Shown here: positions 1 to 64,000 of the stretch, piece after piece
How positions within the stretch are numbered: the first letter of the stretch is position 1
Layout: every line of letters begins with the position of its first letter
Assembly: GCA_019236735.1 (NCBI GenBank)
Contig: JAFAIM010000020.1
Coordinates: forward strand, 1 to 64,000
Direction: 5' to 3'
Source: Burkholderiaceae bacterium
GTDB lineage: Bacteria > Pseudomonadota > Gammaproteobacteria > Burkholderiales > Burkholderiaceae_F
DNA: 64,000 nucleotides
Position numbers and translations under genes: made by a program
Notes under the pieces: model-generated
What the model was told of the DNA's origin: nothing
What the model saw: the letters and a program-made list of their open reading frames with translations, nothing else
Databases searched by the model: none

Positions 1-287
1 CCTTGATACGAGAGCGAGACTGCGAGTCGCCCCAGAACAACCACAGGCACCGGGTCCGGCATGTTGCGGCGAACACGCCCGGTTGCCGCCACGGCGGCCA
101 CGGCGTGCGACGCCAACGCGTAATAGCCAACGACCTGATCTGCGTCGCAGACGACGTAGGTGCGCGAGGCCCCGCTCGCCTGGTTGGCCGCAGCACGGCG
201 TTTGAGCCATTCGTCGAGCGCGGCGACACCGGAATCGAAATGCTCGAGCGCGTGGTGGTCGGCGAACAGCTCCGGCGCGGCCAGCAT
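1..287 (-). CDS. GNAT-family toxin, TacT/AtaT-like (partial, cut by window edge)
   Basis: About 95 residues are visible before the left edge of the window; the C-terminal half is missing. The protein begins MLAAPELFADHHALEHFDSG and contains NQASGASRTYVVC, VVGYYALASHAV and VVVLGRLAV, the typical N-terminal half of GNAT toxins that acetylate aminoacyl-tRNA and stop translation. Its ATG shares one base with the stop codon (TGATG) of the ribbon-helix-helix gene upstream, which is the usual order of a TacA-TacT pair. Family assignment rests on these motifs; tRNA specificity cannot be told. Confidence 0.85.
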   Translation of the reverse strand, partial: MLAAPELFADHHALEHFDSGVAALDEWLKRRAAANQASGASRTYVVCDADQVVGYYALASHAVAAVAATGRVRRNMPDPVPVVVLGRLAVSLSYQ

Positions 288-577
288 CAACCCTTGGCCC
301 AGGGCTGCCGCGCTCGCATCGTCCTGCGCAGACGTTCATTGGGCTGCGCGGCCGTGTCCAGGCGGGCGAGGAACGCGGCATAGGCTTGCGGACTCACGGT
401 GGTCAACGCGCGGTCCAATAGCGTGTCCTCGGCCGCGCGGCGGGCCGCCTCGAGGATGAAATCCGTGCGCGTCTTGCCAGCCGACTGTGCGGCACGGTCG
501 ATCAGCATGCGCTCGGTTGGCGGAATCCGCAGATTCAGCGTCTCGCGGCGGGGCTTTGCGGCGGTGGCGGCTTTCAC
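287..577 (-). CDS. DUF1778 ribbon-helix-helix antitoxin, TacA-like
   Basis: 96 residues. The N-terminal part (about 12-60) has the DUF1778 pattern: a short basic strand ETLNLRIPPTERMLIDRAA followed by the helices SAGKTRTDFILEAA, which form a ribbon-helix-helix DNA-binding dimer. The C-terminal tail, with YAAFLARLD and ending QPWAKG, is the part that normally wraps and blocks the acetyltransferase toxin. It overlaps the toxin start by one base, so the two are translationally coupled. A plausible promoter lies 35-63 bases upstream of the start. Such antitoxins bind their own promoter together with the toxin. Confidence 0.88.
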   Translation of the reverse strand: MKAATAAKPRRETLNLRIPPTERMLIDRAAQSAGKTRTDFILEAARRAAEDTLLDRALTTVSPQAYAAFLARLDTAAQPNERLRRTMRARQPWAKG

Positions 578-611
578 AGGTCACTCCGGCCAGTAGTAGG
601 ACAAGAATGAC

Positions 612-640
612 AGCATAACAGAGCGTAACGTCATTGTCAT
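612..640 (-). promoter_or_regulatory. Predicted sigma70-type promoter of the TacA-TacT pair
   Basis: Read on the minus strand, the hexamer ATGACA is followed after 17 bases by TATGCT, fitting -35 and -10 elements. Initiation would then fall about 28 bases before the antitoxin start. The ATGAC-AATGAC direct repeat around the -35 could be part of an autoregulatory operator. This is inference from spacing and consensus only. Confidence 0.4.
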
Positions 641-848
641 TACGCAACATCGATGAACGAGATAGCGCAATGGGGCACTTTGATTACCGCTTCGTAGGCT
701 GGACCGAACGCTCGCCGCCTGATAAACCTGCCCCTGGGCCATTTCTCTGATCGCCCCATGAGCAGTCCGTCGCCGGTGCCTCGCCAATTCGCTCCGAAGC
801 GGGCGCTGGTGAAAGAGCCTTCGAGTCGCCAAGTGGCGGCTGAGCAGA

Positions 849-1046
849 TCAGAAGTGTTTGGGCAGACCAGCCTGCTTGAGCACGCCGTTGGCGGTGTGC
901 CGGGACAGGATCTTATGGTCAACTGCAAAGGTCACGCCGCTTTGAGGCGAGTGCCAGATGTCGTGGTCGCCTTTGCCGTGGCGAACAAACGTGCAGCCAG
1001 CCGCCTTCAGTAGCCGGATCAATTCCGGAGTGAAGCTCTGTCCCAT
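849..1046 (-). CDS. hicA: HicA-like mRNA interferase toxin
   Basis: 65 residues, a usual HicA length. The sequence FTPELIRLLKAAGCTFVRHG and the conserved core HGKGDHDIW carry the family's G-H/K-G-D-H pattern, with the catalytic histidine in the beta strand after the first helix. The end HTANGVLKQAGL is the usual C-terminal helix. I chose the ATG at 1046 (MGQSF) because upstream residues are arginine-rich and unlike the family. It lies seven bases after the HicB-like gene stop, in antitoxin-first order. The expected role is translation-independent mRNA cleavage, neutralised by the upstream product. Confidence 0.85.
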   Translation of the reverse strand: MGQSFTPELIRLLKAAGCTFVRHGKGDHDIWHSPQSGVTFAVDHKILSRHTANGVLKQAGLPKHF

Positions 1047-1053
1047 GGCGAGA

Positions 1054-1293
1054 CTACGCCGCAGCGGCGGCCGCGACGGTGAATCGTCTCGCAAGCAACT
1101 CGACAGCGATAGTACCGTCAGCAGGCAAGCAGCCGTTGGCTTCGAGCAACTCGGGCACCATTACCTGGAGCTTGGCGTCCAAGGCTTCGATCGTCGTCGC
1201 TTCGGTGACCAATCCAGGCACGTCGTCAGACGTGGCGACCCAGACGCCAGCGTCGGCGTCCCACTCGGCGCGAACGAAGTACGGTTTGTTCAT
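1054..1293 (-). CDS. hicB: HicB-like antitoxin (DUF1902 type)
   Basis: 79 residues beginning MNKPYFVRAEWDADAG. The segment VWVATSDDVPGLVTEATTIEAL is the half-RNase-H fold of HicB-type antitoxins, and ALDAKLQVMVPELLEANG is its helix. No separate helix-turn-helix or ribbon-helix-helix domain is present, so this is the short DUF1902 form. The end is an unusual run of seven alanines (FTVAAAAAA). The start at MNKPY was preferred over one 15 residues upstream because family members begin there. The toxin follows in the same direction with a seven-base gap. Confidence 0.85.
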   Translation of the reverse strand: MNKPYFVRAEWDADAGVWVATSDDVPGLVTEATTIEALDAKLQVMVPELLEANGCLPADGTIAVELLARRFTVAAAAAA

Positions 1294-1397
1294 GCGGGGA
1301 TGGTACCGTAGAAGGGCCTCCCTATGTCTTTCAGCCATCTACAGGTTTCCGTGACCGTCTTCCGCGGTTCGAGACACGAAAGCTGTGCCCGCGTCGG

Positions 1398-2207
1398 ATG
1401 GCGACCTTGCGAAGAGTCGTAACCGTCAAACCGGTTCGCCATCACTGGCTGACGCTTGTGTCGATCGGGATCGCGGCGTGGATTGGCGCTGACCTAACCC
1501 ACGAAGTTCTGGGGCATATAACGACCGCCTGGCTCACCGGTAATCGAACTTTGTCGCTTTCCGTGGTCGCGATGCAGACTGCGACCGAAAGTCGGATCGT
1601 GGCGGCCGCCGGCACCACTGCAAACTGCATCGTGGGTGCTTTATCCCTACTTGTCTTCAGACGCGCAAAGGGGCTGACGCCCGCCGCGTCTTTCCTATGG
1701 ATCTTCGGCGCATTCAATCTTCTGAATTCAGGGTATCTCGTCGCCTCGGCGATCCTGGACTTCGGCGACTGGGCACGAGTGATCGACGGTCATTCGCCAG
1801 CTTGGCTCTGGAGAGGTGCCTTGGGCTTTGCGGGCGCAGGCCTTTATGCGTTGTCGATTCGCTGGGTAGCGCGTTCCATGGTGCCGATGCTGGAGCGGGA
1901 TCAGACGGATCCGCGACAACTGCGGCGCCTCGCCTTCGCCGCTTTTCTGAGCAGTGGAGTGCTTATGACGACCGCGTCAGCGTTCAATCCCATCAGCCCG
2001 AGCCTCATTCTCCTGTCAGGGGTTGGTGCCTCCTTCGGGCTCAACTGGGGACTGTTGCTTGCGTTGCGGCTTGCCATTGGCGACGCCCACAACGGAACGC
2101 TGGGCAAAGACTCCGCACCGGTTAGCCTTCCCTGGCTCGCCTCGGCGCTTATCCTCGCGGCATTGTTTGTTGGGGTGCTCGGTCCTGGGATTCGGTTTTC
2201 CGACTGA
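1398..2207 (+). CDS. Multi-pass membrane protein with HExxxH motif, M50-like
   Basis: 269 residues with about six to seven hydrophobic segments. The first membrane helix ends in THEVLGH (H35, E36, H40), a zinc-site-like motif one residue longer than the HExxH of site-2 proteases. It is followed at 70-76 by AAGTTAN, resembling the AAGPxAN loop of M50 proteins, and at 106-126 by FNLLNSGYLVASAILDFGDW, which sits where M50 proteins keep the third ligand. The layout suggests an M50-related integral membrane metallopeptidase or a relative that has lost activity. I know of no substrate. It is a single gene, preceded by hicAB on the other strand and followed by about 400 bases without genes. Confidence 0.6.
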   Translation: MATLRRVVTVKPVRHHWLTLVSIGIAAWIGADLTHEVLGHITTAWLTGNRTLSLSVVAMQTATESRIVAAAGTTANCIVGALSLLVFRRAKGLTPAASFLWIFGAFNLLNSGYLVASAILDFGDWARVIDGHSPAWLWRGALGFAGAGLYALSIRWVARSMVPMLERDQTDPRQLRRLAFAAFLSSGVLMTTASAFNPISPSLILLSGVGASFGLNWGLLLALRLAIGDAHNGTLGKDSAPVSLPWLASALILAALFVGVLGPGIRFSD

Positions 2208-2606
2208 CGCGCGAGCGCTCTCCGAATGTCCGAGTGCCAACAGGCGCGAGCGGCGCCTGCGGGTCGGGCGCGCCCGAACCCGCCCGGTTTCCGGCGTCCT
2301 CGCCGTACGTCCGCAGCCCGAGGGATCGCGCACCTAACAGAAGCGATGTCCCTTAACGATTGGGCACAGGACGATCGATGAAAAGAAAGCTGACCGGTCG
2401 CATTACCGCGGCGTGCCGGTCCCCCGACCAGCATCAGATCGGAGCCCGAGCGCGCCAGCTGAGAGAGCGTACCAGGCGCGTCGGCTCGAATCCTCTCGCC
2501 GAAACGGATGATCGCGATTGGGCCTTCCTGCTCGGCGAGAATCAGCTCCGTGCCGCCCTGCGTGCACTGCGACTGCCATCCCCGAAGCAGCCGCCGCGGC
2601 GTTCGG
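2208..2606. other. Gene-free stretch with two adjacent GC-rich hairpins
   Basis: No credible gene was seen. Shortly after the membrane-protein stop, two inverted repeats follow each other: one at 2241-2259 with 7-base arms (CAGGCGC) and one at 2261-2281 centred on TCGGGCGCGCCCGA. Neither has a T tract, so they may be a rho-dependent or weak terminator for either of the two convergent genes. The rest shows nothing I can name. Confidence 0.35.
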
Positions 2607-4481
2607 TCAGGCTGCGGAGCGCCCCAGGCGCAGCCGGAATACCGAAGAGTCCACATGCAGCAGGCCGCGCGCGTTGTCCCCAAGGACGACGAAGACCCGG
2701 TCGCCGTAGCGCGCCAGCCGCGCCAGCAGCCTTTGCACTTCCTCGCGCTCGCTTTCAAGCACCGCGTCGATGCGCAACGTCAGTGACGACTGCGTCGCGC
2801 GCAGCAACTGCTCCAGATGACGCCCGGCCGCGTCCAGGAACGAGCGGCACGATGCGCCGGGCAGGCTGATCGACACATGCGGCAGCGAGCTGGCGTGCGA
2901 CAGCGCCACCCGCACTCCGCTCAGCGAGAGGGCCGCCAGCCGCTGGATCTTTTGCAGTCGGCGCGCCGCCCTGCGCCGATGCCGCAGCGATTCGGACTCC
3001 GGCCGGAAATGCCGGATGACGTAGTCCTGCATGGCCAACCCCAGGATCCACTCGGAAATCACCAGCGGCAGCTTGCGCGGGGCGGTCCACGGCACGGTTC
3101 GCGCGAAATGCCAGATCCTGGACGGTCCGCCGCGCGCAACGCCGCGCCACAGCAGTCGCCCGATGATCCCAAGGCTCTGCGCCGGCGAGTAGCCGCCGTC
3201 GTAGACGGGCTGGCGCATCCAGCGCAGCTTGTTGAGGACGCGCTGCGCGATCGCCGAATCGGCCGACAGCCGGCGCATCATCCGCTGATAGCCCTCGACC
3301 AGCTCGTGGTAGCTCATCCGCTTCGGGATCACGTTGGTAGCCGCCTTGGTGTTGTCGGCGCTATCCAGGTCGCGCAGACGTCCCTCGGCCTTGAGCCTGG
3401 CGTGCAGCGGCGTCTTGGGCAAGGCGGTCAACAGACCGACCATCGAGACCTGGATACCGGCCTCGACGATGAATCGGTACTGGTGCTCGAAGGTCTGGAG
3501 CGTGTCGTTGTCGAAGCCGACGATGAAGCCGGCCAGCACGTCGATGCCGTATTGATAGATCCTGCGCAGCGAGACCAGAAGGTCCTCGCGCGTGTTCTGC
3601 GACTTGCGCGCCTGCTTCAGCGTCTCCGGATCCGGTGATTCGATGCCGATGAAGACCCAGGTGAACTTGGCCGCCCGGAACAGCTCCAGCAGCTCGGGCT
3701 CCTGCGCAAGGTTGATCGAAGCCTCGGTTCCGAAGCGCAACGGGAAGCCGTGCCGCTTCTGGTACGCGAACAGCGAGGAAGCCAGCTCGCGCGCCACCGC
3801 CTTGTTGCCGATCAGGTTGTCGTCGACAAAGAATACGCTCCGCGCACCCAGCGCCCTGAGCGCGTCGAGCTCGCGCTCGATCTGCGCCAGCGACTTGTGG
3901 CGCGGCTTGCGGCCGAACATCACGATGATGTCGCAGAACTCGCACAGGAACGGGCAGCCGCGCGAGAACTGAATCGTCGCCACCGCGTACCGGTCCAGTT
4001 TCAGCAGGTCGAAGCGTGGCGTCGGCGAGTCCTCGAGTCGAACCACGCCGGTCTCCTGGTACAGCGCCGCCGGCTGACCTCGCTCGAAGTCCGCGCAGAA
4101 GCGCGGCCACACGTATTCGGCCTCGCCCGCCACGACGGTGCAGGCCAGATCCCGATAGCGCTCGGGGCAGAGCGAGGCGAAGCTTCCGCCGGCCACCACG
4201 TAGTAGCCCGCCTGCCGGAAATGCTCGATCAGCTCGCGCTGCCGCTCGAACTGCACTCCCATGCCGCACACGCCGATCAGGTCGGCCTCGGGAGCAAGCG
4301 GCACCGACTCGACGTTCTCGTCGACGATCGACACCTCCCAGTGGTCCGGGCACAGCGCCGCCAGCGTCGCCAGCCCCAGCGGAGGATTGACCGCGCGCTG
4401 GGACGGCAACGCCTGATCGACCGCCCAGCGCAGGCTCCAGAAGCTCTCCGGGAAGCGAGGGTTGATGAGAAGAAGTTTCAT
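2607..4481 (-). CDS. B12-binding-domain radical SAM protein (DUF4070 type)
   Basis: 624 residues. Residues 1-150 form a Rossmann-like B12-binding-type domain (LLLINPRFP, PPLGLATLAAL). The radical SAM barrel starts near 168 with the cluster motif CPFLCEFC (C176, C180, C183), which binds [4Fe-4S] and S-adenosylmethionine. Later motifs FVDDNLIGNK, FGTEASINLA and FIGIESPDPETL are typical of the family. A C-terminal DUF4070-like region follows from about 400. No DxHxxG cobalamin motif is visible, so cobalamin binding is doubtful. Relatives modify lipids, hopanoids or pigments, but the substrate here is unknown. It stands alone without a recognisable pathway around it. Confidence 0.85.
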   Translation of the reverse strand: MKLLLINPRFPESFWSLRWAVDQALPSQRAVNPPLGLATLAALCPDHWEVSIVDENVESVPLAPEADLIGVCGMGVQFERQRELIEHFRQAGYYVVAGGSFASLCPERYRDLACTVVAGEAEYVWPRFCADFERGQPAALYQETGVVRLEDSPTPRFDLLKLDRYAVATIQFSRGCPFLCEFCDIIVMFGRKPRHKSLAQIERELDALRALGARSVFFVDDNLIGNKAVARELASSLFAYQKRHGFPLRFGTEASINLAQEPELLELFRAAKFTWVFIGIESPDPETLKQARKSQNTREDLLVSLRRIYQYGIDVLAGFIVGFDNDTLQTFEHQYRFIVEAGIQVSMVGLLTALPKTPLHARLKAEGRLRDLDSADNTKAATNVIPKRMSYHELVEGYQRMMRRLSADSAIAQRVLNKLRWMRQPVYDGGYSPAQSLGIIGRLLWRGVARGGPSRIWHFARTVPWTAPRKLPLVISEWILGLAMQDYVIRHFRPESESLRHRRRAARRLQKIQRLAALSLSGVRVALSHASSLPHVSISLPGASCRSFLDAAGRHLEQLLRATQSSLTLRIDAVLESEREEVQRLLARLARYGDRVFVVLGDNARGLLHVDSSVFRLRLGRSAA

Positions 4482-4654
4482 TCCGGCTCCACGTGCGCGA
4501 AGAAATTCGGCTTATACACGCTCGAGCGGACCACTGGGCGCCCTGCCGCGCGTATCGACGACAAGCCCCGCCTAAGGGCGTGATTCAGGTAGGCAAGATC
4601 GAACCCGGCTTCGATCGGGTCGTAGACTAAGATTTTGCACTTGCCGCGTTCCTC

Positions 4655-4969
4655 ATGGAACCATTTCCGTCAGCATCTCGCTCCGACCTTCCTCCGAAAG
4701 ATCTTTCATTCGGTTATGGTGGGATTGAGTTCTTTCCAATCGAATCCATCGTTGACGAGCAGGCTGGGTACATTGGATCCGGCTGGAGCGAGGGCTGGTT
4801 AGTTGTTGCGCGTGAGACTCTTTGCGGCGATCCAATATTCGTTGATCGCGCGGTCGCCGCGCTACCAGTCTTTACGGCGATGCACGGCACGGGGGATTGG
4901 GATACGACCATTGTCGCGCCTTCTTGGCCTGAATTTTGGAAAGGCCTTCTCGAACAGGGCGAGGCGTAG
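4655..4969 (+). CDS. SUKH (SMI1/KNR4)-like small protein
   Basis: 104 residues. The pattern GGIEFFPIESIVDEQ, then GSGWSEGWLVVA, DPIFVD, and a C-terminal VFTAMHGTGDWD...APSWPEFW matches the second half of SUKH-superfamily proteins. Many of these are immunity proteins against secreted or polymorphic toxins. The N-terminal SUKH helices are short here, so this may be a minimal or truncated member. Codon use looks less GC-biased than the flanking genes, in keeping with acquisition. No partner toxin is adjacent; the T6SS-type regulators 150 bases on are the only hint of a secretion context. Confidence 0.6.
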   Translation: MEPFPSASRSDLPPKDLSFGYGGIEFFPIESIVDEQAGYIGSGWSEGWLVVARETLCGDPIFVDRAVAALPVFTAMHGTGDWDTTIVAPSWPEFWKGLLEQGEA

Positions 4970-5115
4970 GAGCCTTGGTCGAGAGTCAGTTTTTCGGTGG
5001 GTTGGTTCGACAGCCGAATGTCGCCTCAGGGTCGTCTTTGCAAAATAATGGTCGGTATCGGGAACGGGCCGGCAATGTCCCGTAGAAGGTACATACTGGA
5101 AGCGAAACGGTACGG

Positions 5116-5643
5116 CTAGGGTTTGGCAGCGTTGCTGCCGTTCGCGCCGCCGGCGGACGTCTCACCCCGATGATCGGGGTGGCCGAGCGCCTGCGCGACA
5201 CGTCGGTAGACCGGCCCCCATAAGGGGTGTCCGATCTCGGCGTCGCTGAGACGGAAGTCCGGGTCGGCGTTAAAGGCGCTGGCGAAATCGAGTGCGCACT
5301 CGGTTCCACGGTTAAACGCGCACGCGATGAAGGCGAGGTACTTGTACGCAACCGCCACGTCGCGGGGGTCGGCAGGTTTCGCCGCAAGTGCCGCATGCAG
5401 CGCGGCCTCCGCTTGATCGAATTCTCCGCTGTCGTACAGGCGGATACCTTCGATCAGCCTGCGTTCGGCGGGCCGTTCGTACAGTTGCGCGATGCTGGTG
5501 GTGGTCGGCGCCGCCTGGCACCCGTACAGCGCCGCAGCGCAAGCCGCAATCAACGCGGCGCGCCACCGCGGCGCGCCGGTTACGGGAAGCTGTGCTCGAC
5601 GGGTACCGGTATCCCCGCTTCGACCTCGATCTGATTGATCCAT
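5116..5643 (-). CDS. tssQ: TssQ-family T6SS-associated lipoprotein
   Basis: 175 residues. The N terminus has a lipoprotein signal (RWRAALIAACAAALYGC), so the mature protein would begin at the lipid-modified cysteine near residue 42. The rest is a TPR-like helical domain. The strings RPAERRLIEGIRLYDSGEFD, VAYKYLAFIACAFNR and RLSDAEIGHPLWGPVYRRVA match the family described as TssQ, an outer-membrane lipoprotein of some type VI secretion loci. The gene overlaps the end of the upstream pseudokinase by 64 bases. No internal start precedes the signal sequence, which supports this ATG. No T6SS structural gene is in the window. Confidence 0.72.
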   Translation of the reverse strand: MDQSDRGRSGDTGTRRAQLPVTGAPRWRAALIAACAAALYGCQAAPTTTSIAQLYERPAERRLIEGIRLYDSGEFDQAEAALHAALAAKPADPRDVAVAYKYLAFIACAFNRGTECALDFASAFNADPDFRLSDAEIGHPLWGPVYRRVAQALGHPDHRGETSAGGANGSNAAKP

Positions 5644-7022
5644 GGCTTGTCGTCGCCGTGCCGCACCTCGATCCGGTGTGTACCTGCGGTCAGAGGGATT
5701 TGCAACAGCGGCGGCGATACGCCGATCGGCTTGTTGTCGACCAGGATTTCACCCCACGGCACGATCCGGAACACGACGGTACCGGAGGGCGCGGTGCCGG
5801 TCGAGGGCGACGTTGTCGGTGCCGGTGTAGCAGCCGAGGCTGCCGCTGCCGGCTCAGCGTCCGACCGCGGCGCGGCGATGGCCGCGAAATGTGGCGCTTC
5901 CTGACGGTCCGTCGGACGCAGGTGCGCAAGCAGGGTGCCCAATATGAGCGCAGTGAGCGGCAATGCGGCGACCAGCGACAGCCCGAAGCGCTGCTGCCGC
6001 ACCCACGGCACGAACTTGCCCCACCCGACGCGCACCGGTTGCAGCGCTTCGGTCAGCAGCTCGAAGGCTCGTGCGGCGATATCAGGGCGGGCGGCGGCTG
6101 GGGGTGCGGCCAATGGAGCCCTGGTCTGCAGCGGTCCGGGGCGGTCGGCGAGTGAGGCTGGAAGGGCCACACCCAGCGCCGAGGTCGCCGGGCGGTCCGA
6201 GCGCTCGGCCAACACAATCGCGATCAGCGCGTCGCGCAGTTCGCCGGCCGTCTGGGGTGCGCTGGGGGATGTCGGGTCGAGCGTATCGGACAGCAATGCG
6301 GAAAACGCCGGAATCGTTCCCGCGCCGCTGCTGCGTGCGGGAGCGCCGGGTTGCGTGCTCACGGTGACAGCGTGCGGCCGCGCTTGGATCATCGAGCACA
6401 ACAACGAAGCGACGGAGCGCACGTCGCGCCGCCGCGTTTCGTCGGTGATTTCACTCTGGAAATACGGCAGGAACTGCTCCGTTCGCGTCAACGCCTCGTC
6501 GCCTTCGGTCCCGGCGTCGATCCAGCCTCCGAATCCGCTTACCTTGGGCGAACCATCGGCCTGGATGTACACGTGTTGCGGACCGAGCTGGCCGTGCGAA
6601 ACGCTCTGGCCGTGTGCGTACTGCAGCGCATCGGCGACGCGCGCGCCAATGCCGGCGCACTGCAGATCGGTGAACTTGACGCCGGAAGCCAGCAAATCCT
6701 GCAGCGAGCGGCTGGTGACGCGCTCGATCACCAGGTAGCCGAATTCGTGGCCCAGGCCCGCGTCGAATACGGTCAGGATGTTCGGGTGGTGCAGGCGGCC
6801 GGCGGCTTGAGCCTGGCGAACGAACGCCTGCTCCATTTGCCGTCGCACCTGTGCGCGCAGCGGCGGTCCGGGCGGCACGATCTGCACCGCCTTGACCACG
6901 AGTTCGCGGTTCATCACCGGGTCGACCGCCGCATATGAGACGCTGTGGCGCTCTCTGCGAAGCTCGCGCAGGATCGTGTAGCGGCCGATGACCTTCTGAT
7001 TGGCCGGAAGCGAGCGTGGCAT
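5580..7022 (-). CDS. Serine/threonine pseudokinase with PEGA-like C-terminal domain
   Basis: 480 residues. Residues 14-270 keep the kinase fold: beta-3 lysine VVKAV (K44) and HHPNILTVFDAGLGHEFGY. Key catalytic residues are lost. HRDLKPSN is HGQLGPQH (catalytic Asp replaced by Gln145), DFG is GFG (Gly163), the glycine loop is LRRERHSVS, and the SPE/APE motif is QSE. A membrane helix lies near 350-372, followed by a Pro/Ala/Thr linker and a PEGA-like beta domain with VPWGEILVDNKPIGVSPP. The same C-terminal domain is found in the intact kinase upstream, so the two are paralogues. Likely a non-catalytic regulator of that kinase, at the inner membrane. Confidence 0.85.
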   Translation of the reverse strand: MPRSLPANQKVIGRYTILRELRRERHSVSYAAVDPVMNRELVVKAVQIVPPGPPLRAQVRRQMEQAFVRQAQAAGRLHHPNILTVFDAGLGHEFGYLVIERVTSRSLQDLLASGVKFTDLQCAGIGARVADALQYAHGQSVSHGQLGPQHVYIQADGSPKVSGFGGWIDAGTEGDEALTRTEQFLPYFQSEITDETRRRDVRSVASLLCSMIQARPHAVTVSTQPGAPARSSGAGTIPAFSALLSDTLDPTSPSAPQTAGELRDALIAIVLAERSDRPATSALGVALPASLADRPGPLQTRAPLAAPPAAARPDIAARAFELLTEALQPVRVGWGKFVPWVRQQRFGLSLVAALPLTALILGTLLAHLRPTDRQEAPHFAAIAAPRSDAEPAAAASAATPAPTTSPSTGTAPSGTVVFRIVPWGEILVDNKPIGVSPPLLQIPLTAGTHRIEVRHGDDKPWINQIEVEAGIPVPVEHSFP

Positions 7023-7060
7023 CTTCAGCTGCGGTTCGGGTTTCGCAGGCCGGCGGGTGA

Positions 7061-8524
7061 CTAGAACCGGTGCTGCAACTCGACCGCCTGGGCCGGCTGC
7101 AGATCGATTCGCGAAACGTACGGCGGGGCCGATCCGTTGCGCACTTCGATCGTATGAGCGCCGGGAGCCAGCGTCAGGTGTGTCAGCGGAGGCGACACCC
7201 CGCGCGAGGCGCCGTCAACAACGATCTCTCCCCACGGGCTGATCCCCAGAGTGACCGAGGCGTCTGCTGGTGGCGGTGGCGCCGGTGCTGCGACCGCAAT
7301 CGCGACCGGGGCGGCCCGAGGCTTGGACTGGCGGTTGTGCGTGGGCAACAACGCCGGCAGCACGGCCACCGGCCGTTCCCGCACCGTCGGGGCCGGGTGC
7401 GCGCTTTCGGCGCCGCCGGCGGTTTTGGCGGCAACCGGAGCTGTTGCGGGCGCCTGCTCCTCGGAGTCGGAATCGGCAGCCAAGGTCGGGGTTGACTGCG
7501 GCGGAAGCACGGGTCCGCGTTGCTGTTCCAGCGCCAGGATCAGGATCGACACAGCCAACACCGCCGCCACGATCGCCCAGCGGGCCCTGAGGCGGTTCAG
7601 CGGCACTGACGGCACCGGCTGCAGCGTCGGGCGCCGGCCGAAATCCTCGCGCGCAGCGGCGAGCAGGTCGTTGCGCATTTCGGCCGCGGTCTGGTAGCGA
7701 TCGGAAGCGTCCTTGGCCATCGCCCGATGAACGATCTCGATCAGTTCCGAGGGCACCTCGGGATTGAGCTGAAAGATCGGAGTGGGCGGGTGCGTCGCGA
7801 CTTTGTTGAGGATCTCCTCGACCTGATTGCCGTCGAACGCGCGCTGGCCGGTCAGCAGCTCGTACAGGATCGCCCCCATCGAAAACACGTCGCTGCGCGC
7901 GTCCGGGTTCCGACCATGCGTCTGCTCCGGCGACATGTAGTTGGGCGTTCCGATCAACTGGCGCTTGAGGTTGGGCGCGTCGCTGGCCTGCGCCAGCGCG
8001 ACGCCGAAGTCCAGCACTTTGGGTTTGCCGTCGCGCGTCAGGAAGATGTTGCTCGGTTTCAGATCCCGATGGATCAGCCCCTGCTGGTGCGCGTAGTGCA
8101 CGGCGTTGGCAACGCGCGCCATCATCGACGCGATCGCCCTGGGCGCAAGCCGGTTGCGCGATGACAACCAGTCGTGCAAATCGCCACCGTACAGACGCTC
8201 CATCGCGATGTATGCGATCGACTCGGTTTTGCCGGCGTCATAGACGGTCACGATGGCCGGGTGGCTCAATCGCGCGAGGACCTTGGCTTCCTGCAGGAAG
8301 TTGTTCTCGACGCGGCGCCTGACCAGACTGTCGCCAGCCAGCGGAAGCGCCTTGATCGCGACCTCGCGACCGAGCACCGGATCGTATGCGGCGTACACCA
8401 CGCCGTTGGAGCCACGCCCGATCTCGGAGCGCACCTCGAAACGCGCGATCTGCCGCGGAGCCGGCGGCATCGCGGCCGGAGGCTCGTACGACTGGGTGAT
8501 GTGGGTGGCGAGCGCCTGCGACAT
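7061..8524 (-). CDS. Serine/threonine protein kinase, membrane-anchored, PEGA-like domain
   Basis: 487 residues with a complete Hanks-type kinase domain at 29-290. It has glycine loop GRGSNGVVYAAYD, lysine K58 (VAIKAL), HRDLKPSN (D154), DFG (D172) and GTPNYMSPEQ. A single membrane helix follows at about 314-332 (WAIVAAVLAVSILILAL). Then comes a low-complexity linker and a beta domain containing ISPWGEIVVDGASRGVSPP, a PEGA-like repeat that should lie in the periplasm. This layout resembles T6SS-linked PpkA kinases. The pseudokinase and TssQ-like lipoprotein follow downstream in the same direction, 38 bases on and then overlapping, so the three probably form an operon. The kinase substrate is not identifiable. 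Confidence 0.9.
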   Translation of the reverse strand: MSQALATHITQSYEPPAAMPPAPRQIARFEVRSEIGRGSNGVVYAAYDPVLGREVAIKALPLAGDSLVRRRVENNFLQEAKVLARLSHPAIVTVYDAGKTESIAYIAMERLYGGDLHDWLSSRNRLAPRAIASMMARVANAVHYAHQQGLIHRDLKPSNIFLTRDGKPKVLDFGVALAQASDAPNLKRQLIGTPNYMSPEQTHGRNPDARSDVFSMGAILYELLTGQRAFDGNQVEEILNKVATHPPTPIFQLNPEVPSELIEIVHRAMAKDASDRYQTAAEMRNDLLAAAREDFGRRPTLQPVPSVPLNRLRARWAIVAAVLAVSILILALEQQRGPVLPPQSTPTLAADSDSEEQAPATAPVAAKTAGGAESAHPAPTVRERPVAVLPALLPTHNRQSKPRAAPVAIAVAAPAPPPPADASVTLGISPWGEIVVDGASRGVSPPLTHLTLAPGAHTIEVRNGSAPPYVSRIDLQPAQAVELQHRF

Positions 8525-8702
8525 AGCCTTCGATTATCGGTCCCTAAGACGCCAACGTAGCTCAAAAATGGTACCGGCACATCGTCCAAATCGCCGTCGC
8601 GTCGGCCCTTTTCCTCGCATCGCTCATCCTGTCACTCGAATCCCGCTTTCTAACCGCTACGGCAATCCCCTTAAGGCAACCACCTTACTGCAGACGGCAA
8701 GT

Positions 8703-9491
8703 TCAGTCCCGGAAGCTGTCCGGCAGGGTCGGCTCGCGCACCAGCCCGCGCTGCAGCTCCAGGTGTTTGGCATAGCGGTAAAACGTCCCTTCGAAATTGG
8801 CAAAGGCGATCACGAATCCGGCCCACCCGTCCAGCACGCCAAGCTGCAACACGTAATGCCGCAGGAACGAAGCGGAGGCGTGCAGTAGCGCCTTCCACAT
8901 CGACGGCGCTACCGCGCGTTGCTCGAGTCGCTCGACCCCGAGCGTGGAGTAGCGCTGCATCTTGAACAGCATCTGCGCAAGATTGCGGAACGGCACCTGC
9001 GCAATCGGTTCGAGCAACACCCCGAGCGATCCATCCAGCAGGTACGTCTCGTGCACCGCATCCTCGGTGTAACGAAGGCGGCCGCGCCGGAACAGCTGCG
9101 GCTGCCGGTAGTCGGGAAAATAACCGGAATGGCGCATCCAGCGGCCGAACACGTAATTGCGGCGGGGAACCAGGTAGGCGTCGCGCGCATCCGGATCGGC
9201 GGCGACGCGACGGATCTCTTCGGCGGCGGCCTGCGTACAGCGCTCGTCGGAATCGAGGCTGAATACCCAATCGCCGGTGAGCTCCTGCAGCACGCGGTTG
9301 CGCAGCTTGCCGAAGCCCTCAAACGGCACCTGGATGATGCGGTCCGTATAGCGGCGCGCGATTTCGACGGTTGCATCGGTACTGAACGAGTCGGCCACGA
9401 CGATTTCGTCGGCCCATTGCACGCTTCGCAGCGCCGCTTCGATCTTGTCGGCTTCGTTGAACGCGATGATGTAGGCGGAGATGCGCGGCAT
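8703..9491 (-). CDS. Family 2 glycosyltransferase, WaaE/KdtX-like
   Basis: 262 residues with a GT-A fold. The nucleotide-sugar site is seen in AYIIAFNEADKIEAALRSV and ADEIVVADSFSTDAT, and the metal-binding motif is DSDE at 80-83. The string YVFGRWMRHSGYFPDYRQPQLFRRG is characteristic of lipopolysaccharide core glucosyltransferases of the WaaE/KdtX group, as is RYTEDAVHE. It would act at the cytoplasmic face of the inner membrane on lipid A-core. No core heptose genes are adjacent; the next gene is divergent. Exact sugar and acceptor cannot be told. Confidence 0.85.
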   Translation of the reverse strand: MPRISAYIIAFNEADKIEAALRSVQWADEIVVADSFSTDATVEIARRYTDRIIQVPFEGFGKLRNRVLQELTGDWVFSLDSDERCTQAAAEEIRRVAADPDARDAYLVPRRNYVFGRWMRHSGYFPDYRQPQLFRRGRLRYTEDAVHETYLLDGSLGVLLEPIAQVPFRNLAQMLFKMQRYSTLGVERLEQRAVAPSMWKALLHASASFLRHYVLQLGVLDGWAGFVIAFANFEGTFYRYAKHLELQRGLVREPTLPDSFRD

Positions 9492-9595
9492 CGGCAGCGC
9501 GCGGCGATGCGCCGTCGGGGCGGACGCCGGCTGCGCGTATTATCGCGGACGTTTTGGCGAACTTGGGCGCCCATGGAGGGCGCGAGCGCAGCGCT

Positions 9596-10573
9596 ATGAA
9601 GACCCAGTCGATTCGAATCGACCAGCATGGCGGGCCGGAAGTGATTCGCCTGGTCGAGATCGACGTTCCGGATCCCGGTCCGAACCAGCTACGGCTGAAG
9701 CAGCACGCAGCCGGGCTGAATTTCATCGACATTTATTACCGCACCGGGATGTACCCGGCGCCGCTGCCGCACGGCCTGGGCGTGGAGGGGGCAGGAGAGG
9801 TCGAGGCGGTAGGCCCCGGCGTCAAGGGCATCAAGGAGGGTGACCGTGTCGCGTACGCGAGCGGCCCGCTCGGCGCATACAGCGGGGCCTACTTGATCGA
9901 AGCCGATAAGGTCGTGCAGGTGCCTTTGCAGATCGGGCTGGAACAAGCCGCCGGGATGATGCTCAAGGGCTTGACGGTCCAGTACCTGTTTCGGCAGACC
10001 TACCGCCTGCAGGGCACCGAAACGATCCTGTTTCACGCCGCGGCCGGCGGCGTGGGCCTGATCGCCTGCCAATGGGCGCGGGCTCTCGGGGTGAAGTTGA
10101 TCGGCACGGTTGGCTCGCCGGAGAAGGCGGCACTCGCGCGCCAGCACGGGGCATGGGCGACGATCGACTACACGAAGGAGAAAGTGGTCGATCGGGTGCT
10201 CGAGCTGACCAAGCGCGAAAAAGTTCCCGTCGTGTACGACGGAGTCGGCAAGGACACCTGGGAGCAGTCGCTCGACTGCCTGCAGATGCGCGGGCTGATG
10301 GTGAGTTTCGGCAACGCCTCGGGGCCGGTGGTCGGTGTGGATCTGCGCATCCTGTCGCAGAAGGGCTCGCTGTTCGTCACCCGGCCAACCTTGGCTCACC
10401 ACCTGACGCCGAGAAGCCGCTATGAAGAGAGCGCTCAGGAGTTGTTCGGGCTTGTCCGCAGCGGCAAGATCCGCATCGAAGTGACGCGCCGCTACCGCCT
10501 TGACCAGGTCGCGCAGGCGCACGAAGACCTGACCGGCCGGCGCACGACGGGCTCCTGCGTGATCGTTCCGTGA
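9596..10573 (+). CDS. qorA: NADPH:quinone reductase (zinc-independent MDR family)
   Basis: 325 residues, the normal length of E. coli QorA. The N-terminal GroES-like domain contains LNFIDIYYRTGMYPAPLPHG and GVEGAGEVEAVG. The nucleotide-binding domain has LFHAAAGGVGLIACQWA, with GSPEKAALARQHGA and DYTKE, as in quinone oxidoreductases that reduce quinones by one electron with NADPH. Zinc ligands of alcohol dehydrogenases are absent. I chose the ATG at 9596 (MKTQSIRI) because family members start there; an ATG 14 codons upstream would add a non-conserved extension. The next gene starts on its stop codon (GTGA), indicating coupling. Confidence 0.88.
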   Translation: MKTQSIRIDQHGGPEVIRLVEIDVPDPGPNQLRLKQHAAGLNFIDIYYRTGMYPAPLPHGLGVEGAGEVEAVGPGVKGIKEGDRVAYASGPLGAYSGAYLIEADKVVQVPLQIGLEQAAGMMLKGLTVQYLFRQTYRLQGTETILFHAAAGGVGLIACQWARALGVKLIGTVGSPEKAALARQHGAWATIDYTKEKVVDRVLELTKREKVPVVYDGVGKDTWEQSLDCLQMRGLMVSFGNASGPVVGVDLRILSQKGSLFVTRPTLAHHLTPRSRYEESAQELFGLVRSGKIRIEVTRRYRLDQVAQAHEDLTGRRTTGSCVIVP

Positions 10574-12150
10574 CCGTGAGTGCGGCGGCAGGAACGCCGC
10601 AATCACAGCCTGGTGCCGGTGCCGGAGCCGGAGCCGGTCTGATCGGCGCTGGCCACCCGCCTCGCCCGGGTCGCACATGGCGCAGGCTCGCGGTCGTGCT
10701 GCTGGCGATCGTGCTGGCGGTCAGGCTTGCCACGCTCGGCACCTACCCGCTGGCCGACACCAGCGAGGCGCGCTATGGCGAGATCGCCCGCGTGATGCGC
10801 GAGACGGGGAACTGGGTGACACCGCAGGAGACGCCCGGAACACCGTTCTGGGCCAAGCCCCCGCTGTACGCCTGGTTGAGCGCATCGGCCACCTACGTGT
10901 TCGGAGTCGACGAGTTCGCACTGAGACTTCCGTCGCTGCTGTGCGGATTCGCGGTGCTCGTGCTGTGCGGCCTTTGGGCGGGTGCACTGGCGCGGGAAGG
11001 CGAGCGAGACGATGCGGCGCTGCTGTCCCGCCTGGTCCTGGCTACCACGGTACTCTTTTTTGTCGGCTACGGCGCGGTGATGACGGATCCTTCGCTCGGG
11101 CTGTGCACTGCGTGGATGATGGTTGCGTTCCAGCGGGCAGTGATCGAGCGCAGCGGCGCGGCCGTCTGGCGCTACGGACTGTTCGTCGCTGCGGGACTGG
11201 CGATGCTGGCCAAAGGTCCGGTGGCGTTCCTCTATGTCGCCTTGCCTGCGGCGGTGTGGGCGACGTGGCGCCACCGATGGCACGAGATCTGGCAGACGCT
11301 TCCCTGGTTTGGCGGCATCGCGCTTTGGGCGGTGATCGCGCTGCCTTGGTACGCATGGGCCGAAGCGCGTACGCCGGGATTCCTGAACTACTTCCTTGTC
11401 GGCGAGCACGTGATGCGCTACTTGAAGCCCGGCTGGAGCGGCGACCGCTATGGCAACGCGCACATCGAGTTGCTCGGGACGATCTGGGCGTATCTGGCGG
11501 GCGCTGTCGGCCTGTGGGCGATTCCGGCGCTGGTCCTGGTACGTCCGCAGCGCGCTTGGCTCGAGCGGGCGCGCGAATGGTGTCGCGACGACGCTCGCTT
11601 GTTTGCGCTACTGGCAGTGCTGATTCCACTCGTGGTGTTCACGTTCGCCCGCAATCTGATTTGGACGTACGTGCTGCCGGTGCTGACGCCGCTGTCGGCG
11701 CTGCTCGGCGCGGAACTGGCGGCGCGCTGTTCGAAGGCGCCGACATGGCGCCGCTCCGTAGTCGCGGTCGCGACCGCCTCGGCGGCGCTACTGTGCGTGG
11801 CCGTGATCGGATGGGCGCCGCTGCGAGCCAATGGCAGCTCGTTTGCCGCACCGGTGGCCGCCTTGCGCCTGCGGGCGCAAGCGGATCCGCGTGCGCAGCG
11901 TGCATTGTGGTACTGGGGCCGCAAGATCCCCGCCTCGTTGCGCTTCTATTCGCGCGGCGCCGCCCAAGCGGCGCCCGAGCTGGACGCGCGGCTCGCTCAG
12001 TTGGTGCCGGGCGCGCGCGTCTACATTGCGATCGTTCCGGAGCAATTGGCGGGGCTGCAACAAGTGGCGGCGCAGCACAAACTCACCCTGACCGTGGTCG
12101 GCCAGGTCAAGCACGCGGCAATTGCCGAGGTCACTAAGTCAGCGCTTTAG
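10570..12150 (+). CDS. ArnT-like membrane glycosyltransferase (GT39/83, PMT superfamily)
   Basis: 526 residues with about ten to twelve membrane helices and a GTG start overlapping the previous stop. The first periplasmic loop has DTSEARYGEIARVMRETGNW and PPLYAWLSA, the signature of undecaprenyl-phosphate-sugar transferases such as ArnT, where the DTSE acidic residues are catalytic. A later loop carries KPGWSGDRYGNAH. Relatives transfer 4-amino-arabinose or other sugars from a polyprenyl carrier onto lipid A in the periplasm. No arn pathway genes are nearby, so the donor sugar is unknown. A second, divergent member lies at 61016-62761. Confidence 0.85.
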   Translation: MTVSAAAGTPQSQPGAGAGAGAGLIGAGHPPRPGRTWRRLAVVLLAIVLAVRLATLGTYPLADTSEARYGEIARVMRETGNWVTPQETPGTPFWAKPPLYAWLSASATYVFGVDEFALRLPSLLCGFAVLVLCGLWAGALAREGERDDAALLSRLVLATTVLFFVGYGAVMTDPSLGLCTAWMMVAFQRAVIERSGAAVWRYGLFVAAGLAMLAKGPVAFLYVALPAAVWATWRHRWHEIWQTLPWFGGIALWAVIALPWYAWAEARTPGFLNYFLVGEHVMRYLKPGWSGDRYGNAHIELLGTIWAYLAGAVGLWAIPALVLVRPQRAWLERAREWCRDDARLFALLAVLIPLVVFTFARNLIWTYVLPVLTPLSALLGAELAARCSKAPTWRRSVVAVATASAALLCVAVIGWAPLRANGSSFAAPVAALRLRAQADPRAQRALWYWGRKIPASLRFYSRGAAQAAPELDARLAQLVPGARVYIAIVPEQLAGLQQVAAQHKLTLTVVGQVKHAAIAEVTKSAL

Positions 12151-13353
12151 ACGCTTTGCTACCGGTGCGGCTCGTAGCCGCTGCGCCTCCGGCAGGCCGG
12201 ATCCGAGCAGCGGTTGCAGATAAGCGTGGAAGGCGTCGGTCACGTCGGTGCCGGACGGATCGATCAGGTGCTCCTCCATCACGCGCGTGCGGCCGGCGAC
12301 CGTTTCCAGCGTCGCGAGCTCGTAATCGACCGCGTATTGCCCGACCCGTTTGATCGAGACCGACCCGTCTCGGTCAGCCGACAGCGCGAAACGGACCGCA
12401 CGCTCACCGACCTCGAACGCCTCGCGCTGGTCGACGTCCGACACGCAGCCGGCGAAAGAGCGTTGCAGGTAACCGAACGTCTCTCCGCGCACCCGCTTGA
12501 TCCCGAGGCGGTCTCGAATCTGTGCGCACAGCGCGTCCGCCAGAGCGCCGGTGCCCGACAGCTGCACGTTGCCATGTGGATCGCGCTCGGCCGTTGGTGC
12601 GAGCTTCGAGACGATCGGCACCCCAGCGGCATCATGCACACCTTCGGACACGGCAACCACGCAGCGGCCGAGCCGCTCATGCACGGCCTTCACGTCCGCG
12701 ACGAAACGCTCCGGGTCGAAGGTGCGTTCCGGCAGGTAGATCAAATGGGGGCCGTCTGCGGGAAGCCTGCGCGCCAGAGTCGAAGCGGCGGTGAGGAAAC
12801 CGGCGTGGCGGCCCATCACGACCGCGACATAGACGCCTGGCAGCGATTCATTGTCGAGCGCCGCGCCAGTGAACGCTTGCACGACGAAGCGCGCCGCCGA
12901 TGGAAAGCCGGGCGTGTGGTCGTTGCCGACCAGGTCGTTGTCGATCGTCTTCGGGATATGGATGCACCGCAAAGGGTAGGCGCTCGCGCGCGCCTGCTCG
13001 CTGACGATGCGCACCGTGTCGGCCGAGTCGTTTCCGCCGATGTAATAGAAGTGGCTGATCTCGTGTGCTTTCAGGACCTTCAGCATCTCTCGGCAGTAGG
13101 CCGCATCCGGCTTGTCGCGCGTGGAGCCGAGGGCCGCACCCGGACTGCGCGCGACCGATTCCAGGTGAGTGAAGGTCTCGCTGGTCAGATCCAACAGATC
13201 CTCGTTCAGGATTCCCCGCACTCCATAGCGAGCCCCATACACCGTCTCGATTGCGGCGCTGTGGCGCGCGGCAAGGCAAACGCCTGCGAGCGACTGGTTG
13301 ATGACCGCAGTCGGACCGCCGCCCTGGGCGATCAGGATCTTGAGCGGGGGCAT
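12139..13353 (-). CDS. pfp: 6-phosphofructokinase, probably pyrophosphate-dependent
   Basis: 404 residues. The N terminus ILIAQGGGPTAVINQSL binds the phosphoryl donor, and the donor-site motif is GGNDSADT. The active-site string PKTIDNDL has the lysine typical of pyrophosphate-using enzymes, followed by DHTPGFPSAARFV. MGRHAGFLTAAS and LIYLPERTFD complete the sugar-phosphate site. It phosphorylates fructose 6-phosphate reversibly in glycolysis or gluconeogenesis. The start at MPPLKILI was chosen because family members begin just before the first beta strand. The gene converges on the ArnT-like gene, overlapping it tail-to-tail by 12 bases. Confidence 0.88.
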   Translation of the reverse strand: MPPLKILIAQGGGPTAVINQSLAGVCLAARHSAAIETVYGARYGVRGILNEDLLDLTSETFTHLESVARSPGAALGSTRDKPDAAYCREMLKVLKAHEISHFYYIGGNDSADTVRIVSEQARASAYPLRCIHIPKTIDNDLVGNDHTPGFPSAARFVVQAFTGAALDNESLPGVYVAVVMGRHAGFLTAASTLARRLPADGPHLIYLPERTFDPERFVADVKAVHERLGRCVVAVSEGVHDAAGVPIVSKLAPTAERDPHGNVQLSGTGALADALCAQIRDRLGIKRVRGETFGYLQRSFAGCVSDVDQREAFEVGERAVRFALSADRDGSVSIKRVGQYAVDYELATLETVAGRTRVMEEHLIDPSGTDVTDAFHAYLQPLLGSGLPEAQRLRAAPVAKRLKR

Positions 13354-13431
13354 GTCTCGGGCTCTGGAGGTGGCGGCTGGCATCTTACCGAGTGGCATAT
13401 CAGCCCGATTCGGAACGGGTGTTACAAGCCA

Positions 13432-16140
13432 CTACGCCAGCGCGCGCTCGACAATCTCGCGCACGTCGGCCGATAGCGACGGGTGCGCCGCCGCTTCTTG
13501 CAGTGCCTGCCGCATCATCCTCTGCCGTTCCGGCGGATGGCGGCGCCAGCGATCGAGAGCGCGCGCCAGACGAGCCGCCACGATCGGATTGATGCTGTCC
13601 AGCCGGATCACCTGCTCCAACCAGAACGAGTAACCCGACCCGTCGCTCTGGTGGAACTCGGGTGCGTTGTCGGTACAGAAAGCCACCACCAGCGCGTCGA
13701 CCGCCTGCGGGTCGCGCTCGCTGTAGGCACTGTGGCGCAATAGTGCATGCACGCGCTCCAGCACCGGTGGTTCGCCTGGCTGCCGAACTGCGGTCGCCTG
13801 AACCCGGAACCACTTGTTCATCAGCAGCGGCTCGGCATGCCAGTCGCGCGCGAGCTGCAGCAACAGGCCGGCTTTGGCGGCAGAGGCACTATTCACCAGG
13901 ACACTCAACGCCGCGTGGCGGTCGGTCAGGTTGTCGGCGCGCAACAGCTGCTGGCGCGCCAGCTCGATCGCGGCAGGATCGCTTCCCGCGGCCAGGTACT
14001 CGAGCGCCAGGTTCTTCAGCGCGCGAACACCCGCCGATATCGGGTCGGGTCGGTACGGACCAGCAACGTTCATGGAGCGGTAGGCCGCGTCCCATTGCGG
14101 ATACAGCTCGCGGCCGATCAGCTGCTGTAGTCGCAACCTGCTGCTGCGCACCGCTTCAGGCACGAGGATCGGCCGGGTTTCGGCCACGATGGATTCGGCC
14201 GGCAGTCGAAGCGCGACTTCGCGGAAGGCAGGTGCCAGCGCACGATCGAGCAGGGTGTCGCGCATCAGCGACACCAGCTGCGGATCCATCGCGACGGCGC
14301 TGTTCGACTCGATCGCGTCGGCCGCTGCCGACAGGCGGCCGATCAGCAGTCGCTGCAGTGCGTCCCAGCGGGCGCACGGGTCAGCGTCGTGCCGCGCCAG
14401 GAGCACGAGCTCGTCGTCGTTGTACGGATAATCGACGATGACCGGTGCGGAGAATCCGCGCAGAAGCGAAGGAACTGCCCTGGGTGGCACGTCGAACAGG
14501 CGCACGGTGTGCGCGGCTTCGCCCAGCTCCAGCACGCGCGTGAACTGGCCGCGCGGGTCGCCCGGATCGGTCTTGACCGGCAGCTGCGTGCCATCGGCGC
14601 CGACCAGGCCGATTGCAAACGGGATCAGAAAGGGCTCCTTGTCCCTCTGGCCGGGTGTCGCAGGGCAGCTTTGCACAAATGCGAGCTCGAGCGAGCGGGT
14701 GTCGGCGTCATACAGCGGACTGACCGCCACGCGCGGCGTTCCAGCCTGCTCGTACCAGCACAGGAATTGCCCGAAGTCGCGTCCGCTCGTCTGGGCGATC
14801 GATGCGACGAAGTCTTCGCAGGTGACTGCGGCGCCGTCGTGCTGCGCCAGAAAGTGCACAAGACCCCGGTCGAACGGCGCCTGGCCGGTCAACTGGGCCA
14901 GCATCCGCACCACCTCAGCGCCCTTGCCGTACACCGTCGGCGTGTAGAAGTTGTTGATCTCCAGGTATGCGTCGGGCCGTATCGGATGCGCCATCGGGCC
15001 GGCGTCTTCCGGAAACTGGTCTGCTCGCAGCGCACGGAACGCTTCAATACGAGGCACGCTGCACGCCGACTGAGCGGGTCCAGGATCGGCGAAGTCACGC
15101 TCGAGCATGTCGCGAACGAACTGCTGCTCGCGCCACACCGTCAAGCCTTCTTTCAGGCACAGTTGGAACCAGTCGCGGCAGGTCACGCGGTTGCCGGTCC
15201 AGTTGTGGAAGTACTCGTGGCCGACCGCCGCTTCGATTTCCGCGTAGTCGGCATCGGTCGCGATCGATGGATCGGCCAACAGGTACCGGGTGCTGAACAA
15301 ATTCAGCCCCTTGTTTTCCATCGCGCCGAAATTGAAGTCGCGCGCTGCGACGATCATGTAGCGGTCCAGGTCGAGCACCAACCCGAACCGCGTCTCGTCC
15401 CACCCGATGGCGCGCTCCAGGCTCCGCAATGCGTGTCCCAGTCGCGGCAGATCCGCCGAGGTGGCCCACAGTTGCAGGCGCGCAGTGCGGCCCCAGCGCG
15501 TATGGAACACCGACTCGCGGCACTGCAACTCACCCGCCACCAGCGCGAAAAGGTAGCTCGGTTTCGGGTGTGGGTCGTCCCAGATCGCGAAGTGGCGGCC
15601 ATCGGGCAGGGCACCTTGCTCGACCAGGTTGCCGTTGGACAGCAGTGCGGGAAAGCGGGCTTTATCCGCGCGTAGCTGCACGCGATAGCGCGCCAGGACG
15701 TCGGGACGATCCAGGAAGTAGGTGATCCTGCGAAAGCCCTGCGCCTCGCACTGCGTGAGCAGCATTCCGGAGGATGCGTACAGGCCCAGCAGCTCGGAAT
15801 TGTCCGACGGTTGCAGATGCGTGACGATGGTGAGCACGAACGAATCGGCCGGCGCAGTGGCGAGAGTCAGTCCGGCTTCATCGGCCTGGAACTGTTCCGG
15901 TCGCAGCTCGCGCCCGTCCAGGCGCAATGCGACCAGCTGCAGCCGCTCGCCATCGAGCCGCAGCGGCACGGTCGAATTCTGCGCCCGCCGTATATACAGC
16001 TGCGCCTGCACTTCGGTCGAAACGAGATCCAGGTCGAAGCTCAGGTCGACTTTTTCGATGCTGAACGGCGGCGGCCGGTAGTCGGTACGGAGCACCGGGC
16101 GGCGCGCCCCCGCCTGACCGCCTCGAGCCAGATTGCTCAT
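13432..16140 (-). CDS. pepN: Aminopeptidase N (M1 family)
   Basis: 902 residues, close to the usual 870-890 of proteobacterial PepN. The exopeptidase motif GAMEN occurs in NFGAMENKGLNLFS and the zinc site is HEYFHNWTGNRVTCRDWF with the downstream glutamate in LKEGLTVWRE. An ERAP1-type middle domain and a helical C-terminal domain with LRLQQLIG and YPQWDA follow. It removes N-terminal residues from peptides in the cytoplasm. The start at MSNLARGG was chosen because the longer frame upstream overlaps the response-regulator gene and encodes low-complexity sequence. It lies 31 bases after that gene and may be co-transcribed. Confidence 0.92.
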   Translation of the reverse strand: MSNLARGGQAGARRPVLRTDYRPPPFSIEKVDLSFDLDLVSTEVQAQLYIRRAQNSTVPLRLDGERLQLVALRLDGRELRPEQFQADEAGLTLATAPADSFVLTIVTHLQPSDNSELLGLYASSGMLLTQCEAQGFRRITYFLDRPDVLARYRVQLRADKARFPALLSNGNLVEQGALPDGRHFAIWDDPHPKPSYLFALVAGELQCRESVFHTRWGRTARLQLWATSADLPRLGHALRSLERAIGWDETRFGLVLDLDRYMIVAARDFNFGAMENKGLNLFSTRYLLADPSIATDADYAEIEAAVGHEYFHNWTGNRVTCRDWFQLCLKEGLTVWREQQFVRDMLERDFADPGPAQSACSVPRIEAFRALRADQFPEDAGPMAHPIRPDAYLEINNFYTPTVYGKGAEVVRMLAQLTGQAPFDRGLVHFLAQHDGAAVTCEDFVASIAQTSGRDFGQFLCWYEQAGTPRVAVSPLYDADTRSLELAFVQSCPATPGQRDKEPFLIPFAIGLVGADGTQLPVKTDPGDPRGQFTRVLELGEAAHTVRLFDVPPRAVPSLLRGFSAPVIVDYPYNDDELVLLARHDADPCARWDALQRLLIGRLSAAADAIESNSAVAMDPQLVSLMRDTLLDRALAPAFREVALRLPAESIVAETRPILVPEAVRSSRLRLQQLIGRELYPQWDAAYRSMNVAGPYRPDPISAGVRALKNLALEYLAAGSDPAAIELARQQLLRADNLTDRHAALSVLVNSASAAKAGLLLQLARDWHAEPLLMNKWFRVQATAVRQPGEPPVLERVHALLRHSAYSERDPQAVDALVVAFCTDNAPEFHQSDGSGYSFWLEQVIRLDSINPIVAARLARALDRWRRHPPERQRMMRQALQEAAAHPSLSADVREIVERALA

Positions 16141-16171
16141 CCAGCACCGGCGCGCGCAGCATGCCGCGCGG

Positions 16172-16957
16172 TCATCGAGCCGACTCGAACAACATGGTGA
16201 GAACCGCCTGGTTCCAGTATTCGATTTCGTGCAGGATCGTCTCGACCGCGCCCCACTGCTGTTGCATCGACAGGCTGTCGAGCTGTGCACACATCGCGGC
16301 AAGCTGATGGACGCCGAGGAATTCGGCCGCGGATCGCATCGCGCGCGCACCACAGACGAGCTGCTCCGCATCGTTCTCGGTCAGCGCCATTTTCATCGAT
16401 TCGATCAGCTGTTGTGAGCGCAGCGCGACCGATTCGGCGACGGTCGGCCCGAAGCCGCGCTCGGCGGCGGGCGCTTCCTGCAGGCGCCGGATCGTCGCTC
16501 GCAGCCGCTCGGCATCGGATTGCTCCGATGCGGGCGCCACGGGCGGACCGGCGCTCAACGCGCGTCGCAGCGCGATTTCGTACTTGTCGGCGTGGATGGG
16601 CTTGCTGACGTGATCCGCGAAGCCGGCCATCAGGCAGCGGACCCGGTCCGCCTCGGATGTGTAACCCGTGACGGCGATCACCGGGATCGGCGGGCGTTGC
16701 ATTGCGGCTTCGCGCTGGCGTAGCCGGCGCAGGGCCTCGAAGCCGCTCAGGCCGGGCATCCCGAGGTCCAGCAGGATCAGATCGAATTCGCCCGCGAGCG
16801 CGCGCTCGACCGCTTGTCCAGCGTCGGTTTCAACGCTCGCCCGATGCCCGAGCAGCGACAGCAGGTGCGCCTGTATCGAAGTCGAAAGCGGGTCGTCGTC
16901 GACCACCACGACCCGCGCTGATGCGCGCTGCTCGCCGGCTTCCGACTCGCTGTCCAT
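16172..16957 (-). CDS. Response regulator with degenerate HPt-like domain
   Basis: 261 residues. A receiver domain covers about 15-135, with acidic pocket D20-D22, phospho-acceptor D64 (LILLDLGMPGLSG), T97 and K119 (SKPI). The C-terminal part (about 170-255) looks like an HPt four-helix bundle: GARAMRSAAEFLGVHQL aligns with the AHxLKGSAxxLG motif. The phosphorylated histidine position is Arg205, so it cannot relay phosphate in the usual way. No histidine kinase is adjacent. It may be a scaffold or competitor in a phosphorelay whose other parts lie elsewhere. REC assignment is firm; the HPt reading is my inference. Confidence 0.8.
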   Translation of the reverse strand: MDSESEAGEQRASARVVVVDDDPLSTSIQAHLLSLLGHRASVETDAGQAVERALAGEFDLILLDLGMPGLSGFEALRRLRQREAAMQRPPIPVIAVTGYTSEADRVRCLMAGFADHVSKPIHADKYEIALRRALSAGPPVAPASEQSDAERLRATIRRLQEAPAAERGFGPTVAESVALRSQQLIESMKMALTENDAEQLVCGARAMRSAAEFLGVHQLAAMCAQLDSLSMQQQWGAVETILHEIEYWNQAVLTMLFESAR

Positions 16958-17061
16958 CCGCCACCCTCAGTGCCCGCGGCGCCGTTCTGGCCCGCGGCGC
17001 CGGGGAGGCACTCGGCCGCAACTATATCGCTTCGGGTGGCGCGTGCGCGGCCGTCCGCGCT

Positions 17062-17265
17062 TCAGATTACCCGGATCTGGGTGGCTTGCGGCCCCTTGGT
17101 GCCTGGTGCGACGGTGAACTCAACGCGTTGTCCTTCCTGCAGCGTCTTGAAGCCGTTGCCCTGGATCTGCGAGAAATGCGCGAAGAGGTCTTTTCCGCCG
17201 TCTTCTGGCGTGATGAAGCCGAAGCCCTTGGCTTCGTTGAACCACTTGACAGTGCCTTGTGCCAT
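17062..17265 (-). CDS. csp: Cold-shock protein, CspA family
   Basis: 67 residues, a single OB-fold cold-shock domain. It begins [18 protein letters not shown] with the RNP1 motif KGFGFI, and RNP2 is LFAHFS. The end [10 protein letters not shown] is typical. It should bind single-stranded RNA and DNA and melt mRNA structure. The ATG at 17265 was chosen over one 15 codons upstream because all family members start here. The leader contains two strong inverted repeats (see 17297-17326), which could regulate translation as in other csp genes. It is monocistronic. Confidence 0.95.
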
Positions 17266-17296
17266 TGTCTTTGCTGTCCTGTTGCCGAAAAATATA

Positions 17297-17326
17297 TGGA
17301 TGGGTTCCATCCCGGCACGTGCCGGG
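17297..17326 (-). promoter_or_regulatory. Two overlapping inverted repeats in the csp leader
   Basis: The perfect 16-base palindrome CCCGGCACGTGCCGGG (17311-17326) is directly joined to the inverted repeat GGATGGAACCCATCC (17297-17311). Read in the csp direction they are followed by ATATATTTTTC and then, after about 30 bases, the csp start codon. They could be an RNA structure in the 5' leader, an upstream terminator, or a DNA operator. Position about 30-60 bases ahead of the start favours a leader element. No experiment-independent way to choose among these is visible in the sequence. Confidence 0.4.
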
Positions 17327-17544
17327 ACGTGCGAGCGTCAAGTACGTTTACCGAGGGAACGGAGCCGCTAGCCGAAGAAAGTTCGTGGCCTGCGCAGCGA
17401 TCAGAGGGTCGAACGAAGCCTTAACGATTGCGGCGCGGAGCATACGCGATGGGCGACGCGCTGTCCAATGTACCCGCGCGCATCACGCGGCCGCGGGCCT
17501 GGGCGCGCACCGGGCGCGCGACCCGCTCTGACCCCACGTTCGCT

Positions 17545-18966
17545 TCAGCGCTCGCCGTGTCCGGTTTCGCCTTCTTTTGATTTCTCGCCCGGCTGCGGTT
17601 TCTCGTTTTGCTGCGGTTTCTCGTTCTGCTGCGCCCCGCCATTGCGTTTCGGTTCGCCCTGCTGCGCGGGAGTCGGCTTGTGCGCAGCGGCAGGCGGCTG
17701 CGCATTCGGCTTCTTCGGCGCCGGCGTGGTGCCTTCGGCTTTGTGCGCGGGAGTGCCCGCAGCTTGTGCCGGCTTCGCAGGAGCGTTGCGAGTTGCCTCG
17801 GTCGGCGGGGTTTGGTTCGCACGCGGCTCGCCCGCGTTGGCAGCGTTGGGAGCGTGAGGCGGTGCAGCGCGCGCCGGAGGCGCGGCAGTAGGTGGCATCG
17901 GCGCGGCAGCAGGTGCCATGGGCACTGGAGCCGGTGGCGGCATCGGCGCGCGGGCGGGTGTCGGCGGTACAGGCCCTTCGCGTTCTCGCGGCGGCTGCAC
18001 TACGGCATGAACCGTCTGCGGCGGCGGCAGCGAAGCCGCCGGCCGGCCGCGCTCGAATGCCGGAATCGCTTGCTGCTGTTGAGGCGGAGGCGCAGCAACC
18101 TTCACCACGGGCGCCAGAGCGGCAGCCAAGTGAGCTTGCGCCGGGACGATCGAATTGACGGCCTGCCTGTTCGCGGTTGCGCTCGCCGGCGCCACGATCG
18201 TCACGTTCGTGATGTTGGTCACGTTCGTCACGTTGGTGACGTTCGTGACGTTGTTGACGACCGTCGTGTTGTTGCTGTTCACATTGTTCGTGATGTGCAT
18301 CCCGACGTTGACGACGGGCGGCGCGCTTGTCACGACTGCGGGTGCGGTACCGATCGGAGCCGGCACGATGATTCCGTGGCGCGAGCCCGGCGGCGGCGGA
18401 ACGAACACGCCATCAGGACCGATGCAGCGCGGTCCGGGGATCGCATCGGGGCGCGGCCGCTCCAGCTCGATCACCAACGTCGGCGGCGGCGGTACGAACA
18501 CCACTTCGGCGCGGGCCCAGTGTCCGGTGACGAATACGACGTAGCCGCGGCGATTCTCGTAGTACGGTTGCACCCACACGTAGTCGGGCCGCGGTGCCTC
18601 GGCCCAGCGGCCGTAGTTCCACACCCACATGCCGTGCCATCCCCAGAACCCGCCGATCCAGATTGCGCCGACGAACGGTGGCGGAGGAGGTTCTTCGACC
18701 AGCATCGGAGGAGGCGCCCACGGAACCTCGATCGGCGGTGGTTGATCGATCGGCGGGTCGACGTAAACGCTGACGACCGGTGGTGGTGGCTCCGGCTGGT
18801 AATCGGTTGGCGCAGCTTCCTCCGGTGGCGGAGGCGGGGGCGGCGGTTGGTACGCGGCTGGAGCGGGCGGAGGCGCCGGCGGCAGGCTATAGGTGGGAGG
18901 TGGCTGCTGATATACGACGCAGCCAGCGGTCAACAGTGCCAGGGCGAGCGACAGTCTGCTGTACAT
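17545..18966 (-). CDS. Proline-rich YXWGXW-type lipoprotein with NVT repeats
   Basis: 473 residues. A lipoprotein signal MYSRLSLALALLTAGC places the acylated cysteine at 16. Then come long Pro-rich runs, a short domain with GAIWIGGFWGWHGMWVWNYG and WAEAPRPDYVWVQPYYENR, which resembles YXWGXW repeat proteins, and a central asparagine/threonine/valine repeat (NVTNVTNVT). The C-terminal 230 residues are Pro/Ala-rich, ending in short Gln/Asn/Glu/Lys repeats. Likely an outer-membrane-anchored surface or periplasmic protein; no function is known to me. The extreme composition makes the frame convincing only because of the signal, the WGW domain and the uninterrupted length. Confidence 0.7.
   Translation of the reverse strand: MYSRLSLALALLTAGCVVYQQPPPTYSLPPAPPPAPAAYQPPPPPPPPEEAAPTDYQPEPPPPVVSVYVDPPIDQPPPIEVPWAPPPMLVEEPPPPPFVGAIWIGGFWGWHGMWVWNYGRWAEAPRPDYVWVQPYYENRRGYVVFVTGHWARAEVVFVPPPPTLVIELERPRPDAIPGPRCIGPDGVFVPPPPGSRHGIIVPAPIGTAPAVVTSAPPVVNVGMHITNNVNSNNTTVVNNVTNVTNVTNVTNITNVTIVAPASATANRQAVNSIVPAQAHLAAALAPVVKVAAPPPQQQQAIPAFERGRPAASLPPPQTVHAVVQPPREREGPVPPTPARAPMPPPAPVPMAPAAAPMPPTAAPPARAAPPHAPNAANAGEPRANQTPPTEATRNAPAKPAQAAGTPAHKAEGTTPAPKKPNAQPPAAAHKPTPAQQGEPKRNGGAQQNEKPQQNEKPQPGEKSKEGETGHGER
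18190..18262 (-). repeat. Tandem repeat coding for NVT units
   Basis: A near-perfect repeat of about nine bases, variants of GTCACGTTG/GTCACGAAC on the coding strand complement, runs for about seven units inside the YXWGXW-type lipoprotein gene. It encodes repeated Asn-Val-Thr, with one Asn-Ile-Thr. Such an array could change length by slippage without shifting the frame, because the unit is a multiple of three. Confidence 0.6.
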
Positions 18967-19097
18967 AGTCCCCTCTCAATGCTTCCTGCTGCCGGCGACG
19001 ATTACGAAGCGGCGCAATCCTTTTGAACGTTCGGGCGGCCGACCAGATGACCTCGGCCGCCGCCATCGTGAATCCATTTGTAACCCGGTCGAGCGAC

Positions 19098-20531
<1,434 letters not shown>

Positions 20532-20758
20532 TTCTTAGTACCTTCTAGAGTTGGCCTGCCGGCGCTCCCATAGGGAAGCGCGGCGTTCATCGACCAGCAA
20601 ATTGCAGACGAACGGTGTGGGTGAAACGGGTCAGGATTGACCGCGGCAATAGCCGGCCATCGGGAGACGGCGGGCGCTGGTCAATTGCCGCTGGGGGTAA
20701 TTGTATCAGATGCGGCGCGTGCGCCGATGAATTGATTTGAGCGGCGATTCGCGGGCAA
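20532..20758. other. Gene-free leader region between rhlE and a hydrolase gene
   Basis: About 227 bases separate the rhlE start from the end of the hydrolase gene. The stretch contains T- and A-richer DNA than its surroundings (for example GGTAATTGTATCAGATG), and probably holds the rhlE promoter and leader. I see no hairpin or protein-coding signal clear enough to name. Confidence 0.3.
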
Positions 20759-21658
20759 TCAAAGCAGCGAGAAAATGGCCTCGGCGAAACGTTGAGGCGC
20801 TTCCTGCGGAACGTTGTGTCCGATCACAGGAATCACCTCGCGCCGGTACGCGCCAGTGAATCGACGTGCGGCCAGATCGCTTCCGCCCGCGGGCAGCACG
20901 GAATTGGCCTGCCCGTGCAGCGCAACGGTGGGAACTGTGATGGCGGGTTGAGCCGCTAAGCGCCGCTCGATCTGCTCGAGCGCGGGGTCACCCGCTGCGA
21001 GCCCGTAGCGGTGCCGATACGAGTGGATCACCACATCGACAAAATCCGGGTTCTCAAAGGAGGTGGCGGTGCGATCGTAGGTCGAATCGTCGAACTGCCA
21101 GTTCGGCGACCACAGCTTCCACAGCAGTTTGCACAAGTCGTGGCGGTTGTTTGCCAAGCCGTTGCGGCCGCGCTCGGAGTGAAAATAGAACTGGTACCAG
21201 TAGCGCAGCTCGTATTCCGGCGCCTGCGGCTGCATCGACGCGGCGATATCGTGGATGTTGTAGCCATCGTTTCCGCACGACACCAGCGCTTGCACGCGCT
21301 GCGGCCAGAGTGCCGCGACCACGCACGCGGCGCGCCCACCCCAGTCGTATCCGGCCAAAACGGCTTTCTCGATTTGCAACGCGTCCAATAGCGCCAGAAG
21401 ATCGAAACCGAGCGCGGCCTGCTGACCCGAACGTGGAGTCTGCTCTGACAGAAACTGGGTTGGCCCGAAACCACGCAGGTACGGTGCGATCACGCGGCAA
21501 CCGGCCGTCGCCAGGATCGGCGCGACCTCGTCGTACGCATGCACGTCGTACGGGAAGCCGTGCAGCAGGATCACTGGCGCGCCGTCCGGCCCCCCGACCT
21601 CCCGGTAGGCCACCTCCAGAAGGTTGGCCTTGCGTCGTTTGAGTGTGCGGTCAGGCAC
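20759..21658 (-). CDS. Alpha/beta hydrolase, epoxide-hydrolase-like
   Basis: 299 residues. Oxyanion-hole motif HGFP is at 33-36, and the nucleophile elbow is GYDWGGR with aspartate D105 rather than serine. The aspartate nucleophile and the adjacent tryptophan mark epoxide hydrolases and haloalkane dehalogenases; the HGFP motif favours the former. The catalytic histidine is in VIGHNVPQEAP near the C terminus. The cap domain has RYWYQFYFHSERG. The start overlaps the end of the thioesterase-GNAT gene by eight bases, so both are likely co-transcribed. Physiological substrate is unknown. Confidence 0.85.
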   Translation of the reverse strand: MPDRTLKRRKANLLEVAYREVGGPDGAPVILLHGFPYDVHAYDEVAPILATAGCRVIAPYLRGFGPTQFLSEQTPRSGQQAALGFDLLALLDALQIEKAVLAGYDWGGRAACVVAALWPQRVQALVSCGNDGYNIHDIAASMQPQAPEYELRYWYQFYFHSERGRNGLANNRHDLCKLLWKLWSPNWQFDDSTYDRTATSFENPDFVDVVIHSYRHRYGLAAGDPALEQIERRLAAQPAITVPTVALHGQANSVLPAGGSDLAARRFTGAYRREVIPVIGHNVPQEAPQRFAEAIFSLL

Positions 21659-22658
21659 TCTTGCTCATCGGCAGGAACTCGATGCTCAGCCCCGGCTCGA
21701 GTTGGTATTGCACCGGCGCGCCTGGCTGGTAGCCCTGCGAGCGGTAGAAATCGACGCCGGACAGCATCGCCATCAACTCGAAACGGCGAAACCCGCTGCT
21801 ACGCGCTTCGGCCTCGGAACGCTCCAGCAGAGCGCGGCCGATGCCCTTGCGGGCCCAGGCCGGGTCGATGAAGAAGGCGCGGATCTTCGCGGCGTCGCGC
21901 GTCGGGTTCAGTTCGGCCGAATCGCGGTGAGCCTGCGAATCGCCACCGAACAGCGTGCGACGCTTGCTCCATCCGCCGCAGCCGACAATCGCCCCGTCGG
22001 CCTCGGCCACCAGATACGTGCCGTCACGGATCAGCTGTGTGTCAACGCCGAATGCGGCGCGCAGTGCGGTCTCGACCTGGCGTGGCGTGTACGCTCCCAG
22101 CGTCAGCGCGCGAGCGGAGCGGGCGATGAGGCTTTCCAAAGCGCCGCGGTCGTCGAGCGTCGCCTTGCGCAGCGAAAACGGCGCGTCCGTCGCTGTCCCG
22201 TGTGGCGACGAAGCCGTCGTCCGCACTGTCGGCATTGCGGCGCCGGCGAACCGCTTCAGGCCATCGACGGCGGCCGCGGAAAACGGCTGCGACTTGCGCG
22301 TCTCATCGTTGACCTGGACTATGACGCTTTCGGCGCGCCCCACCAGCCGCCCGTCCTGGAACAACGCTTGCTCCAGCCGAAGGGAACTGCGTCCGATCGA
22401 TTGCACGCGAGTACCGATGTCGACGCGACCGGGCCAGAGGATCTCGGAGACGAAGTCCACCTCGAGGCGCGCGATCACGAACGAGCAGCCCGGATCCATC
22501 AGCGGCTTGCCGTCCCGGTACGCCAGTTCTACCCGGCCGGTCTCCAGCAGCGTGGTGAACACGGAATTGTTGATGTGGCCCTGTCGGTCCGTGTCGCCGT
22601 AGCGCAGCTTGTCGTACGAGCGCAGCGGAAAATCTTCCAGCCGCACGGATGCAGCCAT
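21651..22658 (-). CDS. Hotdog thioesterase fused to GNAT acetyltransferase
   Basis: 335 residues, two domains. Residues 1-140 form a 4HBT hotdog thioesterase: YGDTDRQGHINNSVFTTLLETGR carries the aspartate of the active site. Residues 165-335 form a GNAT domain: FSLRKATLDDRGALESLI, YLVAEADGAIVGCGGW, and the acetyl-CoA loop IDPAWARKGIGRALLE. Fusion of an acyl-CoA-cleaving and an acyl-CoA-using domain is uncommon. The ATG at 22658 fits the start of hotdog proteins, with the purine-rich GGGAGAGCGGTCG ahead of it. It lies 62 bases after the tail-tube gene and overlaps the following hydrolase gene. Confidence 0.85.
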   Translation of the reverse strand: MAASVRLEDFPLRSYDKLRYGDTDRQGHINNSVFTTLLETGRVELAYRDGKPLMDPGCSFVIARLEVDFVSEILWPGRVDIGTRVQSIGRSSLRLEQALFQDGRLVGRAESVIVQVNDETRKSQPFSAAAVDGLKRFAGAAMPTVRTTASSPHGTATDAPFSLRKATLDDRGALESLIARSARALTLGAYTPRQVETALRAAFGVDTQLIRDGTYLVAEADGAIVGCGGWSKRRTLFGGDSQAHRDSAELNPTRDAAKIRAFFIDPAWARKGIGRALLERSEAEARSSGFRRFELMAMLSGVDFYRSQGYQPGAPVQYQLEPGLSIEFLPMSKSA

Positions 22659-22720
22659 CGACCGCTCTCCCGGTGATCCCTTGGTGGAGCGATTAGTGTA
22701 GGGACCGGTGCTCGCCGCGG

Positions 22721-23113
22721 TCAAACGACGCAGACCGCGTCGAACGAGGCAACCGATAGTTCGAGCGTCTCGATGAGCGTTTCTGCCGACGTTGCATTCA
22801 GATCCGACAGGCGGTAGGCCACCGGCTCCGCGCCCGCGAAAGTCCAGCGCCACGCCGGCTTGCCGCCGGCATCCATCAGTACGACGACAACGATTTTGGC
22901 GGAGGAGTTGCCGGAGCGTGGGGCGGAATCCCACCACACGTACCACTCGGTGTTGTCGGTTAGGCCTCGTTGCACGATCAGCGCGCCGTACTGCACGGAC
23001 TCGACATCGGTGCGCCGGAAAAGACGCGCTTCTGGCAGCACCACCGCTGCGGCGCTGCTCGCCGAGAGGCCCTCGATCTCGACGCGGAACCTGGCGCCGA
23101 CGAACGGATCCAT
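22721..23113 (-). CDS. Phage tail tube-like protein (gp19/TIGR02241 family), second copy
   Basis: 130 residues starting [16 protein letters not shown]. The family layout is kept: an N-terminal strand FRVEIEGL, then RGLTDNTEWYVWWDS, a strand KIVVVVLMDAGGKPAWRWTF, and a C-terminal SDLNATSAETLIETLELSV. This is the fold of tube proteins in contractile tails and extracellular contractile injection systems. It is more divergent than the first copy and shorter in the N-terminal half. The ATG overlaps the stop of that copy by one base (TAATG), so the two are coupled and probably made in fixed ratio. No sheath, baseplate or ATPase gene is nearby. Confidence 0.8.
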   Translation of the reverse strand: MDPFVGARFRVEIEGLSASSAAAVVLPEARLFRRTDVESVQYGALIVQRGLTDNTEWYVWWDSAPRSGNSSAKIVVVVLMDAGGKPAWRWTFAGAEPVAYRLSDLNATSAETLIETLELSVASFDAVCVV

Positions 23114-23559
23114 TACACCCGTTCGATTCCTTCGTTGGCGAGCTCGAGGGTCTCGATCAGCACCTCGTGGCCTCGCCCATCTAGATCGCTCACGTGGTAC
23201 TTCATCGGCCATGCGTTGAGCACCTTGAAGCGGGCGCATTCATTCCCGGCCTCGTCGAGCACGACGATCGTCACGGTTCGGCGCGCCACGGCCATGTTGC
23301 CCGCTACCACCTCGCTGATCCATTGGTACAGATCGAGCGCACCCGTGACGCCCGTACAGACGATGCCGCGGCGCAACGTCACATCGCCGTAATGCGTCAG
23401 GCCCGGCAACTTTCGCACGTGGGTCGCCTCGCTGCCCGCGCGGTACTCGATCACGTCGATCGTGATCGACCCGATCGACACTTCGCTAAAGGCAATGTCC
23501 GGCAAGCCGCCAATTTCGACGAGAAAGCGGAAGTTGCGTAGCGGATCGTTACGGGTCAT
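23113..23559 (-). CDS. Phage tail tube-like protein (gp19/TIGR02241 family), first copy
   Basis: 148 residues. It begins [18 protein letters not shown] and has [44 protein letters not shown] and the C-terminal [24 protein letters not shown], all canonical for the conserved phage-tail region family. In phages and injection systems such proteins stack as hexamers to make the inner tube. A good ribosome binding site (AAGGAGAG) sits seven bases before the ATG at 23559. The gene is divergent from hmgA, with 144 bases between them. Function without a sheath is unknown. Confidence 0.88.
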
Positions 23560-23703
23560 GGATCTCTCCTTACTGTCTTCATGTCGACCACGCAAGCAAT
23601 TCGACCGCGGTGGCACTCCCCAAGACGGATTTTGATATGCCGGCCCGACAATGTCAGGCCCCAGTACCATGTCGCATTCGCACCTATTGGTGAGGAAGAT
23701 GCG

Positions 23704-25050
23704 ATGACGACCAAGTCCGCTGCCCGGCCGGCGAAGGCTGCAGCCGAATCGACAGGGTCGGTGCGCTATCAGTCCGGCTTTGCCAGCGAGTTCGCCACCG
23801 AAGCGCTGGCCGGCGCGCTGCCGGTCGGCCAGAACTCCCCGCAGAGATGCCCGTATGGTTTGTACGCGGAGCAACTGTCGGGAACGGCATTTACGGCGCC
23901 CCGTCACGCCAATCGCCGATCGTGGCTGTACCGCATTCGGCCAGCGGTCCACCACCGGCCATTCCGGCGTATCGAGGACGGGCGCTTGACGAGCGACTTC
24001 GACCAGGTTGCGACGCCGCCGAACCAGCTGCGCTGGGATCCGCTGCCGATCCCGGCGCAGCCGACCGACTTCGTGCAGGGCCTGGTCACAATGGCCGGCA
24101 ACGGCAGTCCCTACACGCAAAGCGGGGCGGGGATTCACGTGTACGTGGCCAACCGCTCGATGACGGACCGCGCGTTTTACGACGCCGACGGCGAGTTGCT
24201 GATCGTGCCGCAGCAGGGACGGCTGCGCTTTGCGACCGAGCTCGGGCTGATCGAAGCCGAGCCGCAGGAGATCGTGGTGATTCCGCGCGGCGTGCGCTTC
24301 CGCGTCGAGCTGCTCGACTCTGCCGCGCGCGGCTACGTGTGCGAGAACCTCGGCTCGCCGTTCCGTTTGCCCGACCTTGGCGTGATCGGTTCGAACGGCT
24401 TGGCCAATTCGCGCGACTTTCAGACGCCGGTCGCCTGGTTCGAGGATCGCAACGGAGAATACGAGCTGATCGCAAAATTCATGGGGCACCTGTGGTCAGC
24501 CGCGATGGATCACTCGCCGTTGGATGTCGTTGCGTGGCACGGTAACTGCGCGCCGTACAAGTACGATCTGCGGCGCTTCAACGTGATCGGCTCGATCAGC
24601 TACGATCATCCGGATCCGTCGATCTTTCTGGTTCTGCAGTCGGTGAGCGACACTGCCGGGGTCGATTCGATCGATTTCGTGATCTTTCCGCCGCGCGTCC
24701 TCGCGATGCAGCATACGTTCCGGCCGCCCTGGTTCCACCGGAACATCGCCAGCGAATTTATGGGCCTGGTGCACGGCACCTACGATGCCAAGGCGCAGGG
24801 CTTCGCTCCTGGCGGCGCGAGTTTGCACAATTGCATGTCCGGGCACGGGCCGGATGCCGAGACTTTCGAGAAGGCATCGGGCGCGGAAACGAGCAAGCCA
24901 GACTACATCCACGACACGATGGCGTTCATGTTCGAGACGCGGCACGTGATCCGGCCGACCAAATTCGCGCTCGAATCGCCGCAGCTGCAGTCCGAGTACT
25001 TCCGATGCTGGCAGGGACTGCAGTCGAATTTCGATCCGGGTCGTCCTTGA
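23704..25050 (+). CDS. hmgA: Homogentisate 1,2-dioxygenase
   Basis: 448 residues, the usual size. It converts homogentisate to maleylacetoacetate using non-haem iron in tyrosine and phenylalanine breakdown. Visible signatures: [14 protein letters not shown] and [20 protein letters not shown] at the N terminus, [35 protein letters not shown] with iron ligands H and E, and [18 protein letters not shown] with the last histidine. The start ATG at 23704 is preceded by GAGGAAG. The next gene, fumarylacetoacetase, follows after 12 bases, forming a catabolic operon. No maleylacetoacetate isomerase is adjacent. Confidence 0.96.
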
Positions 25051-25062
25051 AGGCTCCGCGCG

Positions 25063-26394
25063 ATGACGCGCTTGAACGAGACGCATGACCCGGGGCTGCG
25101 CAGCTGGGTCGAATCGGCGAACGCCGCGGAAGCCGACTTTCCGATCCAGAACTTGCCGTTCGCAGCTTTCCGGCGTGCCGGCACCGACGAGGCCTTCCGC
25201 ATCGGCGTTGCAATCGGCGACCAGGTCCTCGATGTCACCGCGGCGCTTTCGACAGGCGCTCTTGCGGACGTCACACCAGGCAGCCACGCCGCCCAGGGCG
25301 CGGCCGCCTGCGCCGCGCCGGCGCTGAACGGCCTGATGGCGCTCGGGCCGGCCGCATGGTCGGCACTTCGGCTGGCGTTGTCGCGCGCGTTGCGCCGGGG
25401 GGCGGCCCGCGCCGATCAACTCCGCTCCAGTCTTGTCTCGCGATCCGCCGTCGAGTACGCGCTGCCGGCCGTGATCGGCGACTACACGGATTTCTACACC
25501 TCGATCTACCACGCCACCAGCGTCGGTAGGCTGTTCCGGCCTGACAATCCGTTACTGCCGAATTACAAGTGGGTGCCGATCGCCTATCACGGCCGCACAT
25601 CGTCGATTGGCGTATCGGGTCAGGTCTTCCAGCGGCCGCGCGGACAGGTGCTGCCTGCGGGCGAAACCGCCCCGTCGGTACGACCAACCGGCCGACTCGA
25701 CTACGAGCTGGAGCTTGGCGTGTTCATCGGCACCGGGAATTCGGCGGGGCAGCCGATCGGGATCGACGACGCCGAAGGCCACGTGTTCGGGATCACATTG
25801 CTGAACGACTGGTCTGCACGCGATGTGCAATCGTGGGAATACCAGCCGCTCGGCCCCTTCCTGTCCAAGAACTTTGCCACAACCATTTCGCCGTGGGTTG
25901 TCACGCTCGAGGCGCTCGCACCGTATCGCGCCCAGTGGACACGCTCAGCCGGTGACCCACAGCCGCTGGCGTACCTGGATTCGGCCGTCAATCGCGCCGA
26001 GGGCGCTTTCGATATCCAACTCGAGGCGTGGATCGAGACGGCGGCGATGCGCGCCGGGCGGCGCGCACCGGCACGTCTGTCGGGCACGAGCTTCCGGCAC
26101 GCGTACTGGACCATCGCTCAGATGGTTGCGCATCACACGATCAACGGTTGCAATTTGCGGCCGGGCGATCTGCTCGGCACCGGTACCCAGTCGGGACCCA
26201 CGCCCGAGCAAGCGGGATCGCTGCTCGAATTGACGGGCGGGGGCAAGACGCCGATCGCGCTGCCGGGCGGCGAATCGCGAACCTTCCTCGAAGATGGCGA
26301 TGCGATCGCATTGCGAGCGTGGTGCGAGCGACCGGGCGCTCCACGAATCGGCCTGGGTGAGGCGCGCGGAATCGTCGCGCTCGCAGGCAGCTGA
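25063..26394 (+). CDS. fahA: Fumarylacetoacetase
   Basis: 443 residues. It hydrolyses fumarylacetoacetate to fumarate and acetoacetate, the last step of homogentisate catabolism. The N-terminal SH3-like domain has NLPFAAFRRAGTDE. The catalytic domain contains DYTDFYTSIYHATSVG with metal-binding aspartate, YHGRTSSI, RPTGRLDYELELGVFIG with acidic ligands, and NDWSARDVQSWEYQPLGPF. The C-terminal region GNCLRPGDLLGTGT-like string appears as CNLRPGDLLGTGTQSG. It is 12 bases after hmgA and therefore in one operon. Downstream it converges with the sirtuin gene. Confidence 0.96.
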   Translation: MTRLNETHDPGLRSWVESANAAEADFPIQNLPFAAFRRAGTDEAFRIGVAIGDQVLDVTAALSTGALADVTPGSHAAQGAAACAAPALNGLMALGPAAWSALRLALSRALRRGAARADQLRSSLVSRSAVEYALPAVIGDYTDFYTSIYHATSVGRLFRPDNPLLPNYKWVPIAYHGRTSSIGVSGQVFQRPRGQVLPAGETAPSVRPTGRLDYELELGVFIGTGNSAGQPIGIDDAEGHVFGITLLNDWSARDVQSWEYQPLGPFLSKNFATTISPWVVTLEALAPYRAQWTRSAGDPQPLAYLDSAVNRAEGAFDIQLEAWIETAAMRAGRRAPARLSGTSFRHAYWTIAQMVAHHTINGCNLRPGDLLGTGTQSGPTPEQAGSLLELTGGGKTPIALPGGESRTFLEDGDAIALRAWCERPGAPRIGLGEARGIVALAGS

Positions 26395-26437
26395 CACTAG
26401 CGCTATTTCTCTGATTGGCTCTGATCGGCGCTGTCGC

Positions 26438-27310
26438 TTAGAGCAGCGCGTCGATGCGTTCCAGCGCTTCCCGCGCACCGAGCGGCAGCGCGACTCCGGT
26501 CAGCTGCAATTCTGCTTCGCGCGGGTTGATGCGGATCAGCGCAGCCTTGCGATGGATCGCCACCCGGTGGCCGAACTGTCGGATCGTCGGCAGTGCGGTG
26601 CCTGCGCCGCATTCGATCACCACCGGGTGCTCGACTTTCTCCAGCCAGGTATTGAATACCGCAGTCTGGTCCGCCGACCGCTGCGGCACCCATCGATGAT
26701 CGCCGAACATCAAAACGTTCGGCCTTGCAAGCTTGCCGCAATGAGGGCATTGCGGCGCCTCCGACAGCAGCAGACAGTGGACTTCATCGATCACAGGATC
26801 AAAGCCGTCGGCCGACCATATCTCTTGGCGGCACGGTTGCAGACACTGCAGGTTGTGGACCGAACCGTGAATCTCGCTTACCCGCGAAGCGCTGAATCCT
26901 GCCTTCTGGAATTGGCCATCGACATTGGACGTGACCGCGAAGGCGCCATGCGGCTTGGCGGCAGCCCACGACTGGAGCAGATGGAAGCCTGCATGTGGTT
27001 CGGTGCGACGGTACATCTGCAGACGGCGTCCGTAGAAGCCCCACGCGAGGGAGGGGCGTGCGGAGAACTGCTCGGGAGCGGCGATTTGCACGAAGCGCAG
27101 CTTTGCCTGCCCGAGAGCTGGATACGCGCCCCACAGACCCTCCGTTCCGCGAAAGTCGGGCAATCCGGAGTCCACACCCATGCCGGCGCCGGCGGTGATG
27201 ATGATCGCATCGGCACGCTCGATCAGTTCGGCGGCCCGCTCGATCAGGCGTTCGAGTTGCGTGGAAGTGACCAGGGCGAGAGATCCTCTTTGCGTGGACC
27301 GGAATACCAA
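26438..27310 (-). CDS. Sir2-family NAD-dependent deacylase
   Basis: 290 residues. The NAD site is GAGMGVDSGLPDFRG, followed by AWGFYGRRL. The conserved TQNID position reads TSNVDGQFQKAG, and the catalytic histidine is in SEIHGSVHNLQC. The zinc ligands appear as CLQPC and CPHC. The C-terminal part has NVLMFGDHRW and ECGAGTALPTIR. This form, with SNVDGQFQ, belongs to a bacterial branch distant from CobB, so deacetylase activity is an inference. Start choice is uncertain; the ATG at 27310 gives about 14 residues before conserved sequence. It is divergent from the next gene with only 24 bases between starts. Confidence 0.85.
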   Translation of the reverse strand: MVFRSTQRGSLALVTSTQLERLIERAAELIERADAIIITAGAGMGVDSGLPDFRGTEGLWGAYPALGQAKLRFVQIAAPEQFSARPSLAWGFYGRRLQMYRRTEPHAGFHLLQSWAAAKPHGAFAVTSNVDGQFQKAGFSASRVSEIHGSVHNLQCLQPCRQEIWSADGFDPVIDEVHCLLLSEAPQCPHCGKLARPNVLMFGDHRWVPQRSADQTAVFNTWLEKVEHPVVIECGAGTALPTIRQFGHRVAIHRKAALIRINPREAELQLTGVALPLGAREALERIDALL

Positions 27311-27334
27311 ACGTAAGCCATTGGCTCAGGCACG

Positions 27335-28108
27335 ATGGTAAACAAACGATTGCTTCTGCTGTCGGCGATATTGGCGCTCGCGGTCGGCGCTTTGGCCTAC
27401 TTTCTTTTCGTGGTGCATGCGCCGGAGGCGCAAAGGACTGCTTCGGACAGCCCGGCATCGGCTGCGGCGCCAGCACCACGGTTCGCAGCGGCGCCGCTGC
27501 CGGAACCCGCCGCCGACGAGACGGATTTGTGCGGGTACGGGCGGGTCAAGGAGAGCGACCTCGAAAATTTCCGCGACCAGTCCGCCAAGGACGCCGACAA
27601 GGTCCTGGATGGCCTTAAGAAAAAGCTTGCGGCCAGCAAGGATCCGCGCCAGGCCGCTTTGGGCCTGTACATGCTCGGGTCGAAAGAGGCGCTGGTGAAG
27701 CTAGCCTCGGCCAGCCGCGACCCACAGGTGTACGCGCTCGCATTTCTGTCTTGCGGATATACCGGAGGCGGAGCTTGCGACTTGCTGTCCGCGCAACAGT
27801 GGGCCGAAATCGAGCCCGACAACGGCGTGCCGTGGCTGCTCGTGGCCAGTGCTGCAAGGCCTCGCTTCGTCCCGCAAGGAGATCCCGAACGCAACGTGGC
27901 CATGTATCAAGCCGTGGTTCGAGCCATTAGGGAACCGGACCCGAAATACCGGGAAAACGAGAGCGTTCGTTCCGACTGTGATGCATTGGCTGCTTTCGAC
28001 CGTTGGGCCGCGGAATATTCAACGCTAGGCGATCGGGGAATGGTTGAGAAATTGATCGAGGAGACGAGGAAAGCAAATGCTGTTCATGGTGATCGAGCGG
28101 TTCCGTGA
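27335..28108 (+). CDS. Membrane-anchored or secreted protein of unknown function
   Basis: 257 residues. The N terminus MVNKRLLLLSAILALAVGALAYFLFVVHA is a signal anchor or uncleaved signal. A Pro/Ala linker follows, then a soluble helical domain that includes GLYMLGSKEALVKLASASRDPQVYAL and WAEIEPDNGVPWLLVASA. These resemble helical-repeat, TPR-like sequence. Four cysteines lie in the soluble part (CGYG, CGYTGGGAC, SDC), suggesting disulfides in the periplasm. I do not recognise the family. Its 3' end overlaps the start of the DUF3303 gene by 32 bases. Confidence 0.7.
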   Translation: MVNKRLLLLSAILALAVGALAYFLFVVHAPEAQRTASDSPASAAAPAPRFAAAPLPEPAADETDLCGYGRVKESDLENFRDQSAKDADKVLDGLKKKLAASKDPRQAALGLYMLGSKEALVKLASASRDPQVYALAFLSCGYTGGGACDLLSAQQWAEIEPDNGVPWLLVASAARPRFVPQGDPERNVAMYQAVVRAIREPDPKYRENESVRSDCDALAAFDRWAAEYSTLGDRGMVEKLIEETRKANAVHGDRAVP

Positions 28109-28355
28109 CAATGACATGATCCCCGTCTACACGAGGATGCGGGAAGCAGGGCGCGCCTTGCCGGAGGGACTGAAGTACGTGGACAGCTGGGTGGAATCGA
28201 ACTTCAGCCGGTGTTTCCAGCTGATGGAGTGCGAGGACGCGCGCTTGTTTCAACAATGGATCCTGCAATGGCGGGGAACCGGCGTGACGTTCGAGATCGT
28301 CCCGGTCGTCAGCAGCAAGGAGACGCGGGAAGTCGTCGCTCCGCATCTGGGTTAA
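28077..28355 (+). CDS. DUF3303 family small protein
   Basis: 92 residues. The start MLFMVIERFRDNDMIPVYTRM and the core LPEGLKYVDSWVESNFSRCFQLMECED match DUF3303, small alpha/beta proteins of the dimeric ferredoxin-like type with unknown role. The end, WRGTGVTFEIVPVVSSKE, is also typical. An alternative ATG three codons on (MVIERF) is possible and reduces the overlap with the preceding gene. The overlap suggests co-translation with the membrane protein upstream. No substrate is known. Confidence 0.85.
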   Translation: MLFMVIERFRDNDMIPVYTRMREAGRALPEGLKYVDSWVESNFSRCFQLMECEDARLFQQWILQWRGTGVTFEIVPVVSSKETREVVAPHLG

Positions 28356-28390
28356 GACGTTCGGGATCTTGGTGTGACCGCGCAAGAGAG

Positions 28391-28807
28391 GTGACCGTTC
28401 CTCCCTACTTCTCCCCGCAGCGCGCCGAGTCACCAGCTCGGGCGAAGGCCTGTCTGACGGTCGCTGTGTGCGTCGTCATGGTGGCTTGCGGCGCATTCCA
28501 AGCTGAGCAAACCGTTTTTGACCTGAGCACCTATTCCCAGCATTTCCAGGGCAAGACGGTCAAAGTAAAGTGCCAGAAAATAAACCGCTTCGCGGCTGCA
28601 TTCTTCTGCGACGATGGCACTACGCCGGAGGATGTTCTCGAAATTGATCCTGACTCCGTGGACAAGGAGTCGCTGCGGTACATGACGGCCCACTGCAACG
28701 ACGCTTCGCACCAGTGCAGTGGGTCGGTGATTGGAAGGTTCGAGGCGAACGAATACGGAGACTTCTACATCCGCAACGCGACCTTCAAGTTCACCAACCA
28801 CAAATAG
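28391..28807 (+). CDS. Putative secreted protein of unknown function
   Basis: 138 residues from a GTG at 28391, which follows GAGAG closely. A hydrophobic stretch ACLTVAVCVVMVACGAF near residue 20-36 reads as a signal peptide, perhaps of lipoprotein type with the cysteine in VAC. The mature part has paired cysteines (VKCQKINRFAAAFFCDDG and HCNDASHQCSG) and a beta-rich end SVIGRFEANEYGDFYIRNATFKF, like an OB-type periplasmic domain. Start is uncertain: an ATG within the hydrophobic stretch is also possible. Three bases after its stop lies one copy of the tmRNA-end repeat. Confidence 0.6.
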   Translation: MTVPPYFSPQRAESPARAKACLTVAVCVVMVACGAFQAEQTVFDLSTYSQHFQGKTVKVKCQKINRFAAAFFCDDGTTPEDVLEIDPDSVDKESLRYMTAHCNDASHQCSGSVIGRFEANEYGDFYIRNATFKFTNHK

Positions 28808-28809
28808 GG

Positions 28810-28824
28810 GTGGTGGAGGCGGCG
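28810..28824 (+). repeat. Distal attachment-site copy (15-bp repeat of ssrA 3' end)
   Basis: GTGGTGGAGGCGGCG here is identical, in the same orientation, to 35331-35345, which covers the 3' acceptor end of the tmRNA gene. Flanking bases differ on both sides. It lies just after the stop codon of the secreted-protein gene and immediately before the block of toxin-antitoxin and cargo genes. I read it as the outer att site of an island integrated at ssrA. Confidence 0.6.
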
Positions 28825-28929
28825 TCGTCAAGCAGTCGCGTTAGGCCCGACCTGCAATTGGATGTTTCGCCATCCCCCGTCTATTCCGCCAACGCGGCGG
28901 ACGAACATCGCCGTCCCGTTTGGGCCGCG

Positions 28930-29214
28930 CTATGGCGCCTTGGCAGCCTTGCGGGACCGCAGCCAATCCTTCAATGCTGCGTCGACTCGCGTTTGCCAAC
29001 CGTCCCCGGTGGCGCGGAAGGTCTTGACGACATCCGGCGATAGCCGAATCGTGATTCGCTCCTTCGTCGGACTTCTTTGAGGACCGCGGAACTTGAGCTT
29101 CGTCTGAAGGGACTTGGGCAACGCCTTCTTGGCCGGGACCATGGCCTTGATCTCGGCCATAGACAGTTCCCGGACCTGGCCCTTTGCGTCAACGAGCGGC
29201 TTCGACTTTCGCAT
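28930..29214 (-). CDS. brnA: BrnA antitoxin
   Basis: 94 residues. The N-terminal part, MRKSKPLVDAKGQVREL and EIKAMVPAKKALP, is the toxin-binding segment. The C-terminal ribbon-helix-helix is seen in KERITIRLSPDVVKTFRATGDGWQTRVDAALKDWL, the BrnA hallmark. BrnA binds the BrnT ribonuclease and represses the operon. Here the toxin gene immediately upstream is frameshifted, so BrnA may persist as an orphan DNA-binding protein. Its start overlaps the 3' end of the broken brnT by 26 bases, the normal arrangement. Confidence 0.9.
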   Translation of the reverse strand: MRKSKPLVDAKGQVRELSMAEIKAMVPAKKALPKSLQTKLKFRGPQRSPTKERITIRLSPDVVKTFRATGDGWQTRVDAALKDWLRSRKAAKAP

Positions 29215-29442
29215 AGCGCTTCACCTCACGACTGTTTGCTTTGCGAAAACTGATGACGCGGATTCCGTCCTCCGTTTCGCAGAAGCAGAGCACATGCACA
29301 CGGCCATCGAGCCGCCCGAGCGCTACGTATCGGGTCTCGCCGTAGTCCTTTCGCGCGTCGATATGAATCCGCGCCGACTCGAATTCGAAATCGGCCTTCG
29401 AATGTTGCGCTCATTCTTGGCGGCGTCGTAGGTAATGCGCAC
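29189..29442 (-). pseudogene. brnT: BrnT toxin, disrupted by an internal deletion and frameshift
   Basis: From a GTG at 29442 the frame reads VRITYDAAKNERNIRR, the normal BrnT start, then runs into unrelated sequence and stops. Shifting frame right after NIR restores ADFEFESARIHIDARKDYG, ETRYVALGRLDGRVHVLCF and IRVISFRKANSREVKRY to the normal end. The usual segment between the two (a stretch like KHGISFEEA) is missing, so about 29 bases appear to have been lost, breaking the frame. The catalytic residues of the second part remain in the DNA. The encoded RNase should be inactive. Confidence 0.85.
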
Positions 29443-29790
29443 AAGCAGATTGTATGTACAATTCGGTCGCCGCGCAACTCCCCCAGAATGGTGTGGTGCA
29501 AGACGCACGGGTGCTGACCTGCCCACTCCGGTCGGTCGCTGTGGAGGAAACGGGGCCGTCCTGAAAGTTACTGACCGGCCAGGTGCGGTAGGTCGCGGGG
29601 CGACGGCTGATCTACCGCATTGCAGCGTATCCTGACGCTCGACAGCGACGAATGAGGACAGCATCCCTCGGCGATTTCATCGGCCGAAGCAATGGCGGGA
29701 ATCGGAGTCATTTCGCGTCCTACTCAGATGCGGAGTGGCGACTCGGCCGCATCTTGATCGCAGTCGCCCGGTTCCGGTCGGAGGCTGAAC
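29443..29790. other. Gene-free stretch between brnTA and the dioxygenase gene
   Basis: About 350 bases between divergent genes. It must hold the brnTA promoter and that of the dioxygenase gene. I see no protein-coding signal, no clear repeat and no RNA gene; GTATGTACAATTC at 29452-29464 could include a brnTA promoter element. Confidence 0.3.
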
Positions 29791-30711
29791 ATGGATCTAA
29801 TACCCGTCGGTCCGGGTTTCGGCGCCGAGGTGCACAGCACCAGCCTGATCGATATCGCGACGAGCGACCGCAGCTACCAGGAAACGCGCGCGGCACTGGA
29901 AGAACACAGCGTCCTGGTTTTCCGCGATCAGGAAGTCACGGATGACGTGCAGGCGGTCTTCTCGCGCGCCTTTGGCCCACTGGAACGGGTCAAGGTCGGC
30001 TCCGTTGGCGCCGGCAGCTTCTACAACCGCCTGCACAACGTGGCGTCGGATGACACCCTGGTGGCGCCGATCCATCGGCAGGCACTGACGGCCCGCGCCA
30101 ATCAGCTTTGGCACACCGACAGTTCGTTTAAGGCAGTACCGGCGCTCGCTTCGGTCCTGTCCGCGCGCATCTCCCCCAGAGACGGTGGCGAAACCGAGCT
30201 TGTGTCGACCCGCCAGGCCTGGGATCGGCTGCCGTCGATGATGCAGGGACGATTGCGCGACGCCATCGTCACCCACGCTTATGCGCACTCGCGCGACCAG
30301 ATCGATCCGGGACTGATGACGCCGGCCGAGCGCGCGGCGCTGCCGCCGGTGCGCTGGCGCATGACTTGGCGCAACCCCGTCAACGGACGCGTCGCCCTCT
30401 ACATCGCTTCGCATGCGTATGCGATCGACGGCATGGGCGAGCAGGAGGCAGAAGAGCTTCTGGCCAGGGTGATCGCCGACGCGACGCGGCCGCAATACGT
30501 GTATCGCCACCGCTGGCGCCAGGGCGACGTGTTGATGTGGGATAACCGCGCGACCATGCACAGGGGCCGCATGTGGCCGGGCGATCAGGCGCGGTCGATG
30601 GTCCGGACAACGATCTCGGCGACCGACGCCGACGGCCTTGCCGACGTTCGTCCGGCCAATGGAACGTCTGATACGAGCGAGCGGCAGATACAAGAGGAGG
30701 CCCAACAATGA
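29791..30711 (+). CDS. TauD/TfdA-family Fe(II)/2-oxoglutarate dioxygenase
   Basis: 306 residues. The iron triad is seen as WHTD (H108, D110) and the distal histidine in WDNRATMHRG (H257), with the 2-oxoglutarate arginine in ARSMVRTTI (R268). The double-stranded beta-helix core and the N-terminal VLVFRDQEVTDD are typical. Family members hydroxylate taurine, alkyl sulfonates, phenoxyacetates or sulfate esters, releasing the oxyanion. Substrate cannot be read. The stop overlaps the start of the TRAP binding-protein gene by four bases, implying that both deal with the same compound. Confidence 0.9.
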   Translation: MDLIPVGPGFGAEVHSTSLIDIATSDRSYQETRAALEEHSVLVFRDQEVTDDVQAVFSRAFGPLERVKVGSVGAGSFYNRLHNVASDDTLVAPIHRQALTARANQLWHTDSSFKAVPALASVLSARISPRDGGETELVSTRQAWDRLPSMMQGRLRDAIVTHAYAHSRDQIDPGLMTPAERAALPPVRWRMTWRNPVNGRVALYIASHAYAIDGMGEQEAEELLARVIADATRPQYVYRHRWRQGDVLMWDNRATMHRGRMWPGDQARSMVRTTISATDADGLADVRPANGTSDTSERQIQEEAQQ

Positions 30712-31727
30712 AGACTATGTCGCTCGCGCGCGGTCTGGCCGCGTCCGCCCTCTTGAATGGCTTTGCGCTGACCGGCGTTTCGCAGGCGCAGGAGCCGATC
30801 GTGATCAAGTTCAGCCACGTGGTCACGCCCGAGACGGCTAAGGGGCGCGCCGCCGAGCGCTTCAAGCAGCTGGCCGAGCAGCGCTCCAACGGACGGGTGA
30901 AGGTTGAGATCTATCCGAACGGCTCACTGTACAAGGACAAGGAGGAGTTGGAGGCCCTTCAGCTCGGCTCGGTGCAGATGCTGGCGCCCTCGCTATCCAA
31001 GTTCGGGCCGCTGGGCGAGAAGGAATTCGAGGTGTTCGATATTCCGTACATGTTCCCGAACCGGGAGTCCATCGAACGCGTCGAAAGCGGCCCGATCGGC
31101 CGCAAGCTGATGGCGAAGCTGGAGACGAAGGGCATCACGGGGCTCTCCTTTTGGGACAACGGCTTCATGATCTTCAGCGCGAATCGGCCGATTTCCGTTC
31201 CGTCCGACCTGAAGGGCTTGAAGATGCGGATCCAGAGTTCCAAGGTGAAGGAAGCCCAGACCCGCGCGCTCCATGCGATTCCGCAGGTCACGGCGTTCAG
31301 CGATGCCTACCAGGCGTTGCAGACCGGGGTGGTCGACGGCACTGAGAACACGTGGTCCAACATGTATACGCAGAAGATGCACGAGGTGCAGAAGTACGCC
31401 GTCGACACCTACCACGGCTACCTCGGCTACGCGGTGATCGTCAACGCCAAATTCTGGTCGGATCTGCCGCCTGTCATTCGCGCCACCCTCGAAAGCGCGA
31501 TGAAGGACGCGACCCAGTACGAGCACGAGATCGCGGACAAGGATAACGAGGATGCGATGGCCGCGATCGAGAAGTCGGGTCGCACGAAGATCCTGCATCT
31601 GACTCCCGAGCAGCGTGCCGCCTGGGTCAAGGCGCTGCTGCCGGTGCGCGACGCGGTTGCAGGACGCCTCGGCAGCGATCTGGTCACCGAGCTCGCCAGG
31701 GACCAGGCCATGGCGACTTCGCCTTGA
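30708..31727 (+). CDS. TRAP transporter solute-binding protein, DctP family
   Basis: 339 residues. A signal peptide (MKTMSLARGLAASALLNGFALTGVSQAQ) is followed by IKFSHVVTPETAKGRAAERF, PNGSLYKDKEELEALQLGSVQML, and GLKMRIQSSKVKE with the conserved arginine that binds a carboxylate. NTWSNMYTQK and GYLGYAVIVN are also typical of DctP proteins of C4-dicarboxylate-type TRAP systems. No DctQ or DctM membrane genes lie nearby, so it must use membrane subunits encoded elsewhere or be non-functional for transport. It is coupled to the dioxygenase gene by ATGA overlap. Confidence 0.9.
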   Translation: MKTMSLARGLAASALLNGFALTGVSQAQEPIVIKFSHVVTPETAKGRAAERFKQLAEQRSNGRVKVEIYPNGSLYKDKEELEALQLGSVQMLAPSLSKFGPLGEKEFEVFDIPYMFPNRESIERVESGPIGRKLMAKLETKGITGLSFWDNGFMIFSANRPISVPSDLKGLKMRIQSSKVKEAQTRALHAIPQVTAFSDAYQALQTGVVDGTENTWSNMYTQKMHEVQKYAVDTYHGYLGYAVIVNAKFWSDLPPVIRATLESAMKDATQYEHEIADKDNEDAMAAIEKSGRTKILHLTPEQRAAWVKALLPVRDAVAGRLGSDLVTELARDQAMATSP

Positions 31728-32170
31728 GCTTGCAATGCATGAGCCTGCCGACGGCCTCCGATCTGTTGGTTGGTGCCAACTGAAGGACCGGAACGGGATC
31801 GGGTACTGAGATTCGCGGGCCGAGCGGTAATGGTCGGTCCAGTCTGCAGACCGGTCGGTGCCCCGCAGCTCTTCAACGGACTACTCAGGGTCGGTCGGTC
31901 AAAAACTCGACCGCTGACGGCGACATCGGGCGACAGTCGGCTATACGCTTGGCGACATAGAACGCTAGCGGCGGCAGCCGACCGTCCTTATTTCCGAGGC
32001 GTCGAGCTGTAGGTGCAAAGCTCGCGAGAGCCGCTTACGCTTCGGCCGTCTCGGCCTTACATGGACGCAAAACGCCGGTCAAGGAATCGCGACGATCGAC
32101 TCCCAAAAGGGGGGACAATTTCATCTCTGCAGGCTCGCTTCTGCATCTCATGGATTCCTTCTGCCGTTCC
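31728..32170. other. Gene-free stretch inside the island
   Basis: About 440 bases between the TRAP binding-protein gene and the convergent DUF5615-type gene. No plausible gene, RNA or clear terminator is seen. The stretch AAAAGGGGGGACAATTTCATC (split around 32106-32125) resembles the edge sequence of some transposons, and GGTCGGTCGGTCAAAAACTCG near 31890 is unusual, but neither is enough to call an element. Confidence 0.25.
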
Positions 32171-32491
32171 CTACGGAACCTGCACTTCCACGTAGCTACC
32201 GACCGAAGCGCCGTCGACGGCCGCGACGACGGACGCGATCGCCTTCTGTATCCTCGGCCAACTGGCGGACATCAACACAACAACCGCGATGCGGCGTGAG
32301 GCCAAATTCTGCTGGTGCTTGAGATTGGTATCCGTTGTGATCAGGACCTCGAACCGGTCGAGTTCCGCGGCGTCGAGAAGGTCGCCGTTTTTGTAAGTCG
32401 ACCAGCCGCGCTCGTAAGCAGTCGCAATTTCGTGCCCAGCGAGAAGATCCCGCAGCGGCACCGGCGTTCCCTGATCGAAAAGGACGCGCAC
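32171..32491 (-). CDS. DUF5615 PIN-like toxin-type protein
   Basis: 106 residues. It starts MRVLFDQGTPVPLRDLLAGHE, which carries the first acidic residue of the PIN-like fold, and continues TAYERGWSTYKNGDLLDAAE and DRFEVLITTDTNLKHQQNL, the DUF5615 signature. These proteins are paired with DUF433 proteins, as here. A nuclease role is inferred from fold resemblance to PIN toxins. The start codon lies directly after the stop of the DUF433 gene with no gap. Confidence 0.85.
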   Translation of the reverse strand: MRVLFDQGTPVPLRDLLAGHEIATAYERGWSTYKNGDLLDAAELDRFEVLITTDTNLKHQQNLASRRIAVVVLMSASWPRIQKAIASVVAAVDGASVGSYVEVQVP

Positions 32492-32713
32492 CTACGCAGG
32501 GGCTAATGCACTGCGCGCCGCATGTTCCAGGACCGTGCGGACCTGGTCCAGAGTCACCCCCGGGAACCACTCGACAAATTGGGACACCTGCGCGCCGCCT
32601 TCGAGATTCTCGAACAGAGCGGCGACGGGCACGCGACTGCCACGAAACACCCATGCTCCGCTCACGCGTGTCGGGTCGCGCTCTACGGCAGGGCAGGTCG
32701 ACCAGTCGATCAT
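32492..32713 (-). CDS. DUF433 antitoxin-type protein
   Basis: 73 residues from MIDWSTCPAVERDPTRVSG. The string WVFRGSRVPVAALFENLEGG followed by QFVEWFPGVTLDQVRTVLEHAA is the DUF433 helix-turn-helix domain found in antitoxins. A start 32 codons upstream was rejected because the extra residues do not match the family. It is translated directly before the DUF5615-type gene, as in other pairs. It probably represses its own promoter. Confidence 0.85.
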   Translation of the reverse strand: MIDWSTCPAVERDPTRVSGAWVFRGSRVPVAALFENLEGGAQVSQFVEWFPGVTLDQVRTVLEHAARSALAPA

Positions 32714-32878
32714 GAATGAAGGATACTCCTGGCCCGAAGGCTCTCGATGCGAGAGCTCTGGAGCGAATTCACCCTTGGCAATTCCCAGCGCCCACCGACC
32801 AGGTGTCAACGAAACGGCATTTCGGTGCCGCTTTGGTCAGAATTGTAAATTGGAAGACAGTCGTCCAAAATACATCGA

Positions 32879-34036
32879 ATGTTCGAACGGATCGTCTTGG
32901 CCACCGTCCAGGCTGCGGCACGCAGCTTTCCAGTGGTCGCAATCGTCGGCGCGCGTCAGGTTGGCAAGACGACACTCGCGCGAACGGCTTTCCCGCGTTT
33001 TGCCTATCGCGACCTCGAGGATCCGCGCACTGCGGAGCGCTTCGCGGCCGATCCGCGCCAGGCGCTCGACGAAACCACGGGCACCGGACTCGTGCTGGAC
33101 GAGGCGCAGGCGCAGCCGGCGGTGTTTGCCGCCCTGCGCGGCGTGGTGGACGAGCAGCGCTCCCAGAACGGGCGGTTCGTCGTGCTCGGCTCCGCCCAGC
33201 CCGGACTGGTGCGAGGCGTTGCCGAATCACTTGCAGGGCGGGTGCGCCTCGTGGAGCTCGATCCGCTGACAGCTGCGGAGGCGGCCAGCGGCGAATACGG
33301 CCTGGGCTGGCGCGACGCGTGGCTCAAAGGCGGCCTGCCGGATGCGTTGAGGGGCGACTTTCGCGCCTGGTGGGAAGCCTATCTGCGCACGCTGCTGGAG
33401 CGCGATCTGCCGCAGTACGGCGTACGCGCCGACCCCTTGTTCCTGCGCCGCCTACTCACAATGCTGGCGCATCTGCACGGTGGACTGCTGAACGCCTCGC
33501 AGCTGGGCTCATCGCTCGGGGTGTCGCACCACGCGGTGCAGCGGCATCTCGACGTGCTCGAACAGGTCTTCCTGATCCGGCGCCTTGCGCCGTACTTTCG
33601 AAACGTCGGCAAGCGCCTGACTCGGTCGCCCAAGGTCTACCTGCGCGATACGGGTCTGCTGCACCACCTGTTGAACATCTCCAATGCGGAGGAGCTCTTC
33701 AACCACCCGTCCCGCGGCGCTAGCTGGGAGGGGTTCGTCATCGAGGACATCGTGCGGCGTGAGCGCATCGCGCATCCCCATTCACAGGCCTACTTCTGGC
33801 GGACTGCGGCCGGCGCCGAGGTCGACCTGCTGCTCGACCGCGGAAACGAGCGGGTGGCGATCGAGATCAAGGCAGGCCGTGGCGACGATGCGCGGGTCGT
33901 TCGCACGCTGCGCGAAACGCTTCCCGACATCGGGGCAGGGCGCGGTTGGATCGTCGATCAGGCTGCGGGCAGTGAGCCGCTCGGTCGAGAGGTGGCGCGC
34001 ATCGGTTTCGAGGTGGCCATGGAGGGGGTGCCGTAG
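32879..34036 (+). CDS. DUF4143/AAA-type ATPase of the archaeal-type ATPase family
   Basis: 385 residues. Walker A is GARQVGKT (24-31), Walker B LVLDEAQ near 75, then a winged-helix-like middle region and the DUF4143 domain with LYLRDTGLLHHLL and GASWEGFVIEDIVRR. Near the C terminus, YFWRTAAGAEVDLLLDRG and AIEIKAG form a PD-(D/E)XK-like nuclease motif (D, E-x-K). Such proteins are abundant in accessory DNA and their role is unclear. Some have been proposed to act in toxin-antitoxin-like or defence settings. Single gene, no partner. Confidence 0.85.
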   Translation: MFERIVLATVQAAARSFPVVAIVGARQVGKTTLARTAFPRFAYRDLEDPRTAERFAADPRQALDETTGTGLVLDEAQAQPAVFAALRGVVDEQRSQNGRFVVLGSAQPGLVRGVAESLAGRVRLVELDPLTAAEAASGEYGLGWRDAWLKGGLPDALRGDFRAWWEAYLRTLLERDLPQYGVRADPLFLRRLLTMLAHLHGGLLNASQLGSSLGVSHHAVQRHLDVLEQVFLIRRLAPYFRNVGKRLTRSPKVYLRDTGLLHHLLNISNAEELFNHPSRGASWEGFVIEDIVRRERIAHPHSQAYFWRTAAGAEVDLLLDRGNERVAIEIKAGRGDDARVVRTLRETLPDIGAGRGWIVDQAAGSEPLGREVARIGFEVAMEGVP

Positions 34037-34124
34037 TTGCCCAGCACGAGCGGCCCGGATCGCGCCCGGCAATCGATGCCCGCAATTGGGTAGACTATAC
34101 AAGTCGCTTGCCTCGCGGTATGCA

Positions 34125-34145
34125 ATGCATTACGCTGTAATGCAT
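34125..34145 (+). promoter_or_regulatory. Perfect inverted repeat, probable operator of the RHH/PIN pair
   Basis: Two 9-base arms, ATGCATTAC and GTAATGCAT, are separated by GCT and end one base before the antitoxin start codon at 34147. A perfect dyad of this size at this place is what ribbon-helix-helix antitoxins bind. Because it touches the start codon, binding could also block translation initiation, or the mRNA may be leaderless. Confidence 0.75.
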
Positions 34146-34146
34146 C

Positions 34147-34401
34147 ATGGAAAATCAGCTCACTGTCCGCCTTCCCGAAGAACTGTCTCTGGCACTCGAA
34201 CGCGCCAGCCATCGGTCGGGCCGCAAGACGTCCGATATTGTCCGTGCGGCCCTTCGGGAGTACCTCCAGATCAGCTCTGGCAAAGGTGACCGGCCAGCCG
34301 AGCGCGTCAGTGGGCTAATTGGCTCGCTTGACTCGGGGTTGCCGAACCTCGCTGAGCAGCATCGGGCCTACGTTCTTGAGTCCCTGAAGCGTGGCGGGTG
34401 A
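34147..34401 (+). CDS. Ribbon-helix-helix antitoxin (CopG/VapB-like)
   Basis: 84 residues. The N-terminal NQLTVRLPEELSLALERASHRSGRKTSDIVRAAL is a full ribbon-helix-helix: the strand QLTVRLP contacts DNA and the two helices dimerise. The tail LIGSLDSGLPNLAEQHRAYVLESL contains the toxin-binding segment, with an SLDSGLPDL-like motif. The overlapping PIN gene starts 11 bases before its stop. The dyad just ahead of its start is the probable operator. Confidence 0.88.
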   Translation: MENQLTVRLPEELSLALERASHRSGRKTSDIVRAALREYLQISSGKGDRPAERVSGLIGSLDSGLPNLAEQHRAYVLESLKRGG

Positions 34402-34804
34402 ACTTCTCCTGGACACGGGAGCGCTGGTCTCGATCCTCGATCGCAGCCAGAAGCGACATCAAGCATTCGCGGACTTCTATGAGAAGTGGACGCATGAGGT
34501 GGTCACAACCGAGGCGGTCGTGACCGAATCGACTCATCTGCTCGCGAGAGTACGAGGCGGACCAATTGCCTGTATGGATTTTGTGCTCTCGGGCGGCGCG
34601 GTGTTGGTACCTCTGGGTCAAAGGGCGTTGCGGAGGTCGCGCGAGCTTATGGCGCAATACGGTGACTGCCCGATGGACTTTGCTGATGCGACTCTGGTAG
34701 TGCTAGCCGAAGACCTGAAGACAGCGACGATACTGACGACAGATCGCAAGGACTTTTCTGTTTATCGCATCGCCGGACGCAGGCGCTTTACGATCCCCGT
34801 CTGA
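34391..34804 (+). CDS. PIN-domain ribonuclease toxin, VapC-like
   Basis: 137 residues with a GTG start inside the antitoxin gene. The four acidic metal-binding residues of the PIN domain can be seen: D8 (LLLDTGALVSILD), E46 (VVTESTHLL), D99 (MDFADATLVVLAE) and D118 (LTTDRKDF). VapC toxins cleave tRNA or rRNA; the target here is unknown. All catalytic positions are intact, and the antitoxin gene is complete, so this may be the only intact TA pair of the PIN type on the island. Confidence 0.9.
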   Translation: MAGELLLDTGALVSILDRSQKRHQAFADFYEKWTHEVVTTEAVVTESTHLLARVRGGPIACMDFVLSGGAVLVPLGQRALRRSRELMAQYGDCPMDFADATLVVLAEDLKTATILTTDRKDFSVYRIAGRRRFTIPV

Positions 34805-35313
34805 CGTGCGTTGCTGCTGCACAGGCCGTGGAACATCGCGTCATCGAAGACCGCCTCGAGCCGCTGCCGCACACGCCGCCCGGTTTCCGGGATACCTGGC
34901 ATCGGATCGCGCCCGTCGCGAAGCAGCTTGCGCGCGGCGTCGGCCGCATCGCGCGCATCGGCCAGTGATTTGCCCGCGTCGGCGATGCTGTTCCGAATCG
35001 CGGCGCCAAGGCCCAGCTCGCGACGTTTGCCGGTCGGCGACGTAAACCGAAAGACCCAGGCCCCGCTATTGGCCTGGACGCGCAGCAGCAGGCCGCCGCC
35101 ATCGCACAGATCACCGGCGCCGGCCGTCTGGACCTGCCGCGCGCTGAGCAGATACCTGGCCACTTCGATGTTCGCCTTCCCCCGGCTATCCCCCGGAAAT
35201 TCTTGCGTCGGGGGGCACCGCCCGGCATTCAGTCGCATGGGAACGACTGTAGAAAGGTTAGGATTTCCCTGCAACTTCATGCACATAGCGCACCTACTGG
35301 CGCGCATGCGCAT
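34762..35313 (-). pseudogene. Tyrosine-recombinase integrase remnant (DUF4102 arm domain)
   Basis: Recognisable integrase sequence spans about 34810-35151. It begins LLSARQVQTAGAGDLCDGGG, with LLLRVQANSGAWVFRF and LGLGAAIRNSIADAGKSLAD, which is the DUF4102 arm-binding domain. It then jumps from RDGRDPMPG to ETGRRVRQRLEAVFDDAMFHGLCSSN, a piece of the core-binding domain. The part between is deleted, and the catalytic domain with its tyrosine is gone. The first 54 residues of the open frame do not match. It is next to the tmRNA 3' end, where such integrases insert, supporting the island interpretation. Confidence 0.82.
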
Positions 35314-35330
35314 TCACGGGGAAATGGTAA

Positions 35331-35345
35331 GTGGTGGAGGCGGCG
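35331..35345 (+). repeat. Proximal attachment-site copy at the ssrA 3' end
   Basis: GTGGTGGAGGCGGCG covers the last 14 bases of the tmRNA gene (acceptor stem plus ACCA on the other strand) and one base beyond. An identical copy in the same direction is at 28810-28824. Confidence 0.6.
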
Positions 35346-35693
35346 GGAATCGAACCCGCGTCCGCAAGCGGTCCGCAGGCGGCTCTACATGCGTAGCCGG
35401 TTTATTGGATCTCGCCGCGCGCTTGGCCAACCGGCGGGCCGGCGCGCAACCAGTCGCTTGATCTCGACGCAGGCGCCACGACTTCGCCTACGTCCAGCCA
35501 CTGAAAATGGCGCTGCTGCCGGTTGCCCGGCCTAGCCCAGTGGCAGGCTAGTGCAGCGTCTCACCGGGATTAAGCGGCGAGAGCGAAACGCTCGTCGTTG
35601 GCGTTTGTATGGCTTCCAGTGGATTTACGAGGTGACTGGTCCTCGGCATGCACCGCTCTGTTTCTCTACCTGCGTCGAAACCAGGTCGCCCCC
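35332..35693 (-). ncRNA. ssrA: Transfer-messenger RNA (tmRNA)
   Basis: 362 bases. The 5' end reads GGGGGCGACCTGGTTTCGAC and the 3' end CGGGTTCGATTCCCGCCGCC followed by TCCACCA, forming the tRNA-like half with a T loop (TTCGATT) and a 7-bp acceptor stem. The 3' CCA is encoded. The resume codon and tag lie at 35570-35602: GCC AAC GAC GAG CGT TTC GCT CTC GCC GCT TAA, giving ANDERFALAA. tmRNA frees stalled ribosomes with SmpB and marks proteins for proteolysis. This tag is typical of Burkholderiales. Confidence 0.97.
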
Positions 35694-35708
35694 AGTACCG
35701 ACAGCGCT

Positions 35709-35714
35709 ATTGTA
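35709..35714 (-). promoter_or_regulatory. Predicted -10 element of the ssrA promoter
   Basis: On the minus strand TACAAT lies 15 bases before the mature tmRNA 5' end, leaving room for a short leader that RNase P removes. A matching -35 hexamer at the right spacing is not clear. Confidence 0.4.
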
Positions 35715-35780
35715 TGGGGATATGCGGGCGGCGAGGCGTTATCGGAAGATGCCGGACACGCCCAACGGTGGAGACAAAAC

Positions 35781-37121
35781 ATGAACCGCCAGCGTACCGA
35801 ATGGATCCGGGCCTTTTTGGCTTGGTTGCTGCTGCTAGCGGCCGTCGCCTTCTCGACTGCGGCTGGCGCAGACGAGACGTGCAACTCGCCGTACACGTCC
35901 GGCCTGATCAGAGGCCAGGAGGACTACGTGCAGGTCTGGACGCTCGGGGTCGAGGGATGGGGCGATGGCTCGGACAAGCTGGTGACAGTGGACGCGAATC
36001 CTCGCTCGAAGACGTACGGCAAAGTGGTGAACAGCGTCTCGGTGGGCGGCCGCGGCGAGGCGCACCACATGGGCTTCACGGACGACCGCCGCTACCTGTG
36101 GGCCGGGGGCCTGGACGACAGCAAGATCTTCGTGTTCGACGTCGGCACCGATCCTTCCAAGCCGAAACTGGCCCGCACGATCTCCGACCTGACCGAACGC
36201 ACCGGCCTGGTCGGACCGCATACGTTCTACGCGCTGCCGGGGCGGATGCTGGTCGGCAACCTGTCCAACCGCGCCGACAACGGCGGTGTCACCGGAATGG
36301 CGCTCTACAACAACAGGGGCGAATTCGTGCAGAAGTACATGATGCCGACCGGCACCGTGCAAGGGGCAAAGGGCGACGGTTATGGATACGACGTCGCCAT
36401 TAATCCGCGCAAGAACGCACTGCTGACTTCCAGTTTCACCGGCCGCGACAACTATATGCGCGACTTGGGAGCGCTGATTAAGGACCCGGTCGCGATGAAG
36501 CACTTCGGCCACACGATGGTTCTGTGGGACCTGAAGGCGATGCAGCCGCGCCAAATCCTCGATGTCCCAGGCGCTCCGCTGGAGATTCGCTGGTCGCTCA
36601 ATTCGAAGGACAACTGGGCCATTACCGCCGCTGCTCTCACATCGAAGCTGTGGCTGATCCGGCAGGGAGCCGGCGGCGAGTGGCAGGTCAAGGAGGTAGG
36701 CACGATCGGCGATCCTGCCAAGGTGCCGCTGCCGGTGGATATCTCGATCCGGGCCGACGCCAAGGGGTTGTGGGTCAACACCTTCATGGACGGCATGACA
36801 CGCTACTTCGACATCTCGGATCCGGAGCATCCGAAGCAGACGTACGAGAAGCACACCGGCTCCCAGGTGAACATGATCAGCGAGTCCTGGGATGGCAAGC
36901 GCATCTACATCACGTCCAGCCTGCTGTCGCACTGGGACAAGACCGGCGCCGACAACGAGCAGTTCCTGCGCGCGTTCCGCTGGGACGGCAAACAGTTGAC
37001 GCCCGCTTTCGAGATCGATTTTGCGAAGGAGAAGCTGGGGCGGCCTCACCACATGAAATTCAGCGCGCGTCCGACCGGAACCGCGGCGCTCGACAGTGCT
37101 CCCCTTGGATCGGCTTACTGA
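35781..37121 (+). CDS. mtoX: Methanethiol oxidase, selenium-binding-protein 56 family
   Basis: 446 residues with an N-terminal signal (FLAWLLLLAAVAFSTAAGA), so it is exported. The SBP56 beta-propeller motifs are present: RGEAHHMGFTDDRRYLWAGG, LPGRMLVGNLSN, GYGYDVAINPRKN, HFGHTMVLWDLK and RPHHMKFS near the end with copper-ligand-type histidines. Bacterial members oxidise methanethiol to formaldehyde, hydrogen sulfide and peroxide in the periplasm and need copper. The next gene is a SCO1-type copper chaperone, the known partner. I chose the ATG at 35781 because it directly precedes the signal sequence. Confidence 0.88.
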   Translation: MNRQRTEWIRAFLAWLLLLAAVAFSTAAGADETCNSPYTSGLIRGQEDYVQVWTLGVEGWGDGSDKLVTVDANPRSKTYGKVVNSVSVGGRGEAHHMGFTDDRRYLWAGGLDDSKIFVFDVGTDPSKPKLARTISDLTERTGLVGPHTFYALPGRMLVGNLSNRADNGGVTGMALYNNRGEFVQKYMMPTGTVQGAKGDGYGYDVAINPRKNALLTSSFTGRDNYMRDLGALIKDPVAMKHFGHTMVLWDLKAMQPRQILDVPGAPLEIRWSLNSKDNWAITAAALTSKLWLIRQGAGGEWQVKEVGTIGDPAKVPLPVDISIRADAKGLWVNTFMDGMTRYFDISDPEHPKQTYEKHTGSQVNMISESWDGKRIYITSSLLSHWDKTGADNEQFLRAFRWDGKQLTPAFEIDFAKEKLGRPHHMKFSARPTGTAALDSAPLGSAY

Positions 37122-37902
37122 AAGCGCCAGGCGTGCCTGTGCACGGCGCGCAATCGCTCGCCCGCTGGCTGCGCTATCCCTCTTTGCTCTGAGCGGCGGT
37201 GCGGGTGCTGCGCAGGACCCTGGCCCGCCGCGGGCGCCACGGATGCAATTCGTTCCGCCCGCTGCCGGTACGTATTCGTTGCAACGAATACAGGCGAGCC
37301 CCGACGCTGCGTTGATGGATGCGTCGGCCCATCCGCGCCGGCTGCGCGATCTGACGCGCGGAAAGATCACGCTGCTGACGTTCTTCTACACCCACTGTTC
37401 CGATCCGCTGGGCTGCCCGTTCGCCTTGGGGCTGATGAGCTCGCTGCGTGAGCGCATCGCCGCAGAGTCGGACTTGCCCGCCAACGTACGCTTCGTCAGC
37501 ATCAGTTTCGATCCTGCACGCGACTCGCCGAGGCAGCTGCGCGGCTACGCTCGCGACGTGGCCTCGCACGCCGGCCCCGAATGGGATTTCCTGACCGCTG
37601 CGTCGATGGCCGAGCTGCAACCCCTTCTCGAAGACTTCGGCCAGGACGTTCGCATCGAGCGCGACGCGAGCGGGCGCAAGGTCACCGCGATCGACCACAT
37701 GCTGAAGCTGTTCCTGATCGATCCGAGCGGAACGGTGCGCGAGATCTATGCGCTGGACTTTCTGCAACCGGACGTGATGTTGAACGACATCCGCACGCTG
37801 CGGATGGAGGATCATCACTCCAGCCAGGCGAGCAATTCCTCGGGCCGGCCGATCACCAAATCGGCGCCCCAGGCCGCGACGTCGTCAGCACCTCCCAGAT
37901 AG
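37096..37902 (+). CDS. SCO1/SenC-family protein, partner of methanethiol oxidase
   Basis: 268 residues with a signal peptide (AALSLFALSGGAGA). The thioredoxin fold is seen in LTRGKITLLTFFYTHC and RFVSISFDPARDSPRQL, with the copper-binding histidine in IDHMLKLFLID. The two cysteines are in HCSDPLGC, five residues apart, instead of the usual CxxxC. It probably delivers copper to the methanethiol oxidase, with which it overlaps by 26 bases. The last 30 residues (SSQASNSSGRP...) are low complexity and lie antisense to the end of gph (88-base tail-to-tail overlap), so the original stop may have been lost. Confidence 0.85.
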   Translation: MLPLDRLTESARRACARRAIARPLAALSLFALSGGAGAAQDPGPPRAPRMQFVPPAAGTYSLQRIQASPDAALMDASAHPRRLRDLTRGKITLLTFFYTHCSDPLGCPFALGLMSSLRERIAAESDLPANVRFVSISFDPARDSPRQLRGYARDVASHAGPEWDFLTAASMAELQPLLEDFGQDVRIERDASGRKVTAIDHMLKLFLIDPSGTVREIYALDFLQPDVMLNDIRTLRMEDHHSSQASNSSGRPITKSAPQAATSSAPPR

Positions 37903-38510
37903 CCGTAGGCGGCCACCACCGTGCGCACGCCGGCAGCGCGCCCGGCTTCGATGTCGCGCGGGTCGTCGCCGACGTAGATGCACTCGCCGGCCGGTGTCGC
38001 GCATTCCTGCAGTGCCCGCAAGATCGGTGCGGGATCCGGTTTTGGGCGTGCCGCTGTATCGCCGCTGACGACGCACGCGGCGCGCGACTCCAGTCCCAGT
38101 GCCCGCAGCAGCGGCCCGGTAAACCGGGCGGGCTTGTTGGTGACCACACCCCATCGCCGCTGCGAAGCTTCGATCGCCGCCAGCGTCTGCTGGACTCCTT
38201 GGTACAGGCGCGAGTGCACACATAGAGCCTGCTCGTAGTGGTCCAGGAACTCGGCGCGCAGCTCTTCGTAGCCGGCGTCGCCCGGTCCGATCCCAAAGGC
38301 TTGGCGAATCAGTCCGCGTGCGCCGTGGCTGGTCCAGGGGCGCAGGTCCTGCGGCGGCGTTGGCGCCAGGCGACGCCGGATTCGGCATTGATTGACCGCG
38401 GCAGCCAGATCCTCAGCGGTGTCGACGAGCGTTCCATCCAGGTCGAACAGCACGAGCGTCGTGCGCGCCTGCAATGCAGGCGCGACGCTGCTCACGGATT
38501 CTTTCGGCAT
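37815..38510 (-). CDS. gph: Phosphoglycolate phosphatase, HAD family
   Basis: 231 residues. Motif I is VLFDLDGTLVDTAED, with the two catalytic aspartates. Motif II is VVTNKPARFTGPLL, and the end has KPDPAPIL and YVGDDPRDIEAGRAAGV with motifs III and IV. A helical cap (RRLAPTPPQDLRPWTSHGARGLI) matches Gph. It removes 2-phosphoglycolate formed by DNA repair. Its start overlaps the end of ubiG by 19 bases; the ubiG-gph pair is typical of betaproteobacteria. Confidence 0.92.
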   Translation of the reverse strand: MPKESVSSVAPALQARTTLVLFDLDGTLVDTAEDLAAAVNQCRIRRRLAPTPPQDLRPWTSHGARGLIRQAFGIGPGDAGYEELRAEFLDHYEQALCVHSRLYQGVQQTLAAIEASQRRWGVVTNKPARFTGPLLRALGLESRAACVVSGDTAARPKPDPAPILRALQECATPAGECIYVGDDPRDIEAGRAAGVRTVVAAYGYLGGADDVAAWGADLVIGRPEELLAWLE

Positions 38511-39187
38511 GCCATCAGGTAGTTGACGCGCGCGTCCACGCCCAGCTGGTACTCGCGAGTGAGCGGCGAGTACGACATCCCGCGCACTTCCTCGACCTCG
38601 AGCTGAGCCCCGCGTGCCGCGTTCGCCAGTTCGCTAGGGCGTATGAAACGGGCGTATTCGTGGGTGCCGCGCGGCAACAAGCGCAGTACGTATTCGGCGC
38701 CGACGATCGCCAGCAGGAAGGCGCGCGCGTTGCGGTTGATCGTCGAGAAGAACACCCAACCCTGCGGGCGCGCCAGCGCCGCGCAAGCCGTCACCGTCGA
38801 TTCCGGGTCCGGCACGTGCTCGAGCAGTTCCATGCAGGTGACGACGTCGTACGAGCCAGCCTCTTCGCGTGCCAGATCCTCGGCGCTGGAGGGGCGATAG
38901 CGTACGCGCGCGCCGCTTTCGAGCGCGTGCAGTTGCGCAACGCGCAACGGCTTGTCGGCCAGGTCGATCCCCAGCACGTCGGCGCCGCGCGCGCTCATCG
39001 CTTCCGACAGGATGCCGCCGCCGCAACCGACGTCAACGACCCGTTTCCCGGCAAGCGGCGCGCGCTGGTCGATCCAATCCAGGCGCAGTGGATTGATTTC
39101 GTGCAGTGGACGAAACGACCCGGCCGGGTCCCACCAGCGGTGCGCCAGCTCGCTGAATTTCTGCAGCTCGGCCGGGTCGACGTTCAT
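38492..39187 (-). CDS. ubiG: Ubiquinone biosynthesis O-methyltransferase
   Basis: 231 residues. The start MNVDPAELQKFSELAHRWWD and the SAM site VVDVGCGGGILSEAM are diagnostic, followed by GIDLADKPL and a motif with VTCMELLEHVPDP. YSPLTREYQLGVDARVNYL near the end is the UbiG C terminus. It performs both O-methylations in ubiquinone synthesis at the membrane surface. The ATG lies right after the end of the ompA remnant, in the position that intact ompA has in related genomes. Confidence 0.95.
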   Translation of the reverse strand: MNVDPAELQKFSELAHRWWDPAGSFRPLHEINPLRLDWIDQRAPLAGKRVVDVGCGGGILSEAMSARGADVLGIDLADKPLRVAQLHALESGARVRYRPSSAEDLAREEAGSYDVVTCMELLEHVPDPESTVTACAALARPQGWVFFSTINRNARAFLLAIVGAEYVLRLLPRGTHEYARFIRPSELANAARGAQLEVEEVRGMSYSPLTREYQLGVDARVNYLMACRKNP

Positions 39188-39399
39188 CCAACCATCAATG
39201 CACGATCGTGCGCGAATCCGTCCACGTGCACTTCCACGCGACGGTTCTGCGCACGGCCCTCCTTGGTCGCGTTGCTTGCGACCGGGTCACGCTTCCCACG
39301 CCCCTCGGTGTCGATCAGGCCCGAGTCGACACCCTTGCTGGTCAGGTAGTCGCGCACGGAATCGGCCGGCAATCGAGCCTCTTGAATATACAGCAGCAC
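39184..39399 (-). pseudogene. OmpA C-terminal remnant
   Basis: Only about 60 residues of the peptidoglycan-binding OmpA domain survive: DSVRDYLTSKGVDSGLIDTEGRGK and DPVASNATKEGRAQNRRVEV. The beta-barrel, the linker and the first half of the OmpA-like domain are missing upstream, where another gene (the amidohydrolase) begins within 60 bases. The surviving part has no start of its own beyond a GTG. In Burkholderiales an intact ompA often stands before ubiG, so this is a deletion relic. Confidence 0.85.
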
Positions 39400-39454
39400 A
39401 TATTCAGCAGCGCAGATCCCGTAAACGCGTCTTGAGCGTCTTGGTTCTTGTCTC

Positions 39455-40810
39455 TTACGTGACTCGCAAAGGACTTGCGCGACCCGCTGCGTGGACCCGA
39501 GCCTGCCAGTACAGCGCCGAAGCGGCGATCGGTTCGTAGTCGACCTGCCGTTCGTTTCGCATGATGCGACGGTCGGCGACGACCCGGTCGCCCGCCACCC
39601 AGACGCCGCTCACGTGCTCCCGGCCGGCGCAATAGACGAGCTGGGAAACCACGTCTGGGCATGGCTGCGTCTCGGGACCCGACAGGTCCACCGCGATCAG
39701 ATCGGCGTTCTTGCCAACCTCGATCGACCCAATCTGATCGCTCAGTCCGAGCGCGCCGGCTGCGTGCATCGTGGCGCATTCCAGTGCCTGCCAGGCCGGC
39801 AGGGCGGAGGCGTCGTTGGCGGCCCCCTTCGCCAGCAGCGCGGCCAGGCGCATTTCTTCGAACAAGTCCAGCCGGTTGTTGCTGGCAGCCCCATCGGTTC
39901 CGAACGCCACTTTGACACCCTGACCCAGCAGCGCCGCCGTCGGCGCGAACCCGCTGGCCAGTTTCAGGTTCGACGCCGGGCAATGCGCGACGCTGGCGCC
40001 GCGCTGCGCCAGCCGTGCGATCTCCTCGGGAAGCAAGTGGACCGCGTGAACCGCGAGCAGCCGTTCGCTCACCAGGCCGAGCCGATCGAGCCGCTCCAGC
40101 GGGCGCACGCCGTGCAATCGGACCGATTCTTCGACCTCAGCGGCCGTCTCGTGCACGTGCGTGTGGACCGGAACATCGAGCTCCTCGGCCAGCATCGCGA
40201 CGCGCGCGAGCGTGGCGTCTGCCACCGTGTAGGGTGCGTGTGGTGCGAGGGAAAAGCCCACCAGCGGTTCGCCGCGCAAAGCATCCCGCGCGGCAAGGCC
40301 TTTGCGCAGGTAGTCGTCGGCATCGGCAGCGTATGCGCTGGGAAACTCCAGCGCGATGATGCCGACCACGCAGCGCATTCCCAGCTCGGCGAACGCGCGC
40401 GCTGCCTGCTCAGGGAAGAAGTACATGTCGTTACAGCAGGTGATGCCGGCCCGCAGCATCTCGGCCGCGGCCAGTCGCGTGCCGTCGTATACGAAGCGTT
40501 CGCTCACCAGCGCCCGCTCGAGCGGCCATATCCGCTCGTTCAGCCAGCGCGCCAGCGGCAGGTCGTCGCCGGCTCCGCGCAGCAGATTCATCGCCGCGTG
40601 CGCATGCGCGTTGATCAACCCGGGTGCCAGCACGTGCTGCGGCAGCTCGACATGGCGGACAGGCGCGAACTGCGTGCGCGCCAGCGCCGTTGGCAAAACC
40701 GCGGCGATGCGGCCACCTTCGACGGCCACCGAGTGATCGGCCAGCACCGCTCCTCGCGGGACCACGGGCACCACCCAGCGGGCGCTGATCAGCGTATCGA
40801 CGGGTCGCAA
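39455..40810 (-). CDS. mtaD: TRZ/ATZ-family amidohydrolase, 5-methylthioadenosine/SAH deaminase-like
   Basis: 451 residues. The metal site begins [17 protein letters not shown], with two histidines. The later ligands are in [16 protein letters not shown] and [18 protein letters not shown], the latter string typical of MTA/SAH deaminases. The end has ADLIAVDL. It probably deaminates methylthioadenosine or S-adenosylhomocysteine. I set the start at a TTG (40810) because GGAGG stands seven bases before it and homologues start just there; a longer reading from 40924 would overlap gyrA on the other strand. It is divergent from gyrA. Confidence 0.85.
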
Positions 40811-40894
40811 GCCCTCGCCTCCACACGAACTTTCGAGAGCGCCGTTATACCAAGGCGGCAGCTCGGATGGCGAGGGACACGAAGGGGTCACTGG

Positions 40895-40900
40895 TAAAAT
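40895..40900 (+). promoter_or_regulatory. Possible -10 element of the gyrA promoter
   Basis: TAAAAT lies 22 bases ahead of the gyrA start codon in the only AT-rich spot of the divergent gap. No convincing -35 element is at 16-18 bases distance. Confidence 0.3.
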
Positions 40901-40922
40901 TGAGCGCCTCAACGTAGCTGCC

Positions 40923-43595
<2,673 letters not shown>

Positions 43596-43597
43596 TT

Positions 43598-44683
43598 TTG
43601 CGGCGCGTCTTCAATTTCTCCGCCGGTCCCGGCGCCGTGCCCGAAGAGTGTCTGGCGCAGGCGCGCGACGAAATGCTCGACTGGCAGCAACTGGGCTACT
43701 CGGTGATCGAGGCCAGCCATCGCAGCGAGCGATTCATCGAGCTGATGCACGAGACCGCCGCGCTGGTGCGCGAGCTTCTCGCTGTGCCGGCATCACACGA
43801 TGTACTGCTGCTGCAAGGTGGGGCGCACCTGCAATTCGCGATGGTGCCGCTGAACCTTCTGGGCGGATCGGATCGAGCCGATTATCTGGATACGGGCGCT
43901 TGGTCGCAGACGGCGATCGAAGAAGCACGCCGCTGGTGCCAAGTGAGCCTTGCCGCCAGCGGTGCTCAAGCAGGCTACACCTGCACGCCGTCGCAGAACG
44001 AGCTGCGGCTCGATCCAGCGGCGGCCTACGTGCACTACTGCAGCAACGAGACGATCGACGGGGTGGAGTTTCCGTACGTCCCCGACACCGGCGCGGTGCC
44101 GCTGGTGGCCGACGCGTCGTCGCACTTGATGTCGCGTCCGCTGGATATCGCTCGCTACGGGCTGATCTACGCGGGAGCTCAGAAGAACCTGGGGCCTGCC
44201 GGCCTGTGCGTGGTGATCGTTCGGCAGGACCTTCTCGGCCGTTGTGCGCCCACCACGCCGACGATGCTCGACTATCGCACGCACGCTCGGGTGGGTTCCG
44301 GCTACAACACGCCGCCCACATTTTCGGTGTACTTTGCCTGTCTGGTATTGCGCTGGCTTAAGCGCCAGGGCGGCGTGGCCGCGATCGAACAGCGCAATAT
44401 CGGGAAGGCGCAGCTCTTGTACGGGGCGATCGACCAGTCGGAGGGCTTCTACGTGAACCGCGTTCGTGCGGCCGACCGCTCGCGAATGAATGTGCCGTTT
44501 TTTTTGCGCAACAACAGCTTGCTGGAGGAGTTCCTGCGCGGAGCCGGCGAGCGGGACCTTGTGCAGCTGCGCGGCCATCGGCGTCTAGGCGGCGTGCGCG
44601 CGAGCCTATACAACGCGATGCCGTTAGCGGGCGTGCAGGCGCTCGTTTCCTTCATGCGCGAATTCGCGCAGCGCCATGGGTAA
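43598..44683 (+). CDS. serC: Phosphoserine aminotransferase
   Basis: 361 residues. It makes 3-phosphoserine from 3-phosphohydroxypyruvate in serine synthesis, and also acts in pyridoxine synthesis. The N terminus RVFNFSAGPGAVPEECL, the lysine that holds pyridoxal phosphate in YAGAQKNLGPAG, and the C-terminal LGGVRASLYNAMPL are diagnostic. A TTG at 43598 is the only start that gives the full N terminus and lies two bases after the gyrA stop. The end overlaps the pheA start by eight bases. Confidence 0.95.
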   Translation: MRRVFNFSAGPGAVPEECLAQARDEMLDWQQLGYSVIEASHRSERFIELMHETAALVRELLAVPASHDVLLLQGGAHLQFAMVPLNLLGGSDRADYLDTGAWSQTAIEEARRWCQVSLAASGAQAGYTCTPSQNELRLDPAAAYVHYCSNETIDGVEFPYVPDTGAVPLVADASSHLMSRPLDIARYGLIYAGAQKNLGPAGLCVVIVRQDLLGRCAPTTPTMLDYRTHARVGSGYNTPPTFSVYFACLVLRWLKRQGGVAAIEQRNIGKAQLLYGAIDQSEGFYVNRVRAADRSRMNVPFFLRNNSLLEEFLRGAGERDLVQLRGHRRLGGVRASLYNAMPLAGVQALVSFMREFAQRHG

Positions 44684-45788
44684 AAAAGCGGACAGTGGTG
44701 CGCCCACCGAGGCGCCCAACGATGGCGCGCTTGCGCCGCTACGCGAAAAGATCGACGCGATCGATCGCCAGCTGATCGAGCTGCTGAATCTTCGCGCCGG
44801 TCTTGCAGCCGAGGTCGGCCGGCACAAATCCAGGCACGGTCTGCCGGTGTACCGGCCGGAGCGCGAGGTCGGGGTGCTGCGCGCGGTCACTGCCTTGAAC
44901 CCGGGCCCGCTGAATGCCGCCACGCTCGAAGCCATCTTCCGGGAGATCATCTCAGCCTGCCGAGCGCTCGAGCAGCCGCTGTCGGTGGCGTTCCTCGGGC
45001 CGGCGGGGACGTTCTCCGAGCTGGCGGCGCTACGCCAGTTCGGCAACGGCGTGCGGATGGATCCATGCGCGTCGATCGACGACGTGTTCCAGGCCGCCGA
45101 GAGCGCACGCTCCGACTACGCGGTGGTGCCGGTGGAAAATTCGACCGAAGGAGCGGTGAGCCGCACGCTCGATCTTCTGCTGTCGACCGGTCTGAGAATC
45201 ATTTCGGAGGTATCGGTGCCGGTGCAGCATCACCTGCTGACGCTGAGCGGGACGCTCGAGGGGATCGCACGTGTGTTCGCGCATCCGCAGGCGCTGGCTC
45301 AGTGCCACAACTGGCTGAACCAGAGCGTCCCGGCGCTGCAGCGTGTTCAGGTGGCGAGCAATGCAGAAGCAGCACGCCAGGCTTCACTCGATCCGGCGGG
45401 CGCGGCCGTGGCGGGAGAGAATGCGGCGCTGCTGTATGGGCTGACGGCGGTGGCGCGCCAAATCCAGGACGATCCGCAGAACCGCACCCGCTTCCTGGTG
45501 CTTGGGCCGCAGCAGTGTGCGCCGACCGGGCAGGACAAGACGTCGCTGATCCTGTCGGTCCACAACCGCGCGGGCGCCGTCCATCACATGCTGGCGCCGC
45601 TGGCGCAGCACGGTGTTTCGATGACGCGTTTCGAGTCGCGCCCCGCGCGCACCGGCGGCTGGGAGTACTACTTCTATGTCGACGTTGAGGGGCACGAGAC
45701 CGATCCGCCAGTGGCCGCTGCGCTCGCAGAGCTGCAGCTGACGTGTGCGTTCTTCCGCTGCCTGGGTTCCTATCCGAGGGGTGCGTGA
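44676..45788 (+). CDS. pheA: Bifunctional chorismate mutase/prephenate dehydratase (P-protein)
   Basis: 370 residues. The first 100 form an AroQ-type chorismate mutase (LREKIDAIDRQLIELLNLRAGL, ...VGRHKSRHGLPVYRPERE). Then the prephenate dehydratase domain starts with VAFLGPAGTFSELAALRQFG, with VVPVENSTEGAVS, and TRFLVLG. An ACT domain that senses phenylalanine ends it, with LSVHNRAGAVHHMLAPLAQHG and ESRPARTGGWEYYFY. It turns chorismate to phenylpyruvate. The gene overlaps serC at its start and hisC at its end. Confidence 0.96.
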   Translation: MGKKADSGAPTEAPNDGALAPLREKIDAIDRQLIELLNLRAGLAAEVGRHKSRHGLPVYRPEREVGVLRAVTALNPGPLNAATLEAIFREIISACRALEQPLSVAFLGPAGTFSELAALRQFGNGVRMDPCASIDDVFQAAESARSDYAVVPVENSTEGAVSRTLDLLLSTGLRIISEVSVPVQHHLLTLSGTLEGIARVFAHPQALAQCHNWLNQSVPALQRVQVASNAEAARQASLDPAGAAVAGENAALLYGLTAVARQIQDDPQNRTRFLVLGPQQCAPTGQDKTSLILSVHNRAGAVHHMLAPLAQHGVSMTRFESRPARTGGWEYYFYVDVEGHETDPPVAAALAELQLTCAFFRCLGSYPRGA

Positions 45789-46954
45789 AAACGGCTACAC
45801 CGGCGCAAGACGGCGTGGGTAGCTTGGCTGCAACCCCCGCGCGTGTTCTGCCGTACGTGCGGCAAATCGCGCCGTACCAGGGGGGCCGTCCGATCGAGGA
45901 AGTGGCCATCGAGCTCGGCGTGAAGCCCGAATCGGTCGTCAAGCTCGCCTCCAACGAAAACCCGCTCGGGATGCCGCCGGGTGCCCGCGCCGCGGCGGCC
46001 GAGGCGCTGGCCGACGTCGGCCGCTATCCCGACGGCAACGCCACCGCACTGAAAACGCAGCTCGCGCGCCGGCTGCATGTACCGATTTCCTGGCTGACTC
46101 TCGGCAACGGCAGCAACGACATCCTGGAGCTGGCAGCGGCGCTGACGCTCGCTCCGGGAGCCAGCTGCGTGTATTCGCAACACGCGTTTGCGGTCTACGC
46201 ACTGGCCACGCAGGCGCGCGGGGCGCGCGCGATCGAAACGCCGGCGCGCGATCTCGGACACGACCTTGCCGCAATGCGCGCATCGATCGCCGCCGATACG
46301 CGCCTCATTTACATCGCCAATCCGAACAATCCGACCGGCACCCTGCTGGCGCCCGATGCGTTGCAGGCGTTCGTTCGCGCGGTGCCACAGCACATACTGG
46401 TCGTGTTGGACGAGGCGTACAACGAATATCTGCCGCCGGCGGCGCGCTACGACAGCCTCGAGTGGGTGCGCGGGTGTCCGAACCTGGTCGTGACCCGCAC
46501 GTTCTCCAAGGTCTACGGCCTGGCTGGACTGCGGATCGGATATGGGATCTCCCAACAAGAAACGACGGACCTTCTGAACCGCGTGCGGCAGCCATTTAAC
46601 GCGAACTCCGTCGCACAGGCGGCTGCACGCGCTGCGCTGGAAGACGTCGAATTCGTCCGCCGCAGCGTTGAGCTGAACGAGCGCGGTCGCCTCCAGTTGT
46701 GCGGCGGTCTGGCGGCGATGGGGCTCGAACTGGCGCCGGCCAATGGAAACTTCGTGCTCGTTCGCATCGGGGCGGCAGACACGACAGACGCGGTCTACCG
46801 ACAGCTGCTGCAACTCGGAGTGATCGTGCGTCCGGTCGCCAACTACGGACTGCCGCACTGGCTGCGAATCACGATCGGCCTGCCGCAGGAGAACGAACGC
46901 CTGCTGCAGGCACTTCCGCAGGCGATGCAAGCCGCTGCCGCCGCCAAGCAGTGA
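45785..46954 (+). CDS. hisC: Histidinol-phosphate aminotransferase (HisC-type, aromatic cluster copy)
   Basis: 389 residues from a GTG that overlaps the pheA stop (GTGA). The fold-type I PLP motifs are KLASNENPLGMPP, GNGSNDILELAA, IANPNNPTGT, LDEAYNEYLP and the Schiff-base lysine in TRTFSKVYGLAGLRIGYG. In this gene cluster the enzyme is thought to transaminate aromatic keto acids (prephenate, phenylpyruvate) as well as histidinol phosphate. Its stop overlaps the tyrA start (GTGA). A longer reading by 14 codons was rejected because it lies inside pheA. Confidence 0.94.
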   Translation: MKTATPAQDGVGSLAATPARVLPYVRQIAPYQGGRPIEEVAIELGVKPESVVKLASNENPLGMPPGARAAAAEALADVGRYPDGNATALKTQLARRLHVPISWLTLGNGSNDILELAAALTLAPGASCVYSQHAFAVYALATQARGARAIETPARDLGHDLAAMRASIAADTRLIYIANPNNPTGTLLAPDALQAFVRAVPQHILVVLDEAYNEYLPPAARYDSLEWVRGCPNLVVTRTFSKVYGLAGLRIGYGISQQETTDLLNRVRQPFNANSVAQAAARAALEDVEFVRRSVELNERGRLQLCGGLAAMGLELAPANGNFVLVRIGAADTTDAVYRQLLQLGVIVRPVANYGLPHWLRITIGLPQENERLLQALPQAMQAAAAAKQ

Positions 46955-47817
46955 AGGTCGCAATCCTCGGTTGCGGATTCATCGGCGGCTCGCTCGCCGC
47001 AGCGCTGCGGCGCCGGCGCCTCGCCAGCTCGATCACCGGGTATGACATCGACCCGCTGACAGCTGCGCGCGGGGTGGCACTCGGATTGCTCGATGCGAGC
47101 TCCTCAACAGCGGCGCTAGCGGTCCAGGGCGTCGATCTGGTGGTGCTGGCAGCTCCGGTCGGCTCGATTCCCGCGCTGTTCGGTCAAATCGCCGCTGAAA
47201 TCGGGCCCGACTCTGTCGTGACCGACGTGGGCAGTACGAAGGCGGGCTTGATCGGCGCCGCGCGCGCAGAGCTCGGCCGCGCGTTCGAACACTTCGTTCC
47301 CGCGCACCCGATCGCAGGTGGCGAACGCCCGGGCCCCGAGGCTGCGGATCCGGATCTTTTCGAGGGGTGCACGGTCGTGATCACCACGTCCGCCGAAACG
47401 CGCGCCGACGCGGTGCTGCGGGTGGAGCAGATGTGGCGATCGTGCGGGGCGCGCATTGCACAGATGGACGCCGCGGAGCACGACCGCATCCTGGCATGCG
47501 TCAGCCACCTGCCACACGTCCTTGCGTACGCGTTGGTAGCGCACATCGCCGGCCGCGCCGATTCCGAGCGGGTGCTGTCGCTGGCGGGGCCCGGGTTTCG
47601 CGACTTCACGCGGATCGCCGCCAGCAACGCGCAGCTATGGCGCGACATCGTGTTGGCGAATCGCGAAGCGGTCGGAAGCGAGCTGCAAGAGCTGATTGCG
47701 GAACTGCAGCAAGCCCAAGCGGCTCTGGCTGCAAGCGATGCGCGCGCCTTGCAGGAGTTGTTCGAGCTGGCCAGCCGCACTCGGCGCGCCTTTGGCGAGA
47801 GGCAGGATGGACCGTGA
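46951..47817 (+). CDS. tyrA: Prephenate dehydrogenase
   Basis: 288 residues from a GTG that overlaps the hisC stop. The nucleotide fold VAILGCGFIGGSLAAALRRR binds NAD(P), followed by VVLAAPVGSIPALF and TDVGSTKAGLI. The substrate site is seen in HPIAGGERPGPE and HDRILACVSHLPHVLAYAL. It decarboxylates prephenate oxidatively to 4-hydroxyphenylpyruvate for tyrosine. The end overlaps aroA by 11 bases. Confidence 0.94.
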   Translation: MKVAILGCGFIGGSLAAALRRRRLASSITGYDIDPLTAARGVALGLLDASSSTAALAVQGVDLVVLAAPVGSIPALFGQIAAEIGPDSVVTDVGSTKAGLIGAARAELGRAFEHFVPAHPIAGGERPGPEAADPDLFEGCTVVITTSAETRADAVLRVEQMWRSCGARIAQMDAAEHDRILACVSHLPHVLAYALVAHIAGRADSERVLSLAGPGFRDFTRIAASNAQLWRDIVLANREAVGSELQELIAELQQAQAALAASDARALQELFELASRTRRAFGERQDGP

Positions 47818-49102
47818 CGCTCCGCCGGTGCTGACGGTACAGCCGATCGGGCATGCCGAGGGGCGGGTGCGGCCGCCCGGCTCCAAGAGCATTTCGAACC
47901 GCGCGTTGTTGCTGGCCGCACTGTCGAACCATACGACGCGCCTGACCGGAACGCTCGACGCGGACGACACCCGAGTGATGATCGAAGCGCTGCGTGCGCT
48001 CGGCGTGGCAGTCGACGCGCTTCCAGGCGACGCAGGCACCTTCGTCGCCGGATGTGCCGGGCGCTTCCCGCGTCGCCAGGCGGATTTGCACCTCGGCAAC
48101 GCGGGAACTGCGATGCGGCCGCTGGCCGCAGTGCTCGCCTTTTCCGGCGGCCGTTATCGCCTCGATGGCGTCGCCCGGATGCGCGAGCGTCCGATCGGCG
48201 ATCTGGTGGAGGCGCTGATCGCGCTCGGCGGCAATATCCGGTTCGAAGCAGTGCACGGCTTTCCGCCGCTGCTGATCGAGCCGACCGAGGCAGTGACATC
48301 CGATCGAGTCGCAATCCGTGGTGCGGTTTCGAGTCAGTTCGTCAGCGGCCTGCTGATGGCGGCCCCGCTGATCGCCCCGCCCGCGGGTTTGCGAATCGAC
48401 GTGCAGGGCCGGCTGATTTCGGAGCCGTACGTCGTGATGACGCTCGCGCTGATGGAGCGCTTTGGGGTCAAGGTAGAGCGGGGCGATGGACATTTCCGCG
48501 TGACGCCCGGGCAGTACCGCTCGCCAGGAACCCTCGAAGTGGAGGCCGATGCGTCGAGCGCTTCCTATTTCCTGGCGCTCGGTGCGATCGCGGGCGGCCC
48601 GGTGACGGTCGAGGGGGTAGGCTCTTGCAGCATCCAGGGCGACGTCGGATTTGCGCAGTTGCTGCAGAAAATGGGTGCGCAGCTGGTGCTGGGACCGGAT
48701 TGGATCGAGGCGAGGAAAGCGGCGCTGACGGCGGTCGACGCCGATTGCAGCCGGATACCGGATGCGGCGATGACCGCGGCAGTCGTAGCGTTGTTCGCGC
48801 AAGGAACCACCCGCTTGACCGGCATCGGGTCATGGCGCGTGAAGGAAACGGACCGGATCGCTGCGGTCGCGACCGAGCTTCGCAGGCTCGGCGCGGTCGT
48901 TCGAAACGGTGCCGATTGGATCGAAATTGACGGCCCATGTGCCGTGCGGGAAGCTGCGATCGATACCTACGACGACCACCGGATGGCGATGTGCTTTTCG
49001 CTCGCCGCGGCGGGCGGCGTGCCGGTACACGTTCGCGACCCGCAGTGCGTGCGCAAGACGTTCCCGAATTACTTCACAGAGCTCGCGAAACTATGCCACT
49101 AG
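47807..49102 (+). CDS. aroA: 3-phosphoshikimate 1-carboxyvinyltransferase (EPSP synthase)
   Basis: 431 residues. It joins shikimate 3-phosphate and PEP in the shikimate pathway. Signatures: [18 protein letters not shown] with the catalytic lysine, [16 protein letters not shown], which has the wild-type glycine and the proline/threonine-type context of class I enzymes (no insertion typical of class II), and [16 protein letters not shown] with DYDDHRMAM-like [15 protein letters not shown]. The start ATG lies inside the end of tyrA; the stop overlaps the cmk start by 10 bases. Confidence 0.96.
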
Positions 49103-49758
49103 CTCCAGTGATCGCGATCGACGGCCCGACCGCCTCGGGTAAGGGAACGATCGCCCACGCGGTCGCTCGCGAGCTTGGATTCGGTTGCCTGGACAGCGGT
49201 GCGTTGTATCGGGTCGTCGCGCTTCAGGCGTTGCGGCGAAAGGTCGATCCGGGCGACGCACCGGCGCTTGCGCAACTGGCACGCGATGCGCGCCTTCGCT
49301 TCGACAGCGGTCGCGTCGAGCTCGACGGCGAAGATGTGGCCGGCGCGATTCGAGCCGAGGAGGTCGGACGTCTGGCTTCACGAGTGGCTGCGCATGGACC
49401 GGTGCGCGACGCGCTGCTGCAGCTGCAGCGATCGTTTCGCCGCTGGCCCGGGCTGGTGGCGGACGGGCGTGACATGGGCACCGTGGTGTTTGCCGATGCA
49501 TGCCTGAAGGTGTTCCTGACTGCGAGCGTCGAAGAGCGTGCGGGGCGGCGCTTTAAGCAGTTGAAGGAAAAGGGATATTCTGTTAACCTTGCCGCCCTTT
49601 TGCTGGATCTGCGTGAGCGCGACGAGCGCGACCGCACCCGTGCAGTTGCGCCGTTGGTAGCAGCCGAGGATGCGTGGCAGCTCGATGCCACGAACCTGAC
49701 GATCGACGAAGTGGTGGCGCAGGTGCTGGCATGGTATGGGGCGGTTTCAGAGCATTGA
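49093..49758 (+). CDS. cmk: Cytidylate kinase
   Basis: 221 residues. It phosphorylates CMP and dCMP. The P-loop [10 protein letters not shown] stands at the N terminus, [15 protein letters not shown] binds the nucleotide, and [22 protein letters not shown] has the bidentate DGRDxG motif. The gene is a usual neighbour of rpsA. The start is inside aroA's last codons. Confidence 0.95.
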
Positions 49759-49847
49759 TGCAATTCCTGGTGGGTGCGGAAAGCGTGTTCCGCTCCCGAT
49801 GATCAACCCCGCTGCAGGGCAAGCCTGCGGCGTGAACGAAAGTCGAC

Positions 49848-51557
49848 ATGTCTTCCGTAGCTGGTGAAACCCTGAGTCAAAGGGGCGGCGAGAGCTTCGC
49901 CGCGATGTTCGAGGAGAGCCTGGCGCGTCATGAGATGCGCGCCGGCGAGGTGATCACGGCCGAAGTGGTCCGCGTCGACATGAACTTCGTCGTTGTCAAC
50001 GCAGGGCTGAAGTCGGAGGCGTACATCCCGATCGACGAATTCCGCAACGACCAGGGCCAGGTCGACGTCAAGCCCGGGGACTTCGTTTCGGTTGCGATCG
50101 AGTCGCTCGAAAACGGCTACGGCGACACAATCCTGTCGCGCGACAAGGCCAAGCGCCTGGCCGCCTGGCTGAACCTGGAAAAAGCGCTCGAAAGCGGTGA
50201 AATGGTCACGGGAACGATCACCGGCAAGGTCAAGGGCGGATTGACCGTGATGACGAATGGAATCCGCGCGTTCCTGCCCGGTTCGCTGGTGGACACTCGC
50301 CCGGTGAAGGACACCTCGCCGTACGAGGGCAAGACGCTCGAGTTCAAAGTCATCAAGCTGGACCGCAAGCGCAACAACGTGGTCGTGTCTCGCCGTGCCG
50401 TGCTCGAGGCGAGCATGGGCGAAGAGCGTGCCCGGCTGCTGGAGACACTGAAGGAAGGCGCAATCGTGCGCGGCACCGTGAAAAACATCACCGACTACGG
50501 TGCTTTCGTCGACCTCGGCGGTATCGACGGGCTGTTGCATATCACCGACCTGGCGTGGCGACGCGTGCGCCACCCCACCGAGGTGGTCCAGGTGGGGCAG
50601 GAGATCACGGCCAAGGTCCTGAAGTTCGATCAGGAAAAGAACCGCGTCTCGCTCGGCGTCAAACAGCTGGGAGAAGACCCGTGGGTAGGCCTGGGGCGGC
50701 GCTATCCGCACGGCACGCGCCTGTTCGGCAAGATCACCAACATCACCGACTACGGCGCGTTCGTCGAGATCGAGTCGGGGATCGAAGGCCTGGTGCACGT
50801 CTCGGAGATGGACTGGACCAACAAGAACGTCGACCCGCGCAAGATCGTTCAGCTGGGCGATGAGGTCGAAGTGATGGTGCTCGAGATTGACGAGGACCGC
50901 CGCCGTATCTCGCTCGGGATGAAGCAGTGCCGGCCCAATCCTTGGGAAGATTTCGCGCTTTCCCACAAGAAAGGCGACAAGGTCAAGGGCGCCATCAAAT
51001 CCATCACCGACTTTGGCGTGTTCATCGGCTTGCCGGGCGGCATCGACGGCCTGGTCCACACGTCGGACCTATCGTGGAGCGAACCGGGCGAGGAGGTGGC
51101 GCGCCGGTACAAGAAGGGCGAGGAGCTGGAAGCCGTCGTGCTGGCGATCGACGTCGAGCGCGAGCGCATCTCGCTCGGCGTCAAGCAACTGGGCGGCGAC
51201 CCGTTCACCAATTTTGCGCACACCCATGAAAAGGGCTCGGTGGTCAGCGGCAAGATCAAGAGCGTCGATGCCAAGGGCGCAGTGGTGCTCCTCAATGGCG
51301 AGGTCGAAGGGTATCTGCGTGCCTCCGAGATCTCGTCGGACCGAGTCGAGGACGCGCGCAACCACCTGAAGGAGGGCGATGCGGTGACGGCGATGATCAT
51401 CAACGTCGATCGCAAGAACCGTACGCTGAACCTGTCGATCAAGGCCAAGGACAGCGCCGAAGCCGCCGAGACGATGGCGCGGATGCAGTCGGAAGCGACC
51501 ACCGGTACTACGAACTTGGGAGCGCTTCTGAAAGCCAAGCTGGATACGCAGAAGTAG
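49848..51557 (+). CDS. rpsA: Ribosomal protein S1
   Basis: 569 residues with six S1 (OB-fold) repeats. The first two bind the ribosome, with [20 protein letters not shown] in the first. The repeats from about 190 carry [24 protein letters not shown] and close relatives ([40 protein letters not shown]). It brings mRNA to the 30S subunit. It lies 90 bases after cmk, where its own promoter and autoregulatory leader could be; ihfB follows. Confidence 0.97.
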
Positions 51558-51603
51558 GCCCGATTTGCGCCGGCCCGACGACGCGATGAGCTCGCCGCAG
51601 GCA

Positions 51604-51936
51604 ATGACCAAATCCGAGCTGATCGCGCGGCTGGCCGAACGCAACCCGCGCCTGGTTGCGCGCGACGCCGACGAAGCCGTCAAGGCGATCTTGGACATGA
51701 TGGGCGCCGCGCTGATCCAAGCGGGGCGTATCGAGATCCGCGGATTCGGAAGCTTCGCACTGAACTATCGGCCGCCGCGGATTGGCCGCAATCCGAAATC
51801 GGGCGAGCGAGTTCAGGTGCCGGCCAAGTTCGTGCCGCATTTCAAGGCCGGCAAGGAGCTTCGAATCCGCGTCGACGGCTCCGGCGGGGCCGATCCGCAT
51901 TCGGCCTCGCAGTCCGACCCGCGGCCGGTACGCTAG
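51604..51936 (+). CDS. ihfB: Integration host factor subunit beta
   Basis: 110 residues. Start [15 protein letters not shown] is the family start; two earlier in-frame ATGs would add 7 or 13 residues. The DNA-wrapping arm has [27 protein letters not shown] with the proline at the kink, and FKAGKELR is near the end. IHF bends DNA at promoters and in recombination. A short tail ([17 protein letters not shown]) extends beyond the usual end. The rpsA-ihfB order is conserved in proteobacteria. Confidence 0.94.
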
Positions 51937-51977
51937 GTCGGCTAGATCGGCTAGGCAGCCTAGGTAGCGCGCCCCCA

Positions 51978-52328
51978 ATGGACCTGATCGGCTGGCTGCT
52001 GCGGCTGGTGTTTTTCTTGCTGGTGCTGTGGTTCGCGCTGCAGAACACGGTATCAGTGACGCTGCATATCCCCACTCACGGCGACACGCAGGTTCCGCTG
52101 GTGGTCGTGATCCTGGTGTGCTTCGTCGCTGGCGCGGTGGCCGGAGTGGTAGCGCTGGCGCCGCTCCTATTTCGCCAGCGCCGCCGCATCGCCGCACTCA
52201 CCCGCGCAGCGCGCGATCAGCACCCCAGCGGATCTGCTCCCGCGCCCGAGGGCATTCCGGACGTCGCGCGCCGCGTCGGCGCCGTCGGCGGACTGGAAAC
52301 GACGGAGGTGCGTGTTCGCCGCCGCTGA
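51978..52328 (+). CDS. lapA: LapA-family inner-membrane protein (DUF1049)
   Basis: 116 residues. Two membrane helices: LIGWLLRLVFFLLVLWFALQN and VPLVVVILVCFVAGAVAGVVALA, then a basic cytoplasmic helix LFRQRRRIAALTRA. LapA with LapB and FtsH controls LpxC degradation and so lipopolysaccharide amount. The gene precedes lapB by three bases, as expected. Confidence 0.9.
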   Translation: MDLIGWLLRLVFFLLVLWFALQNTVSVTLHIPTHGDTQVPLVVVILVCFVAGAVAGVVALAPLLFRQRRRIAALTRAARDQHPSGSAPAPEGIPDVARRVGAVGGLETTEVRVRRR

Positions 52329-52331
52329 TCG

Positions 52332-53501
52332 ATGGAATTCGAACCCTGGTACCTGTCCGCGCTGCCGGTTCTGTTCGCGGTCGGCTGGTGGGCACGCGGC
52401 TACGAGGCGCGCGTGCGTGCAGCCGACCAGGGTGCGGCACCCCGGTCGCTATTCCGCGGCCTGCGCCTGCTGCTCAGCGAACAGCCAGACCGGGCGATCG
52501 ATGCTTTCATCGAAGTCGTCAAGCTCGACCCGGAGACGATCGAGCTGCACTACGCGCTGGGGAGCCTGTTTCGCCGCCAGGGTGAGATCGACCGCGCAGT
52601 ACGCATCCACAACTATCTGCTGAGCCGCGCCGATCTGCCTGCGGCCGAACGCGCGAATGCGCTGGCCGAACTTGGACAGGATTTCCTGAAGGGGGGAATG
52701 CTGGATCGCGCCGAGGGCGCGTTCAGCCGCCTGCTGCAGGAGCGTGAACACCGTTTCGAAGCGCTTCGCGCGTTGCTGCGCGTCTATCAAACGGAGCGCG
52801 AGTGGACGCGTGCTATTGAGTGTGCGCAGCAGCTCGAAGGCGAGGCGGGCGAGACCCATCAGGTCGCGTTGGCGCACTTCCATTGCGAACTGGCCGAGCA
52901 GGCGACCGCAGTCGCAGATCTTGGGCGAGCCAACGAACAACTGCGAGCTGCGCTCAAGGCGCATCCGAAGTCGGTGCGTGCGGCGATCCTGGCCGGCGAC
53001 GTCGCGCTGCGGCGCGAACACCGCCCGGAGGCGATCGAACACTGGCAACGTGTCGTGTCCGAGGCGCCCGCGTACGCACCGCTCGTGATGGAGCGCTTGA
53101 TGAAGGCGCTCGAAGCGGAGGGTCGGCGGCGGGAAGCGCTTGCGCTCCTTCGCCACAGCCTGGGGGAGAACCCTTCGATCGACTTGCTGGATCAGGCCTG
53201 CCACTTTGTCCGCGAGTGGGAGGGCGCTGATGCCGCCGAAGCGCTGCTGCGCGAGGAACTGCAACGCCACCCTTCGCTGCTCGGCTTCGAGCGATTGCTC
53301 GCGCTGCGCGGCAGCCGGCAGCCTGCGGATCCGGAACTGCCGTTGCTGCGAGGCTTGATTCACGCGCAGGCGCAGAAAATGGCGCGATATCGCTGCGAGC
53401 GCTGCGGCTTTCGCAGCCGGGAGTTCTACTGGAATTGCCCGAGCTGCTGGAATTGGGACAGCTACCCGCCGCGTCGTATCGAGGAATTGGAGGTGACATG
53501 A
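52332..53501 (+). CDS. lapB: Lipopolysaccharide assembly protein B
   Basis: 389 residues. An N-terminal membrane helix (WYLSALPVLFAVGWWARGYE) is followed by a series of TPR repeats (LDPETIELHYALGSLFRRQGEID, RANALAELGQDFLKGGMLDRAE). The C terminus has a rubredoxin-like metal site with CERCGF and CPSCWNWDSYPP. It acts as adaptor between LpxC and FtsH and coordinates lipopolysaccharide synthesis with phospholipid synthesis. The stop overlaps the cysM start (ATGA). Confidence 0.94.
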   Translation: MEFEPWYLSALPVLFAVGWWARGYEARVRAADQGAAPRSLFRGLRLLLSEQPDRAIDAFIEVVKLDPETIELHYALGSLFRRQGEIDRAVRIHNYLLSRADLPAAERANALAELGQDFLKGGMLDRAEGAFSRLLQEREHRFEALRALLRVYQTEREWTRAIECAQQLEGEAGETHQVALAHFHCELAEQATAVADLGRANEQLRAALKAHPKSVRAAILAGDVALRREHRPEAIEHWQRVVSEAPAYAPLVMERLMKALEAEGRRREALALLRHSLGENPSIDLLDQACHFVREWEGADAAEALLREELQRHPSLLGFERLLALRGSRQPADPELPLLRGLIHAQAQKMARYRCERCGFRSREFYWNCPSCWNWDSYPPRRIEELEVT

Positions 53502-54499
53502 AGTCGCCCCCGACCCCTCGTCCACGGCGCGCCTTGCAAGGCGCGCCGGCTCCGGCGGCGCGAAGCGGTGCTTCGCGAAACCCCGCCTCCGCCCCCGCGG
53601 GGAGAGGGGAGGCTGCCACGGTCGAGTCGACCGTCGGGAACACTCCGCTGGTAAGACTGCAACGGATGGGCGCAAGCGGGCGCGGCAACGTGTTGTTGGC
53701 CAAGCTCGAGGGCAACAATCCAGGGGGGTCGGTGAAGGACCGCCCGGCGCTGTCGATGATCCGGCGCGCACAGGAGCGGGGCGAGATCCAGCCGGGCGAT
53801 CGGTTGATCGAGGCCACCAGCGGCAACACCGGCATCGCGCTGGCGATGATCGCCGCGATGCGGGGCTTCCGGATGACGCTGATCATGCCCGACAACCTGT
53901 CGGCAGAGCGACGCGCGCCGATGCGGGCCTATGGGGCGGAGCTCATCTTAACGCCGGCCTCGATGGGTGGAATGGAATACGCGCGCGATCTGGCGCAGCA
54001 GATGCAGGCGCGCGGCGAAGGCAAGGTCCTGGACCAGTTTGCCAATCCGGACAACCCGCGCGCCCACTACGAGACGACCGGGCCGGAACTGTGGCGCGAC
54101 ACGCAAGGCGCGATCACGCACTTCGTCTCCAGCATGGGGACGACTGGAACGATCATGGGCGTGTCGCGCTTTTTGAAGGAGAAAAATGCGCGCATCCAGA
54201 TTATCGGAGCGCAGCCGGCGGAAGGCTCCCAGATTCCGGGAATCCGCAAGTGGGCCGACGCGTACCTACCGAAGATCTACGATGCCTCGCGCGTGGACCG
54301 CATCGAGTACGTCACGCAAACCGAAGCGGAGAACATGGCGCGACGCATGGCCGCCGAGGAAGGCATCTTCGGCGGGATCTCATCCGGCGGCGCGCTGGCG
54401 ATCGCGCTGCGCATCGCAGCGGAAGCCGAGCGCGCCGTCATCGTGTTCGTTGTTTGCGACCGCGGCGACCGCTACTTGTCGACCAACGTATTCGGCTAA
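53498..54499 (+). CDS. cysM: Cysteine synthase B
   Basis: 333 residues; family members are about 290-300. The enzyme proper begins near residue 42 with ESTVGNTPLVRLQRM. The Schiff-base lysine is in GNNPGGSVKDRPAL and the substrate loop is EATSGNTGIALAMIAAMRG. FVSSMGTTGTIMGVSRFLKE also matches. It makes cysteine from O-acetylserine, using thiosulfate or sulfide. The first 40 residues are Pro/Ala/Arg-rich and are encoded by a GC-rich hairpin-forming block that looks inserted in frame between the overlapped start and the conserved sequence. Confidence 0.93.
   Translation: MKSPPTPRPRRALQGAPAPAARSGASRNPASAPAGRGEAATVESTVGNTPLVRLQRMGASGRGNVLLAKLEGNNPGGSVKDRPALSMIRRAQERGEIQPGDRLIEATSGNTGIALAMIAAMRGFRMTLIMPDNLSAERRAPMRAYGAELILTPASMGGMEYARDLAQQMQARGEGKVLDQFANPDNPRAHYETTGPELWRDTQGAITHFVSSMGTTGTIMGVSRFLKEKNARIQIIGAQPAEGSQIPGIRKWADAYLPKIYDASRVDRIEYVTQTEAENMARRMAAEEGIFGGISSGGALAIALRIAAEAERAVIVFVVCDRGDRYLSTNVFG
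53516..53621 (+). repeat. GC-rich palindromic block inside the 5' end of cysM
   Basis: Several nested inverted repeats follow one another: GGCGCGCCTTGCAAGGCGCGCC, which is broken here as two arms GGCGCGCCTTG and CAAGGCGCGCC (53527-53548), CGCGAAGCGGTGCTTCGCG (53559-53577), and CCCGCGGGGAG... with flanking CCTC/GAGG. They resemble mobile intergenic palindromes but stand in frame within the coding region. Positions are read by eye and may be off by a base or two. Confidence 0.5.
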
Positions 54500-54515
54500 G
54501 CGGCGCTGCGCGCGC

Positions 54516-55079
54516 TTACGCGGGGGGCCACAGCCAACCGAAGACTCCCGCCGACAGTGCTCCGTAGATCAGCCCGTCGATCGTCGACCGCACCGTGGTG
54601 CCCAAGGAGCGGCGATACCAGATCGACATCGGCCACAGCGCTAGCGCATAGCTGGCGAACGCCACCGTGCCGGTGACCTGAAACACCTTAAGGTAAGGCG
54701 TTGCCGGCGCTAGGGTGCTGCCTGCCACGTAGGCGGCGAACCAGCCGACAACCAGGCTATATATGAACCACAGCAGCAAGGGTCTGCCCATCGAAAACGT
54801 CCCGCTCGGCATCACCGTTAGGACCATCACCGGGCCTTTCTTCAGCTTGTCCTGGAACTCGGGTGTTTTCATTTTCGCCATGTCGCCGGCGCGCGGCACC
54901 ATGTAATCGCCTGGCGGGATGGCAAACGGACGCAACGCCTCCATTGCCTGCTCTTCCTGCGGCAGCGAGCGGTAATCGTCGCGGTGCCACGGTAGCGCCA
55001 TATGGATCACCGAGCTTGCAATGAAAACCAGCACCGCCGAGATCAGGATCGGCAGCCAAAGCGAAGCCAGACTTGTCAT
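54516..55079 (-). CDS. Hypothetical inner-membrane protein
   Basis: 187 residues. Membrane helices: [23 protein letters not shown] at the start, then [46 protein letters not shown], and [17 protein letters not shown] at the end. A soluble segment with [20 protein letters not shown] and [22 protein letters not shown] lies between the first two. I do not know a function. It is 19 bases ahead of an amidohydrolase gene on the same strand and converges with cysM. Confidence 0.75.
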
Positions 55080-55098
55080 TTTCTTCTCCTCCGGTCGT

Positions 55099-56343
55099 CT
55101 ACAACTCGCACTTCAGCAGTTCTCCGCCGCGAGCGATCACTCTGAGCTTGGCGCCGTCGGCTTCGAGCAGCGAGATGTCCTTCAACGGATCACCGTCGAC
55201 AACGATCAGGTCGGCGTGCGCACCCGGTGCGACACAGCCGAGCTGCCCGCTCTGCATCATCATCTCCGCCGCATGGGAAGTGGCCTGGCGCAGCATCTCC
55301 ACAGGCGTGAAGACCTGCTTGCGCAGCGTGAACTCGCGGCATTGACGCATATACAGATCGCCCAGCAGGTCGGTTCCATAGACCAGCTTGACGCCGGCGC
55401 TGCGCATGATATCGAGGCCCGAAATCGCCGACTTCCAGGCAAAGTCCGCTTTTTCCTGGCTTTGCGGCGGGAAGCCCATTTTGCGCCCCATCACGACCAG
55501 CTGCTCGCAGATCACCATCGTCGGCACGATGTAAGCGCCGCGCTCGGCAACGAAAGCGGCAGTGGGCGCGTCAATCAACGTGCCGTGCTCGATCGAGCGA
55601 ACGCCGAACTCGACACTGCGGCGCACTGCGCTCGCCGGGTGGCAATGGCTTGCGACGTAGGTGCGGCGCTCGGTACATTCGTTCACGATCGCGCGGATCT
55701 CGTCCTCGCGGTACTGGTTCATCCAGATCGGGTCGGTCGGCGACGCGACCCCACCCGACCCCATGATTTTGATGCAGTGCGCCCCCTGGCGCAGCTCCTC
55801 GCGTACCGCCTTCAGGCACTCGTCGACGCCGTCGGCGATCACTGCGAAGCTGTTGAATACGCATCCAGAGCAGCCGCAGACCGAAGCGTAGCGCGGGGGC
55901 TCTTCGATCTGGCGCAGGTCGCCGTGGCCGCCGGTCATCGACAGTATTCTGCCGGCGTAGAAGTATCGCGGCCCGACGAGCAGCTTGTCGGCCAGCGCGC
56001 GGTACAAGGAATAGTTGCCGCCGCCGATGTCGCGCACCGTGGTGAAGCCGCAGTTCAGCGCAAATCGCAGCATCCGAACCGCGTGCGCTGTGCGATAGGC
56101 CTCGCCCAGCGCCTCGATGCGCTGGACGGCGACGTCGCTGGCGAAGGCGTGCACGTGAGCGTCGATCAGCCCTGGCATCAGCGTGCGCCCGCCCACGTCG
56201 ATCACGCGCGCGTTCGGCGCAGCAACCGCGCCCGAAGTCACCGACTGAATTCGTCCATCGGCGACGAGCACATTCATGCCCTCGGCGCAGTCAGCGCTCG
56301 TACCGTCGAATACGCGTGCGTGGGTGAACAGCAGCTGCGACAT
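55099..56343 (-). CDS. Metal-dependent amidohydrolase (imidazolonepropionase/prolidase-like family)
   Basis: 414 residues. [11 protein letters not shown] holds the first two metal histidines, [10 protein letters not shown] and a [14 protein letters not shown] string hold the carbamylated lysine region, [25 protein letters not shown] holds two more ligands, and [14 protein letters not shown] the last aspartate. The end [14 protein letters not shown] is typical. Relatives hydrolyse X-Pro dipeptides, organophosphates or imidazolones. The start [14 protein letters not shown] was preferred over an ATG 11 codons upstream. It is three bases after dgkA. Confidence 0.88.
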
Positions 56344-56345
56344 CG

Positions 56346-56813
56346 TCAACCGTGCGACACCAGTGCGGCGAACCAATGCACCAGCGCCGGCACCGCGAGC
56401 AGTCCCCAGGTGATCGCCATCATCACCAGCGCCACCAGCACGGCGGCGCTACCCAGATCCTTGGCGCGCTTCGACAGTCGGTGCGTGTCCAGGCCGATGC
56501 GGTCGATCGCGGCTTCGACGCTGGAGTTCAACAGCTCCACCAGCAGCACCAGCAGCACCGAGCACACCAGCAGGGCGCGCTCCACGCCGGTAACGGGAAC
56601 GATGCACGCGAGAGGCAGCAGGACCGCCGCCAGCCCCACCTCCTGGCGGAACGCGCTTTCGTGGCGATACGCCAGAGAGAAGCCGGAGAACGAATACAGC
56701 AGCGCGTTGAGCAAGCGGCGCAATCCGCGGCGCCCCTTGTGCGGGCTTTCCTCGGGACCGTCGCCGGCGTGGGCATGCCCCGCGCCCGACTCAGGCCGAT
56801 CCAAGTTGCGCAT
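56346..56813 (-). CDS. dgkA: Diacylglycerol kinase (DgkA type)
   Basis: 155 residues. Membrane enzyme with three helices: RLLNALLYSFSGFSLAYRHESAFRQE at the amphipathic start, VGLAAVLLPLACIVPV, ALLVCSVLLVLLVELLNSSVEAAIDRIG with the catalytic glutamate motif, and SAAVLVALVMMAITWGLLAVPALVHW. The N terminus is about 30 residues longer than usual. It recycles diacylglycerol to phosphatidic acid. The start overlaps the glycosyltransferase gene by 23 bases. Confidence 0.92.
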   Translation of the reverse strand: MRNLDRPESGAGHAHAGDGPEESPHKGRRGLRRLLNALLYSFSGFSLAYRHESAFRQEVGLAAVLLPLACIVPVTGVERALLVCSVLLVLLVELLNSSVEAAIDRIGLDTHRLSKRAKDLGSAAVLVALVMMAITWGLLAVPALVHWFAALVSHG

Positions 56814-57807
56814 GCGGTCTCAGGTGTTGGAGGAATTGTGAGGTGGCGTTGCCCCAGGAGAACGATAGCGCATGCCGCAGAACCTTATCCCGGTCCAGCT
56901 CGAGCGCCGCCAGCGCGGCGCGCCGCAGGTCCTCGTCGAGCATTCCGCTTTCGCCCTGTTTGACGACGTCGAGCGGCCCGGGCACCGGATATGCCGCGAC
57001 CGGTGTGCCGCACGCCATCGCCTCGATCAGGACCAGGCCGAACGTATCGGTGCGGCTGGGAAAGACCAGCACGTCGGCGCTGCGGAAGTGGGCAGCCAGC
57101 TCCTCGCCGGCCTTGGCACCGGTGAACACGACCGTGTCACCAAATCGGCGCTGTAGCGATGTGCGCTGCGGGCCGTCGCCGACGACGACCTTGGTGCCGG
57201 GCAAATCCAGGTCCAGGAACGCGCCGATGTTCTTCTCGACCGCGACGCGTCCCACGAACATGAAAATCGGCCTTGCCCAGTCATTCTTCAGCCGCGGTGC
57301 CGGGCGGAACAACGTAGTGTCGACGCCGCGCGACCAGCGCACGAGGCGCTCGAAACCGCGCTGGCGCAGATCGTCCTGGATCGCCGCGGTCGACACCATT
57401 ACCGCCTGCGCGGGAGCATGGAAGCGGCGCAGCCACGAATAGGTCCACGCTGTCGGTAGGCGCGTGCGCGCGTGCAGGTACTCCGGAAAGCGCGTGTGAT
57501 ACGAGGTTGTGAAGGAGATCCCGCGACGCAGGCACAGTCGCCGCATCGCGATCCCGATCGGCCCCTCGGTGGCGATGTGCACCGCATCCGGCTGGAAGGA
57601 ACCTACGATTCGCGGCAGCGCTCGCGCAGGCCACAGCGCAAGGCGGATCTCGGGATAGGTGGGGCAGGGTAGCGTGAGGAAGCGGTCGGGCCCGACCACT
57701 TCGACCTTGTGGCTGGCTGCTTCGAGCTCTCGCTTGGTGTTTTGCAGCGTGACGACGACGCCGTTGACCTGCGGCGCCCAGGCGTCACTGGCTAGTAGGA
57801 TGCGCAA
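56791..57807 (-). CDS. Family 4 glycosyltransferase, GDP-mannose-dependent mannosyltransferase-like
   Basis: 338 residues with a GT-B fold. The start MRILLASDAWAPQVNGVVVTL and PEIRLALWPARALPRIV, AVHIATEGPIGIAMR, the TSYHTRFPEYLHAR motif and the C-terminal FVGRVAVEKNIGAFLDL and VFPSRTDTFGLVLIEAMACGTPVAAY, with the E(x7)E pattern, match lipid-linked mannosyltransferases such as PimB and MgtA. It probably glycosylates diacylglycerol or a phospholipid, fitting the overlap with diacylglycerol kinase downstream. Confidence 0.88.
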   Translation of the reverse strand: MRILLASDAWAPQVNGVVVTLQNTKRELEAASHKVEVVGPDRFLTLPCPTYPEIRLALWPARALPRIVGSFQPDAVHIATEGPIGIAMRRLCLRRGISFTTSYHTRFPEYLHARTRLPTAWTYSWLRRFHAPAQAVMVSTAAIQDDLRQRGFERLVRWSRGVDTTLFRPAPRLKNDWARPIFMFVGRVAVEKNIGAFLDLDLPGTKVVVGDGPQRTSLQRRFGDTVVFTGAKAGEELAAHFRSADVLVFPSRTDTFGLVLIEAMACGTPVAAYPVPGPLDVVKQGESGMLDEDLRRAALAALELDRDKVLRHALSFSWGNATSQFLQHLRPHAQLGSA

Positions 57808-57875
57808 ACCTCATCCCTCTTCCCCGACAGGCTGGAGCGCCGCGAAACTTACCTGTCATTTGTGACAACGGCGTT

Positions 57876-58160
57876 TCAGCCCGGCGGCTGGGGCGTAAAA
57901 CTGGGGTCGGCCTCTAGTCCCAGCGCTTCACTGTAGACCGAACGATGGCGGATTACGTGGGCGATTACGGCGGAGATCACGCACGCCGGCATCGAGGCGA
58001 TCACGACGTCGTAGCTGCGGGTGGTTTCAAACACCAGGATTGCCGACATCGCGGGCGCATGCGTGGTGGCCGCCAGCAAGCTGCCCATCGCGGTGAGCGT
58101 CCACAGCGCTTGAGTCGATGTGCCGCCGCTGCCGGCAGCATCAGTACGATGGGATCGACG
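57876..58160 (-). pseudogene. ClC chloride-channel remnant
   Basis: The C-terminal fragment MGSLLAATTHAPAMSAILVFETTRSYDVV followed by CVISAVIAHVIRHRSVYSEAL matches the end of the ClC membrane domain. In the same frame upstream the codons read AGSGGTSTQALWTLTA, where ClC proteins have GSGG-VGG-FAPSLF and about 45 more residues before the next helix, so an internal deletion is likely. Nothing of the first ten helices is found. No start codon fits a functional protein. It lies between the glycosyltransferase gene and fumarase, in a region of almost 490 bases otherwise empty. Confidence 0.75.
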
Positions 58161-58295
58161 CCAGATGCCAGCCGCGCCAAATGTGCGGGCGCAGCCGTTC
58201 CCAAACGGGCTCGGTCATCAGTTAGCCCGTACGCGAACGATTCGCGCTGACGCGCGGGGGTCCATTCACTCCGCCGCGAACCGCGGCCACGAGTG

Positions 58296-59828
58296 TCAGC
58301 CTGCCGCCACGGGGATCTTGCCGATACGCGCCTTCCACTCGCGCGGCCCGCTCTCGTGTACCGAGGTGCCGCGCGAGTCCACCGCGACGGTCACAGGCAT
58401 GTCCCTGACCTCGAATTCGTAAATTGCCTCCATCCCCAGGTCGGGGAACGCCAGCACGCGCGCCGCTTTGATCGCTTTCGCCACCAGATACGCGGCGCCG
58501 CCGACCGCCATCAGGTATGCCGATCCGTGCTTGCGAATCGACTCGATCGCAACTGGACCGCGCTCGGCCTTGCCGATCATCGCCAGCAGGCCCGTGCGAG
58601 ACAGCATCATTTCGGTAAAGGCATCCATCCGCGTCGACGTCGTTGGCCCCGCCGGGCCTACGACTTCGTCGCGCACGGGATCCACCGGACCGACGTAGTA
58701 GATCACACGGTTGTGAAAGTCCACCGGTAGCGCCTCGCCGCGCGCAAGCAATTCCTGGATCCGTTTGTGCGCGGCGTCGCGCCCGGTCAGCATCCGCCCC
58801 GACAGCAGCAGCGTCTGGCCCGGCTGCCAGGAGGCCACCTCCTGCTTGTCGAGCGCATCCAGGTTCACTCGGCGCGAACGCTCGGTATCCGGAGCCCAAT
58901 GCACATCGGGCCATTCGGTGAGCGAGGGCGGCTCCAGGTACGCTGGACCGGAACCGTCCAGCACGAAATGCGCGTGGCGCGTCGCAGCGCAGTTCGGGAT
59001 CATCGCAACGGGCTTGCCGGCGGCGTGGGTGGGGTAGGTGCGGATCTTCACATCCAGCACGGTCGTCAATCCCCCGAGGCCCTGAGCGCCGATCCCGAGC
59101 GCGTTGACCTTCTCGTACAGCTCGATTCGCAACTTCTCGATCTCGTTGCGAGCGCCGCGCGCGAGCAGGTCCGTCATGTCGATCGGGTCCATCAACGCCT
59201 GCTTGGCCAGCAACGCCGCCTTCTCGGCGGTGCCACCGATGCCGATGCCGAGCATTCCGGGTGGGCACCATCCCGCCCCCATCGTCGGCACGGTTTTCAG
59301 CACCCAGTCGACGATCGACTCACCGGGATTGAGCATTGCCAGCTTCGACTTGTTCTCTGAGCCGCCGCCCTTGGCAGCGACCGTGACATCGACGTTGCGG
59401 CCCGGCACCAGCTCGACCTGGATCACTGCCGGCGTGTTGTCGCGCGTGTTGCGGCGAACTCCCTCGGGCGGATCGACGATCGATGCGCGCAGCTTGTTGT
59501 CGGGATCCATGTACGCGCGGCGCACGCCTTCGTTGACTGCGTCTTCCAGTCCTGCCTCGAAGCCCTCCCAGCGCACGTCCATTCCGACTTTCAGGAACAC
59601 GTTGACGATGCCGGTGTCCTGGCAGATCGGGCGCTTGCCTTCCGCGCACAGCCGCGAGTTCGTCAGGATCTGCGCGATCGCGTCGCGTGCAGCGGGCGAA
59701 GCTTCAACCTGGTACGCACGCCCAAGCGATTGGATGTAATCGATCGGGTGGTAGTAGCTGATGTATTGCAGCGCGGCGGCGACGCTTTCGACAAGGTCGT
59801 CTCTTAGGATCGCATTCACGGTATTCAT
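58296..59828 (-). CDS. fumA: Fumarate hydratase, class I (iron-sulfur)
   Basis: 510 residues. It interconverts fumarate and malate with a [4Fe-4S] cluster. RPICQDTGIVNVFLKVG has the first cluster cysteine, AAKGGGSENKSKLAMLNP and GAGWCPPGMLGIGIGGTAEKAA have the second, and AMIPNCAATRHAHFVLDGSG the third. The beta subunit follows within the same chain (LPVDFHNRVIYYVGPVDPV, GPAGPTTSTRMD). Fused alpha-beta length is as in E. coli FumA. Divergent from htpX. Confidence 0.95.
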   Translation of the reverse strand: MNTVNAILRDDLVESVAAALQYISYYHPIDYIQSLGRAYQVEASPAARDAIAQILTNSRLCAEGKRPICQDTGIVNVFLKVGMDVRWEGFEAGLEDAVNEGVRRAYMDPDNKLRASIVDPPEGVRRNTRDNTPAVIQVELVPGRNVDVTVAAKGGGSENKSKLAMLNPGESIVDWVLKTVPTMGAGWCPPGMLGIGIGGTAEKAALLAKQALMDPIDMTDLLARGARNEIEKLRIELYEKVNALGIGAQGLGGLTTVLDVKIRTYPTHAAGKPVAMIPNCAATRHAHFVLDGSGPAYLEPPSLTEWPDVHWAPDTERSRRVNLDALDKQEVASWQPGQTLLLSGRMLTGRDAAHKRIQELLARGEALPVDFHNRVIYYVGPVDPVRDEVVGPAGPTTSTRMDAFTEMMLSRTGLLAMIGKAERGPVAIESIRKHGSAYLMAVGGAAYLVAKAIKAARVLAFPDLGMEAIYEFEVRDMPVTVAVDSRGTSVHESGPREWKARIGKIPVAAG

Positions 59829-60046
59829 GGCTGTGCACTCCCGACGACACCGATTCTAGCGGCAGCGGCGCGCCCGCTTGAGGTTTGACCCTGACGCTTG
59901 ATCGACCGGCGCTTGAAATTGCGGCATGTCGCCTCCATATGGCACTAGCCTGGCGGGCGTGCCCGCCACTTTGCGGGCGCGTGATAAGCGGTCATGCGCC
60001 TGAAGTAGACTGCACACGTTCCTACGAACGGAAAGGTGAAGCGACT

Positions 60047-60931
60047 ATGAAGCGTATCGCGCTGTTCGTCCTGACGAACCTTGCGATCCTCCTGATGCTC
60101 GGCGTGATCACTAGCGCGCTGGGGGTCGACCGGTTTCTGACTGCCCAGGGGCTGAACCTGGAAATGCTGCTGGCGTTTGCCGCGGTGTTCGGGTTCGGTG
60201 GTGCGATCTTCTCGCTGCTGATCAGCAAATTCGTGGCGAAGATGACCACGGGGGCGCGCACGATCGAGCAACCCGCAAACGCGATGGAGGCGTGGCTGCT
60301 CGAGACCGTGCGACACCATGCGCAGAAGGCCGGTCTGGCGATGCCCGAAGTGGCGATCTACGACGGTGAGCCGAACGCGTTCGCTACCGGCGCCTTCCGC
60401 AACAGCGCTCTGGTGGCCGTCTCCACCGGCCTGCTGCAGACGATGAACAAGGAGGAAGTCGAAGCGGTGCTGGGGCACGAGATCACGCACGTCGCCAATG
60501 GCGACATGGTGACGATGACGCTGCTGCAAGGAGTGTTGAACACGTTCGTGATCTTCCTGTCGCGAGTCGTCGCGTACGTGATCGACCGGATGATCCTGCG
60601 CAACGAGAATGAGGGGCCGGGTATCGGCTATTTCGCCGCTTCGATCGTGCTGCAGCTGGTGTTCGGATTGCTGGCCTCGCTGGTGGTGATGTGGTATTCA
60701 CGCGGCCGCGAATTCCGAGCCGATGCGGGTTCCGCTCAGATCCTTGGCACGCCACGCCCGATGATCGCTGCGCTGCAGCGCCTCGGGGGGATGGAGCCTG
60801 GCGAGCTGCCGAAACAGATCAGCGCGTTCGGGATCAACGGCGGCCATCCCGGAGGCCTGGGGGCGCTGTTTGCGAGCCATCCGCCGATCGAAGCAAGGAT
60901 CGCCGCACTGCGCTCGTTACAGCTGAGCTAA
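60047..60931 (+). CDS. htpX: Membrane protease HtpX
   Basis: 294 residues. Two N-terminal membrane helices ([19 protein letters not shown] and [21 protein letters not shown]), then the M48 zinc motif [14 protein letters not shown], two more helices ([40 protein letters not shown]), and the downstream ligand in [11 protein letters not shown]. It degrades misfolded inner-membrane proteins. ATG at 60047 is preceded by GAAAGG and is the family start; an ORF reading 54 codons upstream is not conserved. Often under Cpx/heat stress control. Confidence 0.95.
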
Positions 60932-60954
60932 GCCAGCGCGCTTAGATGACAGTG

Positions 60955-60981
60955 CGCTCGGGTGAGACTCCCCCCCGAGCG
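60955..60981. terminator. Hairpin between convergent htpX and membrane glycosyltransferase genes
   Basis: CGCTCGGG (60955-60962) pairs with CCCGAGCG (60974-60981) around an 11-base loop. It lies 24 bases after the htpX stop and 35 before the end of the convergent gene. There is no T tract on either side, so it is a candidate bidirectional or rho-assisted terminator. Confidence 0.45.
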
Positions 60982-61015
60982 AAACGCCGGCCAGCTGCAA
61001 CCGGTGCAGCCGTGG

Positions 61016-62761
61016 TCATGCCCGGCGGCGCCACAGGCGCCAAGTCTCATCGGGGCGCACCCGCCTGCGGCCTTCCCACACGAGCTCCCACGAGCCGTCG
61101 TCCGATGCCGAGGGAAGCGGCGCGGCCCCGGAGCGGCGGAACTGCGGCTGCAGCGCCATCGAACATCCGCGTTCGGCATCTGCGGCGAAGCGGATGTTCC
61201 CGTAGAACGCCAGCACCGCTTGCAGGGAAGGCGAGACACCCGATGCGATTACGCACTCGCTGGCCGGTACTCTGCGTCCGATCTGCGTGGCCAGCCGGCG
61301 GTAACTGCGGTTGTAGTCGGTTGCCGGCAGAAACAGTGCAACCGTCGTGAGCCACAGCGAAACGATTCCGGCCGTCCACAACAATGCGCCTTGCCAGAGC
61401 ATCGGCGGGTGGCGGCGTATGCGCCACACGATCAACCCTACCCATAGCCCCGTGATCGCCAAGCCGAACACGAGAGGAAGCGTGCCGCCGCTTGGCGCGA
61501 AGCCGACGACCAGCCGCAGCACCGAGGCGGCCATCGCGTGCGGTGTGCCGCTGACCCACGCAAGAAAATACGCCCACACGAACGCGAGAAACAGCGTGCA
61601 AGCGGCGATTGCGAACCAGTCGAACCACTGCGCGAGCGGGCGACGCAGCGTTGGAAATGCGAATGCCGCCAGAACGACGAGCGGCGGGATCGTCAGCACG
61701 AACTTCGATTCGTCCAGCGGTGAGGCCAAGGCCAGCGCCAGCAGCAGGCCGGCGAGCACCGCAACCGCCACCGCGACGTGCGGCGCGTGCAAGCGATGCC
61801 GCCATGCGTACACGGCCCACGCCGCCAGTGGCCACAACGGCCAGACGTACCAGCTCGCGTTGCGCAGCAACCAGACTCCATCGCCGCTCGTCAGCGGCCC
61901 ATGGGTCGACTCGAATGTGTCCATCCAAGCGGAGGCGAAGCGCTGCGCCGATCCGGGAGCGACCCACCAGGCCGCTACCGGCCAGGCTGCGGTCACCGCC
62001 AGCGCGCAAACGATGCACACCACGACCGGTGTCAGCCGGCGGCGGCCGTGCGCGTCGCCAGCGCACAGCCAAAGAGCGGCTGCGCATCCTGCCAAAAGCC
62101 CGGCCGCAAGCACAGGACCGCGGCTCAAAGCCAGCGCGCCAGCGCATGCTCCCGCCAATGCAGCTGCCGCGATCCGGTGTTGTGGCGCGATCGAAAGGCC
62201 ATACAACGCTGTCGCGACGATTGCCATCGAAACGGTGTCGCCGCTGGTTACATGCAGCGTGACGAGGATCCCGAGCGTGCCTACGAACAGCAACGCTGCG
62301 ATGTCGGCAATCAAGCGCGCGTAGTCGGAAGTCTCTGCCTCCCGGCTGAAGGCAGGAGTGATCGGCTGGGCGGCCTCGCCCGCGGCGAGGCGCCGAGTGG
62401 CTGCCCAGAGCGCGAGCGCCGCTAGCGCGAACCACGCGAGTGCCGACACGCGACTTGCGGCGACGTCTCCCAGCCACGGACCCAGCGCGCGGATCGCCGC
62501 CGCGCCCAGCCAGAAGGGAAACGGCCCATCCTGCGGCGTTGCCAGATTGCCGACACTCGGAAACAGCCAGTCTGCCGCCGTACCGTGCGCCATCGTCCAC
62601 ATGTGCCCGAACGCGGCAGCGTCTTCGGGCCAAAGGTCGCGTCCGAAAACCCCGGGCACGGCAAACGCAGCCATCAGAGCCAGCAGCACCACGCGCGGCA
62701 TCGCCACGGCAGCCTCCGCCGACAGGCGCGCTGGGGTCGGTCGCTGGCGATCGAAGTTCAT
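61016..62761 (-). CDS. ArnT-like membrane glycosyltransferase, PMT superfamily (second copy)
   Basis: 581 residues with about twelve membrane helices. The first periplasmic loop carries DLWPEDAAAFGHMWTMAHGT and DWLFPSVGN, the acidic residues expected of GT39/83 enzymes but less conserved than in the copy at 10570-12150. The chain ends with a soluble lobe (YRRLATQIGRRVPASECVIA, AVLAFYGNIRF). It probably transfers a sugar from a polyprenyl-phosphate donor to lipid A or another acceptor in the periplasm. The start MNFDRQRPT was chosen because the residues before it lie across the rpmE2 terminator. Confidence 0.82.
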   Translation of the reverse strand: MNFDRQRPTPARLSAEAAVAMPRVVLLALMAAFAVPGVFGRDLWPEDAAAFGHMWTMAHGTAADWLFPSVGNLATPQDGPFPFWLGAAAIRALGPWLGDVAASRVSALAWFALAALALWAATRRLAAGEAAQPITPAFSREAETSDYARLIADIAALLFVGTLGILVTLHVTSGDTVSMAIVATALYGLSIAPQHRIAAAALAGACAGALALSRGPVLAAGLLAGCAAALWLCAGDAHGRRRLTPVVVCIVCALAVTAAWPVAAWWVAPGSAQRFASAWMDTFESTHGPLTSGDGVWLLRNASWYVWPLWPLAAWAVYAWRHRLHAPHVAVAVAVLAGLLLALALASPLDESKFVLTIPPLVVLAAFAFPTLRRPLAQWFDWFAIAACTLFLAFVWAYFLAWVSGTPHAMAASVLRLVVGFAPSGGTLPLVFGLAITGLWVGLIVWRIRRHPPMLWQGALLWTAGIVSLWLTTVALFLPATDYNRSYRRLATQIGRRVPASECVIASGVSPSLQAVLAFYGNIRFAADAERGCSMALQPQFRRSGAAPLPSASDDGSWELVWEGRRRVRPDETWRLWRRRA

Positions 62762-62769
62762 GAAGAACG

Positions 62770-62799
62770 AAAAAAGGGGGCGGCAGCCCCCACTTTTGT
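62770..62799 (-). terminator. Rho-independent terminator of rpmE2
   Basis: On the minus strand GGGGGC, loop TGCC and GCCCCC are followed by a run of six T. It lies about 30 bases after the rpmE2 stop codon and ahead of the start of the membrane glycosyltransferase gene, so it separates the two transcripts. Confidence 0.85.
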
Positions 62800-62828
62800 G
62801 CGGCACACCGGGACGGCGTGCCGCGCTG

Positions 62829-63131
62829 TTACTTGCGCTTGCTCTTGGCTGCGGAGGCCTGCGCCGCAGCCGCGTTGACCGCCTCGGTCTTGGCAGCAAA
62901 CTTCTGCCGGAACTTCTCGACGCGCCCGGCCTCGACGATTCGCGTTTGCGCGCCCGTATAGAACGGATGGGACTCGGAGGAGGTATCCAGCTTGTACAGC
63001 GGGTACTCCTTGCCGTCTTTCCAGGTCGTTTTCTCGCGGCTCTGGACGGTCGAACGAGTGACGAACGAGAAGTCGCTGGACACGTCCACGAACACGACCT
63101 CGCGGTATTCGGGGTGGATGCCGGATTTCAT
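62829..63131 (-). CDS. rpmE2: Ribosomal protein L31, type B (zinc-free)
   Basis: 100 residues beginning [55 protein letters not shown] is the L31 core. No cysteine is present, so this is the zinc-independent (C-minus) form. The C terminus has an Ala/Lys extension. Zinc-free L31 often replaces the zinc form under zinc shortage, but many betaproteobacteria have only this one. A start 64 codons upstream was rejected because it runs into rho. Confidence 0.95.
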
Positions 63132-63199
63132 GGGTTCGGCGGGGGCTGTCTTGACTTTGAGTCGATCGCGGATTCTACCATCGGCCCGCGCAGCAGATT

Positions 63200-64000
63200 T
63201 CAGCCGCCGCGCCGCATCATGTCGAAAAACTCGGCGTTGTTTTTGGTCTGCTTCATCTTGTCCAGCAGGAATTCCATCGCCTCGATTTCGTCCATGCCGA
63301 ACAGGAGCTTGCGCAGAATCCACACCTTCTGCAGCACATCGGGCTTGAGCAGAAGCTCCTCGCGGCGTGTTCCGGAGCGGTTGACGTTGATCGAGGGGTA
63401 CACGCGCTTTTCCGCCAGGCGCCGCTCCAGGTGGATCTCCATGTTGCCGGTGCCTTTGAACTCCTCGTAAATCACGTCGTCCATCCGGGAGCCGGTGTCG
63501 ATCAGCGCAGTGGCGATGATCGTGAGCGCGCCACCTTCCTCGATATTGCGGGCCGCGCCGAAAAAGCGTTTGGGCCGCTGCAGGGCATTGGCGTCGACGC
63601 CACCCGTGAGCACCTTGCCGGAGGCAGGAACCACTGTGTTGTAGGCGCGCGCCAGCCGCGTGATCGAATCGAGCAGGATCACCACGTCCTTTTTCGATTC
63701 CACCAGCCTTTTCGCCTTCTCGATCACCATTTCGGCCACCTGCACGTGGCGCGCTGCAGGCTCGTCGAAGGTCGAAGAGACGACCTCGCCCCGCACCGAC
63801 CGCTGCATTTCGGTGACTTCCTCGGGGCGCTCATCGATCAGCAGCACGATCAGGACGACGTCCGGGTGGTTGGCGGTGATGGCATGCGCCACGTGCTGCA
63901 GCATCACGGTCTTGCCCGACTTCGGGCTGGACACCAGCAGTCCGCGCTGCCCCTTGCCGATGGGAGCGATGATGTCGATCAACCGGCCGGTGATGTTCTC
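63200..64000 (-). CDS. rho: Transcription termination factor Rho (3' part, cut by window edge)
   Basis: About 266 C-terminal residues of some 420 are present, reading in from the right edge as [20 protein letters not shown]. The Walker A motif is SPKSGKT, Walker [17 protein letters not shown], the Q loop is in [20 protein letters not shown], and the end [14 protein letters not shown] is typical of proteobacterial Rho. The RNA-binding N-terminal domain lies outside the window. rpmE2 follows in the same direction, a conserved pair. Confidence 0.97.

Follow-up and report, generated by a model that had tools for sequence, protein, structure and literature searches.

The gene pair described here lies on the minus strand of a window of 64,000 nucleotides (the whole stretch of DNA that was analysed, C14:1-64000) in a draft genome of 3.32 Mb that consists of 95 contigs and is 95.4% complete. 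The two genes, termed A and B, both have open frames (Table 1), and their coordinates, strand and one-base TAATG overlap are exactly those given in an earlier note on this DNA. That note had also claimed a strong ribosome binding site for the pair, which holds for A, where AAGGAGAG stands four bases 5' of the ATG, and does not hold for B, whose sole candidate, AAGGA, is found 14 bases 5' of the start. Because B has no ribosome site at a normal distance, its translation is probably coupled to that of A. The GC content at third codon positions is average for both genes and the coding signal is ordinary; ranked from the lowest coding score per codon, A was 41st and B 22nd among the 48 window genes of at least 120 aa. 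Downstream of the pair lies the thioesterase-GNAT gene that had been named as its neighbour (window 21651-22658), in which a 4HBT thioesterase domain fused to an acetyltransferase domain was found and for which a separate promoter-like match was obtained. A SIR2-family gene (window 26438-27310) is located about 3 kb from the pair.

Table 1. Features of the tube gene pair in the window and partner genes of gp19 at other loci without a sheath match.
Feature	Sequence	Positions	Strand	Remarks
Gene A	window	23113..23559	-	CIS1-like tube protein (gp19), 148 aa, hairpin intact
Gene B	window	22721..23113	-	tube-fold protein, nearest CIS5/Afp5 adaptor, 130 aa, hairpin lost
Overlap of stop A and start B	window	about 23112..23116	-	one base, TAATG; minus-strand count 23115-23111
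Beta2-beta3 hairpin of A	window	23389..23466	-	codons 32-57; model strands 32-39 and 49-57
Shortened hairpin equivalent of B	window	22988..23029	-	codons 29-42; model strands 29-34 and 37-42; pLDDT <50 at residues 30-34
Ribosome binding site of A, AAGGAGAG	window	23564..23571	-	
Promoter-like match 5' of A	window	23629..23657	-	consensus match alone
X	L046	9821-10222		
X	L048	10393-10761		
X	L050	946-1401		
X	L054	109-516		
X	L056	7486-7917		
gp19/GH19/132-aa trio	L053	8499-10107		
gp19/GH19/132-aa trio	L061	7834-9442		

Both proteins belong to the gp19 family (PF06841, cut-off 28.2 bits), to which A matched as a full-length member (140.4 bits, 4e-41, residues 8-146) and B over residues 38-123 (61.4 bits, 1e-16). 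The TIGR02241 type that had been proposed together with gp19 was verified for A (132.8 bits), while B stayed slightly under the cut-off (59.9 against 62.4 bits). Scores against the CIS1 and CIS5 equivalogs of NCBIfam for contractile injection systems (CIS) were 60.0 and 72.5 bits for A and 27.2 and 45.6 bits for B, far under the cut-offs of 220 and 260. The proteins closest to B by sequence are Afp5 (1e-8) and then Pvc5 (1e-7). AlphaFold2 monomer models based on 21-sequence alignments reached pLDDT 79 and pTM 0.70 for A and pLDDT 75 and pTM 0.72 for B, and the two models match CIS tube proteins, in line with the tube-like nature first suggested for them, with a moderate superposition on solved tubes (TM about 0.5-0.6, rmsd 6-9 Å). 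Foldseek returned 7b5h_AN (1.3e-9) and 7adz_1a as the best matches for A; the top five for B were 7aeb_Y (3.7e-7), 6rao_F (Afp5), 9qgl_5A, 6j0n_n (Pvc5) and 7b5h_AM (All3323), which are adaptor-type tubes. For B, the top VIA-align hit was Pvc5 (Z 11.8; rmsd 4.5 over 123), and Hcp chains scored less than one Z unit apart from it, so that CIS5 and Hcp are not separable by fold alone, and the putative assignment of B to CIS5 rather than Hcp is made by sequence similarity. A is nearest to CIS1-type tubes and B to the tube adaptors Afp5 and Pvc5.

The two proteins differ in the beta2-beta3 hairpin. To count this feature, we took 76 gp19 proteins with lengths of 100-260 aa from the surveyed loci and aligned all of them to a single tube profile; duplicates, fragments and a 297-aa protein of genome G137 were left out, the latter for its length and also from the tree. 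A segment of 23-24 residues, typified by VxEYREG....VRKLPG, is kept in 72 of the 76 proteins, including A, and the four exceptions are exactly the B proteins of the four A+B pairs described below. In the window B the segment is down to 12 residues. For the B protein of G323 no residue was aligned (the profile alignment begins past the segment, and a separate alignment is likewise gapped there), and in the B proteins of G219 and G398 the segment is swapped for a sequence rich in Ala, Thr, Ser and Pro. A class-wide search with a B profile matched 24 of 369 genomes, and loci from 11 of the 24, G803 included, were examined. In a six-frame control on the class, which shares few proteins with the set of 76, 42 distinct proteins including the window A and B were aligned, and the segment was kept in 38 of the 40 others. 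The remaining two, from G799 and G803, are each encoded directly upstream of a hairpin-bearing tube gene, so that B precedes A there, and the six-frame scan found no other CIS profile within 19 and 18 kb, respectively. Judged by eye, the replacements in the B proteins of G219, G398 and G799 are unrelated in sequence and similar in length. Hairpin loss is tied to pairs without a surrounding CIS for six of six hairpin-less proteins from several lineages, a small number of cases of which three were judged by eye.

The genome was then considered as a source of the remaining machine. PF06841 matched this pair only. The best genome-wide sheath match (PF04984) reached 14.2 bits against a cut-off of 31.4 (E 0.055), baseplate J (PF04865) had zero matches at E 10, and gp25 (PF04965), a family that includes the T6SS subunit TssE, gave 12.7 bits where 27.2 were required. 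A complete injection system elsewhere in the genome, which the earlier note had named as an outcome that would speak against its view, was thus searched for by gp19, sheath, baseplate J and gp25 without being found in the 95.4% complete draft, and this candidate was dropped. As wrong gene calls were left in some loci (e.g. L045, L057, L062, L138), the absence of CIS parts was rechecked in six frames with 15 CIS profiles built from 17 loci. Across the window and the last 10 kb of the contig (L044) only A and B were matched, the PAAR-like profile being unmatched in the window, which agrees with the claim that no other tail gene is present there. The same scan of a Rhizobium CIS locus (L066) served as positive control and recovered sheath, baseplate, gp25, LysM and other parts. 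A and B are firmly established as an orphan tube-fold pair.

Such loci recur within the order. Among 399 genomes sampled, gp19 was detected in 65 and a sheath match (E 0.01) in 95; a comparison of the two tables by hand identified 16 of the 65 genomes that have gp19 and no sheath match, 11 of them at least 90% complete, and the surroundings were taken from all 16. The recurrence of sheathless gp19 loci in this order is a firm result, and these 16 genomes make a tube gene alone an unsafe basis for calling a CIS. Besides tube genes, a six-frame scan of the 16 loci yielded only weak AAA-ATPase matches (G219, 2e-5; G398, 3e-5). An A+B pair is found in four genomes (the window genome G000, G219, G398 and G323), none of which has a sheath match genome-wide. 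G323, at 100% completeness, consists of one 5.4-Mb contig, and the start of its B gene may overlap A as GTGA. In G398 (L060 10089-14508) an ABC transporter gene and an HlyD-type gene precede the pair on the same strand; the upstream genes of G219 differ. Five genomes (G018, G076, G104, G189 and G231) instead pair gp19 with X, a protein of 122-151 aa. Two members of X that were checked had no Pfam or NCBIfam match, PHROG gave weak matches to a family of unknown function (0.00032 and 0.06), and the search for a solved relative reached a best E of 0.5 with one sequence and 0.1 with a profile. A profile of the five members detected X in 5 of the 399 genomes, each time adjoining gp19 and without a sheath match, and gave no match in the window genome. 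In G174 and G418, which have no sheath match either, gp19 is accompanied by an endolysin-like lysozyme of the GH19 family and by a protein of 132 aa that matched nothing in Pfam. Neither the five X pairs nor the two GH19 loci contain B. Other arrangements are present in G078, G137, G359, G396 and G447; since the contigs of G076, G189 and G447 measure 3-4 kb and the G078 locus is at a contig end, these four tell little about neighbours.

Further arrangements of gp19 were seen during the survey. In G787, from another order of the same class, a lone gp19 gene with the hairpin (L134 9283-9729) has no other CIS profile in 19 kb. In G007, near a contig end (L045, about 16750-17820), gp19 is followed by a frame that by eye resembles a CIS7/LysM-type protein. 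Several CIS clusters (L076 9432-15719, also L077, L078, L081, L083, L135 and L136) have sheath and tube genes in alternation, two of each.

Assembly of phage and CIS tubes is generally begun by a baseplate or tip complex. The reading that we favour, with a probability of a little over two in five, is that of a retained tube pair in which A stacks and B replaces the baseplate as a starter or end ring. A and B would be CIS-derived tube proteins that were kept without the machine; A, with its hairpin intact, would form hexameric rings that stack, and B, with its hairpin lost, would form rings that have no grip on the next ring at that side. If B rings started or capped the assembly, a short cytoplasmic tube, or just a double ring, could arise without a baseplate, and the gene overlap would hold the ratio of A to B constant. 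We infer stacking for A, ring formation for B, an interaction between the two and any role in the cell. One study on phage tubes describes the beta2-beta3 loop as the largest inter-ring contact and reports that without it T5 formed no tubes and SPP1 showed no growth from ring to ring (PMC8718954). The hairpin of YSD1 also restrains self-assembly according to a second study, in which its deletion gave ring-like objects (PMC7385642), and a third reports that a phage tube protein by itself forms tubes in E. coli (PMC6466441). By analogy with the phage deletions, a natural hairpin-less protein should give rings and no propagation. The self-assembling tube is, in a modified form, the best fit among the roles offered by the earlier note. 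The loss of the hairpin in B, the likeness of B to adaptors and the sheathless gp19 loci in other families go beyond that note.

The remains of an injection system, another role offered at the outset, form a serious rival for the window genome. A CIS would have been lost by rearrangement with two tube genes left, B already degenerating, an outcome that we rate as rather unlikely. The window genes from 12139 to 20531 and the GNAT part of the thioesterase-GNAT gene are collinear with the congener G001, which at that place has neither the pair nor the alpha/beta hydrolase nor the thioesterase part; its relatives of hmgA and fumarylacetoacetase are found elsewhere with no gp19 beside them. Rearranged segments meet at the pair or close to it, as would suit a remnant, and both a gain in the window genome and a loss in G001 are compatible with this arrangement. 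As the GNAT part of G001 has no thioesterase, the two domains may have become fused at that junction. A conserved neighbourhood was rejected because G001 shows no linkage of gp19 with thioesterase-GNAT or hmgA. Two outside sources of A were also rejected: 6 of 50,697 phage records match A, all from Streptomyces phages at 33-34% identity, and 83 of 72,556 plasmid records match, of which the four examined lie inside CIS clusters.

The tree places the window A among the CIS1 tubes of complete systems, with 52% identity to that of the complete Rhizobium CIS (L066), and the window B with CIS5-like tubes at weak support (61) and on a very long branch (1.42), which would also be expected under relaxed constraint. 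The identity of A, the long branch and deletion of B and the absence of the pair from close relatives are all counted for a remnant; open frames, the strong ribosome site of A, the coupled start, ordinary codon use and the same hairpin loss beside intact tube genes elsewhere are counted against it. The A proteins of G323 and G219 share 78-80% identity with a tube protein from the G139 CIS, which has two sheaths, and the B proteins of G323, G219 and G398 cluster with a G447 tube protein that has kept the hairpin. Since the window B stands apart from these three, and the B proteins of G799 and G803 are each other's best match, the B proteins are not one clade and the hairpin was probably lost more than once. 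On these sequence relationships, the pairs were not inherited as a single module, and their A and B proteins stem from different tube lineages. This mixed descent, the long branch of the window B, the reversed gene order in G799 and G803 and the lack of B at the X and GH19 loci weigh against the retained tube pair.

Selection was estimated by the NG86 method in three within-genus comparisons, in which dN/dS ranged from 0.02 to 0.30 overall. For the A+B pairs of G219 and G398, dN/dS was 0.014/0.289 = 0.05 for A, 0.036/0.366 = 0.10 for B and 0.047/0.453 for the neighbouring amidase. Between G104 and G189, A (0.166/0.695) and X (0.177/0.583) evolved faster than the neighbouring thiolase (0.060/0.749), and the A proteins of G174 and G418 gave 0.003/0.137. 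For B of G323 and G219 (0.557/0.94) the divergence is too great to interpret. Purifying selection was observed in all three within-genus comparisons, including the A+B pair of G219 and G398, and this argues against decaying remains at the related loci where selection can be measured. The window pair is missing from the sole sampled congener, G001, and sits at a rearrangement junction, both of which weigh against its retention.

The equal nearness of the B fold to Hcp chains and CIS tubes in VIA-align is compatible with a ring-shaped carrier, in which mixed or single rings of A and B would hold a client protein in an Hcp-like manner without forming a tube. A Bacteroides Hcp2-Hcp3 heterohexamer (9vne), cited in PMC13323088, sets a precedent, and X occurs regularly as the partner of other gp19 genes without a sheath; the stacking hairpin retained in A and the window without a linked client gene make such a carrier improbable. 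That the pair belongs to a CIS whose remainder lies in the unassembled 5% of the genome is more improbable still: the draft of 95 contigs is 95.4% complete, which leaves room for it, and yet tube genes are found inside the cluster in the CIS loci examined and the complete single contig of G323 has an A+B pair with no sheath match. The defence protein DSR2 is activated by tube proteins. An anti-phage decoy or sensor bait, a tube mimic that would spoil tail assembly or engage a defence protein, could draw on the SIR2 gene 3 kb away and on DSR2, presented in PMC10973363 as a defence sirtuin that phage proteins modulate, and is scarcely credible given that A, B and the SIR2 protein have no PADLOC match and that A has its few, distant relatives in 6 of 50,697 phage records; nothing was found in favour of the decoy role raised in the earlier note.

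Returning to the retained tube pair, a wider version of this reading is rather unlikely: CIS tube proteins would have been domesticated repeatedly into stand-alone cytoplasmic tubes or rings, with a hairpin-less paralogue of more than one origin as starter or terminator, and X and GH19 would mark versions with other partners. The titles and abstract openings of the open-access literature that were searched contained no description of stand-alone gp19 pairs. If true, the natural two-gene unit would offer a minimal system for the analysis of nucleation and length control, and CIS parts would be reused outside injection.

Compared with known systems, A and B are alike in sequence and predicted fold to the tube CIS1 and adaptor CIS5 of extracellular CIS (Afp1/Afp5, Pvc1/Pvc5, All3324/All3323); in contrast to these, no sheath, baseplate J or gp25 was found here, the genes overlap directly, B is without the hairpin and both proteins score under the equivalog cut-offs. 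The orphan hcp islands of T6SS also place tube genes, including hcp-hcp pairs, away from the machine, as outlined in PMC13098142. They are thought there to supply the T6SS with effectors, whereas the present proteins are of the gp19 family and the gp25-family match of the genome is under its cut-off. The Bacteroides Hcp2-Hcp3 heterohexamer (PDB 9vne) likewise combines two tube paralogues, and a shared ring of A and B is possible by the same token, but Hcp2-Hcp3 belongs to a T6SS and the mixing of A with B is hypothetical. The hairpin-deleted tail tube protein of YSD1 (PMC7385642) resembles B in having a tube fold without the hairpin; it was produced in the laboratory by deletion from a siphophage protein, whereas B is a natural protein of the CIS type.
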